Virus record (IMG/VR): IMGVR_UViG_3300037391_000010
Location: 1-64,000 of that record
Length of the DNA: 64,000 nucleotides
Direction: 5' to 3' (one strand)
From: a virus
Below, one piece after another: positions 1-64,000 of this stretch. The first letter of the stretch is position 1. Each line of letters opens with the position of its first letter. The translations under genes were made by a program, and so were the position numbers. The notes beneath the pieces were generated by a model. That model worked only from the letters and a program-made list of their open reading frames with translations, was not told the DNA's origin and ran no database searches.

Positions 1-31
1 AACCACAAACCACTTCTGTTCTAGGAGATTT

Positions 32-1078
32 ATGAAGAAATTGCTCATCGCATCTCTCGTGTTGGTTTCTACATACGGCTTTGCCGATGATGCCACGGAT
101 GCCTACTGTAAGTACGTGGCGGAACAGGCTATGGCTCAACGGGACATACTTCGGACACCCAACGCTGTTGTGGGACCGATTCAGCCGAGTACAGGCACGT
201 CCCCTCAGATGGTTTTTGGACTCACCAACAGCCTGTCAAACGACCGCAAGGCGGGGTTGACCATGCAAGCCGCCAAAACTCAATGTGCCCTATACATCGT
301 CGCAGCCGATGCTCAGCAGCGCATTTTCTTTGCGCTCCCCAGCCTTGAGAAGGATGTTTTACGGCATCGGTTGGCGCTAATTGACCGAGCATCCAACCAG
401 CTTGACGCCTTGATCGCCCAGAACATGAAGCTCGTTGAGGCTCAAAATTTGACGAAACCTGCGGTATATTCTTTGCAGGCCGCAAAGATGCGGCTCGACA
501 CCACACGGACTGAGGCGTTAACGGGAATTGCCTCACCTTACGTGCCCAAGCTCAGCACGACGCCTCTTCGAGAATTGGTAGGCGAAAAGCTATTGGCTGA
601 GACGAACAACCAGCGAGCCGTTAACAAACTGAATAAACAGAATAGCTGGGATGTTCAAATCGATGTTGGCGGGCATAAGCAACTCTCTCAGGCTACAACA
701 GGGAGCATGGGGGCTTACGGAGGGTTTAACCTTACCTACAATCTTGGTCGAACGGCTGCCGACAGGCATTTGGACAACTCGGTAGCGGCATACGATCAGT
801 GGAAGGCGACCCAATTCGATGACGTTGCACAACAAGCCAGCATCTTGAAACAGCAGATGGTGGAAACCGTTAAAATTCAGGAAGGGCAACTTCAGGTTTT
901 GCAGGCTCATGATGCCGACATTTCGGTCCAGCTTCAGTCATTGGAGGGGGTCGATACCGCCGCCGCTCTTTCGTTTAAGAACCAGTTACTCGCCGATCAA
1001 ATAGTTCTGGCTGTGGATGTGGATGACATTAAATTCCGCATATCGGAACTGCAACAGTACATCGCAGACAACTTCTAG
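32..1078 (+). CDS. Exported TolC-like outer-membrane channel protein (putative)
   Basis: The 348-residue product starts with a clear signal peptide (MKK, hydrophobic core, likely cut after Ala18). The mature part has long amphipathic helices (about residues 80-200 and 245-345) on both sides of a short glycine/aromatic beta stretch near residues 205-240 (GGFNLTYNLGR). This helix-strand-helix order is that of one structural repeat of the TolC/OprM efflux channel family, although the protein is shorter than usual TolC (about 430-490 residues). AGGAGA lies 4 bases before the ATG. It is followed after 9 bases by a small Cys/His protein and then an OmpA-like exported protein, so the phage seems to send a set of proteins to the envelope. 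Family assignment rests on pattern only; a coiled-coil periplasmic protein is the alternative. Confidence 0.5.
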   Translation: MKKLLIASLVLVSTYGFADDATDAYCKYVAEQAMAQRDILRTPNAVVGPIQPSTGTSPQMVFGLTNSLSNDRKAGLTMQAAKTQCALYIVAADAQQRIFFALPSLEKDVLRHRLALIDRASNQLDALIAQNMKLVEAQNLTKPAVYSLQAAKMRLDTTRTEALTGIASPYVPKLSTTPLRELVGEKLLAETNNQRAVNKLNKQNSWDVQIDVGGHKQLSQATTGSMGAYGGFNLTYNLGRTAADRHLDNSVAAYDQWKATQFDDVAQQASILKQQMVETVKIQEGQLQVLQAHDADISVQLQSLEGVDTAAALSFKNQLLADQIVLAVDVDDIKFRISELQQYIADNF

Positions 1079-1087
1079 GAGAGTGAC

Positions 1088-1315
1088 ATGGATACGGCAG
1101 TAGCAAGAGTGCACGATTTTCTCAACCCCTCCGATGACCAACGAGCGACCTGCGAATGCGGGAAGGAACTCCGTTGGTGCGGCCTAAAAAAGAAGTGGTT
1201 CCACGTCCACAACCTCATGACTTTCTGCACGGGGCGGGCCTTCGACGAGAACCACAACGACGAGCCAAAGGGCCATCCAGTTTCGGATTGTGTACATACC
1301 ACCAACGTGCTATAG
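1088..1315 (+). CDS. Small Cys/His-rich protein, possible zinc binder
   Basis: A 75-residue protein begins 9 bases after the preceding stop, with AGGAGA as ribosome binding site overlapping that stop. It carries Cys22, Cys24, Cys31, His39, His41 and Cys47, a spacing that could hold one zinc ion. No signal peptide or membrane segment is visible, so unlike its neighbours it probably stays in the cytoplasm. I do not recognise the family. Confidence 0.6.
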   Translation: MDTAVARVHDFLNPSDDQRATCECGKELRWCGLKKKWFHVHNLMTFCTGRAFDENHNDEPKGHPVSDCVHTTNVL

Positions 1316-1392
1316 TGGAACTGCACTGGTAGTGGTAATATTTTCATTGAACCGAAGTAATTTGACTCCCCGAGAGGGAAAAGGAAAAGAAA

Positions 1393-2943
1393 ATGAATTT
1401 CAAGCGTAACTGTTTCACCATCGTTGCAACGTTGATTCTTTCGTGTGCGTCGGCTCTCGCATGGAACTGCTCCGATCCGCTGGCTTCACGAGTGGACGTA
1501 GGGACAACCAATCCGGGCGGCTCGGCGGGTAGCGGCGACGGTCAATGGTTCCTCGGTACAGGCTCCGAGGGCATCAAAGGTGACTATTACGTTTGTCAAG
1601 TCCCCAAGAAGACCACTGGCGGCGGCACTCCGACCACCACAAACACCAACACGAACACCAACAACAACACCAACCAACAGACTCAGGGTCAGGGTCAGTC
1701 TCAAGGCCAAGGCCAATCTCAGGGACAGACCGCTAATGGCGGCTCGGCGTCCAGCACTGCCACTGGTGGAAACGCCACGGGCGGCAATGCGACTGGTGGT
1801 TCGGTAAGTGGCTCGGGCAACTCTTCGTCCAAGTCTGGCGTGTCCAACAGCGGCAACTCGACTGCAACAGGCGGTGCGGGTGGGGCTGGTGGTGCAGGTG
1901 GAGCGGGCGGTTCCGTTCAAGGTTCTGGTAACTCTACGGTCAAGAACACGAACAACGTGAACACGACTGTGGCTCCCGTAATCACTTCGACGAACAAGCT
2001 GAGCAACAGCGGCAATTCGTCCAACACGAACACCAACACCGCGAACGGCGGCACGTCCAACGCCAACGGTAACGGTTCGAACAACCAGACTTCGGCTTCG
2101 TCCAACCAGACGCAATCGAACTCTTCGACCAATGCCAACCAGTCGTCCGCTTCAAACCAAGCGAACGGCAACGGCAGCAACTCGAACAACACCACGAACA
2201 ATATCGCGGCTCCGAAGATTCCAGTGCCTACCGCGTATGCTCCGACTACCATCCCTACGTCGCCTTGTTTGAAGGGCTACGAAGCGGGTGGGCAGGGTGC
2301 AGCGTTCGGTTTCGCTCTCGGCGGCAGCAAGGTTGACAAGAACTGCCAGATGCTCGAACTGGCACGCTCTTTCGACTCCATGAACGAACGTCTGGCTGGC
2401 TGCAAGGTCAAGGTCGCCGCCGCTGAACGTATCGCGAAGAACGCTGGTGTCACGATTGAAGACTGTATGCAGCACGAGATGATCGACGCTCCTATCGCCG
2501 TCGTGCCGCCTGCTCCTCCAGTTGCTCCTCAGCCGACGTTCATTGTGATCCCACAGCAGCCGACAGCGACTCCAGTGGTGCCAGTAGTTCCCGTCCCCGT
2601 CATCACCGAGAGCATCCCTGTTGGCATCTGCACCTTTGCCAGCAAGACTCAATGCGTGCCTAAGGGCGGCGATGCGGCTCTCGTCGATCCTTCGCGTCCG
2701 ACATCGGTCTGTAAGGAAATGATCGCTGCGGCTGTGGCGGAATTGAAACTCCACCCCGGGTATGTGATCGTCCTTCGCGGGAACAAGAACCCCTCGGAAG
2801 ATGCTCTTCTGCCAGTCACTCGCGCAAATCGCGTGAAACAGCAGTTCATCACGAGCGGCGTACCTTCGGGCAAGCTCAAGACCGAAGTTGGCAACGGCGA
2901 TACTCGCACCGTCGAGATCACGCTGGTTCCGTCGTCGAACTAA
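1393..2943 (+). CDS. Exported low-complexity protein with OmpA-like C-terminal domain
   Basis: The 516-residue product has a signal peptide (cut probably after Ala-Leu-Ala at residue 23), a short Cys-containing N-terminal part, a low-complexity middle (about residues 75-270) made of NTNT, QGQGQSQ, GGAGGAGG and SNSGNS runs, then a Cys-containing linker with proline/valine runs. The last 80 residues (from about 439) resemble the OmpA-like peptidoglycan-binding fold: a helix, a buried VIVLRG strand, TRANRVKQQF in place of the usual RA..V helix, GVPSGKL, and a final VEITLVP strand. Key peptidoglycan-contact residues of OmpA are not clearly kept. The flexible spacer may let it span the periplasm or sit at the cell surface. 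It ends the first transcription unit, since a terminator follows. Confidence 0.6.
   Translation: MNFKRNCFTIVATLILSCASALAWNCSDPLASRVDVGTTNPGGSAGSGDGQWFLGTGSEGIKGDYYVCQVPKKTTGGGTPTTTNTNTNTNNNTNQQTQGQGQSQGQGQSQGQTANGGSASSTATGGNATGGNATGGSVSGSGNSSSKSGVSNSGNSTATGGAGGAGGAGGAGGSVQGSGNSTVKNTNNVNTTVAPVITSTNKLSNSGNSSNTNTNTANGGTSNANGNGSNNQTSASSNQTQSNSSTNANQSSASNQANGNGSNSNNTTNNIAAPKIPVPTAYAPTTIPTSPCLKGYEAGGQGAAFGFALGGSKVDKNCQMLELARSFDSMNERLAGCKVKVAAAERIAKNAGVTIEDCMQHEMIDAPIAVVPPAPPVAPQPTFIVIPQQPTATPVVPVVPVPVITESIPVGICTFASKTQCVPKGGDAALVDPSRPTSVCKEMIAAAVAELKLHPGYVIVLRGNKNPSEDALLPVTRANRVKQQFITSGVPSGKLKTEVGNGDTRTVEITLVPSSN
1618..2190 (+). repeat. Low-complexity coding repeats (NT, QG, GGA, SNSGNS units)
   Basis: Within the OmpA-like gene the DNA is a chain of short imperfect units encoding Asn-Thr, Gln-Gly, Gly-Gly-Ala and Ser-Asn-Ser-Gly-Asn stretches. 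Such runs are prone to length change by slipped replication. The repeats also produce long open frames on the opposite strand, which I regard as shadows. Confidence 0.75.
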
Positions 2944-2962
2944 TCCACCGCAGTCCCTCCCC

Positions 2963-2997
2963 AACCCCTCGCCGAAACTGGCGGGGGGTTTACTTTT
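2963..2997 (+). terminator. Intrinsic terminator after the exported-protein operon
   Basis: AACCCCTCGCC and GGCGGGGGGTT pair over 11 positions with one wobble pair around the loop GAAACT, followed by TTACTTTTG. It separates the envelope-protein unit from the next, which has its own -10 box. Confidence 0.75.
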
Positions 2998-3001
2998 GTG
3001 G

Positions 3002-3013
3002 TACTATCGATAT
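3002..3013 (+). promoter_or_regulatory. Probable -10 box of a leaderless transcript
   Basis: GGTACTAT (hexamer TACTAT, 3002-3007) stands 6 bases before the ATG at 3014. The same distance occurs at other genes of this window with a perfect TATAAT. No ribosome binding site precedes the ATG, so a leaderless mRNA is likely. No TTCCTA box is present 22 bases upstream. Confidence 0.4.
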
Positions 3014-3286
3014 ATGCAACGACACGACCTGAAAACATGGCCGAAGCAGTTCTGTGCCATCCTCGCAGGTAGCAAGCGGTATGAACTTCGAGTCAACGAC
3101 CGCAACTTTCAAGAAGGCGACGAGTTGATGCTGCTGGAATGGGACCCCAAGGCAGAGAAGTACACGGGGCGGCACATCCTGACGACCGTGACGTATATGA
3201 CTCGGGGAGGGGAGTTCGGGCTACCCGAAAATCTGTGCGTAATGTCGCTCCAGTTGCAGTATTGGAATATAGGAGCTACCGCGTGA
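3014..3286 (+). CDS. DUF3850 / ASCH-like protein
   Basis: A 90-residue protein opening with MQRHDLKTWPKQF and containing AGSKRYELRVNDRNF and GDELMLLEWDPK. This is the signature of DUF3850, a small PUA/ASCH-fold family thought to bind RNA or nucleic acid, common in phages and plasmids. I place the start at 3014, just downstream of the terminator and the -10 box, because an in-frame upstream ATG lies inside the previous gene. Its stop overlaps the GTG of the next gene by four bases (GTGA). The molecular role in phage is not known. Confidence 0.75.
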   Translation: MQRHDLKTWPKQFCAILAGSKRYELRVNDRNFQEGDELMLLEWDPKAEKYTGRHILTTVTYMTRGGEFGLPENLCVMSLQLQYWNIGATA

Positions 3287-3849
3287 GAAATCGAACCAAG
3301 CAGGGCTTAATCCTCGAAAAGATTCTGCACAACCTCAAATGGCGTTGGCTGCTCTGTTGGAAAGGCAACTCTGCCGACAGTGAATGGGGTGGGGCCTACG
3401 ATTGCGCCTGCTGTATCACCTATTTCAACAACCCAGACGTAAGTGATTGCGGTTGTCCATGTCACCGTCGCATCGAGGCGATGGCGTCCACGCCCGAAAC
3501 GTTGTACTTCCTGCTGGCTCTAGAGGCTGCGGGGGAGATTCCATTCGTCCCCAAGGACTACCCCGATTGGATGACATACAATCGCAAGCTCAAGCGGGAG
3601 CACGATGTCTGGCGTAAGAACGGGAATCCTAATGCGGGCACCAAAGAAGACATCTCCAAGTGCTGTGAAGCCTGCAAGATGGTTGCTGAGATGGAAGTCC
3701 GATTCCAAGAGCACCAGAAAGACCCCAAGAACCAGTGCGGCAAGCCGTGCCACGTCTGTGACGAGGCCAATGCCGCTCACGCAGCCGAGCTAAAGGAGAT
3801 CAAACTCATCTCCAAAAAGCTTGCCCGCATGAAGAAAAAGAGAGACTAA
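3283..3849 (+). CDS. Cysteine-rich hypothetical protein
   Basis: The start is GTG at 3283: AGGAG stands 7 bases upstream and the GTGA overlap couples it to the DUF3850 gene. The 188-residue product is rich in cysteine: a CACC...CGCPCH cluster in the first third and CCEAC...CGKPCHVC further on, which together look like two zinc-binding knuckles. The C-terminus is lysine-rich and helical (KKLARMKKKRD). The stop overlaps the ATG of the phosphatase gene. Family not recognised. Confidence 0.65.
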   Translation: MRNRTKQGLILEKILHNLKWRWLLCWKGNSADSEWGGAYDCACCITYFNNPDVSDCGCPCHRRIEAMASTPETLYFLLALEAAGEIPFVPKDYPDWMTYNRKLKREHDVWRKNGNPNAGTKEDISKCCEACKMVAEMEVRFQEHQKDPKNQCGKPCHVCDEANAAHAAELKEIKLISKKLARMKKKRD

Positions 3850-4640
3850 TGAGCAAGCGTAAGAGCAAGCAGGCGGTTAGCCGCCCCATGGTGTTGACGG
3901 GTGCCACGAATAAGGGGATGCGGAGCTATCAGGAAGACCGCCATCTGATGATCTCTGCTGAAGAAGGCTTGATTATGGTCGTCATGGATGGTCATGGCGA
4001 TGCGGGCTGCGCTATCGAATTGGAGAGCAAATTCTGCGAGGTTTGGGATTCTGTTTTCTCTCCTGAGAAGAGCCCCGATTTTCTGTTCAAGGAACTCTTC
4101 GATAAGTTCGATACGCTGACATCTGGCATGGAGAGCGGTTCTACTATGAGCGTTGCCTTCATCCCGAAGGCCAACACGGGAAAGGAAACCAAAGTTCACG
4201 TAGCCATCCTCGGCGACTCCCCTGTGATCGTGCAGCAACCAGATGGGACATTTCATGTCAGCCCTGAACACAACGTCCGCACTAACATGGCGGAACGTGC
4301 AGCGGCTCAGGCACGCGGCGGGTACTATTCCCAGAACGGCTACATCTGCTACGGCCCTGAGGGGCACGGGTTGCAGATGAGCCGCGCTTTCGGTGACCGC
4401 GATCTAGGTAGGATTCTCTGCCGCCAGCCAGAGGTCTATACGGTTGATTTGGGTGGGTGGGTTCTGGTAGGATCGGATGGGTTGCTGTCCCCGGGGCACG
4501 ATGAGTCTGGGGTGCAGATGCTTCTCGATATCGTCAAGATGATCGAAGAGCAGGATGCCAACGCCAAGGAACTCGTCGATTATGCTGTTGCGGTGCCTAC
4601 GGGCGATAATGTAACATGTATACTATGGCGACGGTCATAG
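3849..4640 (+). CDS. PP2C-family (PPM) serine/threonine protein phosphatase
   Basis: The 263-residue product contains the PPM motifs in order: GMRSYQEDRH (Arg25, Glu29, Asp30), VVMDGHGD (Asp47), SGSTMSVAF, LGDSP, SRAFGDRDLG, GSDGL (Asp210) and GDNVT (Asp253). These supply the two-metal centre and phosphate-binding Arg, so an active Mn/Mg-dependent phosphatase is expected. Length is that of a lone bacterial PP2C domain, with no membrane or sensor part. It starts at the TAATG junction with the upstream gene and overlaps the next by 25 bases. Reversing host Ser/Thr phosphorylation, for instance by a defence kinase, is one inferred role; metabolic control is another. Confidence 0.9.
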   Translation: MSKRKSKQAVSRPMVLTGATNKGMRSYQEDRHLMISAEEGLIMVVMDGHGDAGCAIELESKFCEVWDSVFSPEKSPDFLFKELFDKFDTLTSGMESGSTMSVAFIPKANTGKETKVHVAILGDSPVIVQQPDGTFHVSPEHNVRTNMAERAAAQARGGYYSQNGYICYGPEGHGLQMSRAFGDRDLGRILCRQPEVYTVDLGGWVLVGSDGLLSPGHDESGVQMLLDIVKMIEEQDANAKELVDYAVAVPTGDNVTCILWRRS

Positions 4641-5164
4641 GGACAAAGGTCTGTTTGCAGTGCGAGCGGGAAAAGAATTTACCCGACGATTTTTGGCGGC
4701 ATAAAGGTCGGAAAGATGGGTTTGCCGAACGCTGCAAGGCGTGCTGCAAGAAGAATTACGATGATGACCCCGAGTATCATCGACAAGTCTCTCGCGATTC
4801 CCACGTTCGCCACAGGGATAAAGAAAACGCCGAGAGCAGAGCACGGTTCAAAGCTATGCTCGTGGATGAGCCCGAGCGGATTTTGTGGTACAAGGCGAAG
4901 GAACGGGCACGGGCGTTAAAGCTGCCGTTTACCCTGACGGTTGATGACCTTGTAATTCCCGAATTTTGCCCTGTTCTGGGCATCCCGTTGATCCACGGCA
5001 AAGGTAAATGGCACGCCAACTCTCCGACTGTTGATCGAAGGATTCCAGAACTAGGCTATACCAAGGGTAATGCACGAGTCATTTCATGGCGTGCGAACGA
5101 CCTGAAGAAAGATGGCACATTGGAAGAGTTTCAAAAAATCGTCGCTTACATGGAGTCGATATGA
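4616..5164 (+). CDS. HNH endonuclease, recombination-endonuclease-VII-like
   Basis: The 182-residue product has an N-terminal zinc knuckle (Cys13/Cys16, Cys40/Cys43, with F..HKGRKDGF between) and a C-terminal half typical of phage HNH proteins: FCPVLGIPL, then SPTVDRRIPELGYTKGNARV and SWRANDLKKDGT. The usual DRID..GY..GN motif is present as DRR. It is probably a free-standing homing or debranching nuclease. It starts inside the PP2C gene (25-base overlap; ATG 4625 is an alternative start) and ends at an ATGA overlap. Confidence 0.75.
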   Translation: MYTMATVIGTKVCLQCEREKNLPDDFWRHKGRKDGFAERCKACCKKNYDDDPEYHRQVSRDSHVRHRDKENAESRARFKAMLVDEPERILWYKAKERARALKLPFTLTVDDLVIPEFCPVLGIPLIHGKGKWHANSPTVDRRIPELGYTKGNARVISWRANDLKKDGTLEEFQKIVAYMESI

Positions 5165-5448
5165 TTGATTGGGTCGCAGGTCTTTGGGCGTTCACGGGCA
5201 AAGAGAAGGATCGAGTGGGTAATCTCATTATTGAACCGGGGACAATTACCACCATTCACGGAAATTGGATACCGTTAGAATGTCTTCGAAAAATCGATGG
5301 TATGAAACTGACGCTTCGAACGCAAGCCCACTGGTACTTTCCTTCCTCTGGGCCGGGTCATTTCGCTCGTCCGTTCATTGTTTTTCTTCAACAACTCCGA
5401 TTATGGGCTGAAAAGTACAATTTGATTATTCTCAAGGCGGATTTCTAA
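5161..5448 (+). CDS. Hypothetical protein
   Basis: A 95-residue protein starts at ATG 5161, overlapping the upstream stop (ATGA), with GGAG eight bases away. It is beta-rich, with several tryptophans (WVAGLWAF, GNWIPLE, AHWYFPSSGPGHFARP) and no cysteine cluster. It ends one base before the helicase start, so it is part of the same transcript. Family not recognised. Confidence 0.6.
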   Translation: MIDWVAGLWAFTGKEKDRVGNLIIEPGTITTIHGNWIPLECLRKIDGMKLTLRTQAHWYFPSSGPGHFARPFIVFLQQLRLWAEKYNLIILKADF

Positions 5449-5449
5449 G

Positions 5450-7447
5450 ATGCAACTCAATGAAGAACAGACGCTCGCGGTTGAACACCCGCTGAACGAG
5501 CCCGCCTGCCTCATCGCAGGTGCGGGCAGCGGCAAGACTCGTGTGCTCACGGAGCGTGTTCGCCACTTAATGGGCAAGATGAACGTCGTTCCTAAGCGCA
5601 TTTGTGCAGTGACGTTCACCAACAAAGCCGCAGGTGAACTCCTGACCCGTTTGGGGCTCGACACAAATCAGACCCCGCATCTGAATCCTCGTGTATCCAC
5701 CATCCACTCTCTGGCCTTGTCCGCTATCCGCAAGAACCCCCCAGCTTTCAGCATCGAGGGTGAGTTCACGCTGAAACCTAAAGTTTCTCCATTGGATGAT
5801 TACGATCAGAGTCAGATGATGAAGAAGATCATCGAGCGGGGGAAAATCACGGATACTAACCCATGGCGTGTCTTGGAGAACATCTCATTTCATCGAGCCC
5901 GTGGCGTAGGCTTTATGTCGGATTACACGGAAGAGATTGCTGCGGAAGCCGAGACGATGCATGGCGGATACCATGCAATGGGTGAGACCGAGTTATGCTT
6001 GTGGAAGCTATACGAAGAAGAAAAGGCACGTAATTCGGTCGTGGACTTCGACGATATGCTGCACCTGACGGTGCGCCGATTCCGCAGAGACGCCAAGTGG
6101 CGTGGAGCTATTCAGGCGATGTGGGATCATGTCCTGATGGACGAGGCTCAGGACACAAACCCCGTACAGTGGGAGTTTGTCAACTCACTACTCGGTCCTG
6201 ACAACATGAACATCTACGTGGTCGGCGACATGAGTCAGTCGATCTACGGCTTCAACGGCGCGGTGCCCGCTATCCTGAAGGACTTCAGCGAGAACTGGCG
6301 TGGCGTCCAGCCTAAGTTGTACCGCATCGCACGCAATCACCGCAGCGGCCAAAAGATCGTGGACATGGCGAATGCCATTCAGAACAAGATGACCCGCACC
6401 ATCCCGCTCAAAATGGAAAGCTGGCGAGGGATGAACGGAGAAAAGGGTAAAATCGAGGTTATTCGCGGTACATTTTCGCGGGACATTGCAGCCGAGATTG
6501 CCCTTGAGATTTTCAAAGATAACGAAAAGTTCTTGCGGGATGCGAAAACGGTCGCCGAAGGGGGAACGCCCCGAGAGTCGGCAGCGAGACCGATCTCCTA
6601 TCGTGAAAATTGTATCCTCGTTCGAGCAGCCATCCAGATTCGTGACATTGAAGCCGAACTGGTGAAGCGCAAAATCCCGTATGTCGTGCGCGGCGGTCGG
6701 GGACTTTTACAGACCGAAGAAGTGCGCGATGTGTTGTCGTACATGCGGCTGGCGACCAACCATAGGGATTTCATGGCGTTCGTTCGTGCAGCGGGCGTGC
6801 CTCGCAGAGGGTGCGGTGAAGTTGCGTTGGAAAAGATTCGAGCCGTCGCCAATGATAAATACGACGGCGACTTGGTTACCTCAGCGGAAGGCGATAAGAA
6901 TGCCAAGATAGCGTCCTTCGGCGGCATCGTGCGACTTCTCACACAATTCAATGAAGACCCAGTTGCGCTTTTGGAACGAACGCTCGCATTGACACAGTAT
7001 ACGAATTACATTGCCGACAAGTACAAGAGGGACAAAAACAAAGTTAAGACCAAGCTCGAAAATTTAGATCGGTTCGCCCAGCTTGTCGAGGGGATGGTAG
7101 CCGACATCAAGATGACTGCCGAGGACATCATTTTCCAGCTTACGCTTGACCGTCCGAAAGATGATGACGAATCCGGTGCGGTCACCATTAGCACCATCCA
7201 CAGCGCCAAGGGGCTCGAATGGAAGCGGGTCTACGTGGCAAACGTGGTGGAAAGCTCCCTCCCCCACAAGTTCTCGATGGGGAACGAGGACGAAATCGAG
7301 GAAGAAAGACGTTTGTTTTACGTGGCTTGCACGCGAGCACGCGACTACCTCAACCTGTGTCTCCCCGCCATGTACCAGCAGCCTGACTCCCCCAATGTAA
7401 TTATGTTAAAACCCTCTAGATTTCTAGCCGAAATCAGTGTAAACTAG
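5450..7447 (+). CDS. UvrD/Rep-like superfamily 1A DNA helicase
   Basis: The 665-residue product shows the SF1A series: Walker A AGAGSGKT (24-30), AVTFTNKAAGEL (motif Ia), VLMDEAQDTNPVQWEF (motif II, DEAQ instead of DEFQ), VVGDMSQSIYGFNGA (motif III), RNHRSGQKIV (motif IV), STIHSAKGLEWKRVYV (motif V) and EERRLFYVACTRARDYL (motif VI). Length and order match UvrD, Rep and PcrA without extra nuclease domain. It should unwind DNA 3' to 5' during replication or repair. It follows the 95-residue gene with one spacer base; a class A promoter lies over its 3' end for the next operon. Confidence 0.93.
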   Translation: MQLNEEQTLAVEHPLNEPACLIAGAGSGKTRVLTERVRHLMGKMNVVPKRICAVTFTNKAAGELLTRLGLDTNQTPHLNPRVSTIHSLALSAIRKNPPAFSIEGEFTLKPKVSPLDDYDQSQMMKKIIERGKITDTNPWRVLENISFHRARGVGFMSDYTEEIAAEAETMHGGYHAMGETELCLWKLYEEEKARNSVVDFDDMLHLTVRRFRRDAKWRGAIQAMWDHVLMDEAQDTNPVQWEFVNSLLGPDNMNIYVVGDMSQSIYGFNGAVPAILKDFSENWRGVQPKLYRIARNHRSGQKIVDMANAIQNKMTRTIPLKMESWRGMNGEKGKIEVIRGTFSRDIAAEIALEIFKDNEKFLRDAKTVAEGGTPRESAARPISYRENCILVRAAIQIRDIEAELVKRKIPYVVRGGRGLLQTEEVRDVLSYMRLATNHRDFMAFVRAAGVPRRGCGEVALEKIRAVANDKYDGDLVTSAEGDKNAKIASFGGIVRLLTQFNEDPVALLERTLALTQYTNYIADKYKRDKNKVKTKLENLDRFAQLVEGMVADIKMTAEDIIFQLTLDRPKDDDESGAVTISTIHSAKGLEWKRVYVANVVESSLPHKFSMGNEDEIEEERRLFYVACTRARDYLNLCLPAMYQQPDSPNVIMLKPSRFLAEISVN

Positions 7448-7454
7448 GTAGAAT
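7421..7454 (+). promoter_or_regulatory. Class A phage promoter (TTTCTA-N22-TAGAAT)
   Basis: TTTCTAGC (7421-7428) and GGTAGAATAG (hexamer 7449-7454) match the pattern TTYCTA, exactly 22 bases, TATAAT-like box seen at four other places. It overlaps the end of the helicase gene and would drive the small genes and the NAD+ salvage genes. Here a normal ribosome binding site (GGAGGGG) follows. Confidence 0.6.
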
Positions 7455-7470
7455 AGCACTGGAGGGGTAT

Positions 7471-7707
7471 ATGGCTACGAAAGCTAAGAAACAGCGGGCT
7501 TCCCGTCCGCAGGTCAGTCGTCTCGATTTTATTGGGACTCAGATGGCAAACTTCCTGCACGGCCTCAAGTACGACAATGGGCTACCCGCATTCAAGCGCG
7601 AGCAAGCCATCAAGTTGCAAGAACGGTGGGATTCCATCTGCGCCTTCCGCCTGAACAACCCCATCACGGCGTCGGATTTAGAAAAGGAATTGTTCCCCAA
7701 TGGCTAA
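7471..7707 (+). CDS. Hypothetical small basic protein
   Basis: A 78-residue protein with a Lys/Arg-rich start (ATKAKKQRASRPQ) and a helical body. It is the first gene behind the promoter at 7421-7454 and has GGAGGGG five bases before the ATG. It overlaps the next gene by 8 bases. No known family recognised. Confidence 0.65.
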   Translation: MATKAKKQRASRPQVSRLDFIGTQMANFLHGLKYDNGLPAFKREQAIKLQERWDSICAFRLNNPITASDLEKELFPNG

Positions 7708-7870
7708 ATCGAAGCCCTACGTCCTCGCCGAGGAAACCACGGATGGTGTAATCCGTGAATTTTTCGTGGACACGCCTGATGGTCGAATGAGCATCAAGGT
7801 GCCGAACTTCCTTTCTTACGCTGAGCAGAAACGGCGTATCGGCGTGATGTTGGGGGCACTCAATGGATAA
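7700..7870 (+). CDS. Hypothetical protein, 56 residues
   Basis: ATGGCTAA overlaps the previous stop. The product begins MAKSKPYVLAEETTDGV and continues as an acidic/basic mixed small protein ending MLGALNG. It is followed by an ATG that overlaps its own last codons. Tight overlaps on both sides and open frame length support it; no function can be inferred. Confidence 0.55.
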   Translation: MAKSKPYVLAEETTDGVIREFFVDTPDGRMSIKVPNFLSYAEQKRRIGVMLGALNG

Positions 7871-8105
7871 CCTGCGGAGCCTGTACACCAGTTGGGAAGT
7901 CTCGACCACTGAGGGGAACGATTTTTATCAAGAAGTGTCGAGGCTGCTCGAACCAATTTTCGAACGTGCCGTCGCCAAAAATATTCGCATCCGCGACCTC
8001 GCTCACACCATCAATAGTGTAGTGGGGGAATTAGAAGCGGTCCACAACCTCAAACGAAATTCCGAAGCGTACCATCGGGGGGAGAGACCAAGTGATAAAG
8101 CCTAG
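7863..8105 (+). CDS. Hypothetical small helical protein
   Basis: An 80-residue, mostly helical and charged protein with no cysteine or membrane segment. It overlaps the upstream gene by 8 bases and the NMN adenylyltransferase gene by 14, so it is co-translated with the NAD+ salvage genes. Family not recognised. Confidence 0.6.
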   Translation: MDNLRSLYTSWEVSTTEGNDFYQEVSRLLEPIFERAVAKNIRIRDLAHTINSVVGELEAVHNLKRNSEAYHRGERPSDKA

Positions 8106-9033
8106 CTACGGCGTCATCGTCGGACGGTTCCAAGTCAATGATCTGCATGATGGGCACATGGAATTGTTCCGTCAAGTTCGCGCACGTCATACCGCCATCA
8201 TCGTATTCGTAGGCGAGCACCCCGCAGGTTTGACGGTCGATAACCCGCTAGATTTTCCTGTACGTCAACGGATGATCCAAGCCAAATTCCCAGAGTTCAC
8301 AGTTTTGCCCCTCGCAGATCAGAGAGACGACGAAAACTGGAGTAAGAGTCTCGACAGAGCCATCGCCACTGTTACCTCTGGCGGATTCGGTGACGTAACG
8401 CTGTACGGGGGTCGTGACTCTTTCGTGCCTCACTATTCGGGACGCTATAAACCCGTCGATCTAGTCCTCCCTCTTGAAACCCAGAAAATCACTGGTACGG
8501 ATATCCGCAAAGAATTCTCGAATAAGGTCATCGAGTCGCCAGAATTCCGTGCGGGCATGATTTACGCCGCCTCCCATCTATGGCCTCAGCTTCTCCCGTG
8601 CGTGGACATTGCGATCCTGAGTAGCGACAGAACCGAAGTATTGTTGGGTCGCAAGCCGGGTGAGAACAAGTTTCGCTTCATTGGCGGTCACGCCGAGAAG
8701 AGGCACGGCAGCTACGAAGCTGGCGCACGCTCGGAGACACTGGAAGAAGCTGGGCTCGATCCGAACGCCATGGAATACATTGGCTCGGCGGTTATCCCCG
8801 ACTGGCGATATCGCACTTCCGACCGAGGCATCATGACCGCGTTCTTCGCAACCACCACAATGAGCATGGCCGCGACTGCTGGCGATGACATCGAAGAAGT
8901 AGCGTGGTTCGATCTCGACAAACTTACGACATTCCAGATGATCGAGGAGCACATGGAACTCCTCATCATGCTGCAAAAATATCTCAAGGAGGCTCTCAAT
9001 GCCAAGACCATTCAAGCCGCGTCCACTACATAA
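8092..9033 (+). CDS. nadM: Bifunctional NMN adenylyltransferase / Nudix hydrolase
   Basis: The 313-residue product has an N-terminal nucleotidyltransferase domain (about 1-165): GVIVGRFQVNDLHDGH is the HxGH-type ATP site, and TGTDIRKEF the C-terminal phosphate-binding motif. This makes NAD+ from NMN and ATP. The C-terminal Nudix domain (about 175-300) shows GGHAEKRHGS..SETLEEAGLD; the LEEAG part is kept but the usual Arg before the first Glu is Ser and the first Glu is not clear, so hydrolase activity is uncertain. The two-domain layout is that of the slr0787/NadM-Nudix family, where the Nudix part splits ADP-ribose. The start is GTG at 8092. It overlaps the NAMPT gene by 35 bases, so the two steps nicotinamide to NMN to NAD+ are coupled. 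Confidence 0.9.
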   Translation: MIKPSYGVIVGRFQVNDLHDGHMELFRQVRARHTAIIVFVGEHPAGLTVDNPLDFPVRQRMIQAKFPEFTVLPLADQRDDENWSKSLDRAIATVTSGGFGDVTLYGGRDSFVPHYSGRYKPVDLVLPLETQKITGTDIRKEFSNKVIESPEFRAGMIYAASHLWPQLLPCVDIAILSSDRTEVLLGRKPGENKFRFIGGHAEKRHGSYEAGARSETLEEAGLDPNAMEYIGSAVIPDWRYRTSDRGIMTAFFATTTMSMAATAGDDIEEVAWFDLDKLTTFQMIEEHMELLIMLQKYLKEALNAKTIQAASTT

Positions 9034-10438
9034 GACCGACAGCTACAAGGTCGGTCACTGGCGGTTCATCGTTCCGGGCACCACGGAAATGCTCTACTAC
9101 TACGAGGCTCGCGGTGGTGAGTATCCGTACACCATCCTGTTTGACTTACAAGGTAACATCATTCGCAATATCGAGGGCAAGTTCGCCACAATCACCGACG
9201 TTGAGGAAGCGGAGTACAAGGCGGGCCTGCACTTCATGACCGACCGCGCCTTCAACAAGGCGGGCTGGCGTCACGTCATCAACAAGCATGGCGGTCACCT
9301 GCCGCTGAATATTCGAGCGGTCAAGGAAGGCATTCCCGTTCCCGTGAAGAACGTCATGTGGACGATGAAGAATACCTGCGATCAATGTGCGTGGGTTCCG
9401 GGCTGGACAGAAACCATGTTGGAGCACGTGTGGTATCCATCGGCTGTTGTCACACGGTCTCGCTACACCAAGCAGATCATTGCTGAGTTCCTTGCAGAGA
9501 CGGCTGACGATTTCTCCACGCTACCGTATCAGCTTCACGACTTTGGCGGTCGTGGCGTCACATGCGTCGAGCAGATGGGCATCGGTGCGGCGGCTCACCT
9601 TGTCAACTTCCAAGGCACGGACACGTTGCCCGGAATTGACTACATCGAGCAGTTCTACGGGTTCGGAGCCAACGGCGGCGAAATGCCGGGTTACTCCGTA
9701 TTCGCGTCTGAGCACTCCGTTACCACAATGTGGAAGCGTGAATACGAGGCAAAATTCGTAGAGAACGCACTGGACGAAGTGCCTACGGGCATTCTCTCCC
9801 TCGTCGGCGATTCCTACGACATCTTCAACTTCACCGCCAACATCATCGGTGGTACGTATCGTGAACGCATTCGTAACCGCAACGGCAAGGTTGTGGTTCG
9901 TCCTGACTCTGGCGACCCTGTGAAGATCACTCTTCGCGTGCTGGAGATTCTGGGTGAGAAGTTCGGCGTGCGGGAGACGAGCAACGGTTACAAGATGCTT
10001 CCCCCGTGCGTAGGCGTCCTCTGGGGTGATGGAATCGATCACTACGGTGTTCGCCTCATCCTCCAAGCGATGAAGGATGCCAAGTGGTCTGCGGCCAACA
10101 TCGTGTTCGGTATGGGCGGCGGGCTGCTCCAGAAGGTGAACCGCGACACGCAGAAGGTTGCGATCAAGTGCTGCAACGCGGTCATCAATGGTGAGCAGGT
10201 TGAAATCTGGAAAGACCCAATCACCGATCCCGGCAAGGCGTCGAAGCGCGGGCGTGTGGCTCTGTTGGAAGACTCCAATGGCAGCTATCGCACGATGAGT
10301 TCGATCAAGGGTGACGGCAGGATGGACTATCCATTCGACCTGCTGGAACCGACCTACTTGGACGGTGAGGTACTGCGGTTCCAGAAGTTCCCCGAAATTC
10401 GGCAGCTTGCAGAAGTGTCGTTAGAGGTCTACGCATAG
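8999..10438 (+). CDS. nadV: Nicotinamide phosphoribosyltransferase (NAMPT)
   Basis: The 479-residue product matches NAMPT over full length: HKTDSYKVGH (Tyr that stacks on nicotinamide), HDFGGRGV (substrate Asp), ASEHSVTTMW (the catalytic, autophosphorylated His), VVRPDSGDP (Arg and Asp binding nicotinamide and PRPP) and FGMGGGLLQKVNRDTQ near the end. It condenses nicotinamide with PRPP to NMN, which the overlapping upstream enzyme turns into NAD+. AAGGAGG lies before the ATG inside the upstream gene. Related phage enzymes of the NARP1 pathway (Namat) use ADP-ribose pyrophosphate instead, but the NMN adenylyltransferase next door favours the NMN route. Confidence 0.94.
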   Translation: MPRPFKPRPLHKTDSYKVGHWRFIVPGTTEMLYYYEARGGEYPYTILFDLQGNIIRNIEGKFATITDVEEAEYKAGLHFMTDRAFNKAGWRHVINKHGGHLPLNIRAVKEGIPVPVKNVMWTMKNTCDQCAWVPGWTETMLEHVWYPSAVVTRSRYTKQIIAEFLAETADDFSTLPYQLHDFGGRGVTCVEQMGIGAAAHLVNFQGTDTLPGIDYIEQFYGFGANGGEMPGYSVFASEHSVTTMWKREYEAKFVENALDEVPTGILSLVGDSYDIFNFTANIIGGTYRERIRNRNGKVVVRPDSGDPVKITLRVLEILGEKFGVRETSNGYKMLPPCVGVLWGDGIDHYGVRLILQAMKDAKWSAANIVFGMGGGLLQKVNRDTQKVAIKCCNAVINGEQVEIWKDPITDPGKASKRGRVALLEDSNGSYRTMSSIKGDGRMDYPFDLLEPTYLDGEVLRFQKFPEIRQLAEVSLEVYA

Positions 10439-10458
10439 GCTAGAAAACAAAGGCGATA

Positions 10459-10492
10459 TTCCTAACTAAAAGGGCGATTCACTGGGTATAAT
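10459..10492 (+). promoter_or_regulatory. Class A phage promoter (TTCCTA-N22-TATAAT)
   Basis: TTCCTA (10459-10464), 22 bases, GGGTATAATAG (TATAAT 10487-10492). The ATG of the TonB-like gene begins 5 bases after the -10 box, so the transcript should be leaderless. GAAAACAAA also stands upstream, 7 bases before TTCCTA, as a relic of the longer repeat at 54017 and 55527. Confidence 0.7.
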
Positions 10493-10497
10493 AGCTC

Positions 10498-10911
10498 ATG
10501 ACTCATCAATTTATCGCCGCTCTGCTGTTGGGACTCGTTGCTCAGGCTCAGACGCCAGCCCCACGAACTCCCAATTTTGGGTCCGTCACTCGCGTCGAAG
10601 AGTACCGAACCGTAACCAATACAAATTACGGCTCTCGTAGCGACGGTATCCCCGCCTGCTACGATACGATCAACCCGACGCCAGTGAACACGCCGAACCC
10701 GCTACTGAATGGTAATGCTTCTGTGACGGTGGACTTTATCGTGGGGTGGGATGGTGTGGTGTACAGCCCGTTTGTGTTGGAAGGCTCTGTGAACGACCCC
10801 GATGTCCGAGCCGTACTTCAAGCCATGCGTGGGTGGAGGTTTCGTCCCGGTAAGTGCAACGGCGCACCCACAAGTGCGGAAGGTCGGGTAAAGTTTAGGA
10901 AGACGCCGTAA
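10498..10911 (+). CDS. Exported protein with TonB C-terminal-like domain
   Basis: The 137-residue product has a signal peptide (cut likely after Ala-Gln-Ala near residue 17) and a C-terminal half with the TonB-CTD pattern: VTVDFIVGWDGVVYSP, a helix DPDVRAVLQAMRGWRF, then RPGKCNGAPTS and a last strand. There is no N-terminal membrane anchor or Pro-rich rod as in real TonB, so it is a free periplasmic domain. Such small TonB-CTD proteins are abundant in Acidobacteriota. It might interfere with or mimic host TonB at outer-membrane receptors; this is inference. Probably leaderless. Its end overlaps the convergent gene by 17 bases. Confidence 0.65.
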   Translation: MTHQFIAALLLGLVAQAQTPAPRTPNFGSVTRVEEYRTVTNTNYGSRSDGIPACYDTINPTPVNTPNPLLNGNASVTVDFIVGWDGVVYSPFVLEGSVNDPDVRAVLQAMRGWRFRPGKCNGAPTSAEGRVKFRKTP

Positions 10912-11272
10912 ATTTTCTAGGCCCACTGGATTCGGCTACTCCATCTTTGTACACGATGGGCTTAACCCTCCCCCGATGTTCCATGATGTCCATGAGCCAT
11001 ACGGCTGCGGCGTAGTCGATCTTCAAGTCTTCCATCCATGTGTGGCAGTTCGCCAGCCCACTCGTCTTGCTGATGGCACATGCCTGCTCGTAAAGCCCCT
11101 CCATCTGCTCCCGTGAATAGCTACTCTCGGTTTGCTGCCCGTTTGTGTGGGTATGAACTTTGAACCGTTCGGGGAACACATTTCGCGGTATTGATACGCG
11201 AACCTCAACAGGTTCTTCCGTTTGGATGGGCCTCGGCTTGGGTGCCTCTATGGGGTGGGATTTTTTCTTCAT
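10895..11272 (-). CDS. Hypothetical protein (minus strand)
   Basis: A 125-residue protein with a basic, proline-rich N-terminus (KKKSHPIEAPKPRP) and a helical C-terminal two thirds. It fills the otherwise empty 400 bases between two plus-strand genes and has its own GGGTATTAT box 7 bases before the ATG, facing away from the next plus-strand promoter. No family recognised. The opposite strand of this stretch lacks a convincing gene. Confidence 0.6.
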   Translation of the reverse strand: MKKKSHPIEAPKPRPIQTEEPVEVRVSIPRNVFPERFKVHTHTNGQQTESSYSREQMEGLYEQACAISKTSGLANCHTWMEDLKIDYAAAVWLMDIMEHRGRVKPIVYKDGVAESSGPRKFTASS

Positions 11273-11311
11273 CTACTACATAATACCCCGAAAATTGGGT
11301 ATCTATACTAC
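11273..11311. promoter_or_regulatory. Divergent promoter pair
   Basis: Between the minus-strand gene (ATG at 11272) and the plus-strand gene (ATG at 11312) lie only 39 bases. Minus strand: GGGTATTAT, 7 bases before its ATG. Plus strand: GGGTATCTA (hexamer 11300-11305), 6 bases before its ATG. Both genes lack a ribosome binding site and would be leaderless. Neither box has the TTCCTA element 22 bases upstream. Confidence 0.45.
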
Positions 11312-12073
11312 ATGGACGACATTTTCAAGGGCTCTCCTTTCTGGCAAGAAGTTCGAACTGGTCTCTTTGTGATCCGCGATTATGAGTGGCGTAAAGCACT
11401 CTTGACGCTCCCCGAAATGCTTGACACCGAGTTGGTGGTCAGAGGACTCCAAACCAACGAGCAAATCCTCGGCTCTGGGTTCACTGGACATGCGATCATC
11501 CGTGGCAATCCCGTCGATACAACCCCTGACGCCGCCATCCTCGCCGAAGCATTGCCCCCAAACGATCACTACAACCAAGAAGCGTTATTCCTTCAATGGA
11601 TGTACCACTACTACATCCTTGAGGGCGTGGGCGATGGCTTCCGCGAGACTCCGCTCGCACTGTGGTCGAAAGGGATGCTCCAGATGATCGAGCAAACCCT
11701 GCATTTCATGGTCTACATTTCGGCAGTGATGTGCCTGCTCGAAGATGGGGTAATCAAGGGAGCCCCGACCAAAGACGGCATGACCGATCTCCTGCCGATG
11801 GTGCAACACAAAATCCAGAAGATCACCGAGACCCTCTTGTCTAAGACCGCCGATTACGGCGAGAGCTTCCGCCGCCACGGGCTACAGGGCACGGTTCCCC
11901 GCATCTGGGACAAGATGGCTCGCTACGCCCAACTCAGTGCTCTGGGCAGGACGGCGAACTACGAACCGAAGGCGGATGCGATCAAGGACTTGCTGGGCTA
12001 CTGCGTAATCGCGTGGAGCCTCATTCTTGAAGTCTCCCTCCCCGAGGAGGTAACCCATGCCGTACATTCATGA
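11312..12073 (+). CDS. Nmad1/DUF1599-like protein
   Basis: I take ATG 11312 (6 bases behind the -10 box) as start, giving 253 residues. The C-terminal third reads LLSKTADYGESF, GTVPRIWDKMARYAQL and DAIKDLLGYCVIAW, the pattern of the DUF1599 / nucleotide modification associated domain 1 family, an all-alpha NTP-pyrophosphohydrolase-like fold found in phages. The N-terminal 150 residues are not recognised. The family is linked by association with modified-base pathways, but no hypermodification enzyme is visible nearby. It overlaps the next gene by 17 bases; that gene has AGGAGG inside this one. Confidence 0.6.
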   Translation: MDDIFKGSPFWQEVRTGLFVIRDYEWRKALLTLPEMLDTELVVRGLQTNEQILGSGFTGHAIIRGNPVDTTPDAAILAEALPPNDHYNQEALFLQWMYHYYILEGVGDGFRETPLALWSKGMLQMIEQTLHFMVYISAVMCLLEDGVIKGAPTKDGMTDLLPMVQHKIQKITETLLSKTADYGESFRRHGLQGTVPRIWDKMARYAQLSALGRTANYEPKADAIKDLLGYCVIAWSLILEVSLPEEVTHAVHS

Positions 12074-12401
12074 ATCTAGCCGTGAAGCCATTGACCCGTT
12101 TATCACCCCACTCGCCGAGCAGCTTCACAGTCCGGGTGACCTCAACTACGCCATTACCCGTCTCTTCATGCAGTGGCTTCTCGATAAGGGGATCGACTAC
12201 GGCAACATCAATTCCGTTGCGGGCGTCCTCCAGAAGGCAATGGCTGAGTTCGACGAACGTGTCACCCGCCCATACGAGGACTTGAAGCTCAAACAGAACG
12301 GCGACGTGCCTGAGTACACCGTGGCTGGCAAAGCCATTCGTGAATTAGGGAGAGCCTTGCCAGCAAACCATGCACCTGATACAATACAAGCACATGGTTA
12401 A
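12057..12401 (+). CDS. DUF6899-like small phage protein
   Basis: A 114-residue protein opening MPYIHESSREAIDPFI, followed by PGDLNYAITRLF, INSVAGVLQKAMAEF and RPYEDLKLKQNGDVPEY. This is the conserved pattern of a widespread phage/bacterial family (DUF6899) of unknown role that often sits next to DUF1599-type genes. AGGAGG precedes the ATG. The family call is from memory of the pattern. Confidence 0.6.
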   Translation: MPYIHESSREAIDPFITPLAEQLHSPGDLNYAITRLFMQWLLDKGIDYGNINSVAGVLQKAMAEFDERVTRPYEDLKLKQNGDVPEYTVAGKAIRELGRALPANHAPDTIQAHG

Positions 12402-12404
12402 TCT

Positions 12405-12710
12405 ATGAGAAAACTCACAATCAAGCAAGACCAACTACTCCGCAAGGCGGCAGCCACGCTCCGCAAATCCAACGACCCCAATCTTAAGATCGTCGCCAAG
12501 CACCTGAAAGGTGGGCTTGAGGCCGTCAACTATATGTTCGAAGCGACTGACGCTGCTCGTAAGAAAGTTCCAGCGCAGTTTGAAATCGAGCCCGTTGGTC
12601 TCGTCAGCACCAACAAGAAGACGCAGGGTGATCTCTTGGCAGCAACGTGGTTGATCGGTCTCGTTTCGGAGCACGCCAAAAATGTCCTCGAAAATCAAAC
12701 TGCCCGCTGA
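12405..12710 (+). CDS. Hypothetical helical protein
   Basis: A 101-residue, lysine-rich, mainly helical protein starting 3 bases after the upstream stop. It overlaps the next gene by 29 bases. It has no cysteine or membrane segment. Family not recognised. Confidence 0.6.
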   Translation: MRKLTIKQDQLLRKAAATLRKSNDPNLKIVAKHLKGGLEAVNYMFEATDAARKKVPAQFEIEPVGLVSTNKKTQGDLLAATWLIGLVSEHAKNVLENQTAR

Positions 12711-13065
12711 GGAATTCCTGACGCCCATCAATCGGTTCAACGAAGTCGTCGGCCCGTTATTCAACGACTTCAGGGACAGGGGCAGGTTTCCTCTAAAAGA
12801 TGAACACACGGATGCAGGTCTCGCCCGTTCGCTGGGTGTTTTTCTGGAAAGCTGCTTTGTCAAAGCGGTTGCAGGATTGGAAAAAATCAACCCCGTGCCC
12901 ATGACCAATGAGCAATGGGCTGTCGCTTCGGAAGAGGCAAAACACCCGCACCTGCACTGGCAAGCAAATTTGAAATACTTAAAGCAGAGGCGTAGATATT
13001 ACGCCGATTTGATGGGGTACAGGGGTCATGGCAAGCGAGAAGAAGAAACCGAACTGGAGGCATAA
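12682..13065 (+). CDS. Hypothetical protein
   Basis: A 127-residue protein with a mixed helical pattern and a charged C-terminus (GHGKREEETELEA). It overlaps both neighbours (29 bases upstream, 38 downstream), which argues for a real co-translated gene. No family recognised. Confidence 0.55.
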   Translation: MSSKIKLPAEEFLTPINRFNEVVGPLFNDFRDRGRFPLKDEHTDAGLARSLGVFLESCFVKAVAGLEKINPVPMTNEQWAVASEEAKHPHLHWQANLKYLKQRRRYYADLMGYRGHGKREEETELEA

Positions 13066-13432
13066 GCGCAAGATGGGGCTGGTGCTCCACGGCGGCTACT
13101 TCTGCTACGGCTGGAAACATGGCTGGATTCCGTGGGCACCCGAGTGGTTCAAGCACGCTGTCGTCCACGTGTGGAATTCTATGTACTGCATGAGGCATGG
13201 TCACGACGACATGCTCGTGGATTTGTACAAGGCGTTCATCGCAGAAGGCGAGATTGATCCCGAACCTCCATCCTGCGGGCGCTGCCTCACTGAACTCCCC
13301 GTTGACGGAAAGTACGTCACTCCCGTTAAAGCTCCGTGGTGGACGAAGCCGCCGTCGAAGGAAGAGATTGCCGAGTGGAAAGAACTAGCTCTACAGCCCG
13401 ATCTCCCAGAAGACTCTCCTGATCCCAGTTAA
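13028..13432 (+). CDS. Hypothetical Trp/His-rich protein
   Basis: A 134-residue protein unusually rich in aromatic residues (GGYFCYGWKHGWIPWAPEW), with His and Cys (CGRCLTELP) that could bind a metal. AGGGGTC lies before the ATG. Its last 107 bases overlap the end of the convergent minus-strand kinase gene, one of which may therefore be shorter than drawn. No family recognised. Confidence 0.5.
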   Translation: MASEKKKPNWRHKRKMGLVLHGGYFCYGWKHGWIPWAPEWFKHAVVHVWNSMYCMRHGHDDMLVDLYKAFIAEGEIDPEPPSCGRCLTELPVDGKYVTPVKAPWWTKPPSKEEIAEWKELALQPDLPEDSPDPS

Positions 13433-13907
13433 TCTCTAACCAAAAATCCCCGACTAGATCGCGCACGGTTGTGTCGAGAGCCCGAGCGTCTGCCTCCGTC
13501 CGCTGCGTGCGGGATTCTGGATCGTAACTTCCGGGCCGTGGGTGAATGAAGACGTTAAAGGTGTCGAAATTTGGTTCGATATCGCGGATGGCCTTTTTGA
13601 GGTTGTCGTAATAGACGTGACCCTTGCAGTAAAGTAAGCACTGGATGATGGGAGAGTCGCTTACGACCGCCTCGAACCCGTGCCGCTGGAGCCGCAACAC
13701 CCGCTCGTAGGTCTGTCCGACCATGAGAAGTTGGTTGTCGAGGAGTTGTGGCGGCACCGTGTTGGGTACGCCGCCATAGATGAGATCGCGGGCGGGCTCG
13801 TACAGCAAATCCGCCCTAACCCCCGCTTTCTTAAGACGATACGCCAGATAATACCCAAACGTGGTCTTTCCTGCCCCCGGACCTCCGCATAAATTGAAAA
13901 GCACCAT
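13326..13907 (-). CDS. P-loop kinase/NTPase, AAA_28 (NadR-kinase-like) family
   Basis: The start is ATG 13907 with GAGGGA upstream; a GTG at 13955 would add 16 residues before the natural first strand. The 193-residue product begins VLFNLCGGPGAGKTTFGYYLA (Walker A at 8-15), then LLYEPARDLIYGG, LLDNQLLMVGQTYERVLRL and VVSDSPIIQCLLYC (a Walker-B-like Asp). This order is that of small phage nucleotide/nucleoside kinases related to the kinase part of NadR. A role as ribosylnicotinamide kinase feeding the nearby NAD+ genes, or as a nucleotide kinase, is possible. It is on the opposite strand to all neighbours. Confidence 0.6.
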   Translation of the reverse strand: MVLFNLCGGPGAGKTTFGYYLAYRLKKAGVRADLLYEPARDLIYGGVPNTVPPQLLDNQLLMVGQTYERVLRLQRHGFEAVVSDSPIIQCLLYCKGHVYYDNLKKAIRDIEPNFDTFNVFIHPRPGSYDPESRTQRTEADARALDTTVRDLVGDFWLEINWDQESLLGDRAVELVLSTRQSLPSTAASSTTEL

Positions 13908-13960
13908 TTTGTCGATCCCTCTAATTCTCAATACTGGATTCCTTAGCAGGAGCACTCATT

Positions 13961-14914
13961 ATGGTCACATTTACGCAGGGGATGACTCTAGGGGCGTCCA
14001 ACCTGTCGATTTTAGTACGAGATGCGACAGGGGCTCTGGTAGACCCCACCCTCATCAACTACACAATTTTCCACGTCACCGATCAGCTACCGCTAAAGGT
14101 CACGCAGGCGTATGAGTACGATCTGCACCAACCCCAACACATGGCTGGCGGACCTCCGCTGCCTGCCGAGAACGTGCAGCTTGCTGGTTGCCCTCAGGCA
14201 GTCCCTACCCGCGTGTCGCAGGGAGCATATTATGTCCCGATCACCATCCCGACTACATGGAGGGGTGTGTACCGTCTAGTGTGGAACATCCAGATGTACC
14301 CTGATAGCCCGCTGGATACCGTGGTTGAGGTATTCGTTGTTCAGGGTATTGATCCGACTAATCCGGGATTCGAAGCCCCATCGGTCATCGTTGCTGTCCC
14401 AGAATCCATTGTCAACGTAGGGATGAGCACTCCCGCGATGTTTGCCAAGGCAATAATGTATGTTCGTGAACACTTGTCGGACACGAACCCCGACCGCAAC
14501 TACCATTTCCGTCCGCCAACCCCGAGCCGTGTGGTCGCAGGTTACAACACCCGCGTAGGCTACATCTGGCTGGACGCCTCGATCCTGATGCATCTGGATA
14601 CGGCGATCAGCATGTTGAACTGGTACAACCCGATGAATGTCTACAACTGGACGCTCGACACGATCCCGCTGGATTGGGGTCGCATCGCCGCCATCGGTGC
14701 CGCAGGATTCTGCCTCAAGATGGAGGGCAACCGCTGGGGAGCCGATCAATTCAACTACTCGTTGAATGGTGTGAGCTTGGACATCAACAAGGCCGACATG
14801 TACAACGGCTTGGGCGAATCGTACCTGACACAATTCAATACAATGGCACCGCTCGTAACAGCTAATCGTCCGATGAGCGTCGGCCTGCGCCAGCAACGCT
14901 GGCTACTGGGGTAA
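13961..14914 (+). CDS. Putative virion protein (neck/tail region)
   Basis: The 317-residue product starts after AGGAG and opens the virion gene block. The N-terminal half is beta-rich (LSILVRDATGALVDPT, YYVPITIPTTWRGVYRLVWNI), like an Ig-type domain; the C-terminal half is helical (IMYVREHLSDTNPD, DWGRIAAIGAAGFCLKMEG). No catalytic motif is visible. Position just before other structural genes and the absence of a signal peptide suggest a head-tail or baseplate component; the precise family is not recognised. Confidence 0.55.
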   Translation: MVTFTQGMTLGASNLSILVRDATGALVDPTLINYTIFHVTDQLPLKVTQAYEYDLHQPQHMAGGPPLPAENVQLAGCPQAVPTRVSQGAYYVPITIPTTWRGVYRLVWNIQMYPDSPLDTVVEVFVVQGIDPTNPGFEAPSVIVAVPESIVNVGMSTPAMFAKAIMYVREHLSDTNPDRNYHFRPPTPSRVVAGYNTRVGYIWLDASILMHLDTAISMLNWYNPMNVYNWTLDTIPLDWGRIAAIGAAGFCLKMEGNRWGADQFNYSLNGVSLDINKADMYNGLGESYLTQFNTMAPLVTANRPMSVGLRQQRWLLG

Positions 14915-14916
14915 TC

Positions 14917-15381
14917 ATGGGACCGAAAAGAATCGTCATCGTTCGTCACGCAGAAAAACCAGCGTCCACCGAGCCGCATCTGGCATTGCGCGGGAAGATG
15001 CGAGCAACTGGACTGTCGAAGTTGCTTCCGAAGATCGTTAAACCTGACTTCGTGTTCGCATCGACATCGACCAAGAACTCCGACCGTCCGTATGAGACGA
15101 TACGTCCGACTGCGGACAAGATGGGTTTGGATGTCAGCACAAAGTACGCCGACAAGGAATCGAAGAAGCTTGTGAAAGACCTGAAGAAGAAAAAGTTCAA
15201 GGGCAAGACGATCCTGATTTGCTGGCACCACGGGCAAATGCCAAAGCTGATTCATGAACTGGGGCAGGCATCGCCTTACGTCAAATGGCCTGAAGAGCTT
15301 TTTGACCGTATCATCAACATCGACGCCAAGGGGGTTACCGATCTCCCTCAGCGGCTTCTCTTCGGAGACACGAGCAAGTAA
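14917..15381 (+). CDS. Histidine phosphatase superfamily protein (SixA/PGM-like)
   Basis: The 154-residue product begins KRIVIVRHAEKP, the RHG-type motif with nucleophile His11 (Arg10), and has LALRGKMRATGLSKLL, FASTSTKNSDRPYETIRPT (second Arg) and ICWHHGQMP (second catalytic His near 104). All core residues of the branch-2 small phosphohistidine-phosphatase group are visible. The substrate is unknown: phosphohistidine, phospho-sugar and nucleotide are possible. It lies inside the virion block, 2 bases after the upstream gene. Confidence 0.82.
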   Translation: MGPKRIVIVRHAEKPASTEPHLALRGKMRATGLSKLLPKIVKPDFVFASTSTKNSDRPYETIRPTADKMGLDVSTKYADKESKKLVKDLKKKKFKGKTILICWHHGQMPKLIHELGQASPYVKWPEELFDRIINIDAKGVTDLPQRLLFGDTSK

Positions 15382-15554
15382 TGAAGAAGATTGCGATGTA
15401 CCAAGGGAACACGGAGTATCCCAGCCTGCACATCATGATTACGGACAACCCCCGTTTTCAGGATGGCAAACTGTGCGTTGAGGACACCGAAGGGGCTATC
15501 CTTAAAGTCACCTCATGGCTCCACAAAAATTTGGAAGGTCGGAATGATAACTAA
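15381..15554 (+). CDS. Hypothetical 57-residue protein
   Basis: ATG 15381 overlaps the stop of the phosphatase gene (TAATG). The product (MKKIAMYQGNTEYPSLHIM... ending KNLEGRNDN) overlaps the next gene by 11 bases. Overlaps and the absence of any other gene in the gap support it. No family recognised. Confidence 0.5.
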   Translation: MKKIAMYQGNTEYPSLHIMITDNPRFQDGKLCVEDTEGAILKVTSWLHKNLEGRNDN

Positions 15555-16920
15555 TTTGCTGGTGATAAATTCGAGCTACGTTGGCAGCCGCGATTTGTGG
15601 TGGGTGGATGACAGTCGCGAGGGGAAGAAAGGTTACAACATCTACCGCGCTTTCGATTATCCCACCAACTGGACGAAGCTTAACGCCTATCCTTGGCCCG
15701 GACATTTCTATCGGGATCAGTCGGCTCTCGAAGAGGTGCTTTACACGATTGAGAAAAAGGACTGGCTCGCACAGGGTACGCCCTACATCGGCACAAACAC
15801 GCCCAACCCCAATCAGGGTCAGGGCAGTTGGGTTTTCCGCATCCCAGATTTCCCTTACTCCGATGTGGTGCAGGGTCGCCCAGTGCTCGCCAACAGTCCC
15901 TATGGAGCCAATGGCTCCCTCATCATTACTGTCATCCTTGACGGGCAAGAATTCAAACCCGCTCGGGTGAGTGGGCTGGACAAAACCATTTGGTTACAGA
16001 TGGACAATACGTTGCCCCTCGGCGGTGCGGTAAGCGCATACCCCCTCAAATCGGATGGTGTGGTGTGGCAGGCCGACTACTCGGGCGTGCAGAAGTTTCA
16101 GGTAAAGTACAAGAAACTCCACAACTTTGTCGAGATTTACGAATCGATGGTTCGTACCTTTTATACGGTTGTACCCATTGGGGAAAATGGGGAACTCCAC
16201 AAGCCCGGTGAGAAAAATACGATGATCGTCAACACGATGGAGGTTGACAAGATCACATGGGAATATCAGGAGATGGTTCGCCGCAATCAGTGGATTTTTG
16301 AAGAGGTGGGAGAGCCCGCCTACCTGATGTTCAAGAAAACTCGTGGGAAACTCTGCGGTTGCTCCGAGACTGGGCTGGGTCAAGCCCGTAGCGCGTGCCC
16401 CGTTTGTTTTGGTGTGGGCATCGTCGGCGGCTATTACGGCCCATACGACTTCATCTACATCCCACCCGACACTGCTCTGACCGTCGAACTCAACGAGGGC
16501 GGCAGGAAGGTGACCCGAGATTCACGCAGCTACCTCGGCCCCACCCCCATCGTTCAGGCTGGCGATTTGATCGTCCGTCGCAACGCCGAGCGGCTGGTCA
16601 TCAATAATGTGCTTTCCAAGAACCCGAGGGGAATCCTCCTTCAGCAAGAGTACATGGCATCTCTTCTGGATGAGGGGGATACGCGGTATCTGATCCCGAT
16701 CAACACTGGACTGCCAACAATCTACAATCCCGTCGTTCGTCCCGATCCGAATGATGGCGAAGCAGGCCCGTTCGTCGGGAACAAGGGGCCGTCTGGCGGG
16801 CCGAATCCTACTGGCAGCGGCGAGCCGATCTTTGATCCGCGCACGGTTCCCGGTAAGGATTGGGAGAACCCGCACATCCAGATTGGCCGCACTCCGACGT
16901 TTGGGAAAATCCAAACTTAA
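15544..16920 (+). CDS. Putative virion protein with zinc ribbon
   Basis: I choose ATG 15544, with GGAAGG upstream and an 11-base overlap with the small gene; an earlier ATG at 15463 would bury the whole small gene. The 458-residue product is beta-rich, with a central Cys motif (CGCSETGLGQARSACPVC) that looks like a zinc ribbon, and a flexible Gly/Pro/Asn C-terminal tail. Its place between probable neck and tail genes suggests a structural role. Family not recognised. Confidence 0.6.
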   Translation: MITNLLVINSSYVGSRDLWWVDDSREGKKGYNIYRAFDYPTNWTKLNAYPWPGHFYRDQSALEEVLYTIEKKDWLAQGTPYIGTNTPNPNQGQGSWVFRIPDFPYSDVVQGRPVLANSPYGANGSLIITVILDGQEFKPARVSGLDKTIWLQMDNTLPLGGAVSAYPLKSDGVVWQADYSGVQKFQVKYKKLHNFVEIYESMVRTFYTVVPIGENGELHKPGEKNTMIVNTMEVDKITWEYQEMVRRNQWIFEEVGEPAYLMFKKTRGKLCGCSETGLGQARSACPVCFGVGIVGGYYGPYDFIYIPPDTALTVELNEGGRKVTRDSRSYLGPTPIVQAGDLIVRRNAERLVINNVLSKNPRGILLQQEYMASLLDEGDTRYLIPINTGLPTIYNPVVRPDPNDGEAGPFVGNKGPSGGPNPTGSGEPIFDPRTVPGKDWENPHIQIGRTPTFGKIQT

Positions 16921-16953
16921 CGGACTTTCGGAGACCTATTTAGAGGGCATACC

Positions 16954-17475
16954 ATGGACGCAAACGCACTAGCAAGCGCGGTCGCAAAGACTGCTCGAAT
17001 CCTGACCGAAGAAGACCTACCGAACGGGAACCCCGAACTCCAGAAGATGGTCGGTGATCCTGACGACTTCCGCACCTCTACTTTCGCTCAGTTTGCTCCA
17101 AACCCGGGCAACTTGCTCATGCCCAATCCTCTGTCACCAATCGAAGGCGATGAAGTTTTCTTTGCCTACATGATGCCCGGTGCGATCTTCCAAGCACACG
17201 ACGGCAGCCAGTGGTGGATTTTGGGTTACGACTATCGCGGTCAAGTTGAGATCGAGAACCGCTGGTATCCACGTATTCACGCTCAGGTGAGCGTTTACGA
17301 CGTTCGCCGTTCCATCGATCAGTGGATTGAGCCTATCCAGCAGACGGTTCCACCGCCTCCTCCGGGCGTCAATTACGACGCACAGCCCGTCACCATCGTC
17401 GATCACGAAGACTTCGGCGCTGTGGACGACCTGTCTACAGGCCATCCAAATCGTGGTGGTTCGGGCGGTTGGTAA
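16954..17475 (+). CDS. Putative virion protein
   Basis: The 173-residue product has a compact aromatic core (FFAYMMPGAIFQAHDGSQWW, LGYDYRGQVEIENRWYP) and a Pro-rich, Gly-ending tail. It is preceded by ACGGACTTTC and AGAGGG, a leader shared with the next gene. It probably belongs to the neck or tail; no family recognised. Confidence 0.55.
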   Translation: MDANALASAVAKTARILTEEDLPNGNPELQKMVGDPDDFRTSTFAQFAPNPGNLLMPNPLSPIEGDEVFFAYMMPGAIFQAHDGSQWWILGYDYRGQVEIENRWYPRIHAQVSVYDVRRSIDQWIEPIQQTVPPPPPGVNYDAQPVTIVDHEDFGAVDDLSTGHPNRGGSGGW

Positions 17476-17512
17476 AACGGACTTTCTGTTGCAATAACAG
17501 AGGGAATTAACC

Positions 17513-19300
17513 GTGATTGACCTAACTGGGGCCAACCTCGTCGCATACTTGCAACGACTCATCCGTCCAATTGTTGAGCAGAACCCGAGGTTTCGCAACG
17601 CTCTGGGCGATGTAACTTTCCCTGCCAATAGCAATCCAACCACAGCCCTGCGGTGGAAAGACCTTCAGGTCATCGTCAAGACCGTCACCACATCTGGAAC
17701 CAGATTATCCTTCGACTATTTCATGTTCACCGAACGCGGTCGAGCCATCCTCTGTAAGGTAGCCGACAAGGATGGTCTCTTCATTGAGTGGACGAAAGAG
17801 ATCGACCCCACGCAAAAGACTCCCCAAGCGGGCGTCTACTACATGAACATCGACTACGTGAGTGAAGAGACTCGCGACGTTGGTCTGACCGTTCAAAAAT
17901 ACATCTGGGTTGAAGGCAAGGGTGCCGCGACGGGAGCGATGGGCTCCGTCGTTACATTTCGTCCGAACATCATTGATCCATCCACGGGGCAGCAAGTAGA
18001 CTTGAACACGTTGATAGCGACAGACCCATCAACGGGCACTGCCGTGACTTTCAACGCCATGAACTCATCGTTCGGCGGCACGATCACCCTCATTCTCCCG
18101 TGCACCAAACTCTGGTTGACCTTCTCGAATGGCACCGCACTCATCCCCAACACCGATTATTGGTACGAACGACCAGTCACGGAGTTGATTTGTCAGTCCA
18201 CTGTTGGCGGGGCAGAGATTCTGGGCATCTCAGGCGCGTATGTGTCGGTGACGTTCACCGACCAGAACGGCTACGAGCTTCGTCCGAACATTGACTACCG
18301 CTTTTACGGCAGTCCTCAGTACATCCAGATTTCGGCTCAGTCGCCTCCCGGAAGTACGATCACGGCGAACATGATAGCGAAACTCAATCCCTACACGACA
18401 TCGCCCGTCAACTCCGAGAACATCATCAACATCGGAATGCTGCCGAGTCAGAGCTTGGCGACGAATCAGGTGTTCATCCATACGACGCAGGGGAACTACA
18501 CCGACCCAATCGTGAACACGGACGGCACGATCACACTCCCAGTTCTGCTCCAGCCCGGCGACACGTATCGGTACGACATCCGCATCAACGCGGGTACATT
18601 CAAGGCCGTCGCCAAGAAGTGGGAAATCAACAGCTTAGTGATCGTCGATCCCAACACCATTGAGTACGCCAAGCCCGATCCCAATCAACAAGGTAGGTGG
18701 GAGCCCATCAGTGCGTCTTTCGTTCAGAACGCCGCAGGTGACCCAAGTCAGCTTGCGGGCGTCGTCCAGACCTCGGCTGGGAAGCCGCTGCTCGACCAAA
18801 ACGGTGATCGGAGCTACATCTTCCCGGGCCTGTGGCTGGCCTTTGGCGACATAGCCGTAAAGGGCGATCAGGCGGCGGTCATCATAAGTCCTTCATTAAC
18901 AGAGACTTACCAAGTATACGGCTCAAAGGAGAACCTTACCTTTACGCTGGAAATCAAGTCTAATGACCTCCAGACTTCATCCGATCTGGCCGAGATGATT
19001 AAGCAGCATCTCCTTATCACAAGCCGTACTAATGTGGAAGCAGACGGGTTAACGATCTTCGAGGCGACCCGCGACTTCGTGGGTGAGTCTCGCGACCCAT
19101 CGGGAACGGCGTCGAACTACATCTACAACGTGACCGTGACGGCTTCCGCCGACTGGAAATTGTTTAAGCCTCTGGTGACGAGGTTGGTCAGCTTCGAAAT
19201 TGTCAATAAGCCCTACACGGGCAACTTCGCTGGAAATCTCCAAGCTACGCCGAGAATGGCGGCATTCGGCACGACGATGTTCGTTCGGAGTTATGTGTAA
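17513..19300 (+). CDS. Putative large virion protein (tail/baseplate region)
   Basis: The 595-residue product starts at GTG 17513 behind AGAGGGAATTAACC. It begins with a helical segment (LVAYLQRLIRPIVEQNP) and is then almost entirely beta, with repeated strands ending in N.DYWY or N.DYRFY turns. No signal peptide or enzymatic motif. Its place directly before the FmdB-like and sheath genes suggests a neck, sheath-terminator or baseplate part. Family not recognised. Confidence 0.6.
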   Translation: MIDLTGANLVAYLQRLIRPIVEQNPRFRNALGDVTFPANSNPTTALRWKDLQVIVKTVTTSGTRLSFDYFMFTERGRAILCKVADKDGLFIEWTKEIDPTQKTPQAGVYYMNIDYVSEETRDVGLTVQKYIWVEGKGAATGAMGSVVTFRPNIIDPSTGQQVDLNTLIATDPSTGTAVTFNAMNSSFGGTITLILPCTKLWLTFSNGTALIPNTDYWYERPVTELICQSTVGGAEILGISGAYVSVTFTDQNGYELRPNIDYRFYGSPQYIQISAQSPPGSTITANMIAKLNPYTTSPVNSENIINIGMLPSQSLATNQVFIHTTQGNYTDPIVNTDGTITLPVLLQPGDTYRYDIRINAGTFKAVAKKWEINSLVIVDPNTIEYAKPDPNQQGRWEPISASFVQNAAGDPSQLAGVVQTSAGKPLLDQNGDRSYIFPGLWLAFGDIAVKGDQAAVIISPSLTETYQVYGSKENLTFTLEIKSNDLQTSSDLAEMIKQHLLITSRTNVEADGLTIFEATRDFVGESRDPSGTASNYIYNVTVTASADWKLFKPLVTRLVSFEIVNKPYTGNFAGNLQATPRMAAFGTTMFVRSYV

Positions 19301-19308
19301 GAGGAAAA

Positions 19309-19359
19309 ATGGACTTTAGAAGCCACAATCAGAGACGTTTTCTGGGGAGTTTTCAATGA
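19309..19359 (+). CDS. Possible 16-residue leader peptide
   Basis: ATG 19309 follows GAGGAAAA and reads MDFRSHNQRRFLGSFQ, with its TGA overlapping the ATG of the next gene (ATGA). Ribosomes finishing it could restart on the zinc-ribbon gene. The short length makes it only a suggestion; the same sequence may just be a leader. Confidence 0.25.
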   Translation: MDFRSHNQRRFLGSFQ

Positions 19360-19694
19360 TTTACGAATTCAAATGCCACGACTGCGGCCTTATTTTGGAG
19401 CATCTTTGTCCGATGGGAGAGCAGCCAAGCTACAAGAAATGCCCGAAGTGCGGTAAGCGGTGCGAGCAAACAATCTTCGCACCTTATGTAGCGACGAGCG
19501 GCATGAGTCAGGCCCCGCTGGATGTTGTGATCGGGCGAGACGCTGAAAAGCGTTGGGATCGCATCCACGAGCGGCAAGGAGTTCGTGACAAGGTTCGCAA
19601 GGAAAGCGGTAAAGCGGGGCTGACCAAAGTTGGGCAAGACGAATACAAGTCCCACGACAGACCGCTCGATTTTGTCCCGACACGCGGGAAGTAA
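19356..19694 (+). CDS. FmdB-type zinc-ribbon protein
   Basis: The 112-residue product opens MIYEFKCHDCGLILEH and has KKCPKCGKRCEQ: Cys7, Cys10, Cys29 and Cys32 form the single zinc ribbon of the FmdB/CxxC_CxxC_SSSS family. The C-terminal part is charged and helical (AEKRWDRIHERQGVRDKVRK). In phages such proteins sit near tail genes; the role is unknown, perhaps nucleic-acid binding or virion assembly. Confidence 0.75.
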   Translation: MIYEFKCHDCGLILEHLCPMGEQPSYKKCPKCGKRCEQTIFAPYVATSGMSQAPLDVVIGRDAEKRWDRIHERQGVRDKVRKESGKAGLTKVGQDEYKSHDRPLDFVPTRGK

Positions 19695-19721
19695 AGGTCG
19701 AAAATCTTAGATTAGTGAGAG

Positions 19722-19757
19722 AAATCGACTTCCAGTCTCCTAGATTGAAGTCAATTT
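19722..19757 (+). promoter_or_regulatory. Hairpin in the leader of the tail sheath gene
   Basis: AAATCGACTTC (19722-19732) pairs with GAAGTCAATTT (19747-19757) over 11 positions with one mismatch, around a 14-base loop. It ends just before AGAGGG, the ribosome binding site of the sheath gene, so it may stabilise the mRNA or set expression of this high-level protein. Confidence 0.45.
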
Positions 19758-19772
19758 TAAGAGGGAAAACCC

Positions 19773-22700
19773 ATGGCACTGTTCACATCCTACGCACCAC
19801 CGGGCGTCTACACGCAAGTAATTCTGCAAACCAACTCGGCCCCTACGCTGGGGACTGCCCGTATTCCCGTAATCATCGGTGAAGGTCAACAGTTTTTCAG
19901 CAACAACAACGTTGAGTTGTTCCGTGGTTCCTCCTCAGTTCAGGATGACCAGTCGGTCAGTGAAAACATCTCGAACCAAGTCACAGGGTTGACTCGCACT
20001 TTCAACACGAGCTTCTATCCAGTCACAGACGGTACTGGCAAGGGCGTGATCTCAAACAACCCCACTGACGTTCAAGTCGAATCGATTGACCAGAGTGGCA
20101 ACGTTGTTCCCGTAACAGTGATCTCACTGAACGGTGCAACGGGCGTATTCACAACGCAACTCATCATCCCCACGGGCTTCGAACTTCTCATCACCTACTT
20201 CTTCAAGCGCGGTGACACGTTCATCGGCATTGGCGGTGTGGCTCCGTACAACGTCCCAGAAAACCTTCTGTCACAGATTCCGAGCACGGCATCCCTGACA
20301 GTGGACGACAGCGGCGGCTCACCTCCGGGAACTCAGTCGGTTGTGTTGGGTCTCTCGACTCCCGGTCAGACGGGTAATCTCGTCACCCTCCAGTTCGTTG
20401 CAGGTGCAGCGGTTCCAGATGCTCAGGCGGTTGGCGGTGCAGGCACAGACGCCATCTCGATCAACATCACAGGTCCGAGCGCAACACGTACCCTCGCTGA
20501 TCTCGTCAGCCTCGTCAACGCTGGTATTCCAACGCTCGACGGCGGCTACCTCACGGTCACAACGACCACGGGCGCACTCAATGCTCCTCTGACGGTAAGC
20601 TCTGGTGCACAGCCCTTCATGGGCGGCAGCGGCGGCAACAGCAACACGGTGTTCAAAGTCGCCCACACCCCAATCGTAGACGGCACCAACGGTGGTGTGG
20701 TCACGACTGACGTGACGAAGGTGATCGTTCAGGTGAACGGCAACCCAGTCACAGTCGCATCGTTGAACGGTGCGGCAGGAACCTTCACGTTGGCTTCGCC
20801 TGTTTCCGCGCCAGTCGCGTTGGGCGGAACTACAACGTCCTTCACGATTCAATACTACTTCAACTCGTGGCAGAATACGTATGACTTGCTTCCCGGTCAG
20901 AACATTGCTTCGATCACTCAGGTCGGTCTCGGCCCGAATCGTGCAGACTTTGTTCAAGGAACGGATTACGTCCTCGGCAGCATCACTGCTCCCGATGGTT
21001 CCACAGTCCAGACCATCAATTGGGGTGCTTCGGTATCCTCAGCAATCGGACAGTCGGCTGCTGGTGAACTCGCCAATTTCACTCCTGCTGAAGTCACTAC
21101 CGCACTAAGGGACGATCAAGTCTACCTCCGTCCGCTCGCGGGCGCTGTGAACGGCAAAAACACGATCTTCACCCTCCCCGATGTACCAGTGGACGGTAGC
21201 GGTCTCAGCATCACGACCGACAACCCCGCATTGGTTCAGGTCTACGTCGGTTCCGATCCGCTGGAAGCTTTCCTCACTGGCGCTGTACGTGTGGCTACAC
21301 TCTCTGGTGCAAACCAGCTTGTGACCCTGTACAATCCTCCAGCGTCAGGCAGCAACGTGTACGCCTCGTACTACCGCAGCCAGTTGGCTGACCACCAGTA
21401 CAGCATCACGGTCGTCAACCCGGGCTACGCTGGCAACGGCACTTTCATCATCACCGATGAGCTTGACCGCGTTGCTCCGCTTGTGACATTCAATTTGTCC
21501 GCAAGCAGTGTTGCTCAGAACGGGCCATTCCAAGATACGGGCGTGGTTTACCCGAATGACTTCTCCGATGCACAGGCTCAGGCAGGTGCGGCGGTCGATG
21601 AAACAGTCACCCTGACCTTCAACAACGACGGCAACTCCGTCACCGTCCCCGCTATTCAAGCGAGCTTGGCTCTGACTTTTGGTGCTGGGACGCTGACGTT
21701 CCATGCGACCGCTCCGGGCGCAGGCGGCAACCTTGTTCAGATCGCAATCGATACGACAGATTTGAACGCTGACCCGATTGCGGTTAATGGCGACATCGTT
21801 ACCATCTACGCAAACTGGGCAGGCACTCCTCTGACTCTTGCTCAGATCGCGGCTTTGTTCCCATCTGGCGAAACGATTGATGGTGGACAGATTCTATGCA
21901 CCGCAAGTGGCACGACCTCAGGTCAGGCCGCAACGACTGGCGCAACGAACCTGTCAGGTGGTGCAAATGCAATCACCAGCCCCGTCACGCACAGCTACAC
22001 GGTTTCTTCGAGCAACTCGAAGGGTTCGGGCTCGCTGAACAACATCGGCTATCTCGATCAGACTTACGAGGACCTTGCAACTGGGTTCCGCGTGACGATT
22101 GTCAACCCCAATGACCATGCGGGTTACGGGGTTCCAAGCATCCCAGCGGCCTATAACTTCGAGCCGGGCGACAAACTCATCTTCAACGTGTACGCCGATG
22201 CAACGGGTGCCAACGCAGCCGTCCGCAATGCGGGCACGCCGGGTATCGCTCCCGCACAGGCGAACAACCTGATCGCAATTCAAGGTCTCGACACCACGGT
22301 CATCTCGAACTTCGGTTCGACCGCTGGCGACTCCGTGATTGTGAGCACGTTCAACAAGAGTGGTAACGACCCGAGCATCGGTGAGTTCTACTATGTCTCG
22401 TACACAACCGCAAAGACGGCGGCTGATTACGCGATCCATCTTTACACCGATCCAAAGGTTGCTTACGCCGCCTACGGTCAGCCGAGCACAGTCAACCGCG
22501 TCTCTCTCGCCATCCAATTGATGTCCGCGAACGGCGTGCAGACTTTCGGCGTCGTCCAAGTCCCAGTGGTTCCCGGCACCAATCAGGGAACTTCGCAAGA
22601 CTTCATGAACGCAATCCAGACGCTCACCGTGAACCTCCCGGGCACGAATCAGAAGGCAAACATCATCTGCCCACTGAGCACTGACCCGACTGTTCACCAG

Positions 22701-23435
22701 TTCTTGAGCCGTCAGTTGACCACGATGGCGAACATTCGCTACAAGGGCGAGGCAATCGGCTTCGTCGGTTACGATCAGTTCCAGACGCCAAGCACGATGC
22801 GTGCAAACGCTCGCGGCTTGTTGAATCAGCGTATTATCGCAATCGGTGCCCCAGTCGCAGGTATCCTCATCACCAACCCGAACACGGGTGTGGCGGTGGA
22901 GTATGCAGTAAGCGGCGAGTTTATGGCAGCCGCCATGATGGGCTTGAACGCAAACCCCTCGAACGATGTGGCTCAGTCCCTCACGTTCCAGAATTTGGTT
23001 GGCTTCAGCCGCCTGCTCGTGACTTACGACGACCCAACACTGGACGCAATGGCATCAGATGGTTTGACCGACCTGCTGAACAACAACGGCAGCTTGCTCA
23101 TCCGTCACTACAAGACCACTAACCCGTCGAACCCGCTCACCAGCGAGCCGACAGTCACCACGATTTCGGATTACGTGGCACAAGTGTTCCGTTCCGACCT
23201 CAACCAGTTCATCGGTCGCAAGCTGCTCGACTCGCTCGTTACCGACATTCAGGTGGTCTGCAACGCCCGTCTGTCGTCCTTGGTCAACCAGCAGATCATC
23301 AGCGGTTACCAGAACTTGTCGGTCGTGCAGGACCCGAATGATCCGACGCAGGCCGATGTCACCGTTACATACAAGCCGATGTTCTGCTTGCTGTACGTGA
23401 GCGTCACCTTCGTGGTTCAGACGCAATTGAGCTAA
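19773..23435 (+). CDS. Tail sheath protein, enlarged
   Basis: The 1220-residue product begins with FTSYAPPGVYTQVI, the typical sheath N-terminus, and ends with a helical-beta domain (DYVAQVFRSDLNQFIGRKLL, QVVCNARLSSLVNQQIISGY, final strand LLYVSVTFVVQTQ) as in contractile sheaths. Usual phage sheaths have 400-700 residues; here the middle has repeated beta modules. Three copies of a VDG.GGV...V.VNG..V.V.SLNGA.GTFTL type unit lie near 20020-20220, 20650-20880 and 21118-21390, followed by two Thr/Gly-rich domains. They probably project outward. It is the strongest evidence that the phage has a contractile tail. Confidence 0.82.
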   Translation: MALFTSYAPPGVYTQVILQTNSAPTLGTARIPVIIGEGQQFFSNNNVELFRGSSSVQDDQSVSENISNQVTGLTRTFNTSFYPVTDGTGKGVISNNPTDVQVESIDQSGNVVPVTVISLNGATGVFTTQLIIPTGFELLITYFFKRGDTFIGIGGVAPYNVPENLLSQIPSTASLTVDDSGGSPPGTQSVVLGLSTPGQTGNLVTLQFVAGAAVPDAQAVGGAGTDAISINITGPSATRTLADLVSLVNAGIPTLDGGYLTVTTTTGALNAPLTVSSGAQPFMGGSGGNSNTVFKVAHTPIVDGTNGGVVTTDVTKVIVQVNGNPVTVASLNGAAGTFTLASPVSAPVALGGTTTSFTIQYYFNSWQNTYDLLPGQNIASITQVGLGPNRADFVQGTDYVLGSITAPDGSTVQTINWGASVSSAIGQSAAGELANFTPAEVTTALRDDQVYLRPLAGAVNGKNTIFTLPDVPVDGSGLSITTDNPALVQVYVGSDPLEAFLTGAVRVATLSGANQLVTLYNPPASGSNVYASYYRSQLADHQYSITVVNPGYAGNGTFIITDELDRVAPLVTFNLSASSVAQNGPFQDTGVVYPNDFSDAQAQAGAAVDETVTLTFNNDGNSVTVPAIQASLALTFGAGTLTFHATAPGAGGNLVQIAIDTTDLNADPIAVNGDIVTIYANWAGTPLTLAQIAALFPSGETIDGGQILCTASGTTSGQAATTGATNLSGGANAITSPVTHSYTVSSSNSKGSGSLNNIGYLDQTYEDLATGFRVTIVNPNDHAGYGVPSIPAAYNFEPGDKLIFNVYADATGANAAVRNAGTPGIAPAQANNLIAIQGLDTTVISNFGSTAGDSVIVSTFNKSGNDPSIGEFYYVSYTTAKTAADYAIHLYTDPKVAYAAYGQPSTVNRVSLAIQLMSANGVQTFGVVQVPVVPGTNQGTSQDFMNAIQTLTVNLPGTNQKANIICPLSTDPTVHQFLSRQLTTMANIRYKGEAIGFVGYDQFQTPSTMRANARGLLNQRIIAIGAPVAGILITNPNTGVAVEYAVSGEFMAAAMMGLNANPSNDVAQSLTFQNLVGFSRLLVTYDDPTLDAMASDGLTDLLNNNGSLLIRHYKTTNPSNPLTSEPTVTTISDYVAQVFRSDLNQFIGRKLLDSLVTDIQVVCNARLSSLVNQQIISGYQNLSVVQDPNDPTQADVTVTYKPMFCLLYVSVTFVVQTQLS

Positions 23436-23439
23436 ACCG

Positions 23440-23461
23440 AGGGGCGGCGAAAGCTGCCCTT
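23440..23461 (+). promoter_or_regulatory. GAAA-tetraloop hairpin after the sheath gene
   Basis: AGGGGCGGC and GCTGCCCTT pair over 9 positions (two wobble pairs) around a GAAA loop, 5 bases after the sheath stop. No T-run follows, so it is more likely an mRNA-stabilising or processing hairpin than a terminator. Confidence 0.5.
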
Positions 23462-23485
23462 CACGACTTGAAACGGAGCTAGGGA

Positions 23486-23920
23486 ATGTTAATAACACCG
23501 CAGGTGACGCAGGCAAACGGGATCATTAAGTTGAAGCTTGTTGCTACGTTCATCGGTGACCCGACTGATGCGAGCGACAAAGCGAATATCGCGGCTTTCG
23601 GTGATCCGCAGGTTAACATGGCGGGGTCGTTTCAGGACCCGCTCAATCCTGCGTTCACGTTTTTGTTTCCCGCTACCGACGTAATAGTGGGGATCACGAC
23701 GCAGATGAGTTCGAAGACGACACGCTTCATGCTGGCTCTGCCGAATGGACAAAATCCAAACCAGCCAGCCCCAATTCAGGGTGAGTTGGATTGCATTACG
23801 ACGAACCCGAGTGAAGCATGTGAAGCGTATTACACGGTTATGTGCCAACGTATCACGCAGTCAATGTTACTGCTCCGACAGAAAATGTTAGTGCCGACGT
23901 TGACAACGACAACGATTTAA
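23486..23920 (+). CDS. Putative tail protein
   Basis: The 144-residue product is beta-rich with a helical end (ITQSMLLLRQKMLVPTLTTTTI). ATG 23486 follows CGGAGCTAGGGA. It sits between the sheath and a large linker-rich protein, so a tail role (tube-associated or chaperone) is likely. Family not recognised. Confidence 0.5.
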   Translation: MLITPQVTQANGIIKLKLVATFIGDPTDASDKANIAAFGDPQVNMAGSFQDPLNPAFTFLFPATDVIVGITTQMSSKTTRFMLALPNGQNPNQPAPIQGELDCITTNPSEACEAYYTVMCQRITQSMLLLRQKMLVPTLTTTTI

Positions 23921-23930
23921 GAGGATAACG

Positions 23931-25406
23931 ATGAGTAAGTTGATGGAACAACGCAAAGCGGCACAGACAAAGAAGTCAACCATTCTCTTGTCCATCGAAA
24001 CGGCACAGGATGCAGTCAACATCGGGAAATCGCTGATGAATGCATACCAAGCCGAGGGTAAGAACGACGAGCAGTTGGAACAAGTCGTAAAGCATTTGGA
24101 AACGCTGCTTCACAGCCAGCCAGACCAGATGCAATCCGAAGGCGCAATGAGCGTCGAAGATTATTTCGACGATGCCGTTCTGCCTGAAGTGGCACGTCAA
24201 GCCAAGAACGAGGTAGATATGATCGCACAGAAGCGCAGGGAAGCACGTCCCGCACAAGTAACGAACCAGCCAGCAAAGGTGCCAGCCGCCCAGCCGCAGA
24301 TGGCTTCCGATGAGAAGACCTCCGCCGTTGGCAACGACGCATTCTCGACTGACCGTGACGAACAGGGCAACCCCAAGGCACCTCAAAAGGCCGAAGTTCC
24401 CCGTCTCGCCGCAAAGAAAAAGGAAGCACAGCCCGAAGCTGCTCCCATCGCTCCTCCTGCCGCCCCGCCCGCACCCGCTGCTGGTGGTGGATCGCTCGAT
24501 GCTCTCTTCGCCAAGCTGCCGTCCGACTTTGTTGCCGATCTGGTGAAGAAGCTGACCAGCCTTGAAGGTTTTGAACAGGACAAGGACGTACAGGCCGCTG
24601 TCGAGAATCTGGCAGGTATCCTCCAGACTCGTCCAGTTGAAGCTGCTCCTGCTCCCGCCGCACCGGGAGTCACCGCCTCAAAGAAGGGCGGCGATTTCGG
24701 TGGTAAGCAAGCTCCTCCGTTCGGCAAGAAAGATGAAGCCAAGAAGGACGAAAAGAAGGACGACAAGGAAAAGAAAGCAGCATTCGGTGGTCTGCGAGTT
24801 GTCGCAGCCGAGAAGGTTGCCGTGGCTCCTCCGGGCCGTGAAGATCAGGTGAAGGCACTCAAGAAAGAAGACGTAGATAACCCCTACGCCGTGGCATGGG
24901 CCAGCTATAACAAGGGTGACAAGAAGGGCGCTCTCAAAGCTGCTCACGCTTGCATCGCAAAGTTCGCCGCCGCAGGCTTCTTCTCATGGGATCAGTCAAC
25001 TGGCGACGTTACGGAATCGGGTGGGCGCACTCCTGAAGTTGCGGAAGCCCACAGCAAGATTGATGAAGCTCCCGCCCATCTGGAACGTCCTGATACGACG
25101 CTCCCGATCAAATTAGCTGGCGAGATGACGGCTCAAAAAGCTGTAAAGGAGGCGGAAAGGCTGGGTCAGGAACTAAAACAGACCTACCTTGACGCCAAGT
25201 CGATCTGCACGGTGAACGATAGCCGTCCAGTTCGCGAGTTCGTAGAGAGTATCTTCCGCGCAGGTGCGATGGCCGATAAAGCCGTCAAGACCTTGAACAA
25301 GCAGGTCATGCAGGAAGAGTCCGAGGAAGCAGCCGCAAAGGTTCGTGAGAAGAGCAACAAGAAGTCTTCTTTCAAGGGCTTGGCGCTGGTAGCTTCAGCG
25401 GAATAA
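23931..25406 (+). CDS. Ala/Pro/Lys-rich virion-associated protein with DAFSTDRD motif
   Basis: The 491-residue product has a helical N-terminus (1-110), disordered Ala/Pro and Lys/Asp linkers (about 110-185 and 240-285) and a helical C-terminal domain (about 310-491). Residues 134-153 read NDAFSTDRDEQGNPKAPQKA, nearly the same as in the protein at 52691-53752. It may be a tape-measure-like, scaffold or internal virion protein. Many K-A-A and A-S-K sites between domains could be protease sites. Family not recognised. Confidence 0.6.
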   Translation: MSKLMEQRKAAQTKKSTILLSIETAQDAVNIGKSLMNAYQAEGKNDEQLEQVVKHLETLLHSQPDQMQSEGAMSVEDYFDDAVLPEVARQAKNEVDMIAQKRREARPAQVTNQPAKVPAAQPQMASDEKTSAVGNDAFSTDRDEQGNPKAPQKAEVPRLAAKKKEAQPEAAPIAPPAAPPAPAAGGGSLDALFAKLPSDFVADLVKKLTSLEGFEQDKDVQAAVENLAGILQTRPVEAAPAPAAPGVTASKKGGDFGGKQAPPFGKKDEAKKDEKKDDKEKKAAFGGLRVVAAEKVAVAPPGREDQVKALKKEDVDNPYAVAWASYNKGDKKGALKAAHACIAKFAAAGFFSWDQSTGDVTESGGRTPEVAEAHSKIDEAPAHLERPDTTLPIKLAGEMTAQKAVKEAERLGQELKQTYLDAKSICTVNDSRPVREFVESIFRAGAMADKAVKTLNKQVMQEESEEAAAKVREKSNKKSSFKGLALVASAE

Positions 25407-25410
25407 GGAA

Positions 25411-25514
25411 TCGGGGAACGAAAAACGCTGGGTCGTCGTGCTTGGAATTTTACTGCCTTAGGGCCGTTACCGTTACGTGCGATGAATTGGAACGAAGGTA
25501 GTTACGTTCCCCGA
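25411..25514 (+). other. Structured intergenic element
   Basis: TCGGGGAACG (25411-25420) and CGTTCCCCGA (25505-25514) are perfect inverted arms 84 bases apart. Inside, CTGCCTT (25453-25459) pairs with AAGGTAG (25495-25501) with one wobble. Together they close a branched RNA structure in the 177-base gap before the tube-like gene. No gene is visible here. It could be an mRNA leader structure, an attenuator (GATTTCAGTTTTCTG follows) or a small RNA. Confidence 0.45.
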
Positions 25515-25583
25515 GTAGTGATTTCAGTTTTCTGGATTTCGCAACTGTAGTGTAGAAACCCCTTTTTAAGGTGGGAGGCAAAC

Positions 25584-26249
25584 ATGTCCGAAGGTGGATA
25601 CGTATATCGGCAGGGTACATCACCCAACACTGAGACTGTAATCTCGTCTCGGTTCAAAATCTTTACGGATGCCGTTGATGTCGGCAAGTTCGTAAAGCTG
25701 GGCGTAACCTCGTCCTTCACTTACACAGAATCAAAGACTGTCGATGCGGTTCGTGGCCTTGGCTATGGCGATCAGGTCGCGGAACTTGTTCCCGGCGTGA
25801 CCACCCCCATGAGCATTTCGATCACCCGCACGTGCTTGTACCTCGCGAACCTCATGCAGGTTCTCGGCTACAAGGCAGGCGTAAGCGGTGCCGTCCGTTC
25901 GTTGAAGCATCACCGCTGGCCGTTCGACATCAAGCAGGAGATTGTATTCTCCCAGCTTGCAACCGAAGACCCGAATGTTGGACAGGCAACCCTTGCTGAC
26001 ATTCCGAACGAAGGTGGTCTGAACAACACTGGCAACCCGGGCCTGCTCGCAATCGCGACAGTATACGAAGGCTGCTGGATGGAGTCCTACAACACGGCAT
26101 TTACGGTTGACACCGCTGCCGTCACCGAAGATTGCACGATCAGTTGCACTGACATTTTCGATGTCGCTGGCTCTGTCTACGGCGAGTTCCTTGACGCAGG
26201 TCTTAACAAGGGCGATGCCACGGGACGTTCACTCCTCTACAGCACCTAA
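25584..26249 (+). CDS. Probable tail tube protein
   Basis: The 221-residue product is compact and beta-rich: SSRFKIFTDAVDVGKFVKLG, SSFTYTESKTVDAVRGLGYGD, MSISITRTCLYLANLMQVLG and IATVYEGCWMESYNTAF...CTISCTDIF. Size, lack of motif and position after the sheath fit a tail tube, but the family was not directly recognised. GGTGGGAGG lies before the ATG. High expression would fit the structured leader upstream. Confidence 0.45.
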   Translation: MSEGGYVYRQGTSPNTETVISSRFKIFTDAVDVGKFVKLGVTSSFTYTESKTVDAVRGLGYGDQVAELVPGVTTPMSISITRTCLYLANLMQVLGYKAGVSGAVRSLKHHRWPFDIKQEIVFSQLATEDPNVGQATLADIPNEGGLNNTGNPGLLAIATVYEGCWMESYNTAFTVDTAAVTEDCTISCTDIFDVAGSVYGEFLDAGLNKGDATGRSLLYST

Positions 26250-26304
26250 TCAAACTAGGCTGAGGCGGGTACTGGTTATCCGCCTCTTCCTCTTGAGGAT
26301 TTGA

Positions 26305-27969
26305 ATGAAGCCTAGCAACCCACTCCTACAAAAACAAGCTCTCGATGAAACCATGGTCATGTGGAATGACCCTGATTACGCGGAGCACCAACATCATTCC
26401 GATCCCGGTTACACCACTCAAAACGGCAAGGATTACGCGGGTCGCGGCACCACTGAAGTCGAAGAGGGTGCGCTTCAAGACGGCATCCCAGCGAACCTAT
26501 TGTCCGTTGAACTCGGTAAGACAGGCAAGACCGCCGACAACGACGATGACTTCTATCGCGAGTTGGAGCAAGAGGGACAGCAGGATCGGGAACTTCACGA
26601 AGAGGCGCAGCCTGCTGAATATGATGAGGCACTAAACCGTGCTCTGACAGCACTTGATGTGCTCGCGAGGATTCCTTCGAGTCAAGACATCCAAGGCTGT
26701 GCTCAGATGACTGCGGCAGACTTACGCCAGTTCGCTGAGGAATACAAAACTGGCAAGGCGCGTCGATTCTCAAGCGATGATAACCCCCACGTCACCACGA
26801 TGCCCAGTGCCCCAGCCCCAGTCGATCCCAGTGACGCAACGTTCTTCAAGGAGAGTGATCCTATGCCTAATCAATTCTCACCCGCCGAAGAGAAAATCAA
26901 TGCCGCTGCCGCAGGTAGTGGCTTTCACTATGGAGCCCGCGTTACGGACGGAACCACGCTATGGTTCAAGGGGAAAGATGAACGTTTGTCGTATGATCCA
27001 AAGACTGGGAATGTCACACACCTAAAGAACGGGAAAGTTGTATCGGAATGTCCTCTCGATCAACTCTCAAAGATCAAATCCTCCGCTGAAGAGTTTCACA
27101 CAACTTTGAAGAAGCAACTCGGTCAGGACAAAGAGGCCGCTATCCGCCCATCCCCACATGCCGTGTTTGAAAATAAAGTCGATGATGCTACTGGGAAACA
27201 GCCCGTGGCACCCGATGAACCCTCTGATGATGAAGTGATGAAAGCTAAGATGACCCTCGAAAACGCCGGGGTAGGCGATCAGATTGGTGTCAACGCTGCG
27301 GAGGAATCGAGCGAAACTCTTCCCGATGATTGGCCCGAAGGTTGGCACATGTACGACTCGAAGACTGGGGATGAGATCAAAAAGAAATCCGCCCCGAAAG
27401 AAGCGGCTACCACCAAAACTTATGGTACGGGTACTCCTCCGGGCGGCACGCCTAACGACCCAAGTATCGATATTGAAGACGAGGAAGACGACAAAACGGC
27501 GACTACAAAGACTGCTTTGGTCGGCATTCATGAGACGCCGAAATTCCTCCCGCCCCGCGACGATGTGCGTCGGCACCTCGATGAACAAGTGCAGGATGAG
27601 GTGATGGAAGGCGTGATGGATGGTGTTAAGGACGATAAGGTCGCCGCTTCGGACGAGCAGGCAAACGAATTCTACTTGGATAAAGTTCACAGCATGAAGG
27701 CCGAAGCCAAGGAAGCGTTCATGAGTGACGGTGCCATGCAGCAAGAGGCTCAGGATGGGGGCATGAGCATGGAAGACCTGTGGAAAGAGGTCGGTGGGGC
27801 TTTCACCGAAAACTACTACATCTCGGCCTATTCCAAGCAAGGATCGATTGAAGTCTATGAGGGACTCAAGTGCCCTAACTGTAAGAGTACGAAGGGGAAA
27901 CCCGTCGATGACGGTGCGAATGATGGGGTAAGCTTGCAGGAATGCCTTACCTGTGGGAGCTTTTACTAA
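26305..27969 (+). CDS. Acidic linker-rich protein with C-terminal zinc ribbon
   Basis: The 554-residue product is strongly acidic and mostly low-order (DDDFYRELEQEGQQDRELHEE; DIEDEEDDKTATTKTA), with a small folded patch near 200-260 (GARVTDGTTLWFKGKDERLSYDP) and a C-terminal zinc ribbon (CPNCKSTKGKP...CLTCGSF). The mixture of domains joined by acidic linkers resembles the protein at 46638-52646. The next gene starts 26 bases after its stop. A virion-internal or assembly role is inferred; family not recognised. Confidence 0.6.
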   Translation: MKPSNPLLQKQALDETMVMWNDPDYAEHQHHSDPGYTTQNGKDYAGRGTTEVEEGALQDGIPANLLSVELGKTGKTADNDDDFYRELEQEGQQDRELHEEAQPAEYDEALNRALTALDVLARIPSSQDIQGCAQMTAADLRQFAEEYKTGKARRFSSDDNPHVTTMPSAPAPVDPSDATFFKESDPMPNQFSPAEEKINAAAAGSGFHYGARVTDGTTLWFKGKDERLSYDPKTGNVTHLKNGKVVSECPLDQLSKIKSSAEEFHTTLKKQLGQDKEAAIRPSPHAVFENKVDDATGKQPVAPDEPSDDEVMKAKMTLENAGVGDQIGVNAAEESSETLPDDWPEGWHMYDSKTGDEIKKKSAPKEAATTKTYGTGTPPGGTPNDPSIDIEDEEDDKTATTKTALVGIHETPKFLPPRDDVRRHLDEQVQDEVMEGVMDGVKDDKVAASDEQANEFYLDKVHSMKAEAKEAFMSDGAMQQEAQDGGMSMEDLWKEVGGAFTENYYISAYSKQGSIEVYEGLKCPNCKSTKGKPVDDGANDGVSLQECLTCGSFY

Positions 27970-27995
27970 CTACAGCCCTCTTAAATAGGAACTCT

Positions 27996-28898
27996 ATGCC
28001 TTTTACGAAGATAGCCAACGCGACTTTGCAGGAACCAGTTATCGCCCCTGAGGACTGGATCAAGCTGCACGGAAAGCACGTGTTTGGGCACAAGTCCGCC
28101 TCGGGCACCGCTGCCGCGCAGACCTTCCGCAAGTCGGCTGACACATCCAAATATCTGTTGTCGCACTGCACCATCATGGCGTCCGTCATGGTCGAGGCCG
28201 ACCCATACGATTACCTCATCAAGCCGGAATGTGCACACCTCGTTAACAACAACGATGACGCATGGACGAACGAAGTTCTGAAGCTCAGCCACAGCAGTTT
28301 CGTCGGTGCTTTCAACTTCGTAGAGCACTTCCAGAATTCTAAGTACGCGAAGGGTCATATCCTCGATGCCATTCTCCGCAAGATCAATTTGAGCGGCGAT
28401 GGCGGTGTGTGGGTCTATTTCTGCGATATCCTTGTCGCCACTGATCTCGGACACGAGAAGCTGATTAACGACATCCGCAGCGAGAAGGTGAAGTACCTTT
28501 CGATGGGCTGCGTGACTGACCTCGTAATTTGCAGCTATTGCGGTGCCCGCGTAACCGATCAAAACACGTACTGCAACCACCTGTCGTACCAGAAGGGCAT
28601 GTTCCTTACGGATGACGACGGCATTGCTCGTCGCGTGGCTGAGCTTTGCGGACACAAGACAATGGAAAATGGCGGTGTGAAGTTTGTGGAAGCGAGTTGG
28701 GTTGCTACTCCCGCTTTCCCCGGTGCCGCGAAGCGCAATACCGTGGCCGAAGAGTGGGTCGGGCCTCGCACCAAGTACACCAAGTCATCGGCTGCTGGCA
28801 AGATGGCAAAAATTGCCAGTGGAAATGATGAATTCGAAACCCTTGATTTAGGTGATGCTTTAATGAGCGCGGACCTTCACGGGAGACTAATACGCTAA
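27996..28898 (+). CDS. Probable prohead maturation protease-like protein
   Basis: ATG 27996 (AGGA upstream) gives 300 residues; an in-frame ATG at 27942 lies inside the preceding gene. The core has a beta domain (TIMASVMVEADP..YLIKPECAHLVN), then KYLSMGCVTDLVICSYCGAR..TYCNHLSYQKGM and KFVEASWVATPAFPGAA. In large phages this order (SMG, a CxxC...CxHL zinc clip, and an E.SWV..PA strand) marks proteins annotated as capsid-assembly proteases. It precedes a scaffold-like gene and the capsid gene, as expected. Catalytic residues cannot be assigned by eye. Confidence 0.5.
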   Translation: MPFTKIANATLQEPVIAPEDWIKLHGKHVFGHKSASGTAAAQTFRKSADTSKYLLSHCTIMASVMVEADPYDYLIKPECAHLVNNNDDAWTNEVLKLSHSSFVGAFNFVEHFQNSKYAKGHILDAILRKINLSGDGGVWVYFCDILVATDLGHEKLINDIRSEKVKYLSMGCVTDLVICSYCGARVTDQNTYCNHLSYQKGMFLTDDDGIARRVAELCGHKTMENGGVKFVEASWVATPAFPGAAKRNTVAEEWVGPRTKYTKSSAAGKMAKIASGNDEFETLDLGDALMSADLHGRLIR

Positions 28899-31093
28899 TG
28901 GCAAACGCAATGAAATCGAAACTAGCAGTCGCAAAGGCGGCACTTGATCGCAAACAAGCGGATTTAGACGCCGTTGACGATCAGATCATGGGTCTGGACT
29001 CTGGCATTCCATCCGACCTTCCCGCAACCCCCGAATTTGACCTCCTTACCGCGAAGCGCGAAGAGCTTGAAGAAGAGATTCGCACGATGCGCGAAGGCGT
29101 TCAGTTTATCTCCGAGTGGGAGAAGCTGAAGGGCGGACAATGGTCGGAAGGTATTCGTTCCCAGTTGGACGGCCTCGACTCAGAGATCGCCAATATAGCT
29201 GGCGGCGATGCCGCCGAGCCGGGTATGGGCGTAGGCCCTGACATGGGAGCCCCGTTGGGCGATCCCCTCGCTGCACCACCTGCTCCAGACGCTTTAGCAG
29301 CACCAGCGGGCGAAGTGGCTCCTGAAACTGCCCCAGCCCCCGAGATTGCGGCACCCGATGCCGCCGCAGAACCAGCACCAGAAGCACCCGCACCTGCCTT
29401 GGAACCTCCGATGGCGAGCGCAAAATCCGCAGTAAACAAGAAAAATAACTATCAAACCTCTCAAAAGAGGGGCAATTCTGCCTCTCCTGAGATGAAAAAG
29501 GAAGGCTCAACCATGGCAACTCCTACAGCTACCAAGCCCTCGAACTTGAAAGAGAAGCTTGCAGAACTGAAAACGAAGCGCGAGACGATCAAGAGGGAAG
29601 CGCAGGTTCGCACCGCTGCGGCGTATACAATCGCCAATACGATGCTCCCGGGTGCCCCCGTCGAAAAGCGTCAGGCATTCGCCTCTTCGCTACTTCAAGG
29701 TAACGACACCAAAGCTCTCGTTGCTGCCCTCCGTCAAACCGCGATTAACGCCCACAACACCCACATCGCCGAACAATTTAAGGAAGTCCACAAGGTCGAA
29801 CTCAATGATCTCCTCGAAGACCCGTCCGTTCTGAAGTCCGAGCGTTCCGCTGTCGAGAAGGAAATCAAGGGTGACGCGAAGTCGGCTGGCAAGACTGCTG
29901 ACGACCGCAAGGACGCTGGTCCGCAGACTGATACGTACAACGACGGTCGTGGTTGCGGCGGCGGCACTCACTCCGAGCCGAAGGAAATGGAAGCCTCGAA
30001 AGCTGGCGACCGTCCTGATGCTGGCGAGAAACCGGGTCAGACCGTGAATCTGAGCGACGGCAAGTCCGCTGCCTCAAAGAAGGCAAAATGCAAGGACGGC
30101 GAAAAGTGTGCTGGTTGCGATAACTGCAAGTCCACATCTGCCGCCGACAAGAAGGCCGCTGAAAAGTGCGCCGATTGCAAGGGCGATAAGAAATGCGCGA
30201 AGCACGCTTCCGCCAAGGCAAAGAAGGCCGATGAGCCGCCAATGGATGCACCGCTCGACGCACCCGCAGGCGATGCCCCACCGATGGATATGGCCGCTCC
30301 CGCAGGCGATGCAGGGCTGGACGCTCCTCCGATGGATGCAGAACCACCCGCTGACGAAGCAGGCGCAATTCTGACCGACGAGAAGAAGATGGTCGTTCAG
30401 GAAAAGATCGAGGAAGTCAACGAGGCTGTCAAGGCCCTTGAGCAGGAAATCCTTGAAGAGAACGAAGAGGAAGTTCCTCTCGCTCTTGAAGAGGGTGAGC
30501 CGTCCGAGGAAGAGCTTGACCTTTCGTCTGTGTTCGATCAGGACGAGATGGAAGACAAGGCCGCGTCACTTGCCAACGAAGGCGACGAACATCAGGCCGC
30601 CGGCGATGACGACAGCTTCTTCGCCCCAACATCTGCCGCAGGCATGGAATCTGTGCTTGACGACAGCGGTATGCAGGTAGCCAGCATCGAGAGCTATTTC
30701 GATATGCAGGGCTCTGACGCCGACCCACTTTACAGCCTCATTGCTTCCGAAGAGAAGGTTGCAATGAACGTTGAAGGCTTTGACGTTCTGGAATCATTCA
30801 CTGGCGAAGTTGCCAACAAGCTGAAGCAGAACGAGGCTGGCGCAGAAGATCGCGACAACGAGTCGGATCACGATGAAGACCTCTTCGTCGAAGCAATGAA
30901 GGACATCAAGCCTGAAGAGCAGGGCGCAAAGCGCACTCCTCAGGATGCGGTTCCTCAGTTGCAGTCTCCGAAGTCCGCAGCCGCAAAGACCGCAGCCAAG
31001 GCTCCTACGGGCAGCATCAAGCGTGTTCGCCCAGTCGTAGCCTCACCGAAGCCCGTTGACATCGCCACTGCGCTGTTCGGCGACGACGAGTAA
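28898..31093 (+). CDS. Scaffold-like Ala/Glu-rich protein, possibly with an internal start
   Basis: The 731-residue product starts at a TAATG overlap. Residues 1-75 form a coiled coil; an Ala/Pro-rich linker follows to about 185. Then comes a stretch (NNYQTSQKRGNSASPEMKK) that looks like translated spacer DNA with AAGGAAGG in front of ATG 29514, which begins a second helical domain. Further on there is a Cys cluster (about 398-436: CKDGEKCAGCDNC, KCADCKGDKKCAKH), another Pro/Ala linker and an acidic helical C-terminus. Two products from one frame are possible. It sits between protease-like and capsid genes, as a scaffold would. Confidence 0.55.
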   Translation: MANAMKSKLAVAKAALDRKQADLDAVDDQIMGLDSGIPSDLPATPEFDLLTAKREELEEEIRTMREGVQFISEWEKLKGGQWSEGIRSQLDGLDSEIANIAGGDAAEPGMGVGPDMGAPLGDPLAAPPAPDALAAPAGEVAPETAPAPEIAAPDAAAEPAPEAPAPALEPPMASAKSAVNKKNNYQTSQKRGNSASPEMKKEGSTMATPTATKPSNLKEKLAELKTKRETIKREAQVRTAAAYTIANTMLPGAPVEKRQAFASSLLQGNDTKALVAALRQTAINAHNTHIAEQFKEVHKVELNDLLEDPSVLKSERSAVEKEIKGDAKSAGKTADDRKDAGPQTDTYNDGRGCGGGTHSEPKEMEASKAGDRPDAGEKPGQTVNLSDGKSAASKKAKCKDGEKCAGCDNCKSTSAADKKAAEKCADCKGDKKCAKHASAKAKKADEPPMDAPLDAPAGDAPPMDMAAPAGDAGLDAPPMDAEPPADEAGAILTDEKKMVVQEKIEEVNEAVKALEQEILEENEEEVPLALEEGEPSEEELDLSSVFDQDEMEDKAASLANEGDEHQAAGDDDSFFAPTSAAGMESVLDDSGMQVASIESYFDMQGSDADPLYSLIASEEKVAMNVEGFDVLESFTGEVANKLKQNEAGAEDRDNESDHDEDLFVEAMKDIKPEEQGAKRTPQDAVPQLQSPKSAAAKTAAKAPTGSIKRVRPVVASPKPVDIATALFGDDE

Positions 31094-31111
31094 CCCTTTG
31101 CTACATGATTG

Positions 31112-31154
31112 AAGGGGCAAGGGTTGTTATAACCCTTGCCCCTTTTGCTTTTGT
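31112..31154 (+). terminator. Strong intrinsic terminator
   Basis: AAGGGGCAAGGGTT and AACCCTTGCCCCTT pair perfectly over 14 bases around GTTAT, followed by TTGCTTTTG. It closes the transcript of the scaffold-like gene. Confidence 0.9.
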
Positions 31155-31205
31155 GAAGATCATGTGGTATGATTTTGGGTATTAAGACTTTGAGAAGGAA
31201 AACGA

Positions 31206-31532
31206 ATGCTTACACCAAACACCATTGATAGCGTCAAGGCCATCGCCACGATCATCGGCTGGTTCACGGTAATCCCGGTCGCCATCTACGTCGGCAAGTT
31301 TGCGTGGACTGTCCGTGGTCTGCTCGACAAGGCGGTGTCTAACCATCTCGCGCACATTCAGGACTCCGTGACCAAAGTACAAGACCATATCGACACGGGT
31401 CTGCGTGACCTAAAAGAGGATGAACGCCGTAACGCTGGCGATATCGTGAAAGCCGTAGATCGTTGGGTGGAGGTCTCGGAACGTCACCATTCCGACTTGG
31501 TTAGGGCTATCTACGAAGGCCGCAAGAAGTAA
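31206..31532 (+). CDS. Small membrane protein with coiled-coil tail
   Basis: The 108-residue product has one membrane segment (about 12-35, IATIIGWFTVIPVAIYVGKFAW) and a charged helical tail (DSVTKVQDHIDTGLRDLKED...AVDRWVEVSERHHSDLVRAI). AGAAGGAAAACGA precedes the ATG, and a terminator stands on either side, so it is a single-gene unit. It could be a holin-like or spanin-like protein or a membrane-anchored virion part; only the topology is clear. Confidence 0.6.
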   Translation: MLTPNTIDSVKAIATIIGWFTVIPVAIYVGKFAWTVRGLLDKAVSNHLAHIQDSVTKVQDHIDTGLRDLKEDERRNAGDIVKAVDRWVEVSERHHSDLVRAIYEGRKK

Positions 31533-31559
31533 TCACAATCTCAACCGAGTGCATCACCA

Positions 31560-31594
31560 AAGGGGTCGCCTAAAAAGCGGCCCCTTCATTTTCT
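31560..31594. terminator. Terminator between convergent genes
   Basis: AAGGGGTCGC (31560-31569) pairs with GCGGCCCCTT (31577-31586) with one wobble, followed on the plus strand by CATTTTCT. It lies between a plus-strand and a minus-strand gene and may serve both. Confidence 0.65.
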
Positions 31595-32129
31595 AGCAAT
31601 TACAATTTCCCGATCCAGACCCCGAACCGCCTCGTCCTGAGCCCACGGATGGCTGGAACCCTTTGTAGTCGGGGCCGTCACGAATAACGAGGCTCGCCCA
31701 ATCCTTAAACAGGGGGAAATGCAGCCAGTAGTTGCCCTTGAACTCGATCCAGTACCCGAACATGGCATCCCAGCCAGAGTTCAGAACGGTGATGACACCC
31801 GTGGCAACAGGGGGCTGCGCTGGGGGAAGCTGCTGTGGGTATGGGACGGCGGGATTGGGAATCGCGTTCAACTGCGCCCACTTCCACGGTCTGTCCTTGA
31901 ACGAATTTACGAAACGCGGGAAGATTTGTTCTTCAGGAAAGTTGCTCATCAGACCAATGCCGTACAGGTCGCGGCCAAATAGGACTGTGGTTTGAACTTT
32001 AGCTAAGATGGAAGAGACGGCGAGGATGCATCGGTATCCAGTTTGTTCCGTCCCGCCGCCTGTAGGCAGTTGGATAACCTCTGGGGTCTGCATCTGCACT
32101 GCTAGAATTTTCGCTGGAGGTGTCGCCAT
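31593..32129 (-). CDS. Hypothetical minus-strand protein with Gly/Ser/Cys tail
   Basis: ATG 32129 gives 178 residues; a farther in-frame ATG at 32216 would overlap the divergent gene. The N-terminal part is beta-rich (YRCILAVSSILAKVQTTVLF), then a Pro-rich hinge (PAVPYPQQLPPAQPP), aromatic strands (FGYWIEFKGNYWLHFPLF) and a GSGRGGSGSGSGNCNC tail. No ribosome binding site is evident. It lies inside the virion block on the opposite strand. Family not recognised. Confidence 0.5.
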   Translation of the reverse strand: MATPPAKILAVQMQTPEVIQLPTGGGTEQTGYRCILAVSSILAKVQTTVLFGRDLYGIGLMSNFPEEQIFPRFVNSFKDRPWKWAQLNAIPNPAVPYPQQLPPAQPPVATGVITVLNSGWDAMFGYWIEFKGNYWLHFPLFKDWASLVIRDGPDYKGFQPSVGSGRGGSGSGSGNCNC

Positions 32130-32149
32130 ACTAAAGATTTGAGTAGTGG

Positions 32150-32155
32150 TATAAT
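32150..32155 (+). promoter_or_regulatory. -10 box of a leaderless or short-leader transcript
   Basis: GGTATAAT is followed by GGGGG and the ATG at 32161, five bases behind the box. No TTCCTA lies 22 bases upstream, so this is not a full class A promoter. Confidence 0.4.
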
Positions 32156-32160
32156 GGGGG

Positions 32161-32730
32161 ATGGTCTTTGAGCCCCGGTGTGTCAAATGCGGTCGCCCCA
32201 AGCTAAGCCACACCATCAGTGGTGTATCAGACGGTCAAGGGAACACATGGGATTTGGCGATTCAGTCTGGTTCAGCCTCTATTTTCTACGCCATGAATTG
32301 TAAGGCGGGGTCGAACACCGTAAGTTTTCCCACTACGTTCGGTACAATTTGGGAATTTAGCGGGGTAGCCGCAACATCCGCCCTCGATCAAACCAATTCT
32401 GGCTATTGGTATTCCTCTGCGTATGCCATCAGCTTGACTCCGACTGTGGATAGTGAATTGGTGCTTTTTACAACACAATCATATTCGGGGGCATCCTATC
32501 CAACTGTCGGTGCGAGTTCACCATGGAACCCAGCATATCCCAATCCCGAAAATCGATACGATTATGGTGTCGGTTGTAGTGCCTATCAAATTCAAACCAC
32601 GGCAGCAACTCTTAGTAACTCGGGTTGGACTGTGGGAGGCAATGGTGGGGCCGAGCTTGCGGTATCATTCTTTGCCGCACTGCCCGCAAATTTAATTATG
32701 CCGATGGGTTCAATGGGGATGGTGTGCTAA
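32161..32730 (+). CDS. Adhesin-like beta protein, domain possibly N-truncated
   Basis: The 189-residue product carries a beta-sandwich pattern (VSDGQGNTWDLAIQSGSASI, FYAMNCKAGSNTVSF, WEFSGVAATSALDQT, ...AELAVSFFAALP) that also occurs in the first part of the protein at 44021-46189. Compared with that copy the first strands are missing and replaced by a short Cys-containing start (MVFEPRCVKCGRPKL). It may be a decoration or fibre-tip protein. Its 3' end overlaps the GIY-YIG gene on the other strand by 35 bases. Confidence 0.5.
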   Translation: MVFEPRCVKCGRPKLSHTISGVSDGQGNTWDLAIQSGSASIFYAMNCKAGSNTVSFPTTFGTIWEFSGVAATSALDQTNSGYWYSSAYAISLTPTVDSELVLFTTQSYSGASYPTVGASSPWNPAYPNPENRYDYGVGCSAYQIQTTAATLSNSGWTVGGNGGAELAVSFFAALPANLIMPMGSMGMVC

Positions 32731-33446
32731 ACACCACAAAATTTCTTTCGTTTTTCCAGTTATACACCGTGGATCGATTGACGCCATAGAGTTCAACAAA
32801 CTCAGCGACAGTCCCTTCCCATGTTAACCAGACTTTGTACAATCCGCCGTAATGTAGGCAGAAGCGTCGATGACCGCCGTAGACACCCTTGGCGACTTGC
32901 TTAAATTCTGTGCCGCAATCTGGGCAGGTAAAATCTCTAAGCTTGGAGTTTTCTATTTTGTTGACGGCTGTGGAGAGTTTGCTCATCTTGTTACGACGGT
33001 CATCATTCCAACTTGCCGCTATTTTTGCGCGTTGAGTAGCGGGCTTGGGTTTACCCTTGAATAGCAGACTGGTGGTCTCTCTTTGCCGTTTCGTTGAAAC
33101 TCTTCCCAATGCTTTTATGCGTAATTTTTCACGTATTTCCGGCGTTGCTGGTACGCCATCCCCGCCTGCCGTCATGTTGTAACCATCGGGCGACAGGGTT
33201 TTAAGAACTAAAATCCATAACTGTTCAAGCCGATTGAGTTCTTCGGTTGTGGTTGCTTTCGCTAATTGCTGCACGTGGAAATTTTCGGGGCCGTGTTTGC
33301 GAAGAGCGCGGTACAGGTACTCTTGATGGCGCTTTGGTTGTTTTGCGTTCTTCAGGTGTTCACGCCATCTTCCTCGAATGGTCTTTTCGGTTTTGCCGAT
33401 GTACATCTTCCCCGTCAACCAAATTGGTTACCAGATAGACAAACAT
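32696..33446 (-). pseudogene. GIY-YIG homing endonuclease, frameshifted near its start
   Basis: ATG 33446, with GAGAGG upstream, starts MFVYLVTNLVDG, the first strand of a GIY-YIG domain. The rest (GKMYIGKTEKTIRGRWREHL, GPENFHVQQLAKATTTEEL, LEQLWI) is in another frame. Removing one base from the four-C run at 33410-33413 (GGGG on the coding strand) joins both parts into a normal nuclease. The 240 residues that follow include Arg and Glu of the catalytic site, a CPDCGTEF zinc clip and a C-terminal HTH (TVAEFVELYGVNRSTVYNWK). It invades the gap before the capsid operon. Either a true mutation or a sequencing error. Confidence 0.75.
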
Positions 33447-33460
33447 AAAAACCTCTCTAC

Positions 33461-33493
33461 TTAATACGGTCAAATCGACAAAATCGCTAGTTA
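33461..33493 (-). promoter_or_regulatory. Possible class A-like promoter for the GIY-YIG gene
   Basis: On the minus strand TAACTAGCGATT is followed after 21 bases by TATTAA, close to the TTCCTAGCGATT-N22-TATAAT pattern. The box is one base short in spacing and weaker in sequence. The remaining gap up to 33614 holds no gene. Confidence 0.3.
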
Positions 33494-33614
33494 GTGAAAA
33501 AATTTTGATACGCATGTCTTATGTGAGAGTCGTTCAACCTATAGTCCTTAGCCCCCAAAAGGCCGGATTGGGAAGAATAATCAAACTCTCGTACACAAAA
33601 CTGGAGAAACCAAA

Positions 33615-34196
33615 ATGAGTGTGAAATTACACTATCTGGGTCAGAACGATTCCGTTAACTGCACCCCAGCGGTATTCCTCACTGGCGATCCGGGAACTGA
33701 CCAACAGACGTTGAAGGCTGGCGGGTATGTCGGCGGCGTGATTGTAGCCATTATTGGTGCAAGCACGAACGCAGCTTATCCAGTCCAACCTCCCAACCAA
33801 CCTGCTTTCGGACAAATCGGTAACATCGTTCCGTGCGACACGGACGCGACTTACTATGGGTCTGGAAACGCTGGCACTCCCTTCGCAACTCTGCTCAACA
33901 ACGGCGGCGAATTCGCTGGCGCTATTGGGCCTTCCGGTTCCAAGAAAGCCCCCGTTGTCCGTGCCATGTGGCAGGGAATGGTGGGTAACTCGGACGGAAA
34001 TTGCTATGATACGGGCGCAACGTTCACACTCGGTGCGTATCTGTATTGTGGCTGCGCCACTTCCGCGAACATCGGACAGTACACTTCAGCAGCACGTACC
34101 CACGGCGGTTCCGCCTCGGGCAACACGGCTGTTGGCATCTGCACCCACGTTCCTAGCGCGACTGAGCCTTGGCTCGGCGTAGCGTCGTTACTGTAA
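33615..34196 (+). CDS. Putative head decoration or virion protein
   Basis: The 193-residue product is Gly/Ala/Thr-rich and beta, with six cysteines in the chain (e.g. YLYCGCATSAN). ACTGGAGAAACC precedes the ATG. It lies 19 bases before the capsid gene, a usual place for a capsid decoration or stabilising protein. Family not recognised. Confidence 0.5.
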   Translation: MSVKLHYLGQNDSVNCTPAVFLTGDPGTDQQTLKAGGYVGGVIVAIIGASTNAAYPVQPPNQPAFGQIGNIVPCDTDATYYGSGNAGTPFATLLNNGGEFAGAIGPSGSKKAPVVRAMWQGMVGNSDGNCYDTGATFTLGAYLYCGCATSANIGQYTSAARTHGGSASGNTAVGICTHVPSATEPWLGVASLL

Positions 34197-34215
34197 AAGG
34201 AGAAAAGAGACTAAC

Positions 34216-35175
34216 ATGGCAAACCTTTCTCGTACACAACAGCAGACGGCTATGCTCGGTCAGTTACTCAAGACCGCTGGTGGTCGTCAGAAACTTGCGG
34301 CTTCGTTGGGACCATCCCTCCGTCGTCGTCGTGACTATATGAGCATTGCTCGCAAGGCTCTTATGGTTGAAACTCTTCCCGATGGCGCTCTGCCCATCTA
34401 CGATAAGGAATTCGATGTAAGCGCGATGACTGTGGGCTCGACCCCCGGCTCGTCCTTCGTTGAAGCCTTTGTGGTAGGTGAAGAAGGCGGCGACATCGTG
34501 CGCGTCACCAAGCCAAAGCGCGTCACGGTTCCGACGTTTGAAATCGTGTGCAACCCGATGATTCCGATCACGCAGATCAAGGAACGTCGTTTCGATCTCG
34601 TCGCTCGTTCACTCAACCTTGCAAAGGCTGAAGTAGGCGCAGCGGAAGATGGTTACGTGTTCAACCTGTTTGACGGCGTTGCGGCAGGCGCAGTCGGCCA
34701 TCCACCCAACGATCCGGTTTACAACCCCGACATCGCCATCAATGCTCCCATCGACATCAACTCGTTGGCAGACGGCTTTGGTCAGGTTGCACGCCACGAT
34801 CTGTCGGTTGCTTTCATCTTCTTCAATCCGCGTGACTACACGGACCTGTTGAAGTGGACGCAGCAAAACATCGACCGTGAAACACAGCGCAAGCTGTTGA
34901 AGACGGGCGTCATGGGCTATCTATGGGGCGCAACGCTCCTCCAGTCTCGTAAGGTCGGCTACGGCTGCATCTACATTCTGGCGGACGCTGAGTTCCTCGG
35001 CGTAATCCCAGAACGTATTCCGTTGACCGTGATGTCTGCCGACCGTCCTGACCTCCGTCAGATCGGTTTCAGCATCTTCGAGAACTTGGGCTTCTTGGTG
35101 TTCAACCCATCAGGTGTCCAGCGTCTCACAGTCAATGGCCGCTTCAACGCGACCGCCAACTACGGCGAGAACTAA
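34216..35175 (+). CDS. Major capsid protein (HK97-fold, probable)
   Basis: The 319-residue product has a helical N-arm (SRTQQQTAMLGQLLKTAGGR, then SLRRRRDYMSIARKALMVE), the segment LPDGALPIYDKEFDVSAM, and a long mixed domain with VPTFEIVCNPMIPITQIKERR, FIFFNPRDYTDLLKW and ILADAEFLGVIPERIPL. This organisation matches capsid proteins of large phages, without the long scaffolding delta domain. A strong terminator directly follows, as is usual after an abundant product. AAAGGAGAAAAG lies before the ATG. The call is by overall pattern; no single motif proves it. Confidence 0.75.
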   Translation: MANLSRTQQQTAMLGQLLKTAGGRQKLAASLGPSLRRRRDYMSIARKALMVETLPDGALPIYDKEFDVSAMTVGSTPGSSFVEAFVVGEEGGDIVRVTKPKRVTVPTFEIVCNPMIPITQIKERRFDLVARSLNLAKAEVGAAEDGYVFNLFDGVAAGAVGHPPNDPVYNPDIAINAPIDINSLADGFGQVARHDLSVAFIFFNPRDYTDLLKWTQQNIDRETQRKLLKTGVMGYLWGATLLQSRKVGYGCIYILADAEFLGVIPERIPLTVMSADRPDLRQIGFSIFENLGFLVFNPSGVQRLTVNGRFNATANYGEN

Positions 35176-35199
35176 ACCTCTCGTTGTTTGGTCTAACCT

Positions 35200-35233
35200 T
35201 GGGCTCGGAGAAATCCGAGCCCATTTTCTTTTT
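35200..35233 (+). terminator. Strong intrinsic terminator after the capsid gene
   Basis: TGGGCTCGGA (35200-35209) and TCCGAGCCCA (35214-35223) pair perfectly around GAAA, followed by TTTTCTTTTT. Confidence 0.92.
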
Positions 35234-35264
35234 CCCCAATATCCTTTTCTCTTTTGGGTATTAG
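35231..35264 (+). promoter_or_regulatory. Possible promoter (TTTCCC-N22-TATTAG)
   Basis: Right behind the terminator, TTTTGGGTATTAG repeats the core seen at class A promoters (TTTTTGGGTATAAT). TTTCCC stands 22 bases upstream of TATTAG. The next gene has AGGGGT and starts at 35281. A similar TTTTGGGTATTAA lies at 31174-31185. Confidence 0.35.
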
Positions 35265-35280
35265 ATAACTAGGGGTAAAA

Positions 35281-35754
35281 ATGCAAAAAAGTTACGTCGC
35301 TAAGTCCCCGATCAATTTTGTGCAATTTGGCTTCCGAGTCAACGCTGGGGATATTCTCGTCCACGATACGGCCCAGCAAAAGCTCACGGTGTACCGCAAT
35401 GGGCAGATCGTCAAGACCCTGAAGCAGTCTTCGCTCGGCATGAGCGCCTTTGTCAAGGATCGCTCCGCTGAGGAGGTAGTTGAGAAGCCCCAGCCCCGAC
35501 CGATTGACCCTGCGGAGTGTGCGAGGTTGCTTAAGCTCTCCCACCCCAAGCTGACGCCTGACCTACCGAAAACCCCATCAACACCGCAAAAACCGACACA
35601 GGAAGAAATTCGTCAGAAGCGTAAGAAAGCCCAGCCGACCGAGATCAGCACCGATGACCCTGAATTCCGCAAACGGATGGGTCTCAAAGATGGCGAGAAC
35701 CTCGAAGACCCCGTGGTGCGTAAGCGTCTCGGCCTCAAAGACAAGTCGGTCTAA
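35281..35754 (+). CDS. Hypothetical protein with basic, proline-rich C-terminus
   Basis: The 157-residue product has a small beta N-terminal domain (NFVQFGFRVNAGDILVHDTA) and a charged tail with two similar units, DDPEFRKRMGLKDGENLEDP and VVRKRLGLKDK. AGGGGTAAAA precedes the ATG. It begins a new transcription unit after the capsid. Role unknown; a head-completion or DNA-binding protein is possible. Confidence 0.5.
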   Translation: MQKSYVAKSPINFVQFGFRVNAGDILVHDTAQQKLTVYRNGQIVKTLKQSSLGMSAFVKDRSAEEVVEKPQPRPIDPAECARLLKLSHPKLTPDLPKTPSTPQKPTQEEIRQKRKKAQPTEISTDDPEFRKRMGLKDGENLEDPVVRKRLGLKDKSV

Positions 35755-36093
35755 GTGCCGCGCACGCCCCGCAAAACTCAATGGTGGATGACCGTTCGCA
35801 AATGCGATGGTCGGTGCTGGTACTGCGGCTATGCGCCTGCGGAGCTTTGTGACCTCACTGTAGACCACGCGAAGCCAGCCAGCCGAGGCGGGCCGAACGC
35901 CGAATGGAACCTCCTGCCTGCCTGTGAATACTGCAATCGCCTGAAGGACAATCAAACAGTTTCCGAGTTCAGGAAGCTGGTTAAAATGAGGGTCGTCCGT
36001 AACCTCATCTCACTGGGTTACATCGGGGACGGTCTAAGTCGTTTGAAGATAGTGTTTTACGGAGAGGGGTATGACTCCGTTCTAGGCTACTGA
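35755..36093 (+). CDS. HNH endonuclease (free-standing)
   Basis: The start is GTG 35755, directly after the upstream stop. The 112-residue product has CWYCGYAP (Cys21, Cys24), LTVDHAKPASRGGPNAEWN (His38 of the DH motif, and the final Asn) and LPACEYCNRLK (Cys57, Cys60): a complete zinc-bound HNH domain as in McrA-like and phage homing nucleases. All catalytic residues are present. It lies between virion genes, as homing enzymes often do. Confidence 0.85.
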   Translation: MPRTPRKTQWWMTVRKCDGRCWYCGYAPAELCDLTVDHAKPASRGGPNAEWNLLPACEYCNRLKDNQTVSEFRKLVKMRVVRNLISLGYIGDGLSRLKIVFYGEGYDSVLGY

Positions 36094-36127
36094 CTTTCAA
36101 TTTCTCAGATGAGGGCTTCTGTCTAAA

Positions 36128-37153
36128 ATGAGCATCTTTATCACCATTCCCCTATCCAAGCTGTACGTGAAATTCGGGGTAAAGACTGCGATTTCGTTGC
36201 CTGATCTCGTCCGTCAGACGAACGCCTTCTCGAAAAAGTATCGCCCCGGATGCACGCCATCGCTGCTTGATTCGAACCCCAAAGCCCTGTTCCTCCACTA
36301 CAACGTGAAGTGCAACAAGGAAGATTCTGATCCAGCGGGGCACGATGTGCGCGTGCAGTTCGACACGACAAAGGTTCAGGAGTCGAGCCAAGCCAAAGAC
36401 CTCGATGTGCAGATTAGCTGCTCCTGCCCTGCGTTCTTGTATTGGGGTGCCCAGTGGAACCTCCATCAGCGCGATGGGCTGCTAGGGACGCCCAGACCGC
36501 AATTAACGGCCCCTACAGAGCAGCTTGACCTCCGTGGGAACTTCGTTATCTGCAAACACATCCATGCGGTGTTCGAGCGCATCCTGCCAAGCGTCCAGCA
36601 CAACATCGTGAAGCTACTGCGTGAGCGGACAATGCAAGAGAAGAAGGACGAACTGGACAAGACGCCCGAGCGCCTCCAAGAGAAACAGGAGGAGATGAAG
36701 AAAAAGAAGGAATTGGAGAAGATCAGGAAGGTCAAGGATAAGGAGGTTCAGGACAAGCTGTACGACGCCCTGCGTGAGCAGGAGGAAGCCCGCCTGATGC
36801 ACGAAGAGGACTTGGAGGATCAGGTAGAGCCCGTGGTGGAGCGCGACAAGCCAGCGACCGCACCTGCCGAGGAAAAGCCAGAACCGAAGCCTGCACCCGC
36901 ACCACCGCCGAAGCCCACACCGAAAGGAGAGGAAGAAGCGATTCAGAACCTCTATCAGGGCGAGCAGAAGAGTATTGAAGAGAAGCACCGTAAGGGCGAG
37001 CCGCATCTGCATCAGGGTTTGCCATACGAGGAAACTGAGAGAAAACACGTGAAGGAAAAGAAGTCACCCGAGTACATGGAAAAACTTCGAAAGGTCTGGA
37101 AGTACGTTAAAGACCGCGCAAAAGAACTGGCCGTGAGCGAAGAGGGGAAATAA
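36128..37153 (+). CDS. SWIM-type zinc-finger protein with long charged coil
   Basis: The 341-residue product has a SWIM-like zinc finger: Cys98-Ser-Cys100 (ISCSCPAF) and Cys142-Lys-His144 (FVICKHIHAVF), CxC...CxH with a long insert. After residue 165 follows a Lys/Glu coil (EKKDELDKTPERLQEKQEEM), a Pro/Ala hinge and a basic C-terminus. SWIM fingers bind DNA or proteins; in phages their role is not settled. It lies in a virion block, so a packaged DNA-binding protein is conceivable. Confidence 0.65.
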   Translation: MSIFITIPLSKLYVKFGVKTAISLPDLVRQTNAFSKKYRPGCTPSLLDSNPKALFLHYNVKCNKEDSDPAGHDVRVQFDTTKVQESSQAKDLDVQISCSCPAFLYWGAQWNLHQRDGLLGTPRPQLTAPTEQLDLRGNFVICKHIHAVFERILPSVQHNIVKLLRERTMQEKKDELDKTPERLQEKQEEMKKKKELEKIRKVKDKEVQDKLYDALREQEEARLMHEEDLEDQVEPVVERDKPATAPAEEKPEPKPAPAPPPKPTPKGEEEAIQNLYQGEQKSIEEKHRKGEPHLHQGLPYEETERKHVKEKKSPEYMEKLRKVWKYVKDRAKELAVSEEGK

Positions 37154-37154
37154 C

Positions 37155-37337
37155 GTGGCATTCGCACCCCTCGGACCTTGGACTCGCGGAGACGTGCTTG
37201 ATTTGCACATCTTCATCCTGTTGCTGATCTGGTTCACAATGGATCGTTGCAACCTCTACGTTGCTGATTGGATCGTGAAAGATCGGCTCAACAAACTGTT
37301 GTTCAACATTGCCATGTGGTTCAAGATAAGGAAGTAA
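37155..37337 (+). CDS. Small membrane protein
   Basis: The start is GTG 37155 with GAGGGG upstream. The 60-residue product has a hydrophobic segment (LHIFILLLIWFTM, about 16-29) and a basic C-terminal tail (WFKIRK). It abuts the next gene (ATG immediately after the stop). Family not recognised; a lysis-related role cannot be shown. Confidence 0.5.
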   Translation: MAFAPLGPWTRGDVLDLHIFILLLIWFTMDRCNLYVADWIVKDRLNKLLFNIAMWFKIRK

Positions 37338-38321
37338 ATGCAGATTGTACAGGCATTCACGAATGGGACGTACCCAAACAGAATCCAGATTGTGATATCG
37401 CCGCCGTTCTACGGCCCGTTCACACAAGATGGTCCTCTCGGTGCGTTCAACCCCTTTCGCGATGTGAGCATCTATTCGGATGGATCGCTTCAGACTGTAC
37501 AGTCGTGGGCATTCGATACGACCAACAACCGCTACCTGATCTACTTGGTGCAAGCCATCGACCCTCAGAGCTTTGTTCAGGTCATTCATCACGTCCCCAA
37601 CCCACCTTTTGAAATCTTCGCCTTCCTCGGCTTCCCCACGCTGGAAGATGGGGAGACCGTGATTGAACTGGAAGATGGTTCTGGCGTAATCGTACTGGAA
37701 TCACAAACCCCAGAAATCTTTTACGGTACGTTGGATATTGTTGTATTCGAAGATGGGTTCACCGAAGTTGAATTGGAAGACGGTTCGGGCGTACTAGAAC
37801 TTGAATCCTCGATTAGCGAGTTGCCCGATGTGCCCGGCTTTGCGCTGGTTGCTCAGTACATTCCCACTGGCGATGTCGTCAGCCCCGAGATGGTGTTGAC
37901 TCCAGACCCAGCGTTCGTTGCCATCAATAACGGCGTACTGACCCCTGATGTCGTCGATCTGTTGTGGTTAACGGCGGGTGTGGCTCAAGTCATCATAACG
38001 GGTTCCAATGGTCTTAACACAGGACTCATGGGACCTTCAGGCATCTATCTCTTAGACCTCGAATTCTGGGCTGGGTGGGGTCAAGGTTGGGGCTTATCTT
38101 GGGGCGGACAAGGATCGGGCACCATCCTCCTGACAATGACGGGGTACGACGCCGAGGGGAATCCGATTGTGGTGAACGCGGGCTCGCCGCCGACATATTT
38201 GACGGTTACGGCGACCATAACCATAGGCACTCCATCCACCTATTACCTCTTGCAGGAGACGGGTTTCAGGTTCGAGCTTGAGGATGGATCGGGCGATATC
38301 TTGTTGGAAGTAGCCACTTAA
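37338..38321 (+). CDS. Virion protein with repeated ELEDGSG motif
   Basis: The 327-residue product carries three copies of a short hairpin, ELEDGSGVIVLES, ELEDGSGVLELES and ELEDGSGDILLEV, the last at the C-terminus, plus a Trp/Gly-rich stretch (WAGWGQGWGLSWGGQGSG). It is beta throughout. It opens the fibre gene block, so a fibre, adhesin or baseplate-tip role is likely. AAGGAAGTAA precedes the ATG. Confidence 0.6.
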   Translation: MQIVQAFTNGTYPNRIQIVISPPFYGPFTQDGPLGAFNPFRDVSIYSDGSLQTVQSWAFDTTNNRYLIYLVQAIDPQSFVQVIHHVPNPPFEIFAFLGFPTLEDGETVIELEDGSGVIVLESQTPEIFYGTLDIVVFEDGFTEVELEDGSGVLELESSISELPDVPGFALVAQYIPTGDVVSPEMVLTPDPAFVAINNGVLTPDVVDLLWLTAGVAQVIITGSNGLNTGLMGPSGIYLLDLEFWAGWGQGWGLSWGGQGSGTILLTMTGYDAEGNPIVVNAGSPPTYLTVTATITIGTPSTYYLLQETGFRFELEDGSGDILLEVAT

Positions 38322-38355
38322 ACGTGGACTAGCGAATTCATATTTGGAGACTTAA

Positions 38356-39768
38356 ATGGCGGACGCAAAAATATCAGCATTGATCGCAGGCGGTGCGGCT
38401 CTCAGCACGGACCTGATCCCGATAGCACGTATCGGTACGCCTGATGCCAACTTTTCGATCACGGTAGGAGCTATCGCTACACTCGTCCTCGGCTTGGTTC
38501 CAGCACCACCAACTCCGGGTGGGGTTTCTGGTGCTGTTCAGTTCAACAACTCAGGTTCTTTCGGCGGTACTGGTTCGACCACAGCGGGCGTCCTGATCTC
38601 AGGCACCACCCTGCAACTGAACAACGGTCTGGGCGATTCAACTGGAACATTTGCGAGCCCCTTCGTCGGAGCCGCAGGCGAATTCTTAGCCAGCACAGGC
38701 GCGGCAACGAAATGGAGATGGATTCCGTTCTACGATGCTAACGGCGACATAGCGGTGGGGAACGACGATCACATCGCCAGCGGCACCGCACAGCTTCCGG
38801 GCGATCAGGGTTCACCCTCCTACACCAATAACGTAACCGTAACGCTGACCAGCAATTCAATTTTCGCTGATACAAACTACGTGGTTCAGTTAACGCGAAT
38901 TCCCACTCAGTGGAAGATGGTGGGCTCTCTTTTCTCTGGCAACCCGTTTAAGATTGGGCAAATAGTCGGTCAAACTGGTACAGGTGCATCGGGAGAAATA
39001 CTGGCACCTTTTCCCGACTCAGGTACAGGTACACTGTACATCGGCGGACTCAGTGGGACACCTAACTCCGTTGGGCATTGGTCAGCGACTTCTCCCGACC
39101 TTGGAACCTCTGTGTTTGCTCCGTCCGCCCCCTCCATACCGACTGTCAATATCTTCGCTGGATACAACATCGTGTTCGCCGCCAACGCATCTGGCGGAAC
39201 CACCGTGTACACTGGCTTCTCTCCGACAGGCAACGAATCGGTCAATGCTTATGCGGGGTACACCTTCACCGTAAGCGGCTTCGTGACGAACCCCGCCAAC
39301 AATGGCATATTTTTCTGCGTGGCATCCACACCCACTACCATCACGCTTGCCAATCCGAATGGTGTAGCCGAAAGTTCTGCATTCAACGAGATCGTCAACG
39401 GCAACATGACTGGTACTTTCTTTGTCAGTGAAACAGTCGTGCAGTCTGGTGCGACGGCGAGCTTGATTATGGCCGTGCCGCCAACAAACTATGGTGCGGG
39501 TGCGGAATTGTATCTCGGACCAATCACGGGAACCCCCACCGCAGGTGGAAGATGGAACACAAGTCCTACCAGTGGAAACTTCTTTGATCCATCGGAAGCG
39601 CCGACATCCATGGTCTGCTCAGCAGTCATGACCCCCGCTGTTAGCGGTATCTATGTGAAAGTTATCTCAGCGTCTACATTCACTATTTACTCCGATCTCC
39701 CAGCGGATACGACCGTGCTGAACTGGACGGCGATTGGCTACGGCGTGCCGGGTGGTTCGCCAGTCTAA
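38356..39768 (+). CDS. Tail fibre / adhesin
   Basis: The 470-residue product begins ADAKISALIAGGAALSTDLI, an N-terminal motif shared in form with the gene at 40435 (KIS.L..G......DLL.IAR) and with many phage fibres, probably the attachment to the virion. The body is Gly/Ser/Thr-rich beta. A unit near 39193-39372 (GTTVYTG...TVSGF...NPNGVAE) recurs in the minus-strand adhesin at 61027-62865. No chaperone or enzymatic domain is seen. Confidence 0.7.
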   Translation: MADAKISALIAGGAALSTDLIPIARIGTPDANFSITVGAIATLVLGLVPAPPTPGGVSGAVQFNNSGSFGGTGSTTAGVLISGTTLQLNNGLGDSTGTFASPFVGAAGEFLASTGAATKWRWIPFYDANGDIAVGNDDHIASGTAQLPGDQGSPSYTNNVTVTLTSNSIFADTNYVVQLTRIPTQWKMVGSLFSGNPFKIGQIVGQTGTGASGEILAPFPDSGTGTLYIGGLSGTPNSVGHWSATSPDLGTSVFAPSAPSIPTVNIFAGYNIVFAANASGGTTVYTGFSPTGNESVNAYAGYTFTVSGFVTNPANNGIFFCVASTPTTITLANPNGVAESSAFNEIVNGNMTGTFFVSETVVQSGATASLIMAVPPTNYGAGAELYLGPITGTPTAGGRWNTSPTSGNFFDPSEAPTSMVCSAVMTPAVSGIYVKVISASTFTIYSDLPADTTVLNWTAIGYGVPGGSPV

Positions 39769-39779
39769 ACGGGTGATGG

Positions 39780-40409
39780 ATGAGACTCGCTTTCGCGATC
39801 ACGACATATAAGGATCAAGCTCTCGCCGAGACCGTCGTCGGAAACCTGAAGAAGTTTTATCCCCTCGCTTCGGTGCTGTTATTTGACGACGCTAAGGAGC
39901 GTCTAAAGCTGCCACAGTTCGCAGGGCGGTGGACGGAACGGTACTTGAAAGCCTTTCTGGAAACGGACGCCGATGTACTGGTCAAGATTGATCCCGATGT
40001 GACCGTGGTACGGAAGGCTCGGAGATTCCCAACAGGTGAAGTCTTCGGGCAAAAGGCCGCTGGGCGTCAGGTGCTAGGCGGTGTCATTGGGTACTCCCGC
40101 ACTGGAGCGAAGAAAATCGTAGATTCAGGGCTCCTGCTCGACCCCAAATACACCGATGTGATGCAGTTTTCGTATGCCAGATTCTCTGGCGAATACCTGC
40201 GGGATGGCGAGGAAGAAGACCCCACGCCCGTGTCTTTACAGGACGCGATCATGGCGGATGTTATTCAAAAGCTTGGACTTGAGGTGGGGCATTGGCTTGA
40301 GGCATACGTCCGTACCAGCACCTCCGACCCGAGCTTGATGCCGCCAGCGGGGGACTACGCTTTTGTGTGCGTCGGGCGGCACATAAAGGACTACAAGGCC
40401 ATTATATAG
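39780..40409 (+). CDS. Glycosyltransferase-like protein (GT-A fold)
   Basis: The 209-residue product begins LAFAITTYKDQALAETVVGN, the nucleotide-sugar strand of a GT-A fold, has VLLFDDAKE, and VLVKIDPDV with a DxD-type motif (Asp71-Pro-Asp73) for metal and sugar nucleotide. It is short. Its place between two fibre genes suggests it may glycosylate fibres or the host surface; the sugar donor is unknown. Confidence 0.6.
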   Translation: MRLAFAITTYKDQALAETVVGNLKKFYPLASVLLFDDAKERLKLPQFAGRWTERYLKAFLETDADVLVKIDPDVTVVRKARRFPTGEVFGQKAAGRQVLGGVIGYSRTGAKKIVDSGLLLDPKYTDVMQFSYARFSGEYLRDGEEEDPTPVSLQDAIMADVIQKLGLEVGHWLEAYVRTSTSDPSLMPPAGDYAFVCVGRHIKDYKAII

Positions 40410-40434
40410 AAGCCTTGGACAATCGGGGGAATAG

Positions 40435-43269
40435 ATGGCTAACGAGAAAATTTCACAATTAAATAGCGGAAATCCCGCTCAAGGTGGAGACCTGCTCCTC
40501 ATTGCCCGCTCAGGGCAAAGCCTTTCCGTGACGGCGAGCAGCGTGGCGGCTCTGGCAGGTGGTGGGTTTAGCGGGTCGTTCGCCGATCTCACGTCAGGCG
40601 TCAATGCTTCGGCTATATTTACGGTGGGTAACGGTGGGTCAATCACATTTTCTGGTGTCGCATCCCCCGTCACCACGCAATTAGCTACAGCAGGAGCTTA
40701 CGCCATCCTCGGTGCATCGGCGGTTACGAACTCCGATGGTGCAAGCACAATCATCAGCAATGGGAACATTGGTTCCTACCCGACCAACACGATCACACCG
40801 GGAAGTCCGCCATGGACTCTTTCGGGTGCATCAGTCGTCACCGCCGTCGCTCAGAACCAGACGGATTTGGCTGCGGCGATTTCCTACTATCAGGGATTGG
40901 GGCCGGGGACTGCTCTGGGTGTAGCTCTCGATGGTCTGACCCTCACCCCCGGCGTTTACAGCGGCGGAACTTTCACCTTGAGTGGTGGAAATCTTACGCT
41001 GAATGGCGCGGGCACCTACGTATTCCTCGCATCAACCACGATTGGCCTGACGGGTGCTTCAACAATCACCCTAACGGGAGGTGCAACAGCCGCGAACGTT
41101 GTCTTTGTCGCGGGTAGTTCATTCACCGCAGCCGCCAACGCTGGCACCGTATTCAATGGCAACATCCTTGCAGCCGTTTCCATTACGGTTGACGGTGGAG
41201 CATATACAGGTCGCCTGCTCGCGAATACTGGGGCGGTCACCATCTCCACCGCTACCACTGTCACCTTGTCATCGGGCGTTCAACTCGGTATAGTCAATGC
41301 AAATCAAATTTACGGTGTGACTGTCAGCGGTACGGCTCCAACCGCAGGACAAGTTCTCACAGCTACGAGCGCGACAACGGCCAATTGGCAGACACCTAGC
41401 GGTGGAGGCGGTGGTGGGGCATTCAGTGCAATCACCGCAGGCACCAACACCGCAGCTTTGGTGGTGGGCACGGGCGGTACGCTCATGGTCAGTGGCACGG
41501 GCGTGATACAAGCAACTCAGATTCGAGCCGTTATTGTCAGCGGCACAGCCCCAACCACAGGTCAGGTACTCACAGCGACAGGTGCAACAACTGCGAATTG
41601 GCAGACGCCTTCGGGCGGCGGTGGGGCTCCGGGTGGTGCTAATGGCGCGGCTCAGTACAATTCCTTCAGCACGTTTGCTGGTTCGCCCGATGTCTTCATC
41701 GACAATCCCAGCGTAATCAATGGATCGTATACCACTCCGCTTCAGATCACAGGCAGCAGTGCTCCGGGTAGCCATTTCGCTTTCAACGGCAACGATATGC
41801 TGGCGGTATTTGTTTACGGCAACAATTCTGCACCGGGATTGCGCCTTACGCCATCGGGCGACACTCAAGAGGTTGACATCAACCTCGCAAACTCTTACGG
41901 CGAGACCGCACAGTTCACGCCCGGATTATTGGCGATCAACGGTCTGTTCGGCGGGTATATTTCGTTGGGTCCGAATTCGCCATTCAGCCCCGGAAATGGT
42001 TTTGGCTTCGCGAGATTTGAAGACGACAGTTCTAACTTCACGGAGATTGGTGGAGGTGTTACGGATTCGTGCGGTAGCATCTACATGTTTAACGAATATC
42101 AGGTTTCCACCAACGGCCATGCCGCTCTCACAGTTTATGGCGGCTATGGAGCCCACGATGACATCATGGCGTTGTTCCTGAATCAAGGCGCAACCACAAT
42201 CACTCCGTCTCTTGCATTCGCAGTTGGTTTTTCGGTCGATACAAACGGACACGTGACAGCAGGTAAGGCAGGTCAGGGAGCTTTCAATACAGATTTTGCG
42301 GGAACCATCGGACTTACATCTACATCGCAAGCAGTGACGTTCGGAGCACCGTTCACAGGGGCTAACCCGCCCATAGTAACCGTGACCGCCCTTTCCGATC
42401 CATCGCCTCTCGGCGGCGTGTGGATTACCAATCAAGGTGCAACGACTGCGTGGACAGGATTCACACTCAACGTCACTATGGCTCCCCCAGACTTCATTAT
42501 AGCCACTAGCGCCGAGGACAATTCCAGTCTTACCGTAACTATGACCCTTGCATCCAAGATAACAGGCTCCGTCGCCAGCGGCACCTTTGTTTCTGGTGAA
42601 GTGGTCACACAAACTTTATCGGGCGCAATGGCGTATCTCGTCAGCACGGCTCCTACGGCATCCGCTCCGATGTATATCTCGAACATTATGTATTTTGCAA
42701 CTGGTTCAGTAACCAGCGGCACGTTTACCCCGGGCGAATTGGTCACGCAGGCCAGCACGCTCGCAACGGCTTACCTGATGGGTGCGGTTCCTACGGGATC
42801 GAGTGACATATATCTCATGCTCGTCTCAGGAACCCCAGACTCATCGGATATTTGGACAGGGCAGCTTAGTGGAGCCACTTACACTCCGACCACCGCACCT
42901 GCTATCACGGGAACACCCGACTCGTCGGATATTTGGACAGGCGACACCAGCGGAGCTATTTACACCCCAACGTCCGCGCCTGTTGCCCCCGGTAGTTTCT
43001 CACCGGGCGGGTATGTCGGCAACTTGGTAGGTCTAACGAATTTGTCGAATCTGAATGGTTACCCGTATTGGGGAATACCCGATGGCATCTACTACGGCTA
43101 CCTCCTACCTGCGGGCACTTTTGCTGGGTTCAAAACCTATGGAACGAGCGGCACCACGTTGGTATTCATCGATCCAACACTTACAGGTCCGGGTCAGACG
43201 CTTGCTGTTGAAACAGGCGATGCTCTTTTCTCAGTGAACTTCAACTATCACGTAATCGGGCAGTCGTAA
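40435..43269 (+). CDS. Large tail fibre with DUF3494 (ice-binding-fold) domain
   Basis: The 944-residue product starts with the attachment motif ANEKISQLNSGNPAQGGDLL. Residues about 80-280 are a DUF3494 domain: ATAGAYAILGASAVTN, NQTDLAAAISYYQGL, GLTLTPGVYSGGTFTLSGGN, YVFLASTTIGLTGASTITLT and AANVVFVAGSSF. The fold is a beta-solenoid known from bacterial ice-binding proteins and surface adhesins. After it come two copies of SGTAPTTGQVLTATGATTAN-type units, a long beta region, and two copies of GTPDSSDIWTG...YTPT near the end. A receptor-binding role is inferred. Confidence 0.75.
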   Translation: MANEKISQLNSGNPAQGGDLLLIARSGQSLSVTASSVAALAGGGFSGSFADLTSGVNASAIFTVGNGGSITFSGVASPVTTQLATAGAYAILGASAVTNSDGASTIISNGNIGSYPTNTITPGSPPWTLSGASVVTAVAQNQTDLAAAISYYQGLGPGTALGVALDGLTLTPGVYSGGTFTLSGGNLTLNGAGTYVFLASTTIGLTGASTITLTGGATAANVVFVAGSSFTAAANAGTVFNGNILAAVSITVDGGAYTGRLLANTGAVTISTATTVTLSSGVQLGIVNANQIYGVTVSGTAPTAGQVLTATSATTANWQTPSGGGGGGAFSAITAGTNTAALVVGTGGTLMVSGTGVIQATQIRAVIVSGTAPTTGQVLTATGATTANWQTPSGGGGAPGGANGAAQYNSFSTFAGSPDVFIDNPSVINGSYTTPLQITGSSAPGSHFAFNGNDMLAVFVYGNNSAPGLRLTPSGDTQEVDINLANSYGETAQFTPGLLAINGLFGGYISLGPNSPFSPGNGFGFARFEDDSSNFTEIGGGVTDSCGSIYMFNEYQVSTNGHAALTVYGGYGAHDDIMALFLNQGATTITPSLAFAVGFSVDTNGHVTAGKAGQGAFNTDFAGTIGLTSTSQAVTFGAPFTGANPPIVTVTALSDPSPLGGVWITNQGATTAWTGFTLNVTMAPPDFIIATSAEDNSSLTVTMTLASKITGSVASGTFVSGEVVTQTLSGAMAYLVSTAPTASAPMYISNIMYFATGSVTSGTFTPGELVTQASTLATAYLMGAVPTGSSDIYLMLVSGTPDSSDIWTGQLSGATYTPTTAPAITGTPDSSDIWTGDTSGAIYTPTSAPVAPGSFSPGGYVGNLVGLTNLSNLNGYPYWGIPDGIYYGYLLPAGTFAGFKTYGTSGTTLVFIDPTLTGPGQTLAVETGDALFSVNFNYHVIGQS

Positions 43270-43276
43270 GGACATC

Positions 43277-44005
43277 ATGAGCATCACATACGGACCTAAG
43301 ATTCCGCAGTTATTCGTCAGCGCAGCCCTCGGTGACCAATACTACACCGCTGGCGAAGCGTTACTGCGTGGGTTGCAGGCACTCGTTGAGCCGAACGTCA
43401 TCAGTGTCGGTGCATTGAGTGCACCGCCTCCGACTCCAAGTGACGGCGACTCTTACATCGTTGGAGCCAGCCCCACTGGTGCATGGGCGGGTCAAGCCAA
43501 CAATTTCGCCTATTGGTCAACCGACAATCCCTCGGCTCCGAACGGAGAATGGGAATTCTACACGCCATTAAACGGCTGGATCGTCGGTAGCGGTGGAGCG
43601 ATTTACACCTTTAACGGAACAGCTTGGAGTGCCCCGATCACGGGGGGACGTGTAGCAGCTATTCCTTATGTGATTGATGGCGGCGGCTCCGTACCGTCCA
43701 CTGGATTGAAGGGACAACTCAGCATCCCAGCGGGCTGCACGATCACGGGCTGGGTTCTCACCTCAGACGTGAGCGGCTCCGCTGTCGTGGACGTTCTCCG
43801 CTCGACCTACGCCGCATTTCCAACCACCGCATCCATCGCTGGCACAGATATGCCCACACTCTCATCCGCACAAAAGAACCAAGATTTGGTATTAACCGGA
43901 TGGGGGTCTACGGCTATCAATGCAGGGGATGAGATTCAGTTCAACCTCGTTTCCGTCACTACGGTCACACGGCTCAACATCACTTTGAATGTGACCATCC
44001 CGTAA
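43277..44005 (+). CDS. DUF2793-containing tail fibre/host-specificity protein
   Basis: The 242-residue product has PPPTPSDGDSYIVGASPTGA, FAYWSTDN and GGAIYTFNGTAW, the DUF2793 pattern found in phage tail proteins of prophages and gene transfer agents. A beta-sandwich end (LSIPAGCTITGWVLTSDVSG ... LNITLNVTIP) follows. It lies 7 bases after the large fibre gene. It likely forms a fibre tip or joint. Confidence 0.7.
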   Translation: MSITYGPKIPQLFVSAALGDQYYTAGEALLRGLQALVEPNVISVGALSAPPPTPSDGDSYIVGASPTGAWAGQANNFAYWSTDNPSAPNGEWEFYTPLNGWIVGSGGAIYTFNGTAWSAPITGGRVAAIPYVIDGGGSVPSTGLKGQLSIPAGCTITGWVLTSDVSGSAVVDVLRSTYAAFPTTASIAGTDMPTLSSAQKNQDLVLTGWGSTAINAGDEIQFNLVSVTTVTRLNITLNVTIP

Positions 44006-44020
44006 GGCTGGAAAATAATC

Positions 44021-46189
44021 ATGGGTGCAACTTTAGTAGCGACAGCGGCAGCATCATCGCTTGTAGAGTTTGGCAGTCCAGCGACCACCGCTGCGCGGAA
44101 CACCACTGGTGCCAATTTTATTTGCGTGGCGTGCAACAACTATGATTCTGAAGCCTCTGAACTAACACTCACGGACACCATCGGTGGGAATCCAAGCGGC
44201 AACGTCTGGACATTGGTTCCCTACGACCCGACAAACCCCGGCGTTGCGGGCTTCCCCTTCTTCTACTACATGTACAATCCAGCCGTTGGTGCAAACCATG
44301 TGTTCAGCCTTGCGAGCACGGGCAACGCCGATCCCAACCTCTGCATGATGGCATTCTCTGGCGTGCCGCTCGGGTCGATTTCAGCCGACTACACTACTAC
44401 CCCCATTTCCGCTAGTGAAAGCGTCTCCACCCTGATCTTAGATTTTGCGACGACGGGAATACCCGTGCAAACGCAGTCGGTGAGTTTTGGAGGAGGCGGT
44501 ATAGGGACAAGCGGTAGCGGGACTTTCGCCAACCCCATACCAGTCGGACAGTCGATAGTTGTCGTGTTCCAAAATAACACCTTCTTCTCGACTTCAGGTG
44601 TGATGACGCTGACGGACTCATCGGGCAACGTTTACAGCCATTACACCGCAGCTTTCGGAACAAACCCTTGTTCGCAGGTAGACGTTTTCGTCGCATTCAA
44701 CGTTCCAGCTACATCGTCCCTCACGCTGAATTGGACGGCTCAAAACAGTATCGGCAATGGTGATGGAGAAGCGTGGACGGTGACGAACTTGACATCGTTA
44801 AATAGCTTCCTGTCAAACACACAGGCACCGAGCACCGGTCCGCTTACCAGTCCCACAATCACCCTCGCGTCATATCCAGCGGAGGATTGGCTCCTGCTTG
44901 CTACCAGCTACCCTTACGCGAGTCCAGTTGACAATTGGTCAAACATGGACGTGGGGGCTGTTGGCGGTGTGTTTCAACAAGTCACAACTTTTGCAGAGCG
45001 AGATGAAAGTTGGTGGGCGGTAGGCGGCAATTACGGCCCGATGCCATCCATCACCCCCGACTCAGGGCTTGGATTTCAGGTGCCAAATAACGCTGGCGAC
45101 CTCATCATTACCGCTGCGGGCATCGGCGACATTCAAGGAGATGTAGTTGCCGTCGATAGCGGCGTAACCATCGCGGGTAGCAGCATCCCATACAGCATCG
45201 TCGGGATCACGGCTGGCTATCTCGTCGCCGCACAAGGGGCGGTATCTTGCACTGGGAACATCACCATCGACACGGTTCCAAGCCCGCCGACCGCCGTTGT
45301 CAGTGTGGTAAATACAGCGCCGTTTGTAGCGCAACAAACATGTACGGGATTCGCTGCGATGACCTTGAACGGCCTCTTCACCACAAACAACGTAGCGACT
45401 ATCGCCGTGGCAAATTCCGCAGGTTTTACCCCCGGCATGGTCGTCTACCTTAACGGGTTTACGGATGCGACCATATCGAGCTACTTGAACGACCGCTTTG
45501 GGAACGTGGTCTCGGTTGGTTCTGGCGTTATATCCGTGGTAATGCCGCTCGGACTCGCAAATTATTCAACCCTAACCGCAGGTCCGGGAACTATCAGTCA
45601 GGTTGTCAAACTTCAAGGATTCACAAGCACGGGCACCAACAATCTTGACGGCGTGAACAATACCGATAAGACTTACGTCATCTCCATAGCCCCTAACGTT
45701 CTAACGCTCGCTGGCGGCTTTAGCGGTGTGGTGAGCGGTGCGTACACAGGGCAGGCCGATGGAACGGTTGGCATACCAGTAGACCCTGTTTGGTCGTGGG
45801 GTACTCCCTCATTGACGCCTGCGGGGAATCTTCCGACAGCGGGCTATCCCTTTCAGTCAATCCTTAGCAGCATGGTCAACGACGATTTACACGGGGTTTC
45901 CGAGCCTCCTTTGGGCGGCTACTCGGGAACATTCACTTTCATCTTCGGTGCCGCGCCCGGAAATATCAGCAACACACCGCCCGGGGCAGGCCCGTGGCCT
46001 CCCAGTGGCATCACGATCCAATGGCAGGGGACAGACGCGCAGGGATACCCACAGGTCGGCACTATGAACATACCGCAGTCCGCGCTTATAACGGGGACTT
46101 ACGGGCCGTTTATCATTCCCGCTGGCGCTTTTCACTACGGCATTGAAGCGGTTTCGACATCAGCAACGAATCGACGGCTGGTATGGTGA
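44021..46189 (+). CDS. Large adhesin / fibre protein
   Basis: The 722-residue product consists of beta domains. Two similar sandwiches start it (NTTGANFICVACNNYDSEAS...MMAFSGVP, and VGQSIVVVFQNN...FVAFNVPATSSLTLNW), the first resembling the protein at 32161-32730. A Gly/Ser/Val-rich central part and a C-terminal domain (ITIQWQGTDAQGYP..GPFIIPAGAFHYG) follow. No enzymatic motif is visible. It is the last gene of the fibre operon; the 205 bases behind it contain no gene or clear terminator. Confidence 0.6.
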   Translation: MGATLVATAAASSLVEFGSPATTAARNTTGANFICVACNNYDSEASELTLTDTIGGNPSGNVWTLVPYDPTNPGVAGFPFFYYMYNPAVGANHVFSLASTGNADPNLCMMAFSGVPLGSISADYTTTPISASESVSTLILDFATTGIPVQTQSVSFGGGGIGTSGSGTFANPIPVGQSIVVVFQNNTFFSTSGVMTLTDSSGNVYSHYTAAFGTNPCSQVDVFVAFNVPATSSLTLNWTAQNSIGNGDGEAWTVTNLTSLNSFLSNTQAPSTGPLTSPTITLASYPAEDWLLLATSYPYASPVDNWSNMDVGAVGGVFQQVTTFAERDESWWAVGGNYGPMPSITPDSGLGFQVPNNAGDLIITAAGIGDIQGDVVAVDSGVTIAGSSIPYSIVGITAGYLVAAQGAVSCTGNITIDTVPSPPTAVVSVVNTAPFVAQQTCTGFAAMTLNGLFTTNNVATIAVANSAGFTPGMVVYLNGFTDATISSYLNDRFGNVVSVGSGVISVVMPLGLANYSTLTAGPGTISQVVKLQGFTSTGTNNLDGVNNTDKTYVISIAPNVLTLAGGFSGVVSGAYTGQADGTVGIPVDPVWSWGTPSLTPAGNLPTAGYPFQSILSSMVNDDLHGVSEPPLGGYSGTFTFIFGAAPGNISNTPPGAGPWPPSGITIQWQGTDAQGYPQVGTMNIPQSALITGTYGPFIIPAGAFHYGIEAVSTSATNRRLVW

Positions 46190-46394
46190 TTTTCCCATCG
46201 CCACAATTGATAGCGAGAGGGGTTTGCATCGCTCCAATGCTGTTCGGGTTTTAAGTGTTGTAGTATCATAGTTTTACGGATCGAGCGACTGTTTTCTGGC
46301 CGCTACATCATCGGCAAGTGGGGAATCACACTACCGAAACCTCAATATGAGTGTGCTTTTAGACGCTTATCCCTAGCTAGGAGAAACGAACATC

Positions 46395-46628
46395 ATGTCC
46401 AAGAAAATCGCAGCAGCAGACGCAACGGCAATGAACTCGCTCTACAAGGGTGAACTCGGTCGCCTCGGCCTCAAGGTCGCACAGAAGGACGCAAAGGACT
46501 CAGCCGCAGGGCAGTCCCACGATCCTCAGGCTTTCGAGGATCACGAAGATTACATGAAGACCCTTGAGTCGGTCCTGAAGGAAGATGAAAAGACCGCAGG
46601 CGATCCCAACGACCCAATCACCGACTAA
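46395..46628 (+). CDS. Hypothetical acidic protein
   Basis: A 77-residue helical, acidic protein with TAGGAGAAAC before its ATG. Its second half (FEDHEDYMKTLESVLKEDEK) and sequence K-T-A-G resemble linkers of the larger proteins around it. It lies 9 bases before the giant gene. Family not recognised. Confidence 0.55.
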   Translation: MSKKIAAADATAMNSLYKGELGRLGLKVAQKDAKDSAAGQSHDPQAFEDHEDYMKTLESVLKEDEKTAGDPNDPITD

Positions 46629-46637
46629 GGAGGAAAG

Positions 46638-49600
46638 ATGAAGCTGGACGCCACACAAGCGGCGGCTGCCAAGCTTTCCCACCTAATCGAGCCCGGGCGT
46701 ACCGTCTATTCCACGGATGGTCGCGCCTACAGGGTCTTGTCAAAGATCGCCTCGGGGGGCTCCCTGAGCTTCCGTCTGGCAAATCTTCAGGGACAGCCTG
46801 TTCCAACCCCCGCAAACTTTACCCCGATCAGCGGGGCTTGGATGCGTTTCGCGTCCTTCCTGAAGTACGCCTACAACAAAGACATCACCGCAATCGTCAA
46901 CGAGATGATTACGCAGGCGGGTTTACCTATCGACCCCAAAATGGACTGGGCTGCGTACCTGACGAAGACTTACTCCGCAAATCTCAGTTCTGTAACCACC
47001 GACCCCGACATTCAGGACGAAGTGATCTATCGGACGGTCGTCTATCTTTTGTTTGAACGAAAGAACAAGAACGGCAAAAAGGTTCTGGAGAACTTTGCCG
47101 AGAAGCTGAAGAACTTCGATGTAAAAACCCAGAAGAAGCCGCTCGCAGAACAAGTCAGCGACTACCTGAAGGGCACCTTCCTTTACTACGCCAAGGATCA
47201 TGCCAAGCATGATGCGATTGCCCTGATGCGCCCCGAAGAGATGAGCATGGAGCAGCCCGGCGAAGAAGGTGAGACCTACAACATCCTCGACACCGAAGAG
47301 CACGCTACCGCTCCGGGCGTTGGACAATCCGAATCCGACCGCGACATCGATCAGTTCATCGCTCAGTTCCAAGAGTGGGTGAAAGGCAAGGAAACTCCGA
47401 AGTCCGCCCCTAACTACGCCGCCCTGCTCAAGATTTTCTGGGATCAATCCCAACAGACCGAGAGCGGAGAAGTTAAGATCAGTGATTTGACGCAAGAGTG
47501 GATTCGCCGCACAGGTTTGAGTTTCGACTCTCTGAAGCAGTACCGAGACAAGATCGGCGGCTTGCTTCGTGATTTCGTTTATGAGAACAAGGCTCAACTG
47601 GGCAACTCTTACAAGCTCGCCGACCTGTTGCAGCACATGTTCCCACCGCCTCCGAAGGCGAAGGCACGTCCAGCCAAGGCTTCGTCCTTCAAGGCCGCAG
47701 GGTGTATCGCATCCGAATACTGCCCGCAGTGCGGCAACGATGAGAATGGCTGCCATTGCCCGAACAAAGCGGATTTGCTGGATGGCGAGACACGAGGCGA
47801 TAAGACGGCCTCGGACCATCACCGCAAGCAAGTGTGCAAGTGTGGTAGCGTCCAGACCTGCCGCTGCTCGGCTCCGAAGATCGCTTTCAATGTGAACTCC
47901 TGCTCTAACTGTCGTACCGCTGCTGAGAAGCCGAAGTGTCCGCACTGTGGCTCCGACGATTACGGCCTGATGCCCACGGATTTCGAGACCGCCAAGTGTA
48001 ACGCCTGCGGCAAGAACTGGGAGCACGGCATCGTCAAGGGTATCAATGACCCGAAGGAAGCCGCTTACGGACACGCCGACAGACCGATCAATGAGGAACA
48101 GACGAAACTGGAACAGGACGTAGATCGTTTCAGCAAGGAACTCAAGAAGTTCCCCAAAGGGCCAACGGGCATGACGCCTGACGCTACCAAGGCTACTCCC
48201 GAGTGGCAGGCAGCAAAGCGCAACTACGATCAGGCTTTCCAAGCCCTGCGGAATTACAACTCCAAGCACACGGCGGCTGACCTCGGTCGATGCTCCTGTG
48301 AATGGGAAGAATGTCCGTTGGGTCACAAAGCTGGTGGGTGTCCGAACCCCGCAGCCCACATGCTTGAGATTTATGGGTACAAGACCCGCTACTGCCAGCC
48401 ATGCACCGATGCAACCATCGAGTACATCCGCTTGGAACAGGGTACGGGCGATGCGGACAACACGGTTAAGATTCTATCCTCTGTAGACACGGAGCATGGC
48501 GTTCACCCATCTCAGCCTGAGGATCACAAGGCTGCCGCTCCGTACTGCGACGGCTGCGACCGCCCGAAGGCGAACTGTATCTGTGAGGGCTGTGAGTGCC
48601 CAGAGAACAAGAACGCGAGCAAGTACGGCGACAAGATCAAGAAGATGGAAGCTCGTCGCGGTGAGTCCATCGAGTCAACGCTTAAGAAGGCGGACGGCGA
48701 AATGGGCGAAGCACCAGAGAAGCCCACTCTTCAGAAGCTCCCCAGCGAGGGCGGCTTCCACCCTATCGCGGCAGGCGAGATTCAATACACCGCTCCCGGA
48801 TTACAGGTGGTACTCGCCGAGGACTGGTTTATTTATGTGACGGATGAGACCACAGAGCACATGTGGGTTTACAATACGGAGATGTGGTACGAGTGGGGAG
48901 AGATTCCAAACGCTTTCGGTGAGGACACAACGAAGCCCCAGCCCACGGTCGAAGCGATGATCCCGTATGCCAAGGGGCACACACCCGAGCCTCTCATGGA
49001 TGACAATAAGAAGCAGATGACGCTTCAAGAATTTGAAGCAAGCAACGGCGACAACTGGGCTGATCCCGGTTTTGACAAAGAGGGGATGATCGGTCACGAT
49101 TTCATGAATGCCGATCAAGATGCGATTCGCCCCCGCATTACGCCCGGAGACACTGGACGCCTGCCTCATGCTCGCACGCAGGGGTCGCTTAAAGAATCTG
49201 CGGAAGGCGGGCTACAACACGCAAATTTGCCACGTTTTGTCGTAATGAACGGCGGCTATCCGATGGAAGTGCACAAAGAGAATTGCCGCGACATGAACAT
49301 GCCGAAGTATCGTCATGCGCCCAAGGATTGGGTTCTCACTGGTAACACAGTTGATGAAGCAGTGGAAGTGGCGGCGGGAGAGTTGAACAGCCAGTTCGAT
49401 GAGCCGTATGACACGGAAGACCTCTTCCGTGTGATGCCTTGCTGCCGTAAGAAGACCGCTGCGGAACTCGCTGGTCGTGGCGGCGGGGAAGACGATGTAC
49501 GCGGAGCAGGTGATCTGTGGCGTGAAGAGTTCTATCAAGAGGGCGGTTCAGCGGGGGCTCCTCCAAAGATTGCCACATCGCTGAAAACATTGCCATGCTG

Positions 49601-52600
49601 CGGGTCGGTATCAAGTCATCACAAACCCGGTTGCAAAGTGTACAATGATAATTTCACCAAGACCTTGACCACGTTGTATCCAGAGAAGTTTGGGAGTGGT
49701 GATATGTTTGTAGCCGCAACGAAAATTGCCGCCGATCAGTGGAAGGTCACCATCCGCGATCCTAAAGGAAAGCAACGAGAGGAAAAGGTTAGGGGTCAGG
49801 ATTACAGCGCAGCCGAACGTGCAGTGACAAAGAAGATGAAGGACAAAGAACAACTCGTTAGCATGACGGTTGCCAATAAAACTGCGGCTCCTGCGGCAGC
49901 GGCACCAGCACCAGCCGCCCGACCAGCGCAAGCACCCCAGACAGTGGTAGCTCCACCAGCAGGCACGGCTGTCGCTCTGCCGGGTCAACAACCGACGACA
50001 GAAGACGAGAAACCGATGCGGAAGACAGTTGTACCCGAGCTTCCCGGAAAGAAGTGGCACATGACCAGCAAAACAGCAAGCATTCTCGAAGACGCCTTCC
50101 AGTATTTCATGGAAGGTAAGAAGGAGGGAGGGCTGGCGGATGTGTTCAACGAACATTACACCCGCACTGGCAAGGGCGAAGACAAGTACATCGCCTGCTC
50201 CAAGCTCATGATGGATTTTGAGTACGCTTTCCAGCGTCAAGAGGACGGCTCCCTAAGCGACGAAGACAGTCTCCGTGAGGACGCGGAGAACGCATTGCGT
50301 GAGATCGTTGGCGATGACCCGAACTACAGCGAGAGCGCAGCACCAGCGACAAAAGGGGCACTCAAGTCTGGACAGAACACTCCCGAAGTAGAGGCTGAAG
50401 TTGCTCAGTTGGCGCAAACTCATCCGCTGACTGAGGTTCACGAGAATTGCAACCCAGCCTATGAGCACGGGCAGTGGTGGATCATCTGCGGCCCATGCGG
50501 TGCTTCGTGGGCGGTTGAAGATGCTACGGGCGGACAGAGCTACAACGGTCTCGATCTGGAAGAGGTTGATGCGGGCGATGGTTCCTGCCAAGAGAATCTC
50601 CATGAGTCCTCTACGGTTCAAGTTCCGGGCATGGCTGGACTGCAATCAGAGGCAAAGGAAGTAACGAGTTCGGTGGAGAAGAAAGCATGGATTGAGGATG
50701 AAGGTGAAGTAGAAGAGGAATCGGTTCAGGATCGTTTGGAATACCTCAGGGGCGAACTCCGCGCCGAGCGGATCAGTCAGGGGGAGTTGATGGAATTACA
50801 GGGTCTTGCCGACTACATTGACCCCGGCGATGTGGAATTGTTGGAGGCCGCTGGTGTCGAAGAAGTTATATCTCAGCCCGATGTACCCATTGAGACACCT
50901 GAGTTCGGTGAAGCCGATAAAACCCGTCTGAGGGGTCTTGGTGTAATTGGAAAGAAAAAGAAGGCGTTCGAGCCCGGAGCCAATAGTGGTATCCGTGGTT
51001 CCAACGACGGCACGTACATCTATCAGGCGGACGTATGGTGCGAGAATTGTGCTACGGAGATCGCCGCCACGTTGGATGCGGAAGGCAAGACGCCGCCTAA
51101 CGTGATGGATGAGGCTTCGTATGATTCGGACAACTACCCGAAAGGGCCGTTCTTCGAAGAGGAATCCGATGCACCCGAGCATTGTTCGGGCTGCAAGATT
51201 TTCCTTGAAAACCCACTGACGGCTGATGGCACAGAGTACATGACACAGATGGTTGATAAAGCCGTCGCCGAAGGTCGCGGCGAAGAGCCACACATTAAGG
51301 AATGGATGGACTTTTACGGGTATCGTCCTGAGGAGAAAAACATGATAGAGTCATCCGATGCATCGGACAAAATCAACGCAATGCCGCAGCGTGGCAGGCC
51401 AAAGAGCCCGTCGCAGTTGGGTCTCCAAGAAAAATCAGAACTCGATCTGCGTAATGAGGGAATCCCTTTGAGAAGCAGCGAGGACAAAGTGGCGGCTACT
51501 CCACAGCCCACGTCTGGCGAAGACGAGGGGTTCAACGTCAAGGTCGTCTACAACAAGTACGGCATCACGCTGGAGCCAACCAACAACCTGCTCAGCGATG
51601 TGCAGGGCATCGGCGAATCGATCCCGAAGCCGAGCATCTGGGAACTGATGGAGGACTTCTTCACCAATGGCTGGGAGATGGTCAACCCTGAAGACATCGG
51701 GGCATTGACATCTGGCGAGATCATGAGTGACCAAGACGGCAACGTTTACTGGCACGAGCGTTATCAGATCGAGGACATGGTTGAAGAGTTGATGAACGGC
51801 AACAAGGTCAACTTGCAATACGGCGGCAACCTGTTCGAGATGGATGAGGGCAGCGAGATCGCCCCGCCTGCCGAACCCGATCCGAATCAGATGGAGCTTC
51901 CGCTCCAGTCTTCCAAGAAGGAGGCCACGGGCGAGATGAGTCAGGCTGAGCTTGACGAGAATGGTCGCGAAGAGTGGCCGATGCATTACAACATCGCTGA
52001 CGCTCTTGGGGCTGAAGTAAAGCCGTTCGACCAGTATCAAGGGCCGTATGTTCGCGTGCCTGAAGGTCGTCTGTGGGTCACTACTCCCGAAGGAGCGGGC
52101 GATGGGGCGGAACTCATCGTTTGGAACGAGAGCAACCGTAAGTCGAGCGAGCCGTTTATGTGGGATGACGAGAATGCGGCGGTCGATGCTGCTCTCAGCG
52201 TCATGGATAATCCCCCAGCCAACACTTTGCCTTGGGGTGCGGAGCGTGAGGAGCAGTTGAAGAACGGCCCCGACACGTCTGAGGTCGAAGACACGGTTCC
52301 AGCGGAACATCCCGAAGGCTGGACGCCTGAGTTTAGTAAGGGCGACAAGGAGAGTCTGCACGGACTTGGTGTCAAGGGTTCGAAGAAACAGGCGGCACCC
52401 GGCGACGGTGGGCTCCAACGCGACGTACAAAAAGCACAGGGTCTCAAGCCAGAACAGAAAAATTACGACAAGGCTATCGTGAACGCCTATGAAACCCATC
52501 CGTTGGTGGAATTGCTCTGGAATTCCATGAAGCGTGATCCGCAGCACAAGGATCGCGTCCAGACTGGGTACGGCACCAAGACGAAGCAGGGTTTGGTGCT

Positions 52601-52646
52601 GAGTATCGCCCGAATCATGAAAGAGAACCCTGTGTCTGGAGAATAG
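46638..52646 (+). CDS. Giant multi-zinc-ribbon patchwork protein
   Basis: The 2002-residue product joins many small folded units by acidic or Lys-Thr-Ala linkers. Residues 1-330 are helical, with a faint sigma-like order (DEVIYRTVVYLLF, YLKGTFLYYAKDHAKHDAI, then ISDLTQEWIRRTGLSFDSLK). Zinc ribbons follow: CPQCGNDENGCHC, VCKCGSVQTCRC, CSNC...CPHCGS...CNACG, CSCEWEECPLGH, CDGCDRPKANCICEGC, CCGSVSSHH. Later come YQADVWCENCATEI...HCSGCKIFLENPLT, a module widespread in phages, and two copies of TPEF...DK..L.GLGV.G (near 50905 and 52325). AGGAGGAAAG precedes the ATG. Its function is unknown; a processed virion or hub protein is possible. Confidence 0.65.
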   Translation: MKLDATQAAAAKLSHLIEPGRTVYSTDGRAYRVLSKIASGGSLSFRLANLQGQPVPTPANFTPISGAWMRFASFLKYAYNKDITAIVNEMITQAGLPIDPKMDWAAYLTKTYSANLSSVTTDPDIQDEVIYRTVVYLLFERKNKNGKKVLENFAEKLKNFDVKTQKKPLAEQVSDYLKGTFLYYAKDHAKHDAIALMRPEEMSMEQPGEEGETYNILDTEEHATAPGVGQSESDRDIDQFIAQFQEWVKGKETPKSAPNYAALLKIFWDQSQQTESGEVKISDLTQEWIRRTGLSFDSLKQYRDKIGGLLRDFVYENKAQLGNSYKLADLLQHMFPPPPKAKARPAKASSFKAAGCIASEYCPQCGNDENGCHCPNKADLLDGETRGDKTASDHHRKQVCKCGSVQTCRCSAPKIAFNVNSCSNCRTAAEKPKCPHCGSDDYGLMPTDFETAKCNACGKNWEHGIVKGINDPKEAAYGHADRPINEEQTKLEQDVDRFSKELKKFPKGPTGMTPDATKATPEWQAAKRNYDQAFQALRNYNSKHTAADLGRCSCEWEECPLGHKAGGCPNPAAHMLEIYGYKTRYCQPCTDATIEYIRLEQGTGDADNTVKILSSVDTEHGVHPSQPEDHKAAAPYCDGCDRPKANCICEGCECPENKNASKYGDKIKKMEARRGESIESTLKKADGEMGEAPEKPTLQKLPSEGGFHPIAAGEIQYTAPGLQVVLAEDWFIYVTDETTEHMWVYNTEMWYEWGEIPNAFGEDTTKPQPTVEAMIPYAKGHTPEPLMDDNKKQMTLQEFEASNGDNWADPGFDKEGMIGHDFMNADQDAIRPRITPGDTGRLPHARTQGSLKESAEGGLQHANLPRFVVMNGGYPMEVHKENCRDMNMPKYRHAPKDWVLTGNTVDEAVEVAAGELNSQFDEPYDTEDLFRVMPCCRKKTAAELAGRGGGEDDVRGAGDLWREEFYQEGGSAGAPPKIATSLKTLPCCGSVSSHHKPGCKVYNDNFTKTLTTLYPEKFGSGDMFVAATKIAADQWKVTIRDPKGKQREEKVRGQDYSAAERAVTKKMKDKEQLVSMTVANKTAAPAAAAPAPAARPAQAPQTVVAPPAGTAVALPGQQPTTEDEKPMRKTVVPELPGKKWHMTSKTASILEDAFQYFMEGKKEGGLADVFNEHYTRTGKGEDKYIACSKLMMDFEYAFQRQEDGSLSDEDSLREDAENALREIVGDDPNYSESAAPATKGALKSGQNTPEVEAEVAQLAQTHPLTEVHENCNPAYEHGQWWIICGPCGASWAVEDATGGQSYNGLDLEEVDAGDGSCQENLHESSTVQVPGMAGLQSEAKEVTSSVEKKAWIEDEGEVEEESVQDRLEYLRGELRAERISQGELMELQGLADYIDPGDVELLEAAGVEEVISQPDVPIETPEFGEADKTRLRGLGVIGKKKKAFEPGANSGIRGSNDGTYIYQADVWCENCATEIAATLDAEGKTPPNVMDEASYDSDNYPKGPFFEEESDAPEHCSGCKIFLENPLTADGTEYMTQMVDKAVAEGRGEEPHIKEWMDFYGYRPEEKNMIESSDASDKINAMPQRGRPKSPSQLGLQEKSELDLRNEGIPLRSSEDKVAATPQPTSGEDEGFNVKVVYNKYGITLEPTNNLLSDVQGIGESIPKPSIWELMEDFFTNGWEMVNPEDIGALTSGEIMSDQDGNVYWHERYQIEDMVEELMNGNKVNLQYGGNLFEMDEGSEIAPPAEPDPNQMELPLQSSKKEATGEMSQAELDENGREEWPMHYNIADALGAEVKPFDQYQGPYVRVPEGRLWVTTPEGAGDGAELIVWNESNRKSSEPFMWDDENAAVDAALSVMDNPPANTLPWGAEREEQLKNGPDTSEVEDTVPAEHPEGWTPEFSKGDKESLHGLGVKGSKKQAAPGDGGLQRDVQKAQGLKPEQKNYDKAIVNAYETHPLVELLWNSMKRDPQHKDRVQTGYGTKTKQGLVLSIARIMKENPVSGE

Positions 52647-52690
52647 TCAGTAAAATTCAACTTTTTGACCCCTTAATAGGTGGAGGAACC

Positions 52691-53752
52691 ATGGCAAACG
52701 TAAAGAAAGCAGATCGTGAGGCAGTTCGCAAGGCTATTGTAGCCCGTCGCGAAGCCCGTAAGACCGAAAAAGTGGCTCAATACGCCAAAATGCGTGAGAC
52801 CGCGAAGTCCCCGGCGAAGTTCGCCAAGGTTCTCGATGAACTCGTAGCAAAGACCGCTCGTCAGGCTGACAGCATGGAAGCCCTCCGTCACAACCTCGGC
52901 CTCGCGAGGGTCGCCAAGGACGCTCCCGCCAAGGTTCGCGTTGCAGCCGCCCAAAAATACGGCAAGAAGTTTATCCGTATCGCCGAAGAGCAGCCCGACA
53001 TTCTGGCTGACGCCCTCCAGCAAGCCTACAAGGGCTTGGATGAGCAGGCAGCGGCCATGGAAATCGCAGCCGAAGCTCTGGGCATTGACCTCGGTGCAAC
53101 TCCCGCTGAGAAGGCATTCACCGACGAAGGCAAGCACGAACTTGAGCTTGGCGAAGACAAGGGCGAAGCCGTAGCCGAAGCTGAAGGTCCTGACTTTGAA
53201 GCGCAGGAAGAGACTGAAGCCGAAGCTGACGCCGAACCCGCAGACAAGCCCGAAGAAGAGAAGGAAGCCGCCGCAGGTTCCGACGCTTTCAGTACCGACC
53301 GCGATCCATCAGGCAACCCCAAGGCACCGCAGAAGGCACAGAGCCCACGGGCTCAAGGCGAAGCTTTCAAGAATTCCGCAGAACAGCCCAAGGGTGTAAC
53401 GCAGGAATTCACCATCGCCCCGCATTCCGAAGGCGCTGAGAAGTTCGTGAAGAACATCCCGCAGGCTCAGGGCAAGGAAGCAGGCAACAAGCTCAGCGCA
53501 ATGAGCAAGAAGGATTTCATTGCTCTGGCGGACGCCATCAAGAATATGAGCGTCGGCCCTGATGAGAAGCGCAACATCGCCGAAGGGTTGTGCAGCACGC
53601 TTCGCGCATCCAACCCACGTTTCATGAAGGAACGCTTCATGGGCTACGTGATGGGCGAGAATGGTCCGAGCGGCGGTGCAGTAAAGCCGATTGGACAGCC
53701 GCGTAAGTCGCGTCCCGCTCCGATCACGACTGCCCCCGCTGAAGGCATGTAA
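52691..53752 (+). CDS. Helical acidic protein sharing the DAFSTDRD motif
   Basis: The 353-residue product has a basic coiled N-terminus (KKADREAVRKAIVARREARK), an Ala/Glu-rich middle, and residues 196-215 SDAFSTDRDPSGNPKAPQKA, almost the same as in the protein at 23931-25406. The C-terminus is folded and helical (LSAMSKKDFIALADAIKNM, RFMKERFMGYV) with a basic tail. AGGTGGAGG precedes the ATG. Probably a virion or assembly protein; family not recognised. Confidence 0.6.
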   Translation: MANVKKADREAVRKAIVARREARKTEKVAQYAKMRETAKSPAKFAKVLDELVAKTARQADSMEALRHNLGLARVAKDAPAKVRVAAAQKYGKKFIRIAEEQPDILADALQQAYKGLDEQAAAMEIAAEALGIDLGATPAEKAFTDEGKHELELGEDKGEAVAEAEGPDFEAQEETEAEADAEPADKPEEEKEAAAGSDAFSTDRDPSGNPKAPQKAQSPRAQGEAFKNSAEQPKGVTQEFTIAPHSEGAEKFVKNIPQAQGKEAGNKLSAMSKKDFIALADAIKNMSVGPDEKRNIAEGLCSTLRASNPRFMKERFMGYVMGENGPSGGAVKPIGQPRKSRPAPITTAPAEGM

Positions 53753-54012
53753 TGTTCTTCGTCTTCACAGGTGAAGAATACTACCCGGGAGGCGGCTGGA
53801 GCGATTTCCAAGGCACTGCCGAGACCATTGAGGCCGCTCGCGCTCGCGTTGAGGCCGTCATGGGCAACGATGACTGGTATCATATTGTGGACGCCTCTTC
53901 ACTGAAAATAGTCGAGGAAGGCTCCATCAAAGACGTAACCACCTACGATCCCTACGAAGAGAAACGTCAGGCCGTTCCCGCCACAGGCGGCGAAGGCTAC
54001 CATGGCGTATAA
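53752..54012 (+). CDS. Small conserved phage protein
   Basis: The 86-residue product begins FFVFTGEEYYPGGGWSDFQG and continues with NDDWYHIVDASSLKIVEEG. I have the impression of a family found in many phages with this Y-P-G-G-G-W-D start, of unknown role. It overlaps the upstream stop by one base (TAATG). The next unit starts behind its own promoter. Confidence 0.6.
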   Translation: MFFVFTGEEYYPGGGWSDFQGTAETIEAARARVEAVMGNDDWYHIVDASSLKIVEEGSIKDVTTYDPYEEKRQAVPATGGEGYHGV

Positions 54013-54016
54013 GTAG

Positions 54017-54088
54017 TTGAAAACAAACCAAATATAGTCAAAATTTCCTATCGTTTCCGACCCATTTTTGGGTATAATAGGGACATGG
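54017..54088 (+). repeat. 72-base promoter repeat, copy 1
   Basis: TTGAAAACAAA, a C/G difference, CAAATATAGT, six variable bases, TTCCTA, 22 bases, TATAATAGGGACATGG. The same arrangement with identical spacing occurs at 55527-55598. The upstream AT-rich part may be an UP element or activator site. Confidence 0.75.
54045..54078 (+). promoter_or_regulatory. Class A phage promoter (TTCCTA-N22-TATAAT)
   Basis: TTCCTA (54045-54050) and TTTTTGGGTATAATAG (TATAAT 54073-54078). The ATG at 54085 is 6 bases behind the box, so translation must start at or within a base of the RNA 5' end. Confidence 0.75.
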
Positions 54089-54393
54089 ACGCAACCAAAG
54101 CACTGCTCATCACTCTGTTTCTTGCGGTTCCAGCCTTCGCGCAGGAGCCGCGTGGCACGATCAAACCCGCCGATCCCGTATCCGCCGCGACCCACGAAGT
54201 GACCGCGCTCGGCGGCGACTGCATGGACAAGCCCGTCGTTCTGCCTACCCCGCTCCCCGTCCTGAGAATCTCTCTGGGCGAATACGCACGCCAGATTCGA
54301 GCGCAACACGCCGCCGCACCCAAGGCCGCGAAGATCGTCAACAACGACAAGTTTGACGCGGAAGCCGAACTCGAAGCGAAGGTGACGAACTAA
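54085..54393 (+). CDS. Exported hypothetical protein, leaderless
   Basis: The 102-residue product has a signal peptide (LLITLFLAVPAFAQ, cut after Ala-Phe-Ala) and a mature part without a recognised fold; two cysteines are absent apart from one (GGDCMD). The start follows the -10 box by 6 bases. It is the first gene of an operon of tiny genes and would be an early exported product acting in the periplasm. Confidence 0.6.
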   Translation: MDATKALLITLFLAVPAFAQEPRGTIKPADPVSAATHEVTALGGDCMDKPVVLPTPLPVLRISLGEYARQIRAQHAAAPKAAKIVNNDKFDAEAELEAKVTN

Positions 54394-54503
54394 TGGTGCA
54401 ATGTCAAAGCTGCGGAGCATGGGCTGGTCGCTACGAGGGGTTTGCAATCCTCCGTAGGTGGTTCAAGTGTCTATCGTGTTTCCACGTTTGGAGTGTGGGC
54501 TAA
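54393..54503 (+). CDS. 36-residue zinc-ribbon-like protein
   Basis: ATG 54393 overlaps the previous stop (TAATG). The product has CQSCGAW and, 20 residues on, CLSCFHVW, two CxxC knuckles that together could form one zinc ribbon. Its stop overlaps the ATG of the following gene. Short, but the overlaps and cysteine pattern support it. Confidence 0.5.
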   Translation: MVQCQSCGAWAGRYEGFAILRRWFKCLSCFHVWSVG

Positions 54504-54739
54504 TGGAGATCATCATCATCGAACACGCTTTGGGTTCTTGGACGGTCGAAGTCCTGACGGGCTGCATGGACATTCCCGAGGGATGCAAGGATTGGGATTC
54601 GTTCGGTCGCGGCTTCAAGTACAAGGGGCACGCCGTGGCTTACCTCAAACGGATGGCGAAGAACTCGCCTGACCACGGTTCACGTTGGGTCATCTATGAA
54701 TTCCAGCAACGTTGGTTCGTTGCTATGAGGGTCAAATAG
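54503..54739 (+). CDS. Hypothetical small protein
   Basis: ATG 54503 overlaps the upstream stop, with GGAG ten bases before it. The 78-residue product (EIIIIEHALGSWTVEVL ... WVIYEFQQRWFVAMRVK) looks like a small alpha-beta fold with aromatic residues. Family not recognised. Confidence 0.55.
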   Translation: MEIIIIEHALGSWTVEVLTGCMDIPEGCKDWDSFGRGFKYKGHAVAYLKRMAKNSPDHGSRWVIYEFQQRWFVAMRVK

Positions 54740-54740
54740 C

Positions 54741-55313
54741 ATGGAAAAGCTTAAGCCAGTCAAGAACGACATCGACACGATTCTCTGGTGCGGCCCTGCC
54801 GCGATCTCTGCGGTAACAGGGGAGCCCGTCAGCAAGGTCATCACCACGATGAAGCACCTGAGTGGCAAACGGTGCATCAAAGGCGTCAGTACGGGGCTCA
54901 TGCAGCGCACGCTGACCATGTTGGGGTGGGAAGCCCTCACCATTCATCGTTTCGACCGCACAAAGGCTCCCTACGGTCAAGCAGCCCCTATTCGCTTAGC
55001 TGATGGCTCGCGTGTAACGGTCATCACTGGCGGCGAACACAACTATGTGGAAGCGAAGCAACGCCCCACGCTGGCACGCTACTGCCGCCAGCACCGCGAA
55101 GACTTTCAAGAGCACGCCTGCATCGTTGAGACCACGGGGCATTATGTCGCAGTCTACGGACGTAGGTTCTGCGACAACTTCACCAAAGAGCCAGTGTTCT
55201 TGCGTAAGTCACCCCACCGCCGCGCTCGCGTCCAGCGGGTACTTCAAATCAAAAAGGTCGGTGGCCCCGACTGGAAACCCAAGACAGACGCTTGGGGGAG
55301 GAGCAACGTATGA
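54741..55313 (+). CDS. Papain-like/C39-like cysteine peptidase (putative)
   Basis: The 190-residue product has ILWCGPAAISAVTG (candidate nucleophile Cys17 at a helix start), TGHYVAVYGRRFCDNF (His134 and Asp145 as the other catalytic residues) and a basic tail. Order and spacing fit a small peptidase of the papain/C39 clan as seen in phages. It has no signal peptide, so it acts inside the cell. In an early operon it might process a host or phage protein or act as a deubiquitinase-like or anti-defence enzyme; the target is not known. Confidence 0.5.
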   Translation: MEKLKPVKNDIDTILWCGPAAISAVTGEPVSKVITTMKHLSGKRCIKGVSTGLMQRTLTMLGWEALTIHRFDRTKAPYGQAAPIRLADGSRVTVITGGEHNYVEAKQRPTLARYCRQHREDFQEHACIVETTGHYVAVYGRRFCDNFTKEPVFLRKSPHRRARVQRVLQIKKVGGPDWKPKTDAWGRSNV

Positions 55314-55465
55314 TGAACACCGCAGCGAAGCTGATACTGGCGACCAAGATCGCCGAAGCAGTCCAGAGCAAGTACAATCTGAGCACGGGGTTTCAACTCA
55401 CCGAGGAGAGCGTTGACACCAACGAACTCGTCCTGACCATCGCAGAGCAGTTGGACGGCATCTAA
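55310..55465 (+). CDS. Hypothetical 51-residue protein
   Basis: ATG 55310 overlaps the upstream TGA (ATGA) with GGAGGAG seven bases before it; ATG 55313 is the alternative. The product is helical (NTAAKLILATKIAEAVQSKY) and ends LTIAEQLDGI. It closes the operon; the 129 bases behind it hold an imperfect hairpin (AGCGGGT/ACCCGCT) and the second promoter repeat. Confidence 0.55.
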   Translation: MMNTAAKLILATKIAEAVQSKYNLSTGFQLTEESVDTNELVLTIAEQLDGI

Positions 55466-55526
55466 CGCCCGCGAGGATGACTCGCAGCGGGTGAGCGAAA
55501 GCAAAGATACCCGCTACGGTATATTA

Positions 55527-55598
55527 TTGAAAACAAAGCAAATATAGTGCTGAATTCCTAGCGATTCGAGCCTCTTTTTGGGTATAATAGGGACATGG
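55527..55598 (+). repeat. 72-base promoter repeat, copy 2
   Basis: It matches 54017-54088 over most positions with the same spacing of every element, from TTGAAAACAAA to TATAATAGGGACATGG. It probably arose by duplication and drives the second tiny-gene operon. Confidence 0.75.
55555..55588 (+). promoter_or_regulatory. Class A phage promoter (TTCCTA-N22-TATAAT)
   Basis: TTCCTAGCGATT (from 55555) and TTTTTGGGTATAATAG (TATAAT 55583-55588). The ATG at 55595 is again 6 bases behind the box, without a ribosome binding site. Confidence 0.75.
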
Positions 55599-56389
55599 CA
55601 AGCACACAAGTAACGTCGGACGGTCTAAGACAGATTTTGGACGCGCTGATTGCAGTCGTGGCGTCCAGTGGAAAGCTCGGAACTCCGGGCGGAACCCTCT
55701 ACGCATACCTGATGACGCAGGGATGCACCCTCCAACAGTTTGAATCTATTATGGGTGCTCTGGTTCAGGCACGAAAACTCATGAAGCGTGGCGACCTGTA
55801 CTTTGCACTGGAGGCGAAAATGAGCGAGTACACACAGTATCCTGACGACGTAGTGATGGAGACCTCCATCGGTCAAGTCAAGCTGGCGGTCACCGACGCC
55901 AACCACATTTCCATTCAAGGTGAAGTGGTGATCCGGGGCAAACAGGTTCGCGCCCACCTGCACGTCAACGATTATGGCTGCGGTGTTGGCTTCGAGCCGA
56001 GCCGCGATCAGTCCAACCCCTCGAACTCCTATCACGCCCTGTACGCGACCAAGGTCGGTACGTGCGGCGAGTACGCGACGGATGCACAGCGCAGGGCGAT
56101 CATTGCCGCTCTCGTCCCCGCGATCAACGAATTCATGGCGAAGCACCCCGAATTGCGGCAGGCTGGTGCGGACGCCGACAAGAACAACACCGCGATGCGT
56201 ATCGAGGAAGAGATTGTCGAACTGAAAAAGCAGCTTGCGGCGAAGGAAGAGGAACTCCGCAGGGTGCATATCTCTGGACGGCAGTCAAGCGGCGTCGTGC
56301 AGTTCCCGTGCTGCAAGGCTTATGGCGTGGTCAACAAGAACCATGTGTGCCCCGAGCGGATGACTTTCGACAACGAGGTTATCAGCTAA
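55595..56389 (+). CDS. Hypothetical protein, leaderless
   Basis: The 264-residue product has a helical first third (SDGLRQILDALIAVVASSGK), a central alpha-beta part (VKLAVTDANHISIQGEVVIR), a coil (IEEEIVELKKQLAAKEEELR) and a C-terminal Cys motif (FPCCKAYGVVNKNHVCPER) that could bind zinc. It heads the second operon and starts 6 bases behind the -10 box. Family not recognised. Confidence 0.6.
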   Translation: MASTQVTSDGLRQILDALIAVVASSGKLGTPGGTLYAYLMTQGCTLQQFESIMGALVQARKLMKRGDLYFALEAKMSEYTQYPDDVVMETSIGQVKLAVTDANHISIQGEVVIRGKQVRAHLHVNDYGCGVGFEPSRDQSNPSNSYHALYATKVGTCGEYATDAQRRAIIAALVPAINEFMAKHPELRQAGADADKNNTAMRIEEEIVELKKQLAAKEEELRRVHISGRQSSGVVQFPCCKAYGVVNKNHVCPERMTFDNEVIS

Positions 56390-57084
56390 TGAGCCGACGC
56401 ACAGACAGAATGTGGAAAGCCGCCGCCCGCGTGACGGCGCTCAAGGTCGAAGAGCCCACGTCCACCGTCTACTCGGTTCGCACTCTCAAGGACGAATTGC
56501 CGAAGGAATTCTTCGCTGAGTTCATGACGACGAACGCGCAATATGATCCCGCCCACCCCCAAGGTAAGCCGTCGCCTGCCGCCCTGTTGCTGGATGTTCA
56601 GGTCGTGCGTGAGTACAGCCGTGTGACCGACGAGGCTGGCTATAAGCCGTGGCCTGGTCCGCAGAAGGATGTTCACTGCTGGTGGGAACTGGAGAGCGGC
56701 AAGGCTGTGGGCTGGAACGAGAACCCGAGCAAGGGCTGGAGTTTCCCCGTCATCACCCTGCACAATCTCAAGGTCTGGAATGGTCGCGGCGACTACAGCG
56801 ATCTGGACGGGCATCTGTTCGTGTGCGCTGCGACCAAGAAGCAGGCCGTCGAGTTGATTAACAAAGCTGGATACAGTTGCGGCAGGATGAATTTGCGTGA
56901 ACTGAACGGATACTTCAACGAGGGTTGTTGGGGTCGGGACATGAACGGCATCGCGCAGGAAACTGGCGTCTGGTTCCAGTCTAAAGAGGATGCTTCGGCA
57001 CCATGCCCATGCGACATCCCATTTGGCGATTTCGATAAAGCGCATCAGGATGCGTGCCCGCGTAAACCACGGAGGCTTTTATGA
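56389..57084 (+). CDS. Hypothetical protein
   Basis: ATG 56389 overlaps the upstream stop. The 231-residue product is a mixed alpha-beta protein with GHLFVCAATKKQAVELINKA, a pattern of small regulatory domains, and a C-terminal CPCDIP..DACPRKPRR. It overlaps the next gene by 4 bases. Family not recognised. Confidence 0.6.
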   Translation: MSRRTDRMWKAAARVTALKVEEPTSTVYSVRTLKDELPKEFFAEFMTTNAQYDPAHPQGKPSPAALLLDVQVVREYSRVTDEAGYKPWPGPQKDVHCWWELESGKAVGWNENPSKGWSFPVITLHNLKVWNGRGDYSDLDGHLFVCAATKKQAVELINKAGYSCGRMNLRELNGYFNEGCWGRDMNGIAQETGVWFQSKEDASAPCPCDIPFGDFDKAHQDACPRKPRRLL

Positions 57085-57392
57085 AGCGCCCCAATTTCAG
57101 GAACCGAGAATGCCCGAAGTGCGGCGGCAAGATCGGCATGATCCGCCGCGAGGGATTCATGAACCTGTACGGCTGCGTGAGCAACACCCATGTGCAGGTG
57201 CAGGGCACCTACGGTTACCATCCTGACGACTTCCCCAAGAAGGCGAAGCCGATTCCACAGAAGGAAATCGACAAGTTCATCAGCACCATCCGCTACCCGA
57301 AATTCGCGGCCTTCGCGGTTGGCAAGCTAATGGCGAAATTCAAATTCACCCGTGAGCAGGCGACTGCCGCGTATAAAGCGAGGACAATATGA
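57081..57392 (+). CDS. Zinc-ribbon protein
   Basis: The 103-residue product has RECPKCGGKIGMI near the start and a third cysteine in LYGCVSN; a fourth ligand may be His. A helical C-terminus (KFTREQATAAYKART) follows. ATGA overlap with the upstream gene and again with the downstream gene. Function unknown. Confidence 0.55.
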   Translation: MKRPNFRNRECPKCGGKIGMIRREGFMNLYGCVSNTHVQVQGTYGYHPDDFPKKAKPIPQKEIDKFISTIRYPKFAAFAVGKLMAKFKFTREQATAAYKARTI

Positions 57393-57811
57393 AGGCACTG
57401 AATGCGTTGTATCACTCTGAACGTGAATTGGGATTCGCACCAACCATTCTCATTCTGGCTTGTGTGCTCGTCCTCTTGCTCGGACACGCCCATGGGCAGC
57501 AAGCCGACCAGAAGTCGCCGACCGAAGCGGAGATCAAGGCGCTCTACAACATCCTCATGCCGCCCGCACCGATGTCTGAGCAGGCGCGGTCTTTGTTCGA
57601 TCCGAACTACGTGCCGCCTGTCAAGAAAGACGGCGTGATCGTGCGGGCGTACAAGTCCTACGATTACTCGCTCAAGCTGGACTACGCACGGAACTACTGT
57701 GCGGTCAACAAGCCGACCGCGAAGCACCCGAAGGTGCAGCGCGTGTACGTGAAGAATGGTGACATCTACGAGTGCGCGACCAAGACGATCACGCCAGCAG
57801 GCTCGAATTGA
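57389..57811 (+). CDS. Exported or membrane-anchored hypothetical protein
   Basis: The 140-residue product has a hydrophobic segment (APTILILACVLVLLLGHAHG, about 17-36) after a short N-terminal tail. It may be a signal anchor or be cut after the Ala-His-Gly/Gln region. The rest is soluble with two cysteines (NYCAVNK, IYECATK) that could form a disulphide in the periplasm. Family not recognised. Confidence 0.55.
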   Translation: MKALNALYHSERELGFAPTILILACVLVLLLGHAHGQQADQKSPTEAEIKALYNILMPPAPMSEQARSLFDPNYVPPVKKDGVIVRAYKSYDYSLKLDYARNYCAVNKPTAKHPKVQRVYVKNGDIYECATKTITPAGSN

Positions 57812-57915
57812 AAAACATCCGCTGGCACGTCGAAATGGTTGTGGCAATCGGGCTGATGTGCGTGGCTCTGGCGTTCTTCACGGTCTACTTTGGGGTGCGA
57901 GGAGAGGCGATCTAA
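57808..57915 (+). CDS. 35-residue membrane peptide
   Basis: TTG 57808 overlaps the previous TGA (TTGA). The product has one membrane segment (MVVAIGLMCVALAFFTVYFG). The ribosome binding site is weak and TTG is a rare start, so ATG 57835 is an alternative. It fills the gap exactly to the next ATG. Confidence 0.4.
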   Translation: MKNIRWHVEMVVAIGLMCVALAFFTVYFGVRGEAI

Positions 57916-58125
57916 ATGGCTGGCAACTCAGGCAAGATGACGAACGAGGCTCTCGCCGCACGCGGCCCACGCATGGTGCTGGCACGGGTGGGCGCTAACG
58001 GTCAAGCCTATCGCGGCTTGGTGATCTACCGCGAAGGGCAGTGCCCGATCAAGGTGCCTTACTCGGTACTTGCAAAGTCGTACTCGTTGAGCTATCTTTT
58101 AAGGGTGGGAAAGGGAAACCAATGA
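57916..58125 (+). CDS. Hypothetical small protein
   Basis: A 69-residue protein (AGNSGKMTNEALAARGPRMV ... YLLRVGKGNQ), with GGAGAGG before the ATG. It looks like a small beta fold. It overlaps the next gene by 4 bases. Family not recognised. Confidence 0.55.
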   Translation: MAGNSGKMTNEALAARGPRMVLARVGANGQAYRGLVIYREGQCPIKVPYSVLAKSYSLSYLLRVGKGNQ

Positions 58126-58346
58126 CCGCGCTGACAATAGCAATTTTCGATCTGCTGATGCTCCACTTTCTCTACGTGGCGGTCTCGCTGGTCGTGGGCA
58201 CTCTGGCGGCGATAGATGTCCATAAGGAAGGCAAATCCGTGCCTGTCATTGTGGTCGCGTCTCTGGTCTACGCCATGTTTTGGCTGCCGTTGCTCCTCGG
58301 CAAGATCGTGTCGAGGCAATTACGTCCGATGGGGTTGATAAAATGA
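58122..58346 (+). CDS. Small membrane protein, two segments
   Basis: ATG 58122 overlaps the upstream stop (ATGA) with GGGAAAGGGAAA before it. The 74-residue product has two hydrophobic stretches (LLMLHFLYVAVSLVVGTLAA and VIVVASLVYAMFWLPLLLG). Function unknown; membrane position is clear. Confidence 0.6.
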   Translation: MTALTIAIFDLLMLHFLYVAVSLVVGTLAAIDVHKEGKSVPVIVVASLVYAMFWLPLLLGKIVSRQLRPMGLIK

Positions 58347-58621
58347 GCAAGCGCAAGGAACGCCAAGCCGCACGCCCCTCAGCCCTCCTGAACTGGTTCG
58401 GGAAGGCACCACACCCGTCCGACTGCCTCGTGCACTGGCGGGACACCGTGGGCTATCGCGGCGTGGCAGACTTCGACGAGACGATTGCTCAGCTTCGTGC
58501 GGATTGGGATTTGCTCACCGCTACGGACGCGGGTAAGCTGGCTCTGGCTCGTCTGTTGAACGCTCAGTACGACAAAGCATGTCAGGAGCAGGCCGAACAG
58601 GACGCAGGAGACGACTTATGA
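58343..58621 (+). CDS. Hypothetical protein
   Basis: ATG 58343 overlaps the upstream stop. The 92-residue product has a basic start (SKRKERQAARPSALLNWF) and a helical acidic end. The next gene starts at an overlapping ATG. Family not recognised. Confidence 0.55.
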   Translation: MSKRKERQAARPSALLNWFGKAPHPSDCLVHWRDTVGYRGVADFDETIAQLRADWDLLTATDAGKLALARLLNAQYDKACQEQAEQDAGDDL

Positions 58622-58983
58622 AACCTGAATTGGAAAACAAGCTGGTAGACTTGCAGGCTCACCTACTCGAAAAGAACGATTCCAAAGGTCTCTTCCTGTG
58701 GGACGCCGTGCGGCAGGCGATCAAGCAGGACGACCAGTGGGAAGAGATTTTGGTCTGGGCTTCCAGTTGTCAGGCCGCAACCGCCGAGGGGTACGCCTAC
58801 AGGAAATCTGCATCCAAGGGCGAACGTACCCGCCACGCGACGATCTGCAAGAAACTTAGGGAGATGCTCGCGACTGGCTTGTTTAGAGAGCACCGAGGCC
58901 ACCAGCCGTTCCCGAGCGTCAAGCACGCTACTTTGAAGCGGCTGGAAGAAGCCGAAGCCGCCTGCATCAAGGCGAACGTATGA
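58618..58983 (+). CDS. Hypothetical helical protein
   Basis: ATG 58618 overlaps the upstream TGA, with CAGGAG before it. The 121-residue product is helical (LENKLVDLQAHLLEKNDSKG, RHATICKKLREMLATGLF). Overlaps the next gene by 4 bases. Family not recognised. Confidence 0.55.
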   Translation: MKPELENKLVDLQAHLLEKNDSKGLFLWDAVRQAIKQDDQWEEILVWASSCQAATAEGYAYRKSASKGERTRHATICKKLREMLATGLFREHRGHQPFPSVKHATLKRLEEAEAACIKANV

Positions 58984-59216
58984 TCTACGGGAACCGACAG
59001 CCATCCGCCGCCGAGATCAACGCGCACTTGAGCACGAAACTCAAGCGAGCGGTTCTCCATAGCTCCCCATCCCTGAAACTCCGCATCATCGCCGCTCGGG
59101 TGGGTAAGAAACGGGACGGCGTGAGCCCGCTGGAAGTCCAGATCATGGGCTACGAGTCGCACATTGACGGCGGCTGGAGCGCGGTGAGGCCGGATACCCG
59201 CATCGACCTGCTCTAA
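58980..59216 (+). CDS. Hypothetical small protein
   Basis: The 78-residue last gene of the second tiny-gene operon starts at an ATGA overlap. It is basic in the middle (LRIIAARVGKKRDG) and ends GGWSAVRPDTRIDLL. No terminator directly follows; transcription may run on to the hairpin at 59303-59340. Confidence 0.55.
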   Translation: MIYGNRQPSAAEINAHLSTKLKRAVLHSSPSLKLRIIAARVGKKRDGVSPLEVQIMGYESHIDGGWSAVRPDTRIDLL

Positions 59217-59228
59217 AAATAGTTCAGA

Positions 59229-59262
59229 TTCCTAGCGATTTGGGCTCGGTGTGGGGTATAAT
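59229..59262 (+). promoter_or_regulatory. Class A phage promoter without a downstream gene
   Basis: TTCCTAGCGATT (from 59229) and GGGGTATAAT (TATAAT 59257-59262), with exactly 22 bases between the boxes. Unlike the other copies no ATG follows; the bases behind it fold into two hairpins ending in a T-rich stretch. Confidence 0.7.
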
Positions 59263-59268
59263 GTAAGT

Positions 59269-59340
59269 GATAGTTTGCTGGTAACGCGGAAAACCAGTAT
59301 CGGGGTGCAGAGCCTAGAGCCTGCACCCTATTTCCTTTTA
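59269..59340 (+). ncRNA. Candidate phage small RNA
   Basis: From the expected start about 7 bases behind the -10 box the transcript would be about 70 nucleotides: hairpin CTGGT/ACCAG (59278-59297), then GGGTGCAG/CTGCACCC (59303-59328) with a 10-base loop, then TATTTCCTTTTA. No open frame with a start fits. It ends exactly where the convergent minus-strand gene stops. The alternative is a decayed promoter plus a terminator for the operons on both sides. Confidence 0.45.
59303..59340 (+). terminator. Intrinsic terminator between convergent operons
   Basis: GGGTGCAG (59303-59310) and CTGCACCC (59321-59328) pair perfectly; TATTTCCTTTT follows on the plus strand. On the minus strand the T-run is weak. 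Confidence 0.65.
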
Positions 59341-59613
59341 GGCCCCTTCGAACCTGCCGCAGTGAGATTGCGGCGTCCACCCGCAGCATCCCGCGTGACG
59401 GCTATCCCAATTGCTCTCGATGGAGTTCAGGTCGGGCTGGTAGGAGAAATACGGGGTTACACGGACAGGGAACGGGTAACGTTTGCCTTTGCGGTAGTTG
59501 TCCCACGCAATGGTGAGATGCCAGTTGCGCTCGTTCACTCGCAGGTTGAAGCCCACGGCTTTGACGCTCTGGAGGTTCCAGTTGATGTCAAAGGCTATGT
59601 TCGTCTTAGGCAT
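59338..59613 (-). CDS. Hypothetical protein (minus strand)
   Basis: ATG 59613 with AGAAGG five bases upstream gives 91 residues (MPKTNIAFDINWNLQSVKAV ...), a beta-rich start followed by a basic Trp/Arg-rich middle (NWHLTIAWDNYRKGKRYP). A longer in-frame reading upstream overlaps another gene and is less likely. The plus-strand frame over the same DNA contains the promoter itself and is taken as a shadow. Confidence 0.55.
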   Translation of the reverse strand: MPKTNIAFDINWNLQSVKAVGFNLRVNERNWHLTIAWDNYRKGKRYPFPVRVTPYFSYQPDLNSIESNWDSRHAGCCGWTPQSHCGRFEGA

Positions 59614-59831
59614 GTAACCTTCTAGCAGCATCCGCCCAAGCCTCTTCGTAGGTGTCGCCCGTGCCGATGACAGGAGCATTGAGGGCGTCCGACTTGTAGA
59701 CTTCGCAGGCACACATCTCGGGGTGGGGGAAATTCTTCTTTGGCATCCACGCCCCAATACGTCGCCTTGGGGTAGACCTTCCAGACGGCCTGCTCATTGG
59801 CTCGGGCCTGCTTCTGGGTGATCTTAGGCAA
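59606..59831 (-). pseudogene. Small conserved-looking gene split by a frameshift
   Basis: A TTG at 59831, six bases behind AGGAAG and overlapping the upstream stop, starts PKITQKQARANEQAVWKVYP and continues GVDAKEEFP. The natural continuation, HPEMCACEVYKSDALNAPVI then TYEEAWADAARRL, lies in the next frame. One extra base in the five-C run (plus strand GGGGG, 59725-59729) explains the break. An ATG at 59746 could alternatively start a 46-residue product in the second frame. The function is unknown. Confidence 0.5.
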
Positions 59832-60009
59832 GACGAGCTTCCTGCTTGTTGAGGGCTTCGGTGATCTTTGCAGCCTTGGTGCCGCGCAAGTCTTCGTTGA
59901 GGACGAAAGCGACGATGGTCTGCGACAGCTTGAGACCAGTGGCGATGCCAAATTGGGTCTTCCCCGCATGGCCTAGCTGAATGATTTTATCGACTGTGAG
60001 TTGATCCAT
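59824..60009 (-). CDS. Small HTH-like regulator (putative)
   Basis: ATG 60009 with AGGAGC upstream gives 61 residues. The central part (IIQLGHAGKTQFGIATGLKL followed by SQTIVAFVLNEDLRG) looks like a Cro/CI-type helix-turn-helix with the recognition helix SQTIVAFVLN, and the charged tail (KAAKITEALNKQEAR) like its last helix. Situated behind a larger HTH protein in the same operon, it may regulate phage genes. Confidence 0.45.
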   Translation of the reverse strand: MDQLTVDKIIQLGHAGKTQFGIATGLKLSQTIVAFVLNEDLRGTKAAKITEALNKQEARLA

Positions 60010-60018
60010 ACCTGCTCC

Positions 60019-60174
60019 TTATTCGTAATAGACGATTATGAAATACTCGCTGAAGCCGCCACGTCCTGACTTGACTACCGAGAAGATCGTGTAGCTCTGG
60101 CTCTGAAGGCTGTTGAGTCTGTCCTCCAGATCGTTGTCCTTGACCTCGGTCGTGTGCCACTTTCGAATCGCCAT
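60019..60174 (-). CDS. Hypothetical 51-residue protein (minus strand)
   Basis: ATG 60174 to TAA 60019 reads MAIRKWHTTEVKDNDLEDRL ... GGFSEYFIIVYYE. It is a small alpha-beta protein between two minus-strand genes, 11 bases behind one and 9 before the next. No strong ribosome binding site is seen. Family not recognised. Confidence 0.5.
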   Translation of the reverse strand: MAIRKWHTTEVKDNDLEDRLNSLQSQSYTIFSVVKSGRGGFSEYFIIVYYE

Positions 60175-60185
60175 ACAGCTTAATA

Positions 60186-60929
60186 CTACCGATTTGCCCG
60201 ACTTACGAACATGTGGTCAAAATCAGGGTCGGTGATCTTAACCCTAAAGTCCCCCAGTATCGCAGGATCGGTGCGGTAGATGTTCCCGAGCTTCTGAACT
60301 TTCCGCTTCGAAAATCCTGTCCCGCTGGGGTTTGCCTTGTCAATGAGGGAATGGATGAACGCTCCCAACGCCTTCTCTTCTGGGTCCTTGGATTCCAGCA
60401 GTTGCTTGCTCGACCGACTCATCGCACGGCGGATGTCAGGGCGGTGGAGCTTGTGAATCTCGGCTACCCGCTGGAAGCTGCGGGTCTTGATGTACAGGTC
60501 GATGATCGTACTTAGGGGCACGCTCTTGATGCTGTTCTCCAGCTTCGCCTGCACCAGCACATTCTTCATCTTGTCCTCGGTGAATTCCTCCCCATACAGA
60601 ATGAACGCACACAGCACTTTGACCGCCATGCGGATGCGGAAGGAGCACACCGTCTGCGTGCTGCGGTGGATGATCGCCAGAGTGTTCTGGGTCTTGCTCA
60701 GCAGATAGTAGCTCAGCAGGAGTTCCTGATCCTCCTTCTTCAGGAGACGCAAAATCTTCAGGAACATTGGGAAATTCTCCTGAATGTAGGTGAGGATTTT
60801 CTGGTCTTCTTTTTTCTTGGGGTCGGACTCAGCACTGAGAAGTGTTTGGCCTTCAAGGGCTTCTTCGTCAGTCAGGAGCATGGCGCGGGCAGAAGTGATT
60901 GAATCGAAATACGGAGTGTTTTCAGACAT
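60186..60929 (-). CDS. Putative transcription regulator with sigma-region-4-like HTH
   Basis: The 247-residue product has a central segment LLKKEDQELLLSYYLLSKTQ followed by NTLAIIHRSTQTVCSFRIRM, which reads as a sigma-70 region-4 or LuxR-like HTH (helix, turn, recognition helix STQTVCSFRIRMAVKVL). A second possible HTH (TRSFQRVAEIHKLHRPDIRR) follows. The C-terminal part is basic. The first gene of the minus-strand regulator operon, it has TATTAT/TATACC boxes just before its ATG and could be the factor that reads the phage promoters. This is inference. Confidence 0.45.
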   Translation of the reverse strand: MSENTPYFDSITSARAMLLTDEEALEGQTLLSAESDPKKKEDQKILTYIQENFPMFLKILRLLKKEDQELLLSYYLLSKTQNTLAIIHRSTQTVCSFRIRMAVKVLCAFILYGEEFTEDKMKNVLVQAKLENSIKSVPLSTIIDLYIKTRSFQRVAEIHKLHRPDIRRAMSRSSKQLLESKDPEEKALGAFIHSLIDKANPSGTGFSKRKVQKLGNIYRTDPAILGDFRVKITDPDFDHMFVSRANR

Positions 60930-60976
60930 GGTTATGGTATAATACTAAACCCATCGACATTTTTCGGGGTTTTTCC

Positions 60977-61005
60977 AAAATAAAACGGGCACCCGAAGGT
61001 GCCCG
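60977..61005 (-). terminator. Intrinsic terminator of the minus-strand adhesin gene
   Basis: On the minus strand CGGGCACC, loop TTCG, GGTGCCCG, then TTTTATTTT. The stem is perfect over 8 bases with a stable tetraloop. Confidence 0.92.
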
Positions 61006-61026
61006 ATGTTGAGCCTGACCAGCGAC

Positions 61027-62865
61027 TTAGCTGTGCTTCAGGGCGAATGCAATTTCCAGAGTCTCGTACCCGAGTGGGTTCGCGAACTGTGGTGTCCAAG
61101 AGCCAGCACCGATCTGGGTGCCGTACTCCACAAGGTAGTGGGCTTCAGAGCCGACCAGCTTGCCGTTGCTAATCATGTAGTAGCCGCCCTCGGTCACTAC
61201 TGCTGGGCTGCCCGCTACGGTGTAACCTGTCAGCGTGGAGTCTGTCCCGAGGTCGATCCCGTTGGCACTCTTCTGGAGACCAACGACGAAGACCGCATCC
61301 GCGCCAGTCGTGACGATTGGCGAGGTAGCAGCGGGGTTGCTGATCGTGATTGCTGTCGTTGCGCCGTCCACCGTTACCCCCGTCATGCCCGTAACATCGA
61401 GCACTTGGAAGTTGATGCCGCCATCGAACACGGGCTTACCAGCCGCGAGGTCGAGCGGAGCCACAACACCGTTCTGGTACACGGAGTTGAGGTTCACAGC
61501 ATAGGTGCCAGCGTTCGCCGAGTTGCAAACCCAGACATAGATGCATGGGTAGTACCCGTCGAGGTTCCAATCGCAGGTCTGCCACTGGGTTTCAGAACCC
61601 GGGGGAGACATGATCGGAGCGTAATCGCCGCCCGCAAGGACGATGCTCGCCACGAGTACCCAGTCGTTGACGCTACCGCCAGAACCCGGAGGATTCGTGG
61701 TGGTGGAGGTTTCGGCGTTGGTCACAGCCGCCGTCAGGGAGATCGCTCGACCAGTGAAGGTCGCAATACCCGTCTGGCTGAGGGTGACTGACCCCGTGCC
61801 TGCGATGTAGGTTCCAAAAACCACGCTGCCGTTGAGAATAGCCGACGCACCGCACACGAAGATGATGTTTCCAGCCTGTGCGCCGTTTAGCAGGGTCATG
61901 GTCGAGTTGACGTTCGACGTGAACGTGCTTCCAACCTGAATGACCCACTGGGCGTTCACGTTCCCACCCGCGTCGAAGTTGACGTTGCCAGAGGCAGCCA
62001 AATCCAGCGAGCTAGAAGCGGTGTACGTGCCCGGGGTGAGCGTCATTCCGCTTAACTGCGTTACGGTCGGGCCAGCGGCCAAACCTTTGTAGTAGCCGTA
62101 AGCAGTGTTTGCGTTCGCTTGCGCCTGAATTGCCAGCGGGGTGTTGATCTGGAACGATGCTGGAACGAAAGTTCCCGTGATCGACGTGCCGGGGGTCAAA
62201 CCCACGAGCCCGTTCACGATTGTCCAGATGCCCGCGCTTGTGATGGTCGAACCGGCGAGTACGGCAAACTGAGCCGCCACACCCAACTCCAATTCGATGC
62301 CCGACTCAGGAGTTACAGTCGAGTTGTCCGAGATTGTCGGGGTGGGAATGAAGTCGTTGATTCCCTGCAAGTAGCCGAATTCCGTGCTTGCGCCGTGAAG
62401 CTGATCGAACGGAGCGAGGCTCTTGAGGCCGAATGCGATGGCAATGAGCGTGTCGCCAGCCAATGGGCTGATGAAGACGTTATCCCCTTGGTTGTTCGAC
62501 GCCATGTTCGAGATTTTCTGGGCGTACTGGTAGGGGGTGCCGATTCCGACTTGCAGTTGCGCCGTGCCGATGTCTGCGGGAGGAGAACCGCCGCCTACCG
62601 CCGCCACACCGTTCGGGTTGAGAAGGTAAAGCTGGGTTGCGGAGGACTGGACGCACACGAACTCGCCGTTATTCCTCTGGTCGGCGAAGCCGCTTACGAC
62701 GAAAGCCTGACCTGCGTAGGCTCCAAGCGGCTGCGATGCCGAAGCTGCCCCGCCTGTGATTGTGCCAGTGTAAACCGTGGTGCCCGTGGCCGCTCCCTGA
62801 AAAGGACGAACGGCGGCGGCAACCTGTGTTAGCTCAAAAATTGGACCGAATGTTGGTTGACCCAT
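61027..62865 (-). CDS. Adhesin / virion protein with DUF3494 domain (minus strand)
   Basis: The 612-residue product starts behind AAGGAACACACCACC. Residues about 27-90 repeat a unit of the fibre at 38356-39768 (GTTVYTG...FVVSGFADQRNNGEFVCV...NPNGVA). Residues about 193-392 form a DUF3494 domain (ELGVAAQFAVLAGSTITSAG, NANTAYGYYKGL, GMTLTPGTYTASSSLDL, QWVIQVGSTFTSNVNSTM, NIIFVCGASAILNGSVVFG). A Gly/Pro hinge and a beta C-terminal part (IAITISNPAATS-like, MISNGKLVGSEAHYLVEYG) follow. No signal peptide is seen. It is transcribed alone and ends at a strong terminator, unlike the fibres on the plus strand. Confidence 0.7.
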   Translation of the reverse strand: MGQPTFGPIFELTQVAAAVRPFQGAATGTTVYTGTITGGAASASQPLGAYAGQAFVVSGFADQRNNGEFVCVQSSATQLYLLNPNGVAAVGGGSPPADIGTAQLQVGIGTPYQYAQKISNMASNNQGDNVFISPLAGDTLIAIAFGLKSLAPFDQLHGASTEFGYLQGINDFIPTPTISDNSTVTPESGIELELGVAAQFAVLAGSTITSAGIWTIVNGLVGLTPGTSITGTFVPASFQINTPLAIQAQANANTAYGYYKGLAAGPTVTQLSGMTLTPGTYTASSSLDLAASGNVNFDAGGNVNAQWVIQVGSTFTSNVNSTMTLLNGAQAGNIIFVCGASAILNGSVVFGTYIAGTGSVTLSQTGIATFTGRAISLTAAVTNAETSTTTNPPGSGGSVNDWVLVASIVLAGGDYAPIMSPPGSETQWQTCDWNLDGYYPCIYVWVCNSANAGTYAVNLNSVYQNGVVAPLDLAAGKPVFDGGINFQVLDVTGMTGVTVDGATTAITISNPAATSPIVTTGADAVFVVGLQKSANGIDLGTDSTLTGYTVAGSPAVVTEGGYYMISNGKLVGSEAHYLVEYGTQIGAGSWTPQFANPLGYETLEIAFALKHS

Positions 62866-63053
62866 GGTGGTGTGTTCCTTGGAGGAAAATATCCTCTTAC
62901 ATTAGATGGACTCGGTAGCGAAATAATTTTTCCACTGTTTTTCAGGGAGTATAGAGAGGTTATTCATTCACTGGCGGCTCCATTGATCGATGTCTCAGTT
63001 ATCAAACTCGACTACCAAAACCTTCAAATAGAAGTTTTCTCTGGAAGGATTAC

Positions 63054-63491
63054 ATGGGGCGTAAGAGACTCTTTGATAGTGAAAAGAAATGGTGCAATAA
63101 GTGCGAAAAATGGCTCCCCCTCGACGCCTTTGGGGAGAACAAACGCACCGCCAGCGGTCGCTCCTACTACTGCCGCACCTGCCACAACACCTATTGCGGA
63201 ACCTTCTGGACGAAAGTTCACACCTACGACGCCTTCCTCGAACGCGAATACCACATGAAGCCCGGACAGTACCTCGAACTCTGGCGGCATCAGGATAAAA
63301 AGTGCGCGGTCTGCGACGTGGCGTTGGTATTGTATAACAGGAAGACTTTGGTGGATTTCCGCGACGGACGAGTCCATGGGTTGTTGTGTGCCGACTGCAT
63401 GGAGGGCCTGAGGAAGCTGAAAATCTCCCCCGAGTTGCTTGCGAAAGCCATTCAGTATCTCAAACCAATTAGTATGGGAGTCACGCCGTGA
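63054..63491 (+). CDS. Recombination-endonuclease-VII-like protein, active site altered
   Basis: The 145-residue product has two N-terminal CxxC pairs (Cys14/17, Cys40/43) around F...NKRTASGRSYYC, a second pair (Cys84/Cys87), and VDFRDGRVHGLLCADCMEGL. Canonical members read VDH......RGLLC..CN.GLG; here the His is Phe102 and the Asn is Met, so the nuclease site looks degenerate. GGAAGGA precedes the ATG. The preceding 188 bases (62866-63053) contain no gene. It may be a DNA-binding remnant. Confidence 0.65.
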   Translation: MGRKRLFDSEKKWCNKCEKWLPLDAFGENKRTASGRSYYCRTCHNTYCGTFWTKVHTYDAFLEREYHMKPGQYLELWRHQDKKCAVCDVALVLYNRKTLVDFRDGRVHGLLCADCMEGLRKLKISPELLAKAIQYLKPISMGVTP

Positions 63492-63637
63492 GCCTTCGTG
63501 AAATAGCTGAGTCCCTATTTCGCTGGTTCGATGGTCACATTCTGCACGACTGGCGTAAACAAAACCCGCAAATTTGCCCTGAGTGCAAAACCTGCCTCAG
63601 CTACTACAGAGAGTGGAAGACAGAGGGAATCTCGTGA
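63488..63637 (+). CDS. Hypothetical 49-residue protein
   Basis: GTG 63488 overlaps the previous stop (GTGA) and its own stop overlaps the next GTG. The product begins MSLREIAESLFRWFDGHILH and has CPECKTC, a half zinc knuckle. Overlaps on both sides argue for translation. Family not recognised. Confidence 0.5.
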   Translation: MSLREIAESLFRWFDGHILHDWRKQNPQICPECKTCLSYYREWKTEGIS

Positions 63638-64000
63638 GCGACATAGCACTCGTAATCATCTGTACGGGCACTGCCTACTGGAAATTCACCCAAGCGGCGG
63701 TCGATAGCGTGCGGGCGTTCTTCCCCGCCGATATTCTCCTGTTCACGGACAATCCCCAGCAATTCCCCGTCGCCAAGCAAGTGATGCACCCACACCCCGG
63801 TTGGCCGAACGCCACGCTGATGCGATTCCACACCATCCTGAGCCAACGAGAATGGCTGTCGCAATACAAATACGTTTTCTACATGGATGTATGTATGAAC
63901 ATGATGAGCCCAATTGCTGCGGCGGAAGTTCTTTCTGACGGCATCACGGCTTGCGTACACGCTTCGTTCGAGTTGAGCAAGGGGAAATATTGCACGCCAG
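63634..64000 (+). CDS. GT6-like glycosyltransferase, cut by the window end
   Basis: GTG 63634 starts SDIALVIICTGTAYWKFTQA, then FFPADILLFTDN, MRFHTILSQREWLSQYKYVF and YMDVCMNMMSP. This order is that of family 6 glycosyltransferases (the ABO/alpha-galactosyltransferase type, also found in bacteria and phages). The usual DVD metal motif is DVC here (residues 85-87). Only 122 residues are inside the window. It may modify host surface sugars or virion proteins. Confidence 0.7.
   Translation, partial: MSDIALVIICTGTAYWKFTQAAVDSVRAFFPADILLFTDNPQQFPVAKQVMHPHPGWPNATLMRFHTILSQREWLSQYKYVFYMDVCMNMMSPIAAAEVLSDGITACVHASFELSKGKYCTP

Follow-up and report, generated by a model that had tools for sequence, protein, structure and literature searches.

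The window analyzed here is a stretch of 64,000 nucleotides, the first 64 kb of the 155,417-base IMG/VR record IMGVR_UViG_3300037391_000010. Its source is a large environmental phage of an uncultivated group. As the record is classed as linear, it is possibly a fragment, and the related IMG/VR records used for comparison may be fragments as well. Megablast of the window against known phages gave no match, a scan of bacterial genomes returned weak, distant matches only, and a PADLOC run gave no match. At 8092-10438 lies a pair of genes, nadM and nadV, predicted to encode an NMN adenylyltransferase-Nudix protein and a nicotinamide phosphoribosyltransferase (NAMPT). The features of the locus are as follows:

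7863..8105, + strand: third small gene, 80 aa, a putative cassette member; overlaps nadM by 14 bases
8092..9033, + strand: nadM-Nudix, 313 aa, GTG start; NMNAT domain at about residues 1-160, Nudix domain at about residues 165-300
8683..8757, + strand: Nudix box of nadM, residues G198-L222; Glu215, Glu218, and Glu219 kept, Ser214 in place of Arg, Gly206 in place of the first Glu
8986..9001, + strand: Shine-Dalgarno sequence AAGGAGG and the nadV ATG, within the nadM reading frame
8999..10438, + strand: nadV, NAMPT-type nicotinamide phosphoribosyltransferase, 479 aa, ATG start

This pair had been recognized in a preliminary description of the DNA, and its open reading frames, coordinates, and 35-base overlap between nadM and nadV were confirmed. 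The matches to Pfam, PHROG, and NCBIfam models given below exclude chance as an explanation for the pair. An identical AAGGAGG precedes nadV in the sister phage L002.

The first gene (8092-9033) encodes an NMN ADENYLYLTRANSFERASE and a Nudix domain. The latter was recognized by Pfam (NUDIX, PF00293, 3e-13), while the NMN-adenylyltransferase half scored 16.3 bits, under the 21-bit cut-off. A profile built from nine relatives matched the bifunctional NadM structures 2qjt and 2qjo, and the same two structures were the top PDB matches of an AlphaFold2 model (mean pLDDT 74.5), covering both domains with E-values of about 1e-15. Whole-chain TM-scores were low (0.3-0.4), because the relative placement of the two domains is unresolved in the model. 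The NMNAT motifs HDGH and TGTDIR (HxGH and ISxTxxR-type) are present, and His22 and Arg139 are invariant across 73 loci. By sequence and predicted fold, the protein is thus a bifunctional NadM-Nudix. It failed the NCBIfam equivalogs for cellular NadM (at most 31 bits against cut-offs of 354-449; 31 versus 409), low scores that point to a divergent phage branch of NadM.

The Nudix box itself is altered. The complete signature, GX5EX7REUXEEXGU, is not matched: the arginine is replaced by Ser214 and the first glutamate by Gly206, and there is one extra residue. Of the 73 relatives, 60 have Arg or Lys at position 214. The glutamates of the "RE" and "EE" pairs are retained (Glu215, Glu218, and Glu219) and are essentially invariant among these relatives. 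When a profile of the relatives was compared with the PDB, the closest solved Nudix domains included the ADP-ribose pyrophosphatase 4kyx. The preliminary description had stated that the catalytic motifs are kept; given the altered box, this applies to two domains out of three, the NMNAT domain and NadV being complete.

The NadV protein is full length, with both the NAMPT_N (PF18127, 5e-20) and NAPRTase (PF04095, 4e-44) domains and the PRPP-site residues. It matched PHROG 448 (phrog_448) at 1e-140 and passed the NadV-type NCBIfam equivalog NF006629 with 495 bits against a cut-off of 405. Residues for binding of nicotinamide and ribose phosphate are kept, as is the catalytic histidine that becomes phosphorylated (Asp14, Tyr16, Phe182, Arg185, Asp208, His239, Arg301, and Asp303). 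In one related record, L113 (IMG/VR 3300027896_000047), the NadV-like gene reads through one in-frame TAG, which suggests either recoding or a broken gene.

Placement of NadV with Namat, the NAMPT-fold enzyme of the NARP1 system, had been named beforehand as an outcome that would speak against the assignment. Profile scores and phylogeny both fell on the NAMPT side. The best solved relative of NadV was human NAMPT (6tac) at 415 bits, against 223 bits for 9W5X and 9W5W, the structures named as Namat (PMC12774641). The hallmark of Namat is a selectivity-clamp helix, GSxxxxxxTRD, with aromatic residues at positions 3 and 7 (PMC12774641). The window NadV reads GGGLLQKVNRD at this site, close to the GGGLLQKLTRD of human NAMPT. 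The Namat motif is carried by Prs-linked homologs (GSFSYQFNTRD in Staph1N and GSFTYQFNTRD in BcoS-136), and is absent from all readable NadV proteins linked to nadM. In the tree, Namat-type and NAMPT-type proteins were split at 100/100 support, and a joint clade of Namat with the group of the window NadV was rejected (AU p = 0.014). The partner gene of NARP1 is missing too: no match to a Prs- or Adps-like gene (PF13793) was found in the 155-kb contig. With scores, clamp motif, tree, and partner gene all ruling out a Namat/NARP1 identity, NadV reads as a true NAMPT.

The 2 genes form a unit. IMG/VR was scanned with a profile, which yielded 80 nadM loci; 73 distinct nadM proteins, earlier loci included, were analyzed. 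In 69 of these 73 loci nadV was adjacent, in nearly all cases immediately 3' of nadM and in many overlapping it. One of the 4 exceptions is cut by the contig end. The other 3 have a NAPRTase-family sequence elsewhere on the contig, for one of them just a fragment of 38 positions where the contig ends. This agrees with a published survey, in which every phage with NadM has NadV too (PMC9503650).

As a unit, the pair is accessory and removable. In 2 related phages, L143 (3300038465_000091, 223.5 kb) and L134 (3300014838_000427), the same neighborhood was found, but nadM, nadV, and the third small gene are missing; it runs from uvrD through the first and second small genes, a tonB-like gene, a DUF1599 gene, and 3 further genes to a P-loop gene and a gene of the type found at 13961. 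Neither nadM nor the NAPRTase family was found elsewhere in these 2 contigs. At the DNA level, L143 tracks L002 for 150 bases with 95% identity until about 10 codons into the third small gene, and after this break resumes at the start of the tonB-like gene. Since the sister phages lack precisely nadM and nadV together with the third small gene, the pair behaves as a discrete, dispensable cassette. The junction alone would allow gain as well as loss; in a tree built from the flanking core genes, however, L143 is sister to the window and L002 (100/99) and nested among carriers, which favors loss. In a second contig, L142, the pair is absent independently.

Two further assignments were affected by this comparison. 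The preliminary description had suggested that the 3 small genes upstream belong to the same NAD+ program. The first 2 (7471-7707 and 7700-7870) are retained where the pair is missing and are therefore neighbors rather than parts of the cassette; the first was found beside uvrD only. The third, alone of the 3, tracks the pair and is a possible cassette member; it is about 40% identical in L002-L005 and was not detected in other relatives. The suggestion that the P-loop gene (13326-13907) encodes a NadR-like kinase of this program found no support. It passed only the broad AAA_28 model, matched no solved structure by sequence and no NCBIfam model, and likewise persists without nadM and nadV.

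The region of the first 2 small genes (7471-7870) is prone to recombination: at the end of the second, L143 and L002 are 95% identical, while the window and L002 differ strongly. In 2 relatives (L002:1432-4371 and L012:4222-7060), the UvrD helicase gene that neighbors the cassette contains in-frame insertions resembling inteins. The insertion sites differ (for L002, C...N|S around residue 263; for L012, C...N|C around residue 237), and the window uvrD (5450-7447) has no such insertion.

Within the cassette, the 2 genes have been exchanged independently. The nadV tree grouped the window with L002, L006, and L007 (100/99), a grouping rejected by the nadM data (AU p = 0.0003). In the nadM tree, the window tended to fall with L008, L010, and L011 (75/88), a placement rejected by the nadV data (p = 9e-6). 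Between the window and L002, dS was 2.2 for nadM, whereas the other genes compared are close, at 0.63 for nadV, 0.41 for the tonB-like gene, and 0.32 for the P-loop gene; dN/dS values for DUF1599 and uvrD, computed with misplaced frames, were left out. The conflicting trees, together with the dS of 2.2 for nadM against 0.63 for nadV, indicate that alleles were swapped separately. Purifying selection acts on both genes (dN/dS against L002 of 0.13 for nadM and 0.085 for nadV). Positive selection as the cause of the nadM divergence is unsupported, as dS is raised along with dN; rather, nadM was replaced by a divergent, still constrained allele.

Phage NadV/NadM pairs are already well documented, and NadV-like matches were found in almost two thousand phage records. 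Nearest to the window pair in enzyme content is NARP2 of Vibrio phage KVP40 and its relatives, which we take to consist of a NAMPT and an NMN adenylyltransferase-Nudix predicted to lead from nicotinamide via NMN to NAD+. The window encodes the same 2 enzymes with the same predicted route. The differences are a NadV with about 39% identity to that of KVP40, a single operon with a 35-base gene overlap, neighbors that comprise uvrD and unrelated genes, and the absence of the Nudix arginine. The same gene order, nadM-Nudix then nadV, is found in the huge-phage genomes LR745206 and LR756502 and in Tunturiibacter phage Tunturi_5. Their NadM proteins are 38-41% identical to that of the window, and their genes are separated by gaps of 78-117 bases rather than overlapping; Tunturi_5 and LR745206 retain the Nudix RE motif, unlike the window. 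The bifunctional NadM-Nudix proteins of Francisella and Synechocystis (2qjt and 2qjo), the best structure matches, have the same 2 domains in the same order, but share only about 16-18% identity with the window NadM, which has a loop longer by 2 residues ahead of HxGH as well as the altered Nudix box. NARP1 (Adps and Namat) likewise restores NAD+ with a NAMPT-fold ligase, but differs in substrate, clamp motif, and partner gene.

NARP2 has been listed as a counter-defense that restores NAD+ (PMC11984713, PMC12300627) and is core in the KVP40 genus (PMC12028318). A 2022 survey described phage NadV and NadM as reconstituting NAD+ against NADase effectors (PMC9503650), and NAMPT and nadM have been reported in snow phages (PMC11097641). 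The correspondence to NARP2 proposed in the preliminary description fits by gene content, as a NAMPT and an NMN adenylyltransferase are co-encoded in the phage. We consider that the locus is probably a NAD+ salvage cassette of the NARP2 type, carried by a large environmental phage and most likely serving to outlast NADase defenses.

In principle, a pathway from nicotinamide to NAD+ follows from the established chemistry of these enzymes. NadV would convert nicotinamide and host PRPP to NMN and PPi, and the NMNAT domain of NadM-Nudix would convert NMN and ATP to NAD+ and PPi. If active, the Nudix domain would split ADP-ribose, the other product of defense NADases, into AMP and ribose-5-phosphate, which host Prs could turn into PRPP. 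Because no Prs-like gene is present in the 155-kb contig, PRPP would have to be supplied by the host. The phage would in this way keep or rebuild NAD+ while the pool of the cell is drained, most likely by NADase defenses. Within this scheme, ADP-ribose hydrolysis by the Nudix domain and the defense purpose are both putative.

A general metabolic role is a fair rival, though in our judgment an unlikely one: in slow-growing hosts, the enzymes would supply phage replication with a larger NAD(H) pool and have no particular connection to defense. The study of snow viruses interpreted NAMPT and nadM in this manner, citing the KVP40 salvage pathway (PMC11097641), and genes for NAD-dependent sugar epimerases are likewise present in the phage. 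Counting against the defense reading, an accessory, patchy gene pair is also expected for a plain metabolic gene, and a Pfam scan of the 155-kb contig found no domain of NAD/ADPr counter-defense alongside the pair (macro, NADAR, or Sir2-like). On the other hand, presence/absence and allele exchange in conserved neighborhoods look more like the behavior of accessory arms-race genes, and the Nudix fusion would consume an NADase product.

There is a further proposal, which we regard as quite unlikely: in this phage lineage, the Nudix half may have diverged to another substrate or to regulatory, non-hydrolyzing sensing of a ligand, with the separate exchange of nadM and nadV coming about through host NADase defenses picking different NadM alleles. 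Less likely again is that NAD+ synthesis takes second place to the Nudix domain, whose main job would be the removal of immune signals or by-products of the ADP-ribose type. Phage Nudix domains have been proposed to act against ADPr-derived signals (PMC9503650), and 4kyx is among the nearest solved domains, but the signature arginine is lost in the clade of the window NadM, and the near-obligate pairing with NadV points to NAD+ synthesis. Finally, a NARP1-like system, in which NadV would in fact be a Namat acting on ADP-ribose pyrophosphate, can be practically dismissed: Namat and Nampt are homologous and have catalytic residues in common (PMC12774641), but the clamp motif, the bit scores, the separate clades, and the lack of an Adps/Prs-like gene all stand against it.

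A NARP2-type salvage cassette at this locus would extend the NAD+-rebuilding strategy of phages to large phages of an uncultivated group. Our additions to what is documented are modest: the comparison with genomes lacking the cassette, the independent exchange of the 2 genes, and the altered Nudix box. Together they provide a natural comparison, with close genomes that differ at the site by the cassette alone, with defined edges, and sisters with swapped nadM alleles. With these, the role of the pair, and the faster variation of NadM than of its partner, can be asked about with few confounders.

Several other genes of this phage and its relatives stood out. Beyond the window, a 498-aa phage open reading frame (G000:110746-112242; L019:7746-9239) combines an InPase domain (PF18823) with a following RelA/SpoT domain (PF04607), and is possibly an alarmone enzyme fused to a pyrophosphatase. 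An RNA ligase open reading frame (L020:13949-14974; G000:136446-137474) has a match to an HNH endonuclease in its N-terminal part. The phage also encodes 2 ice-binding-like domains (PF11999; window and L017/L018), one of them inside the window.
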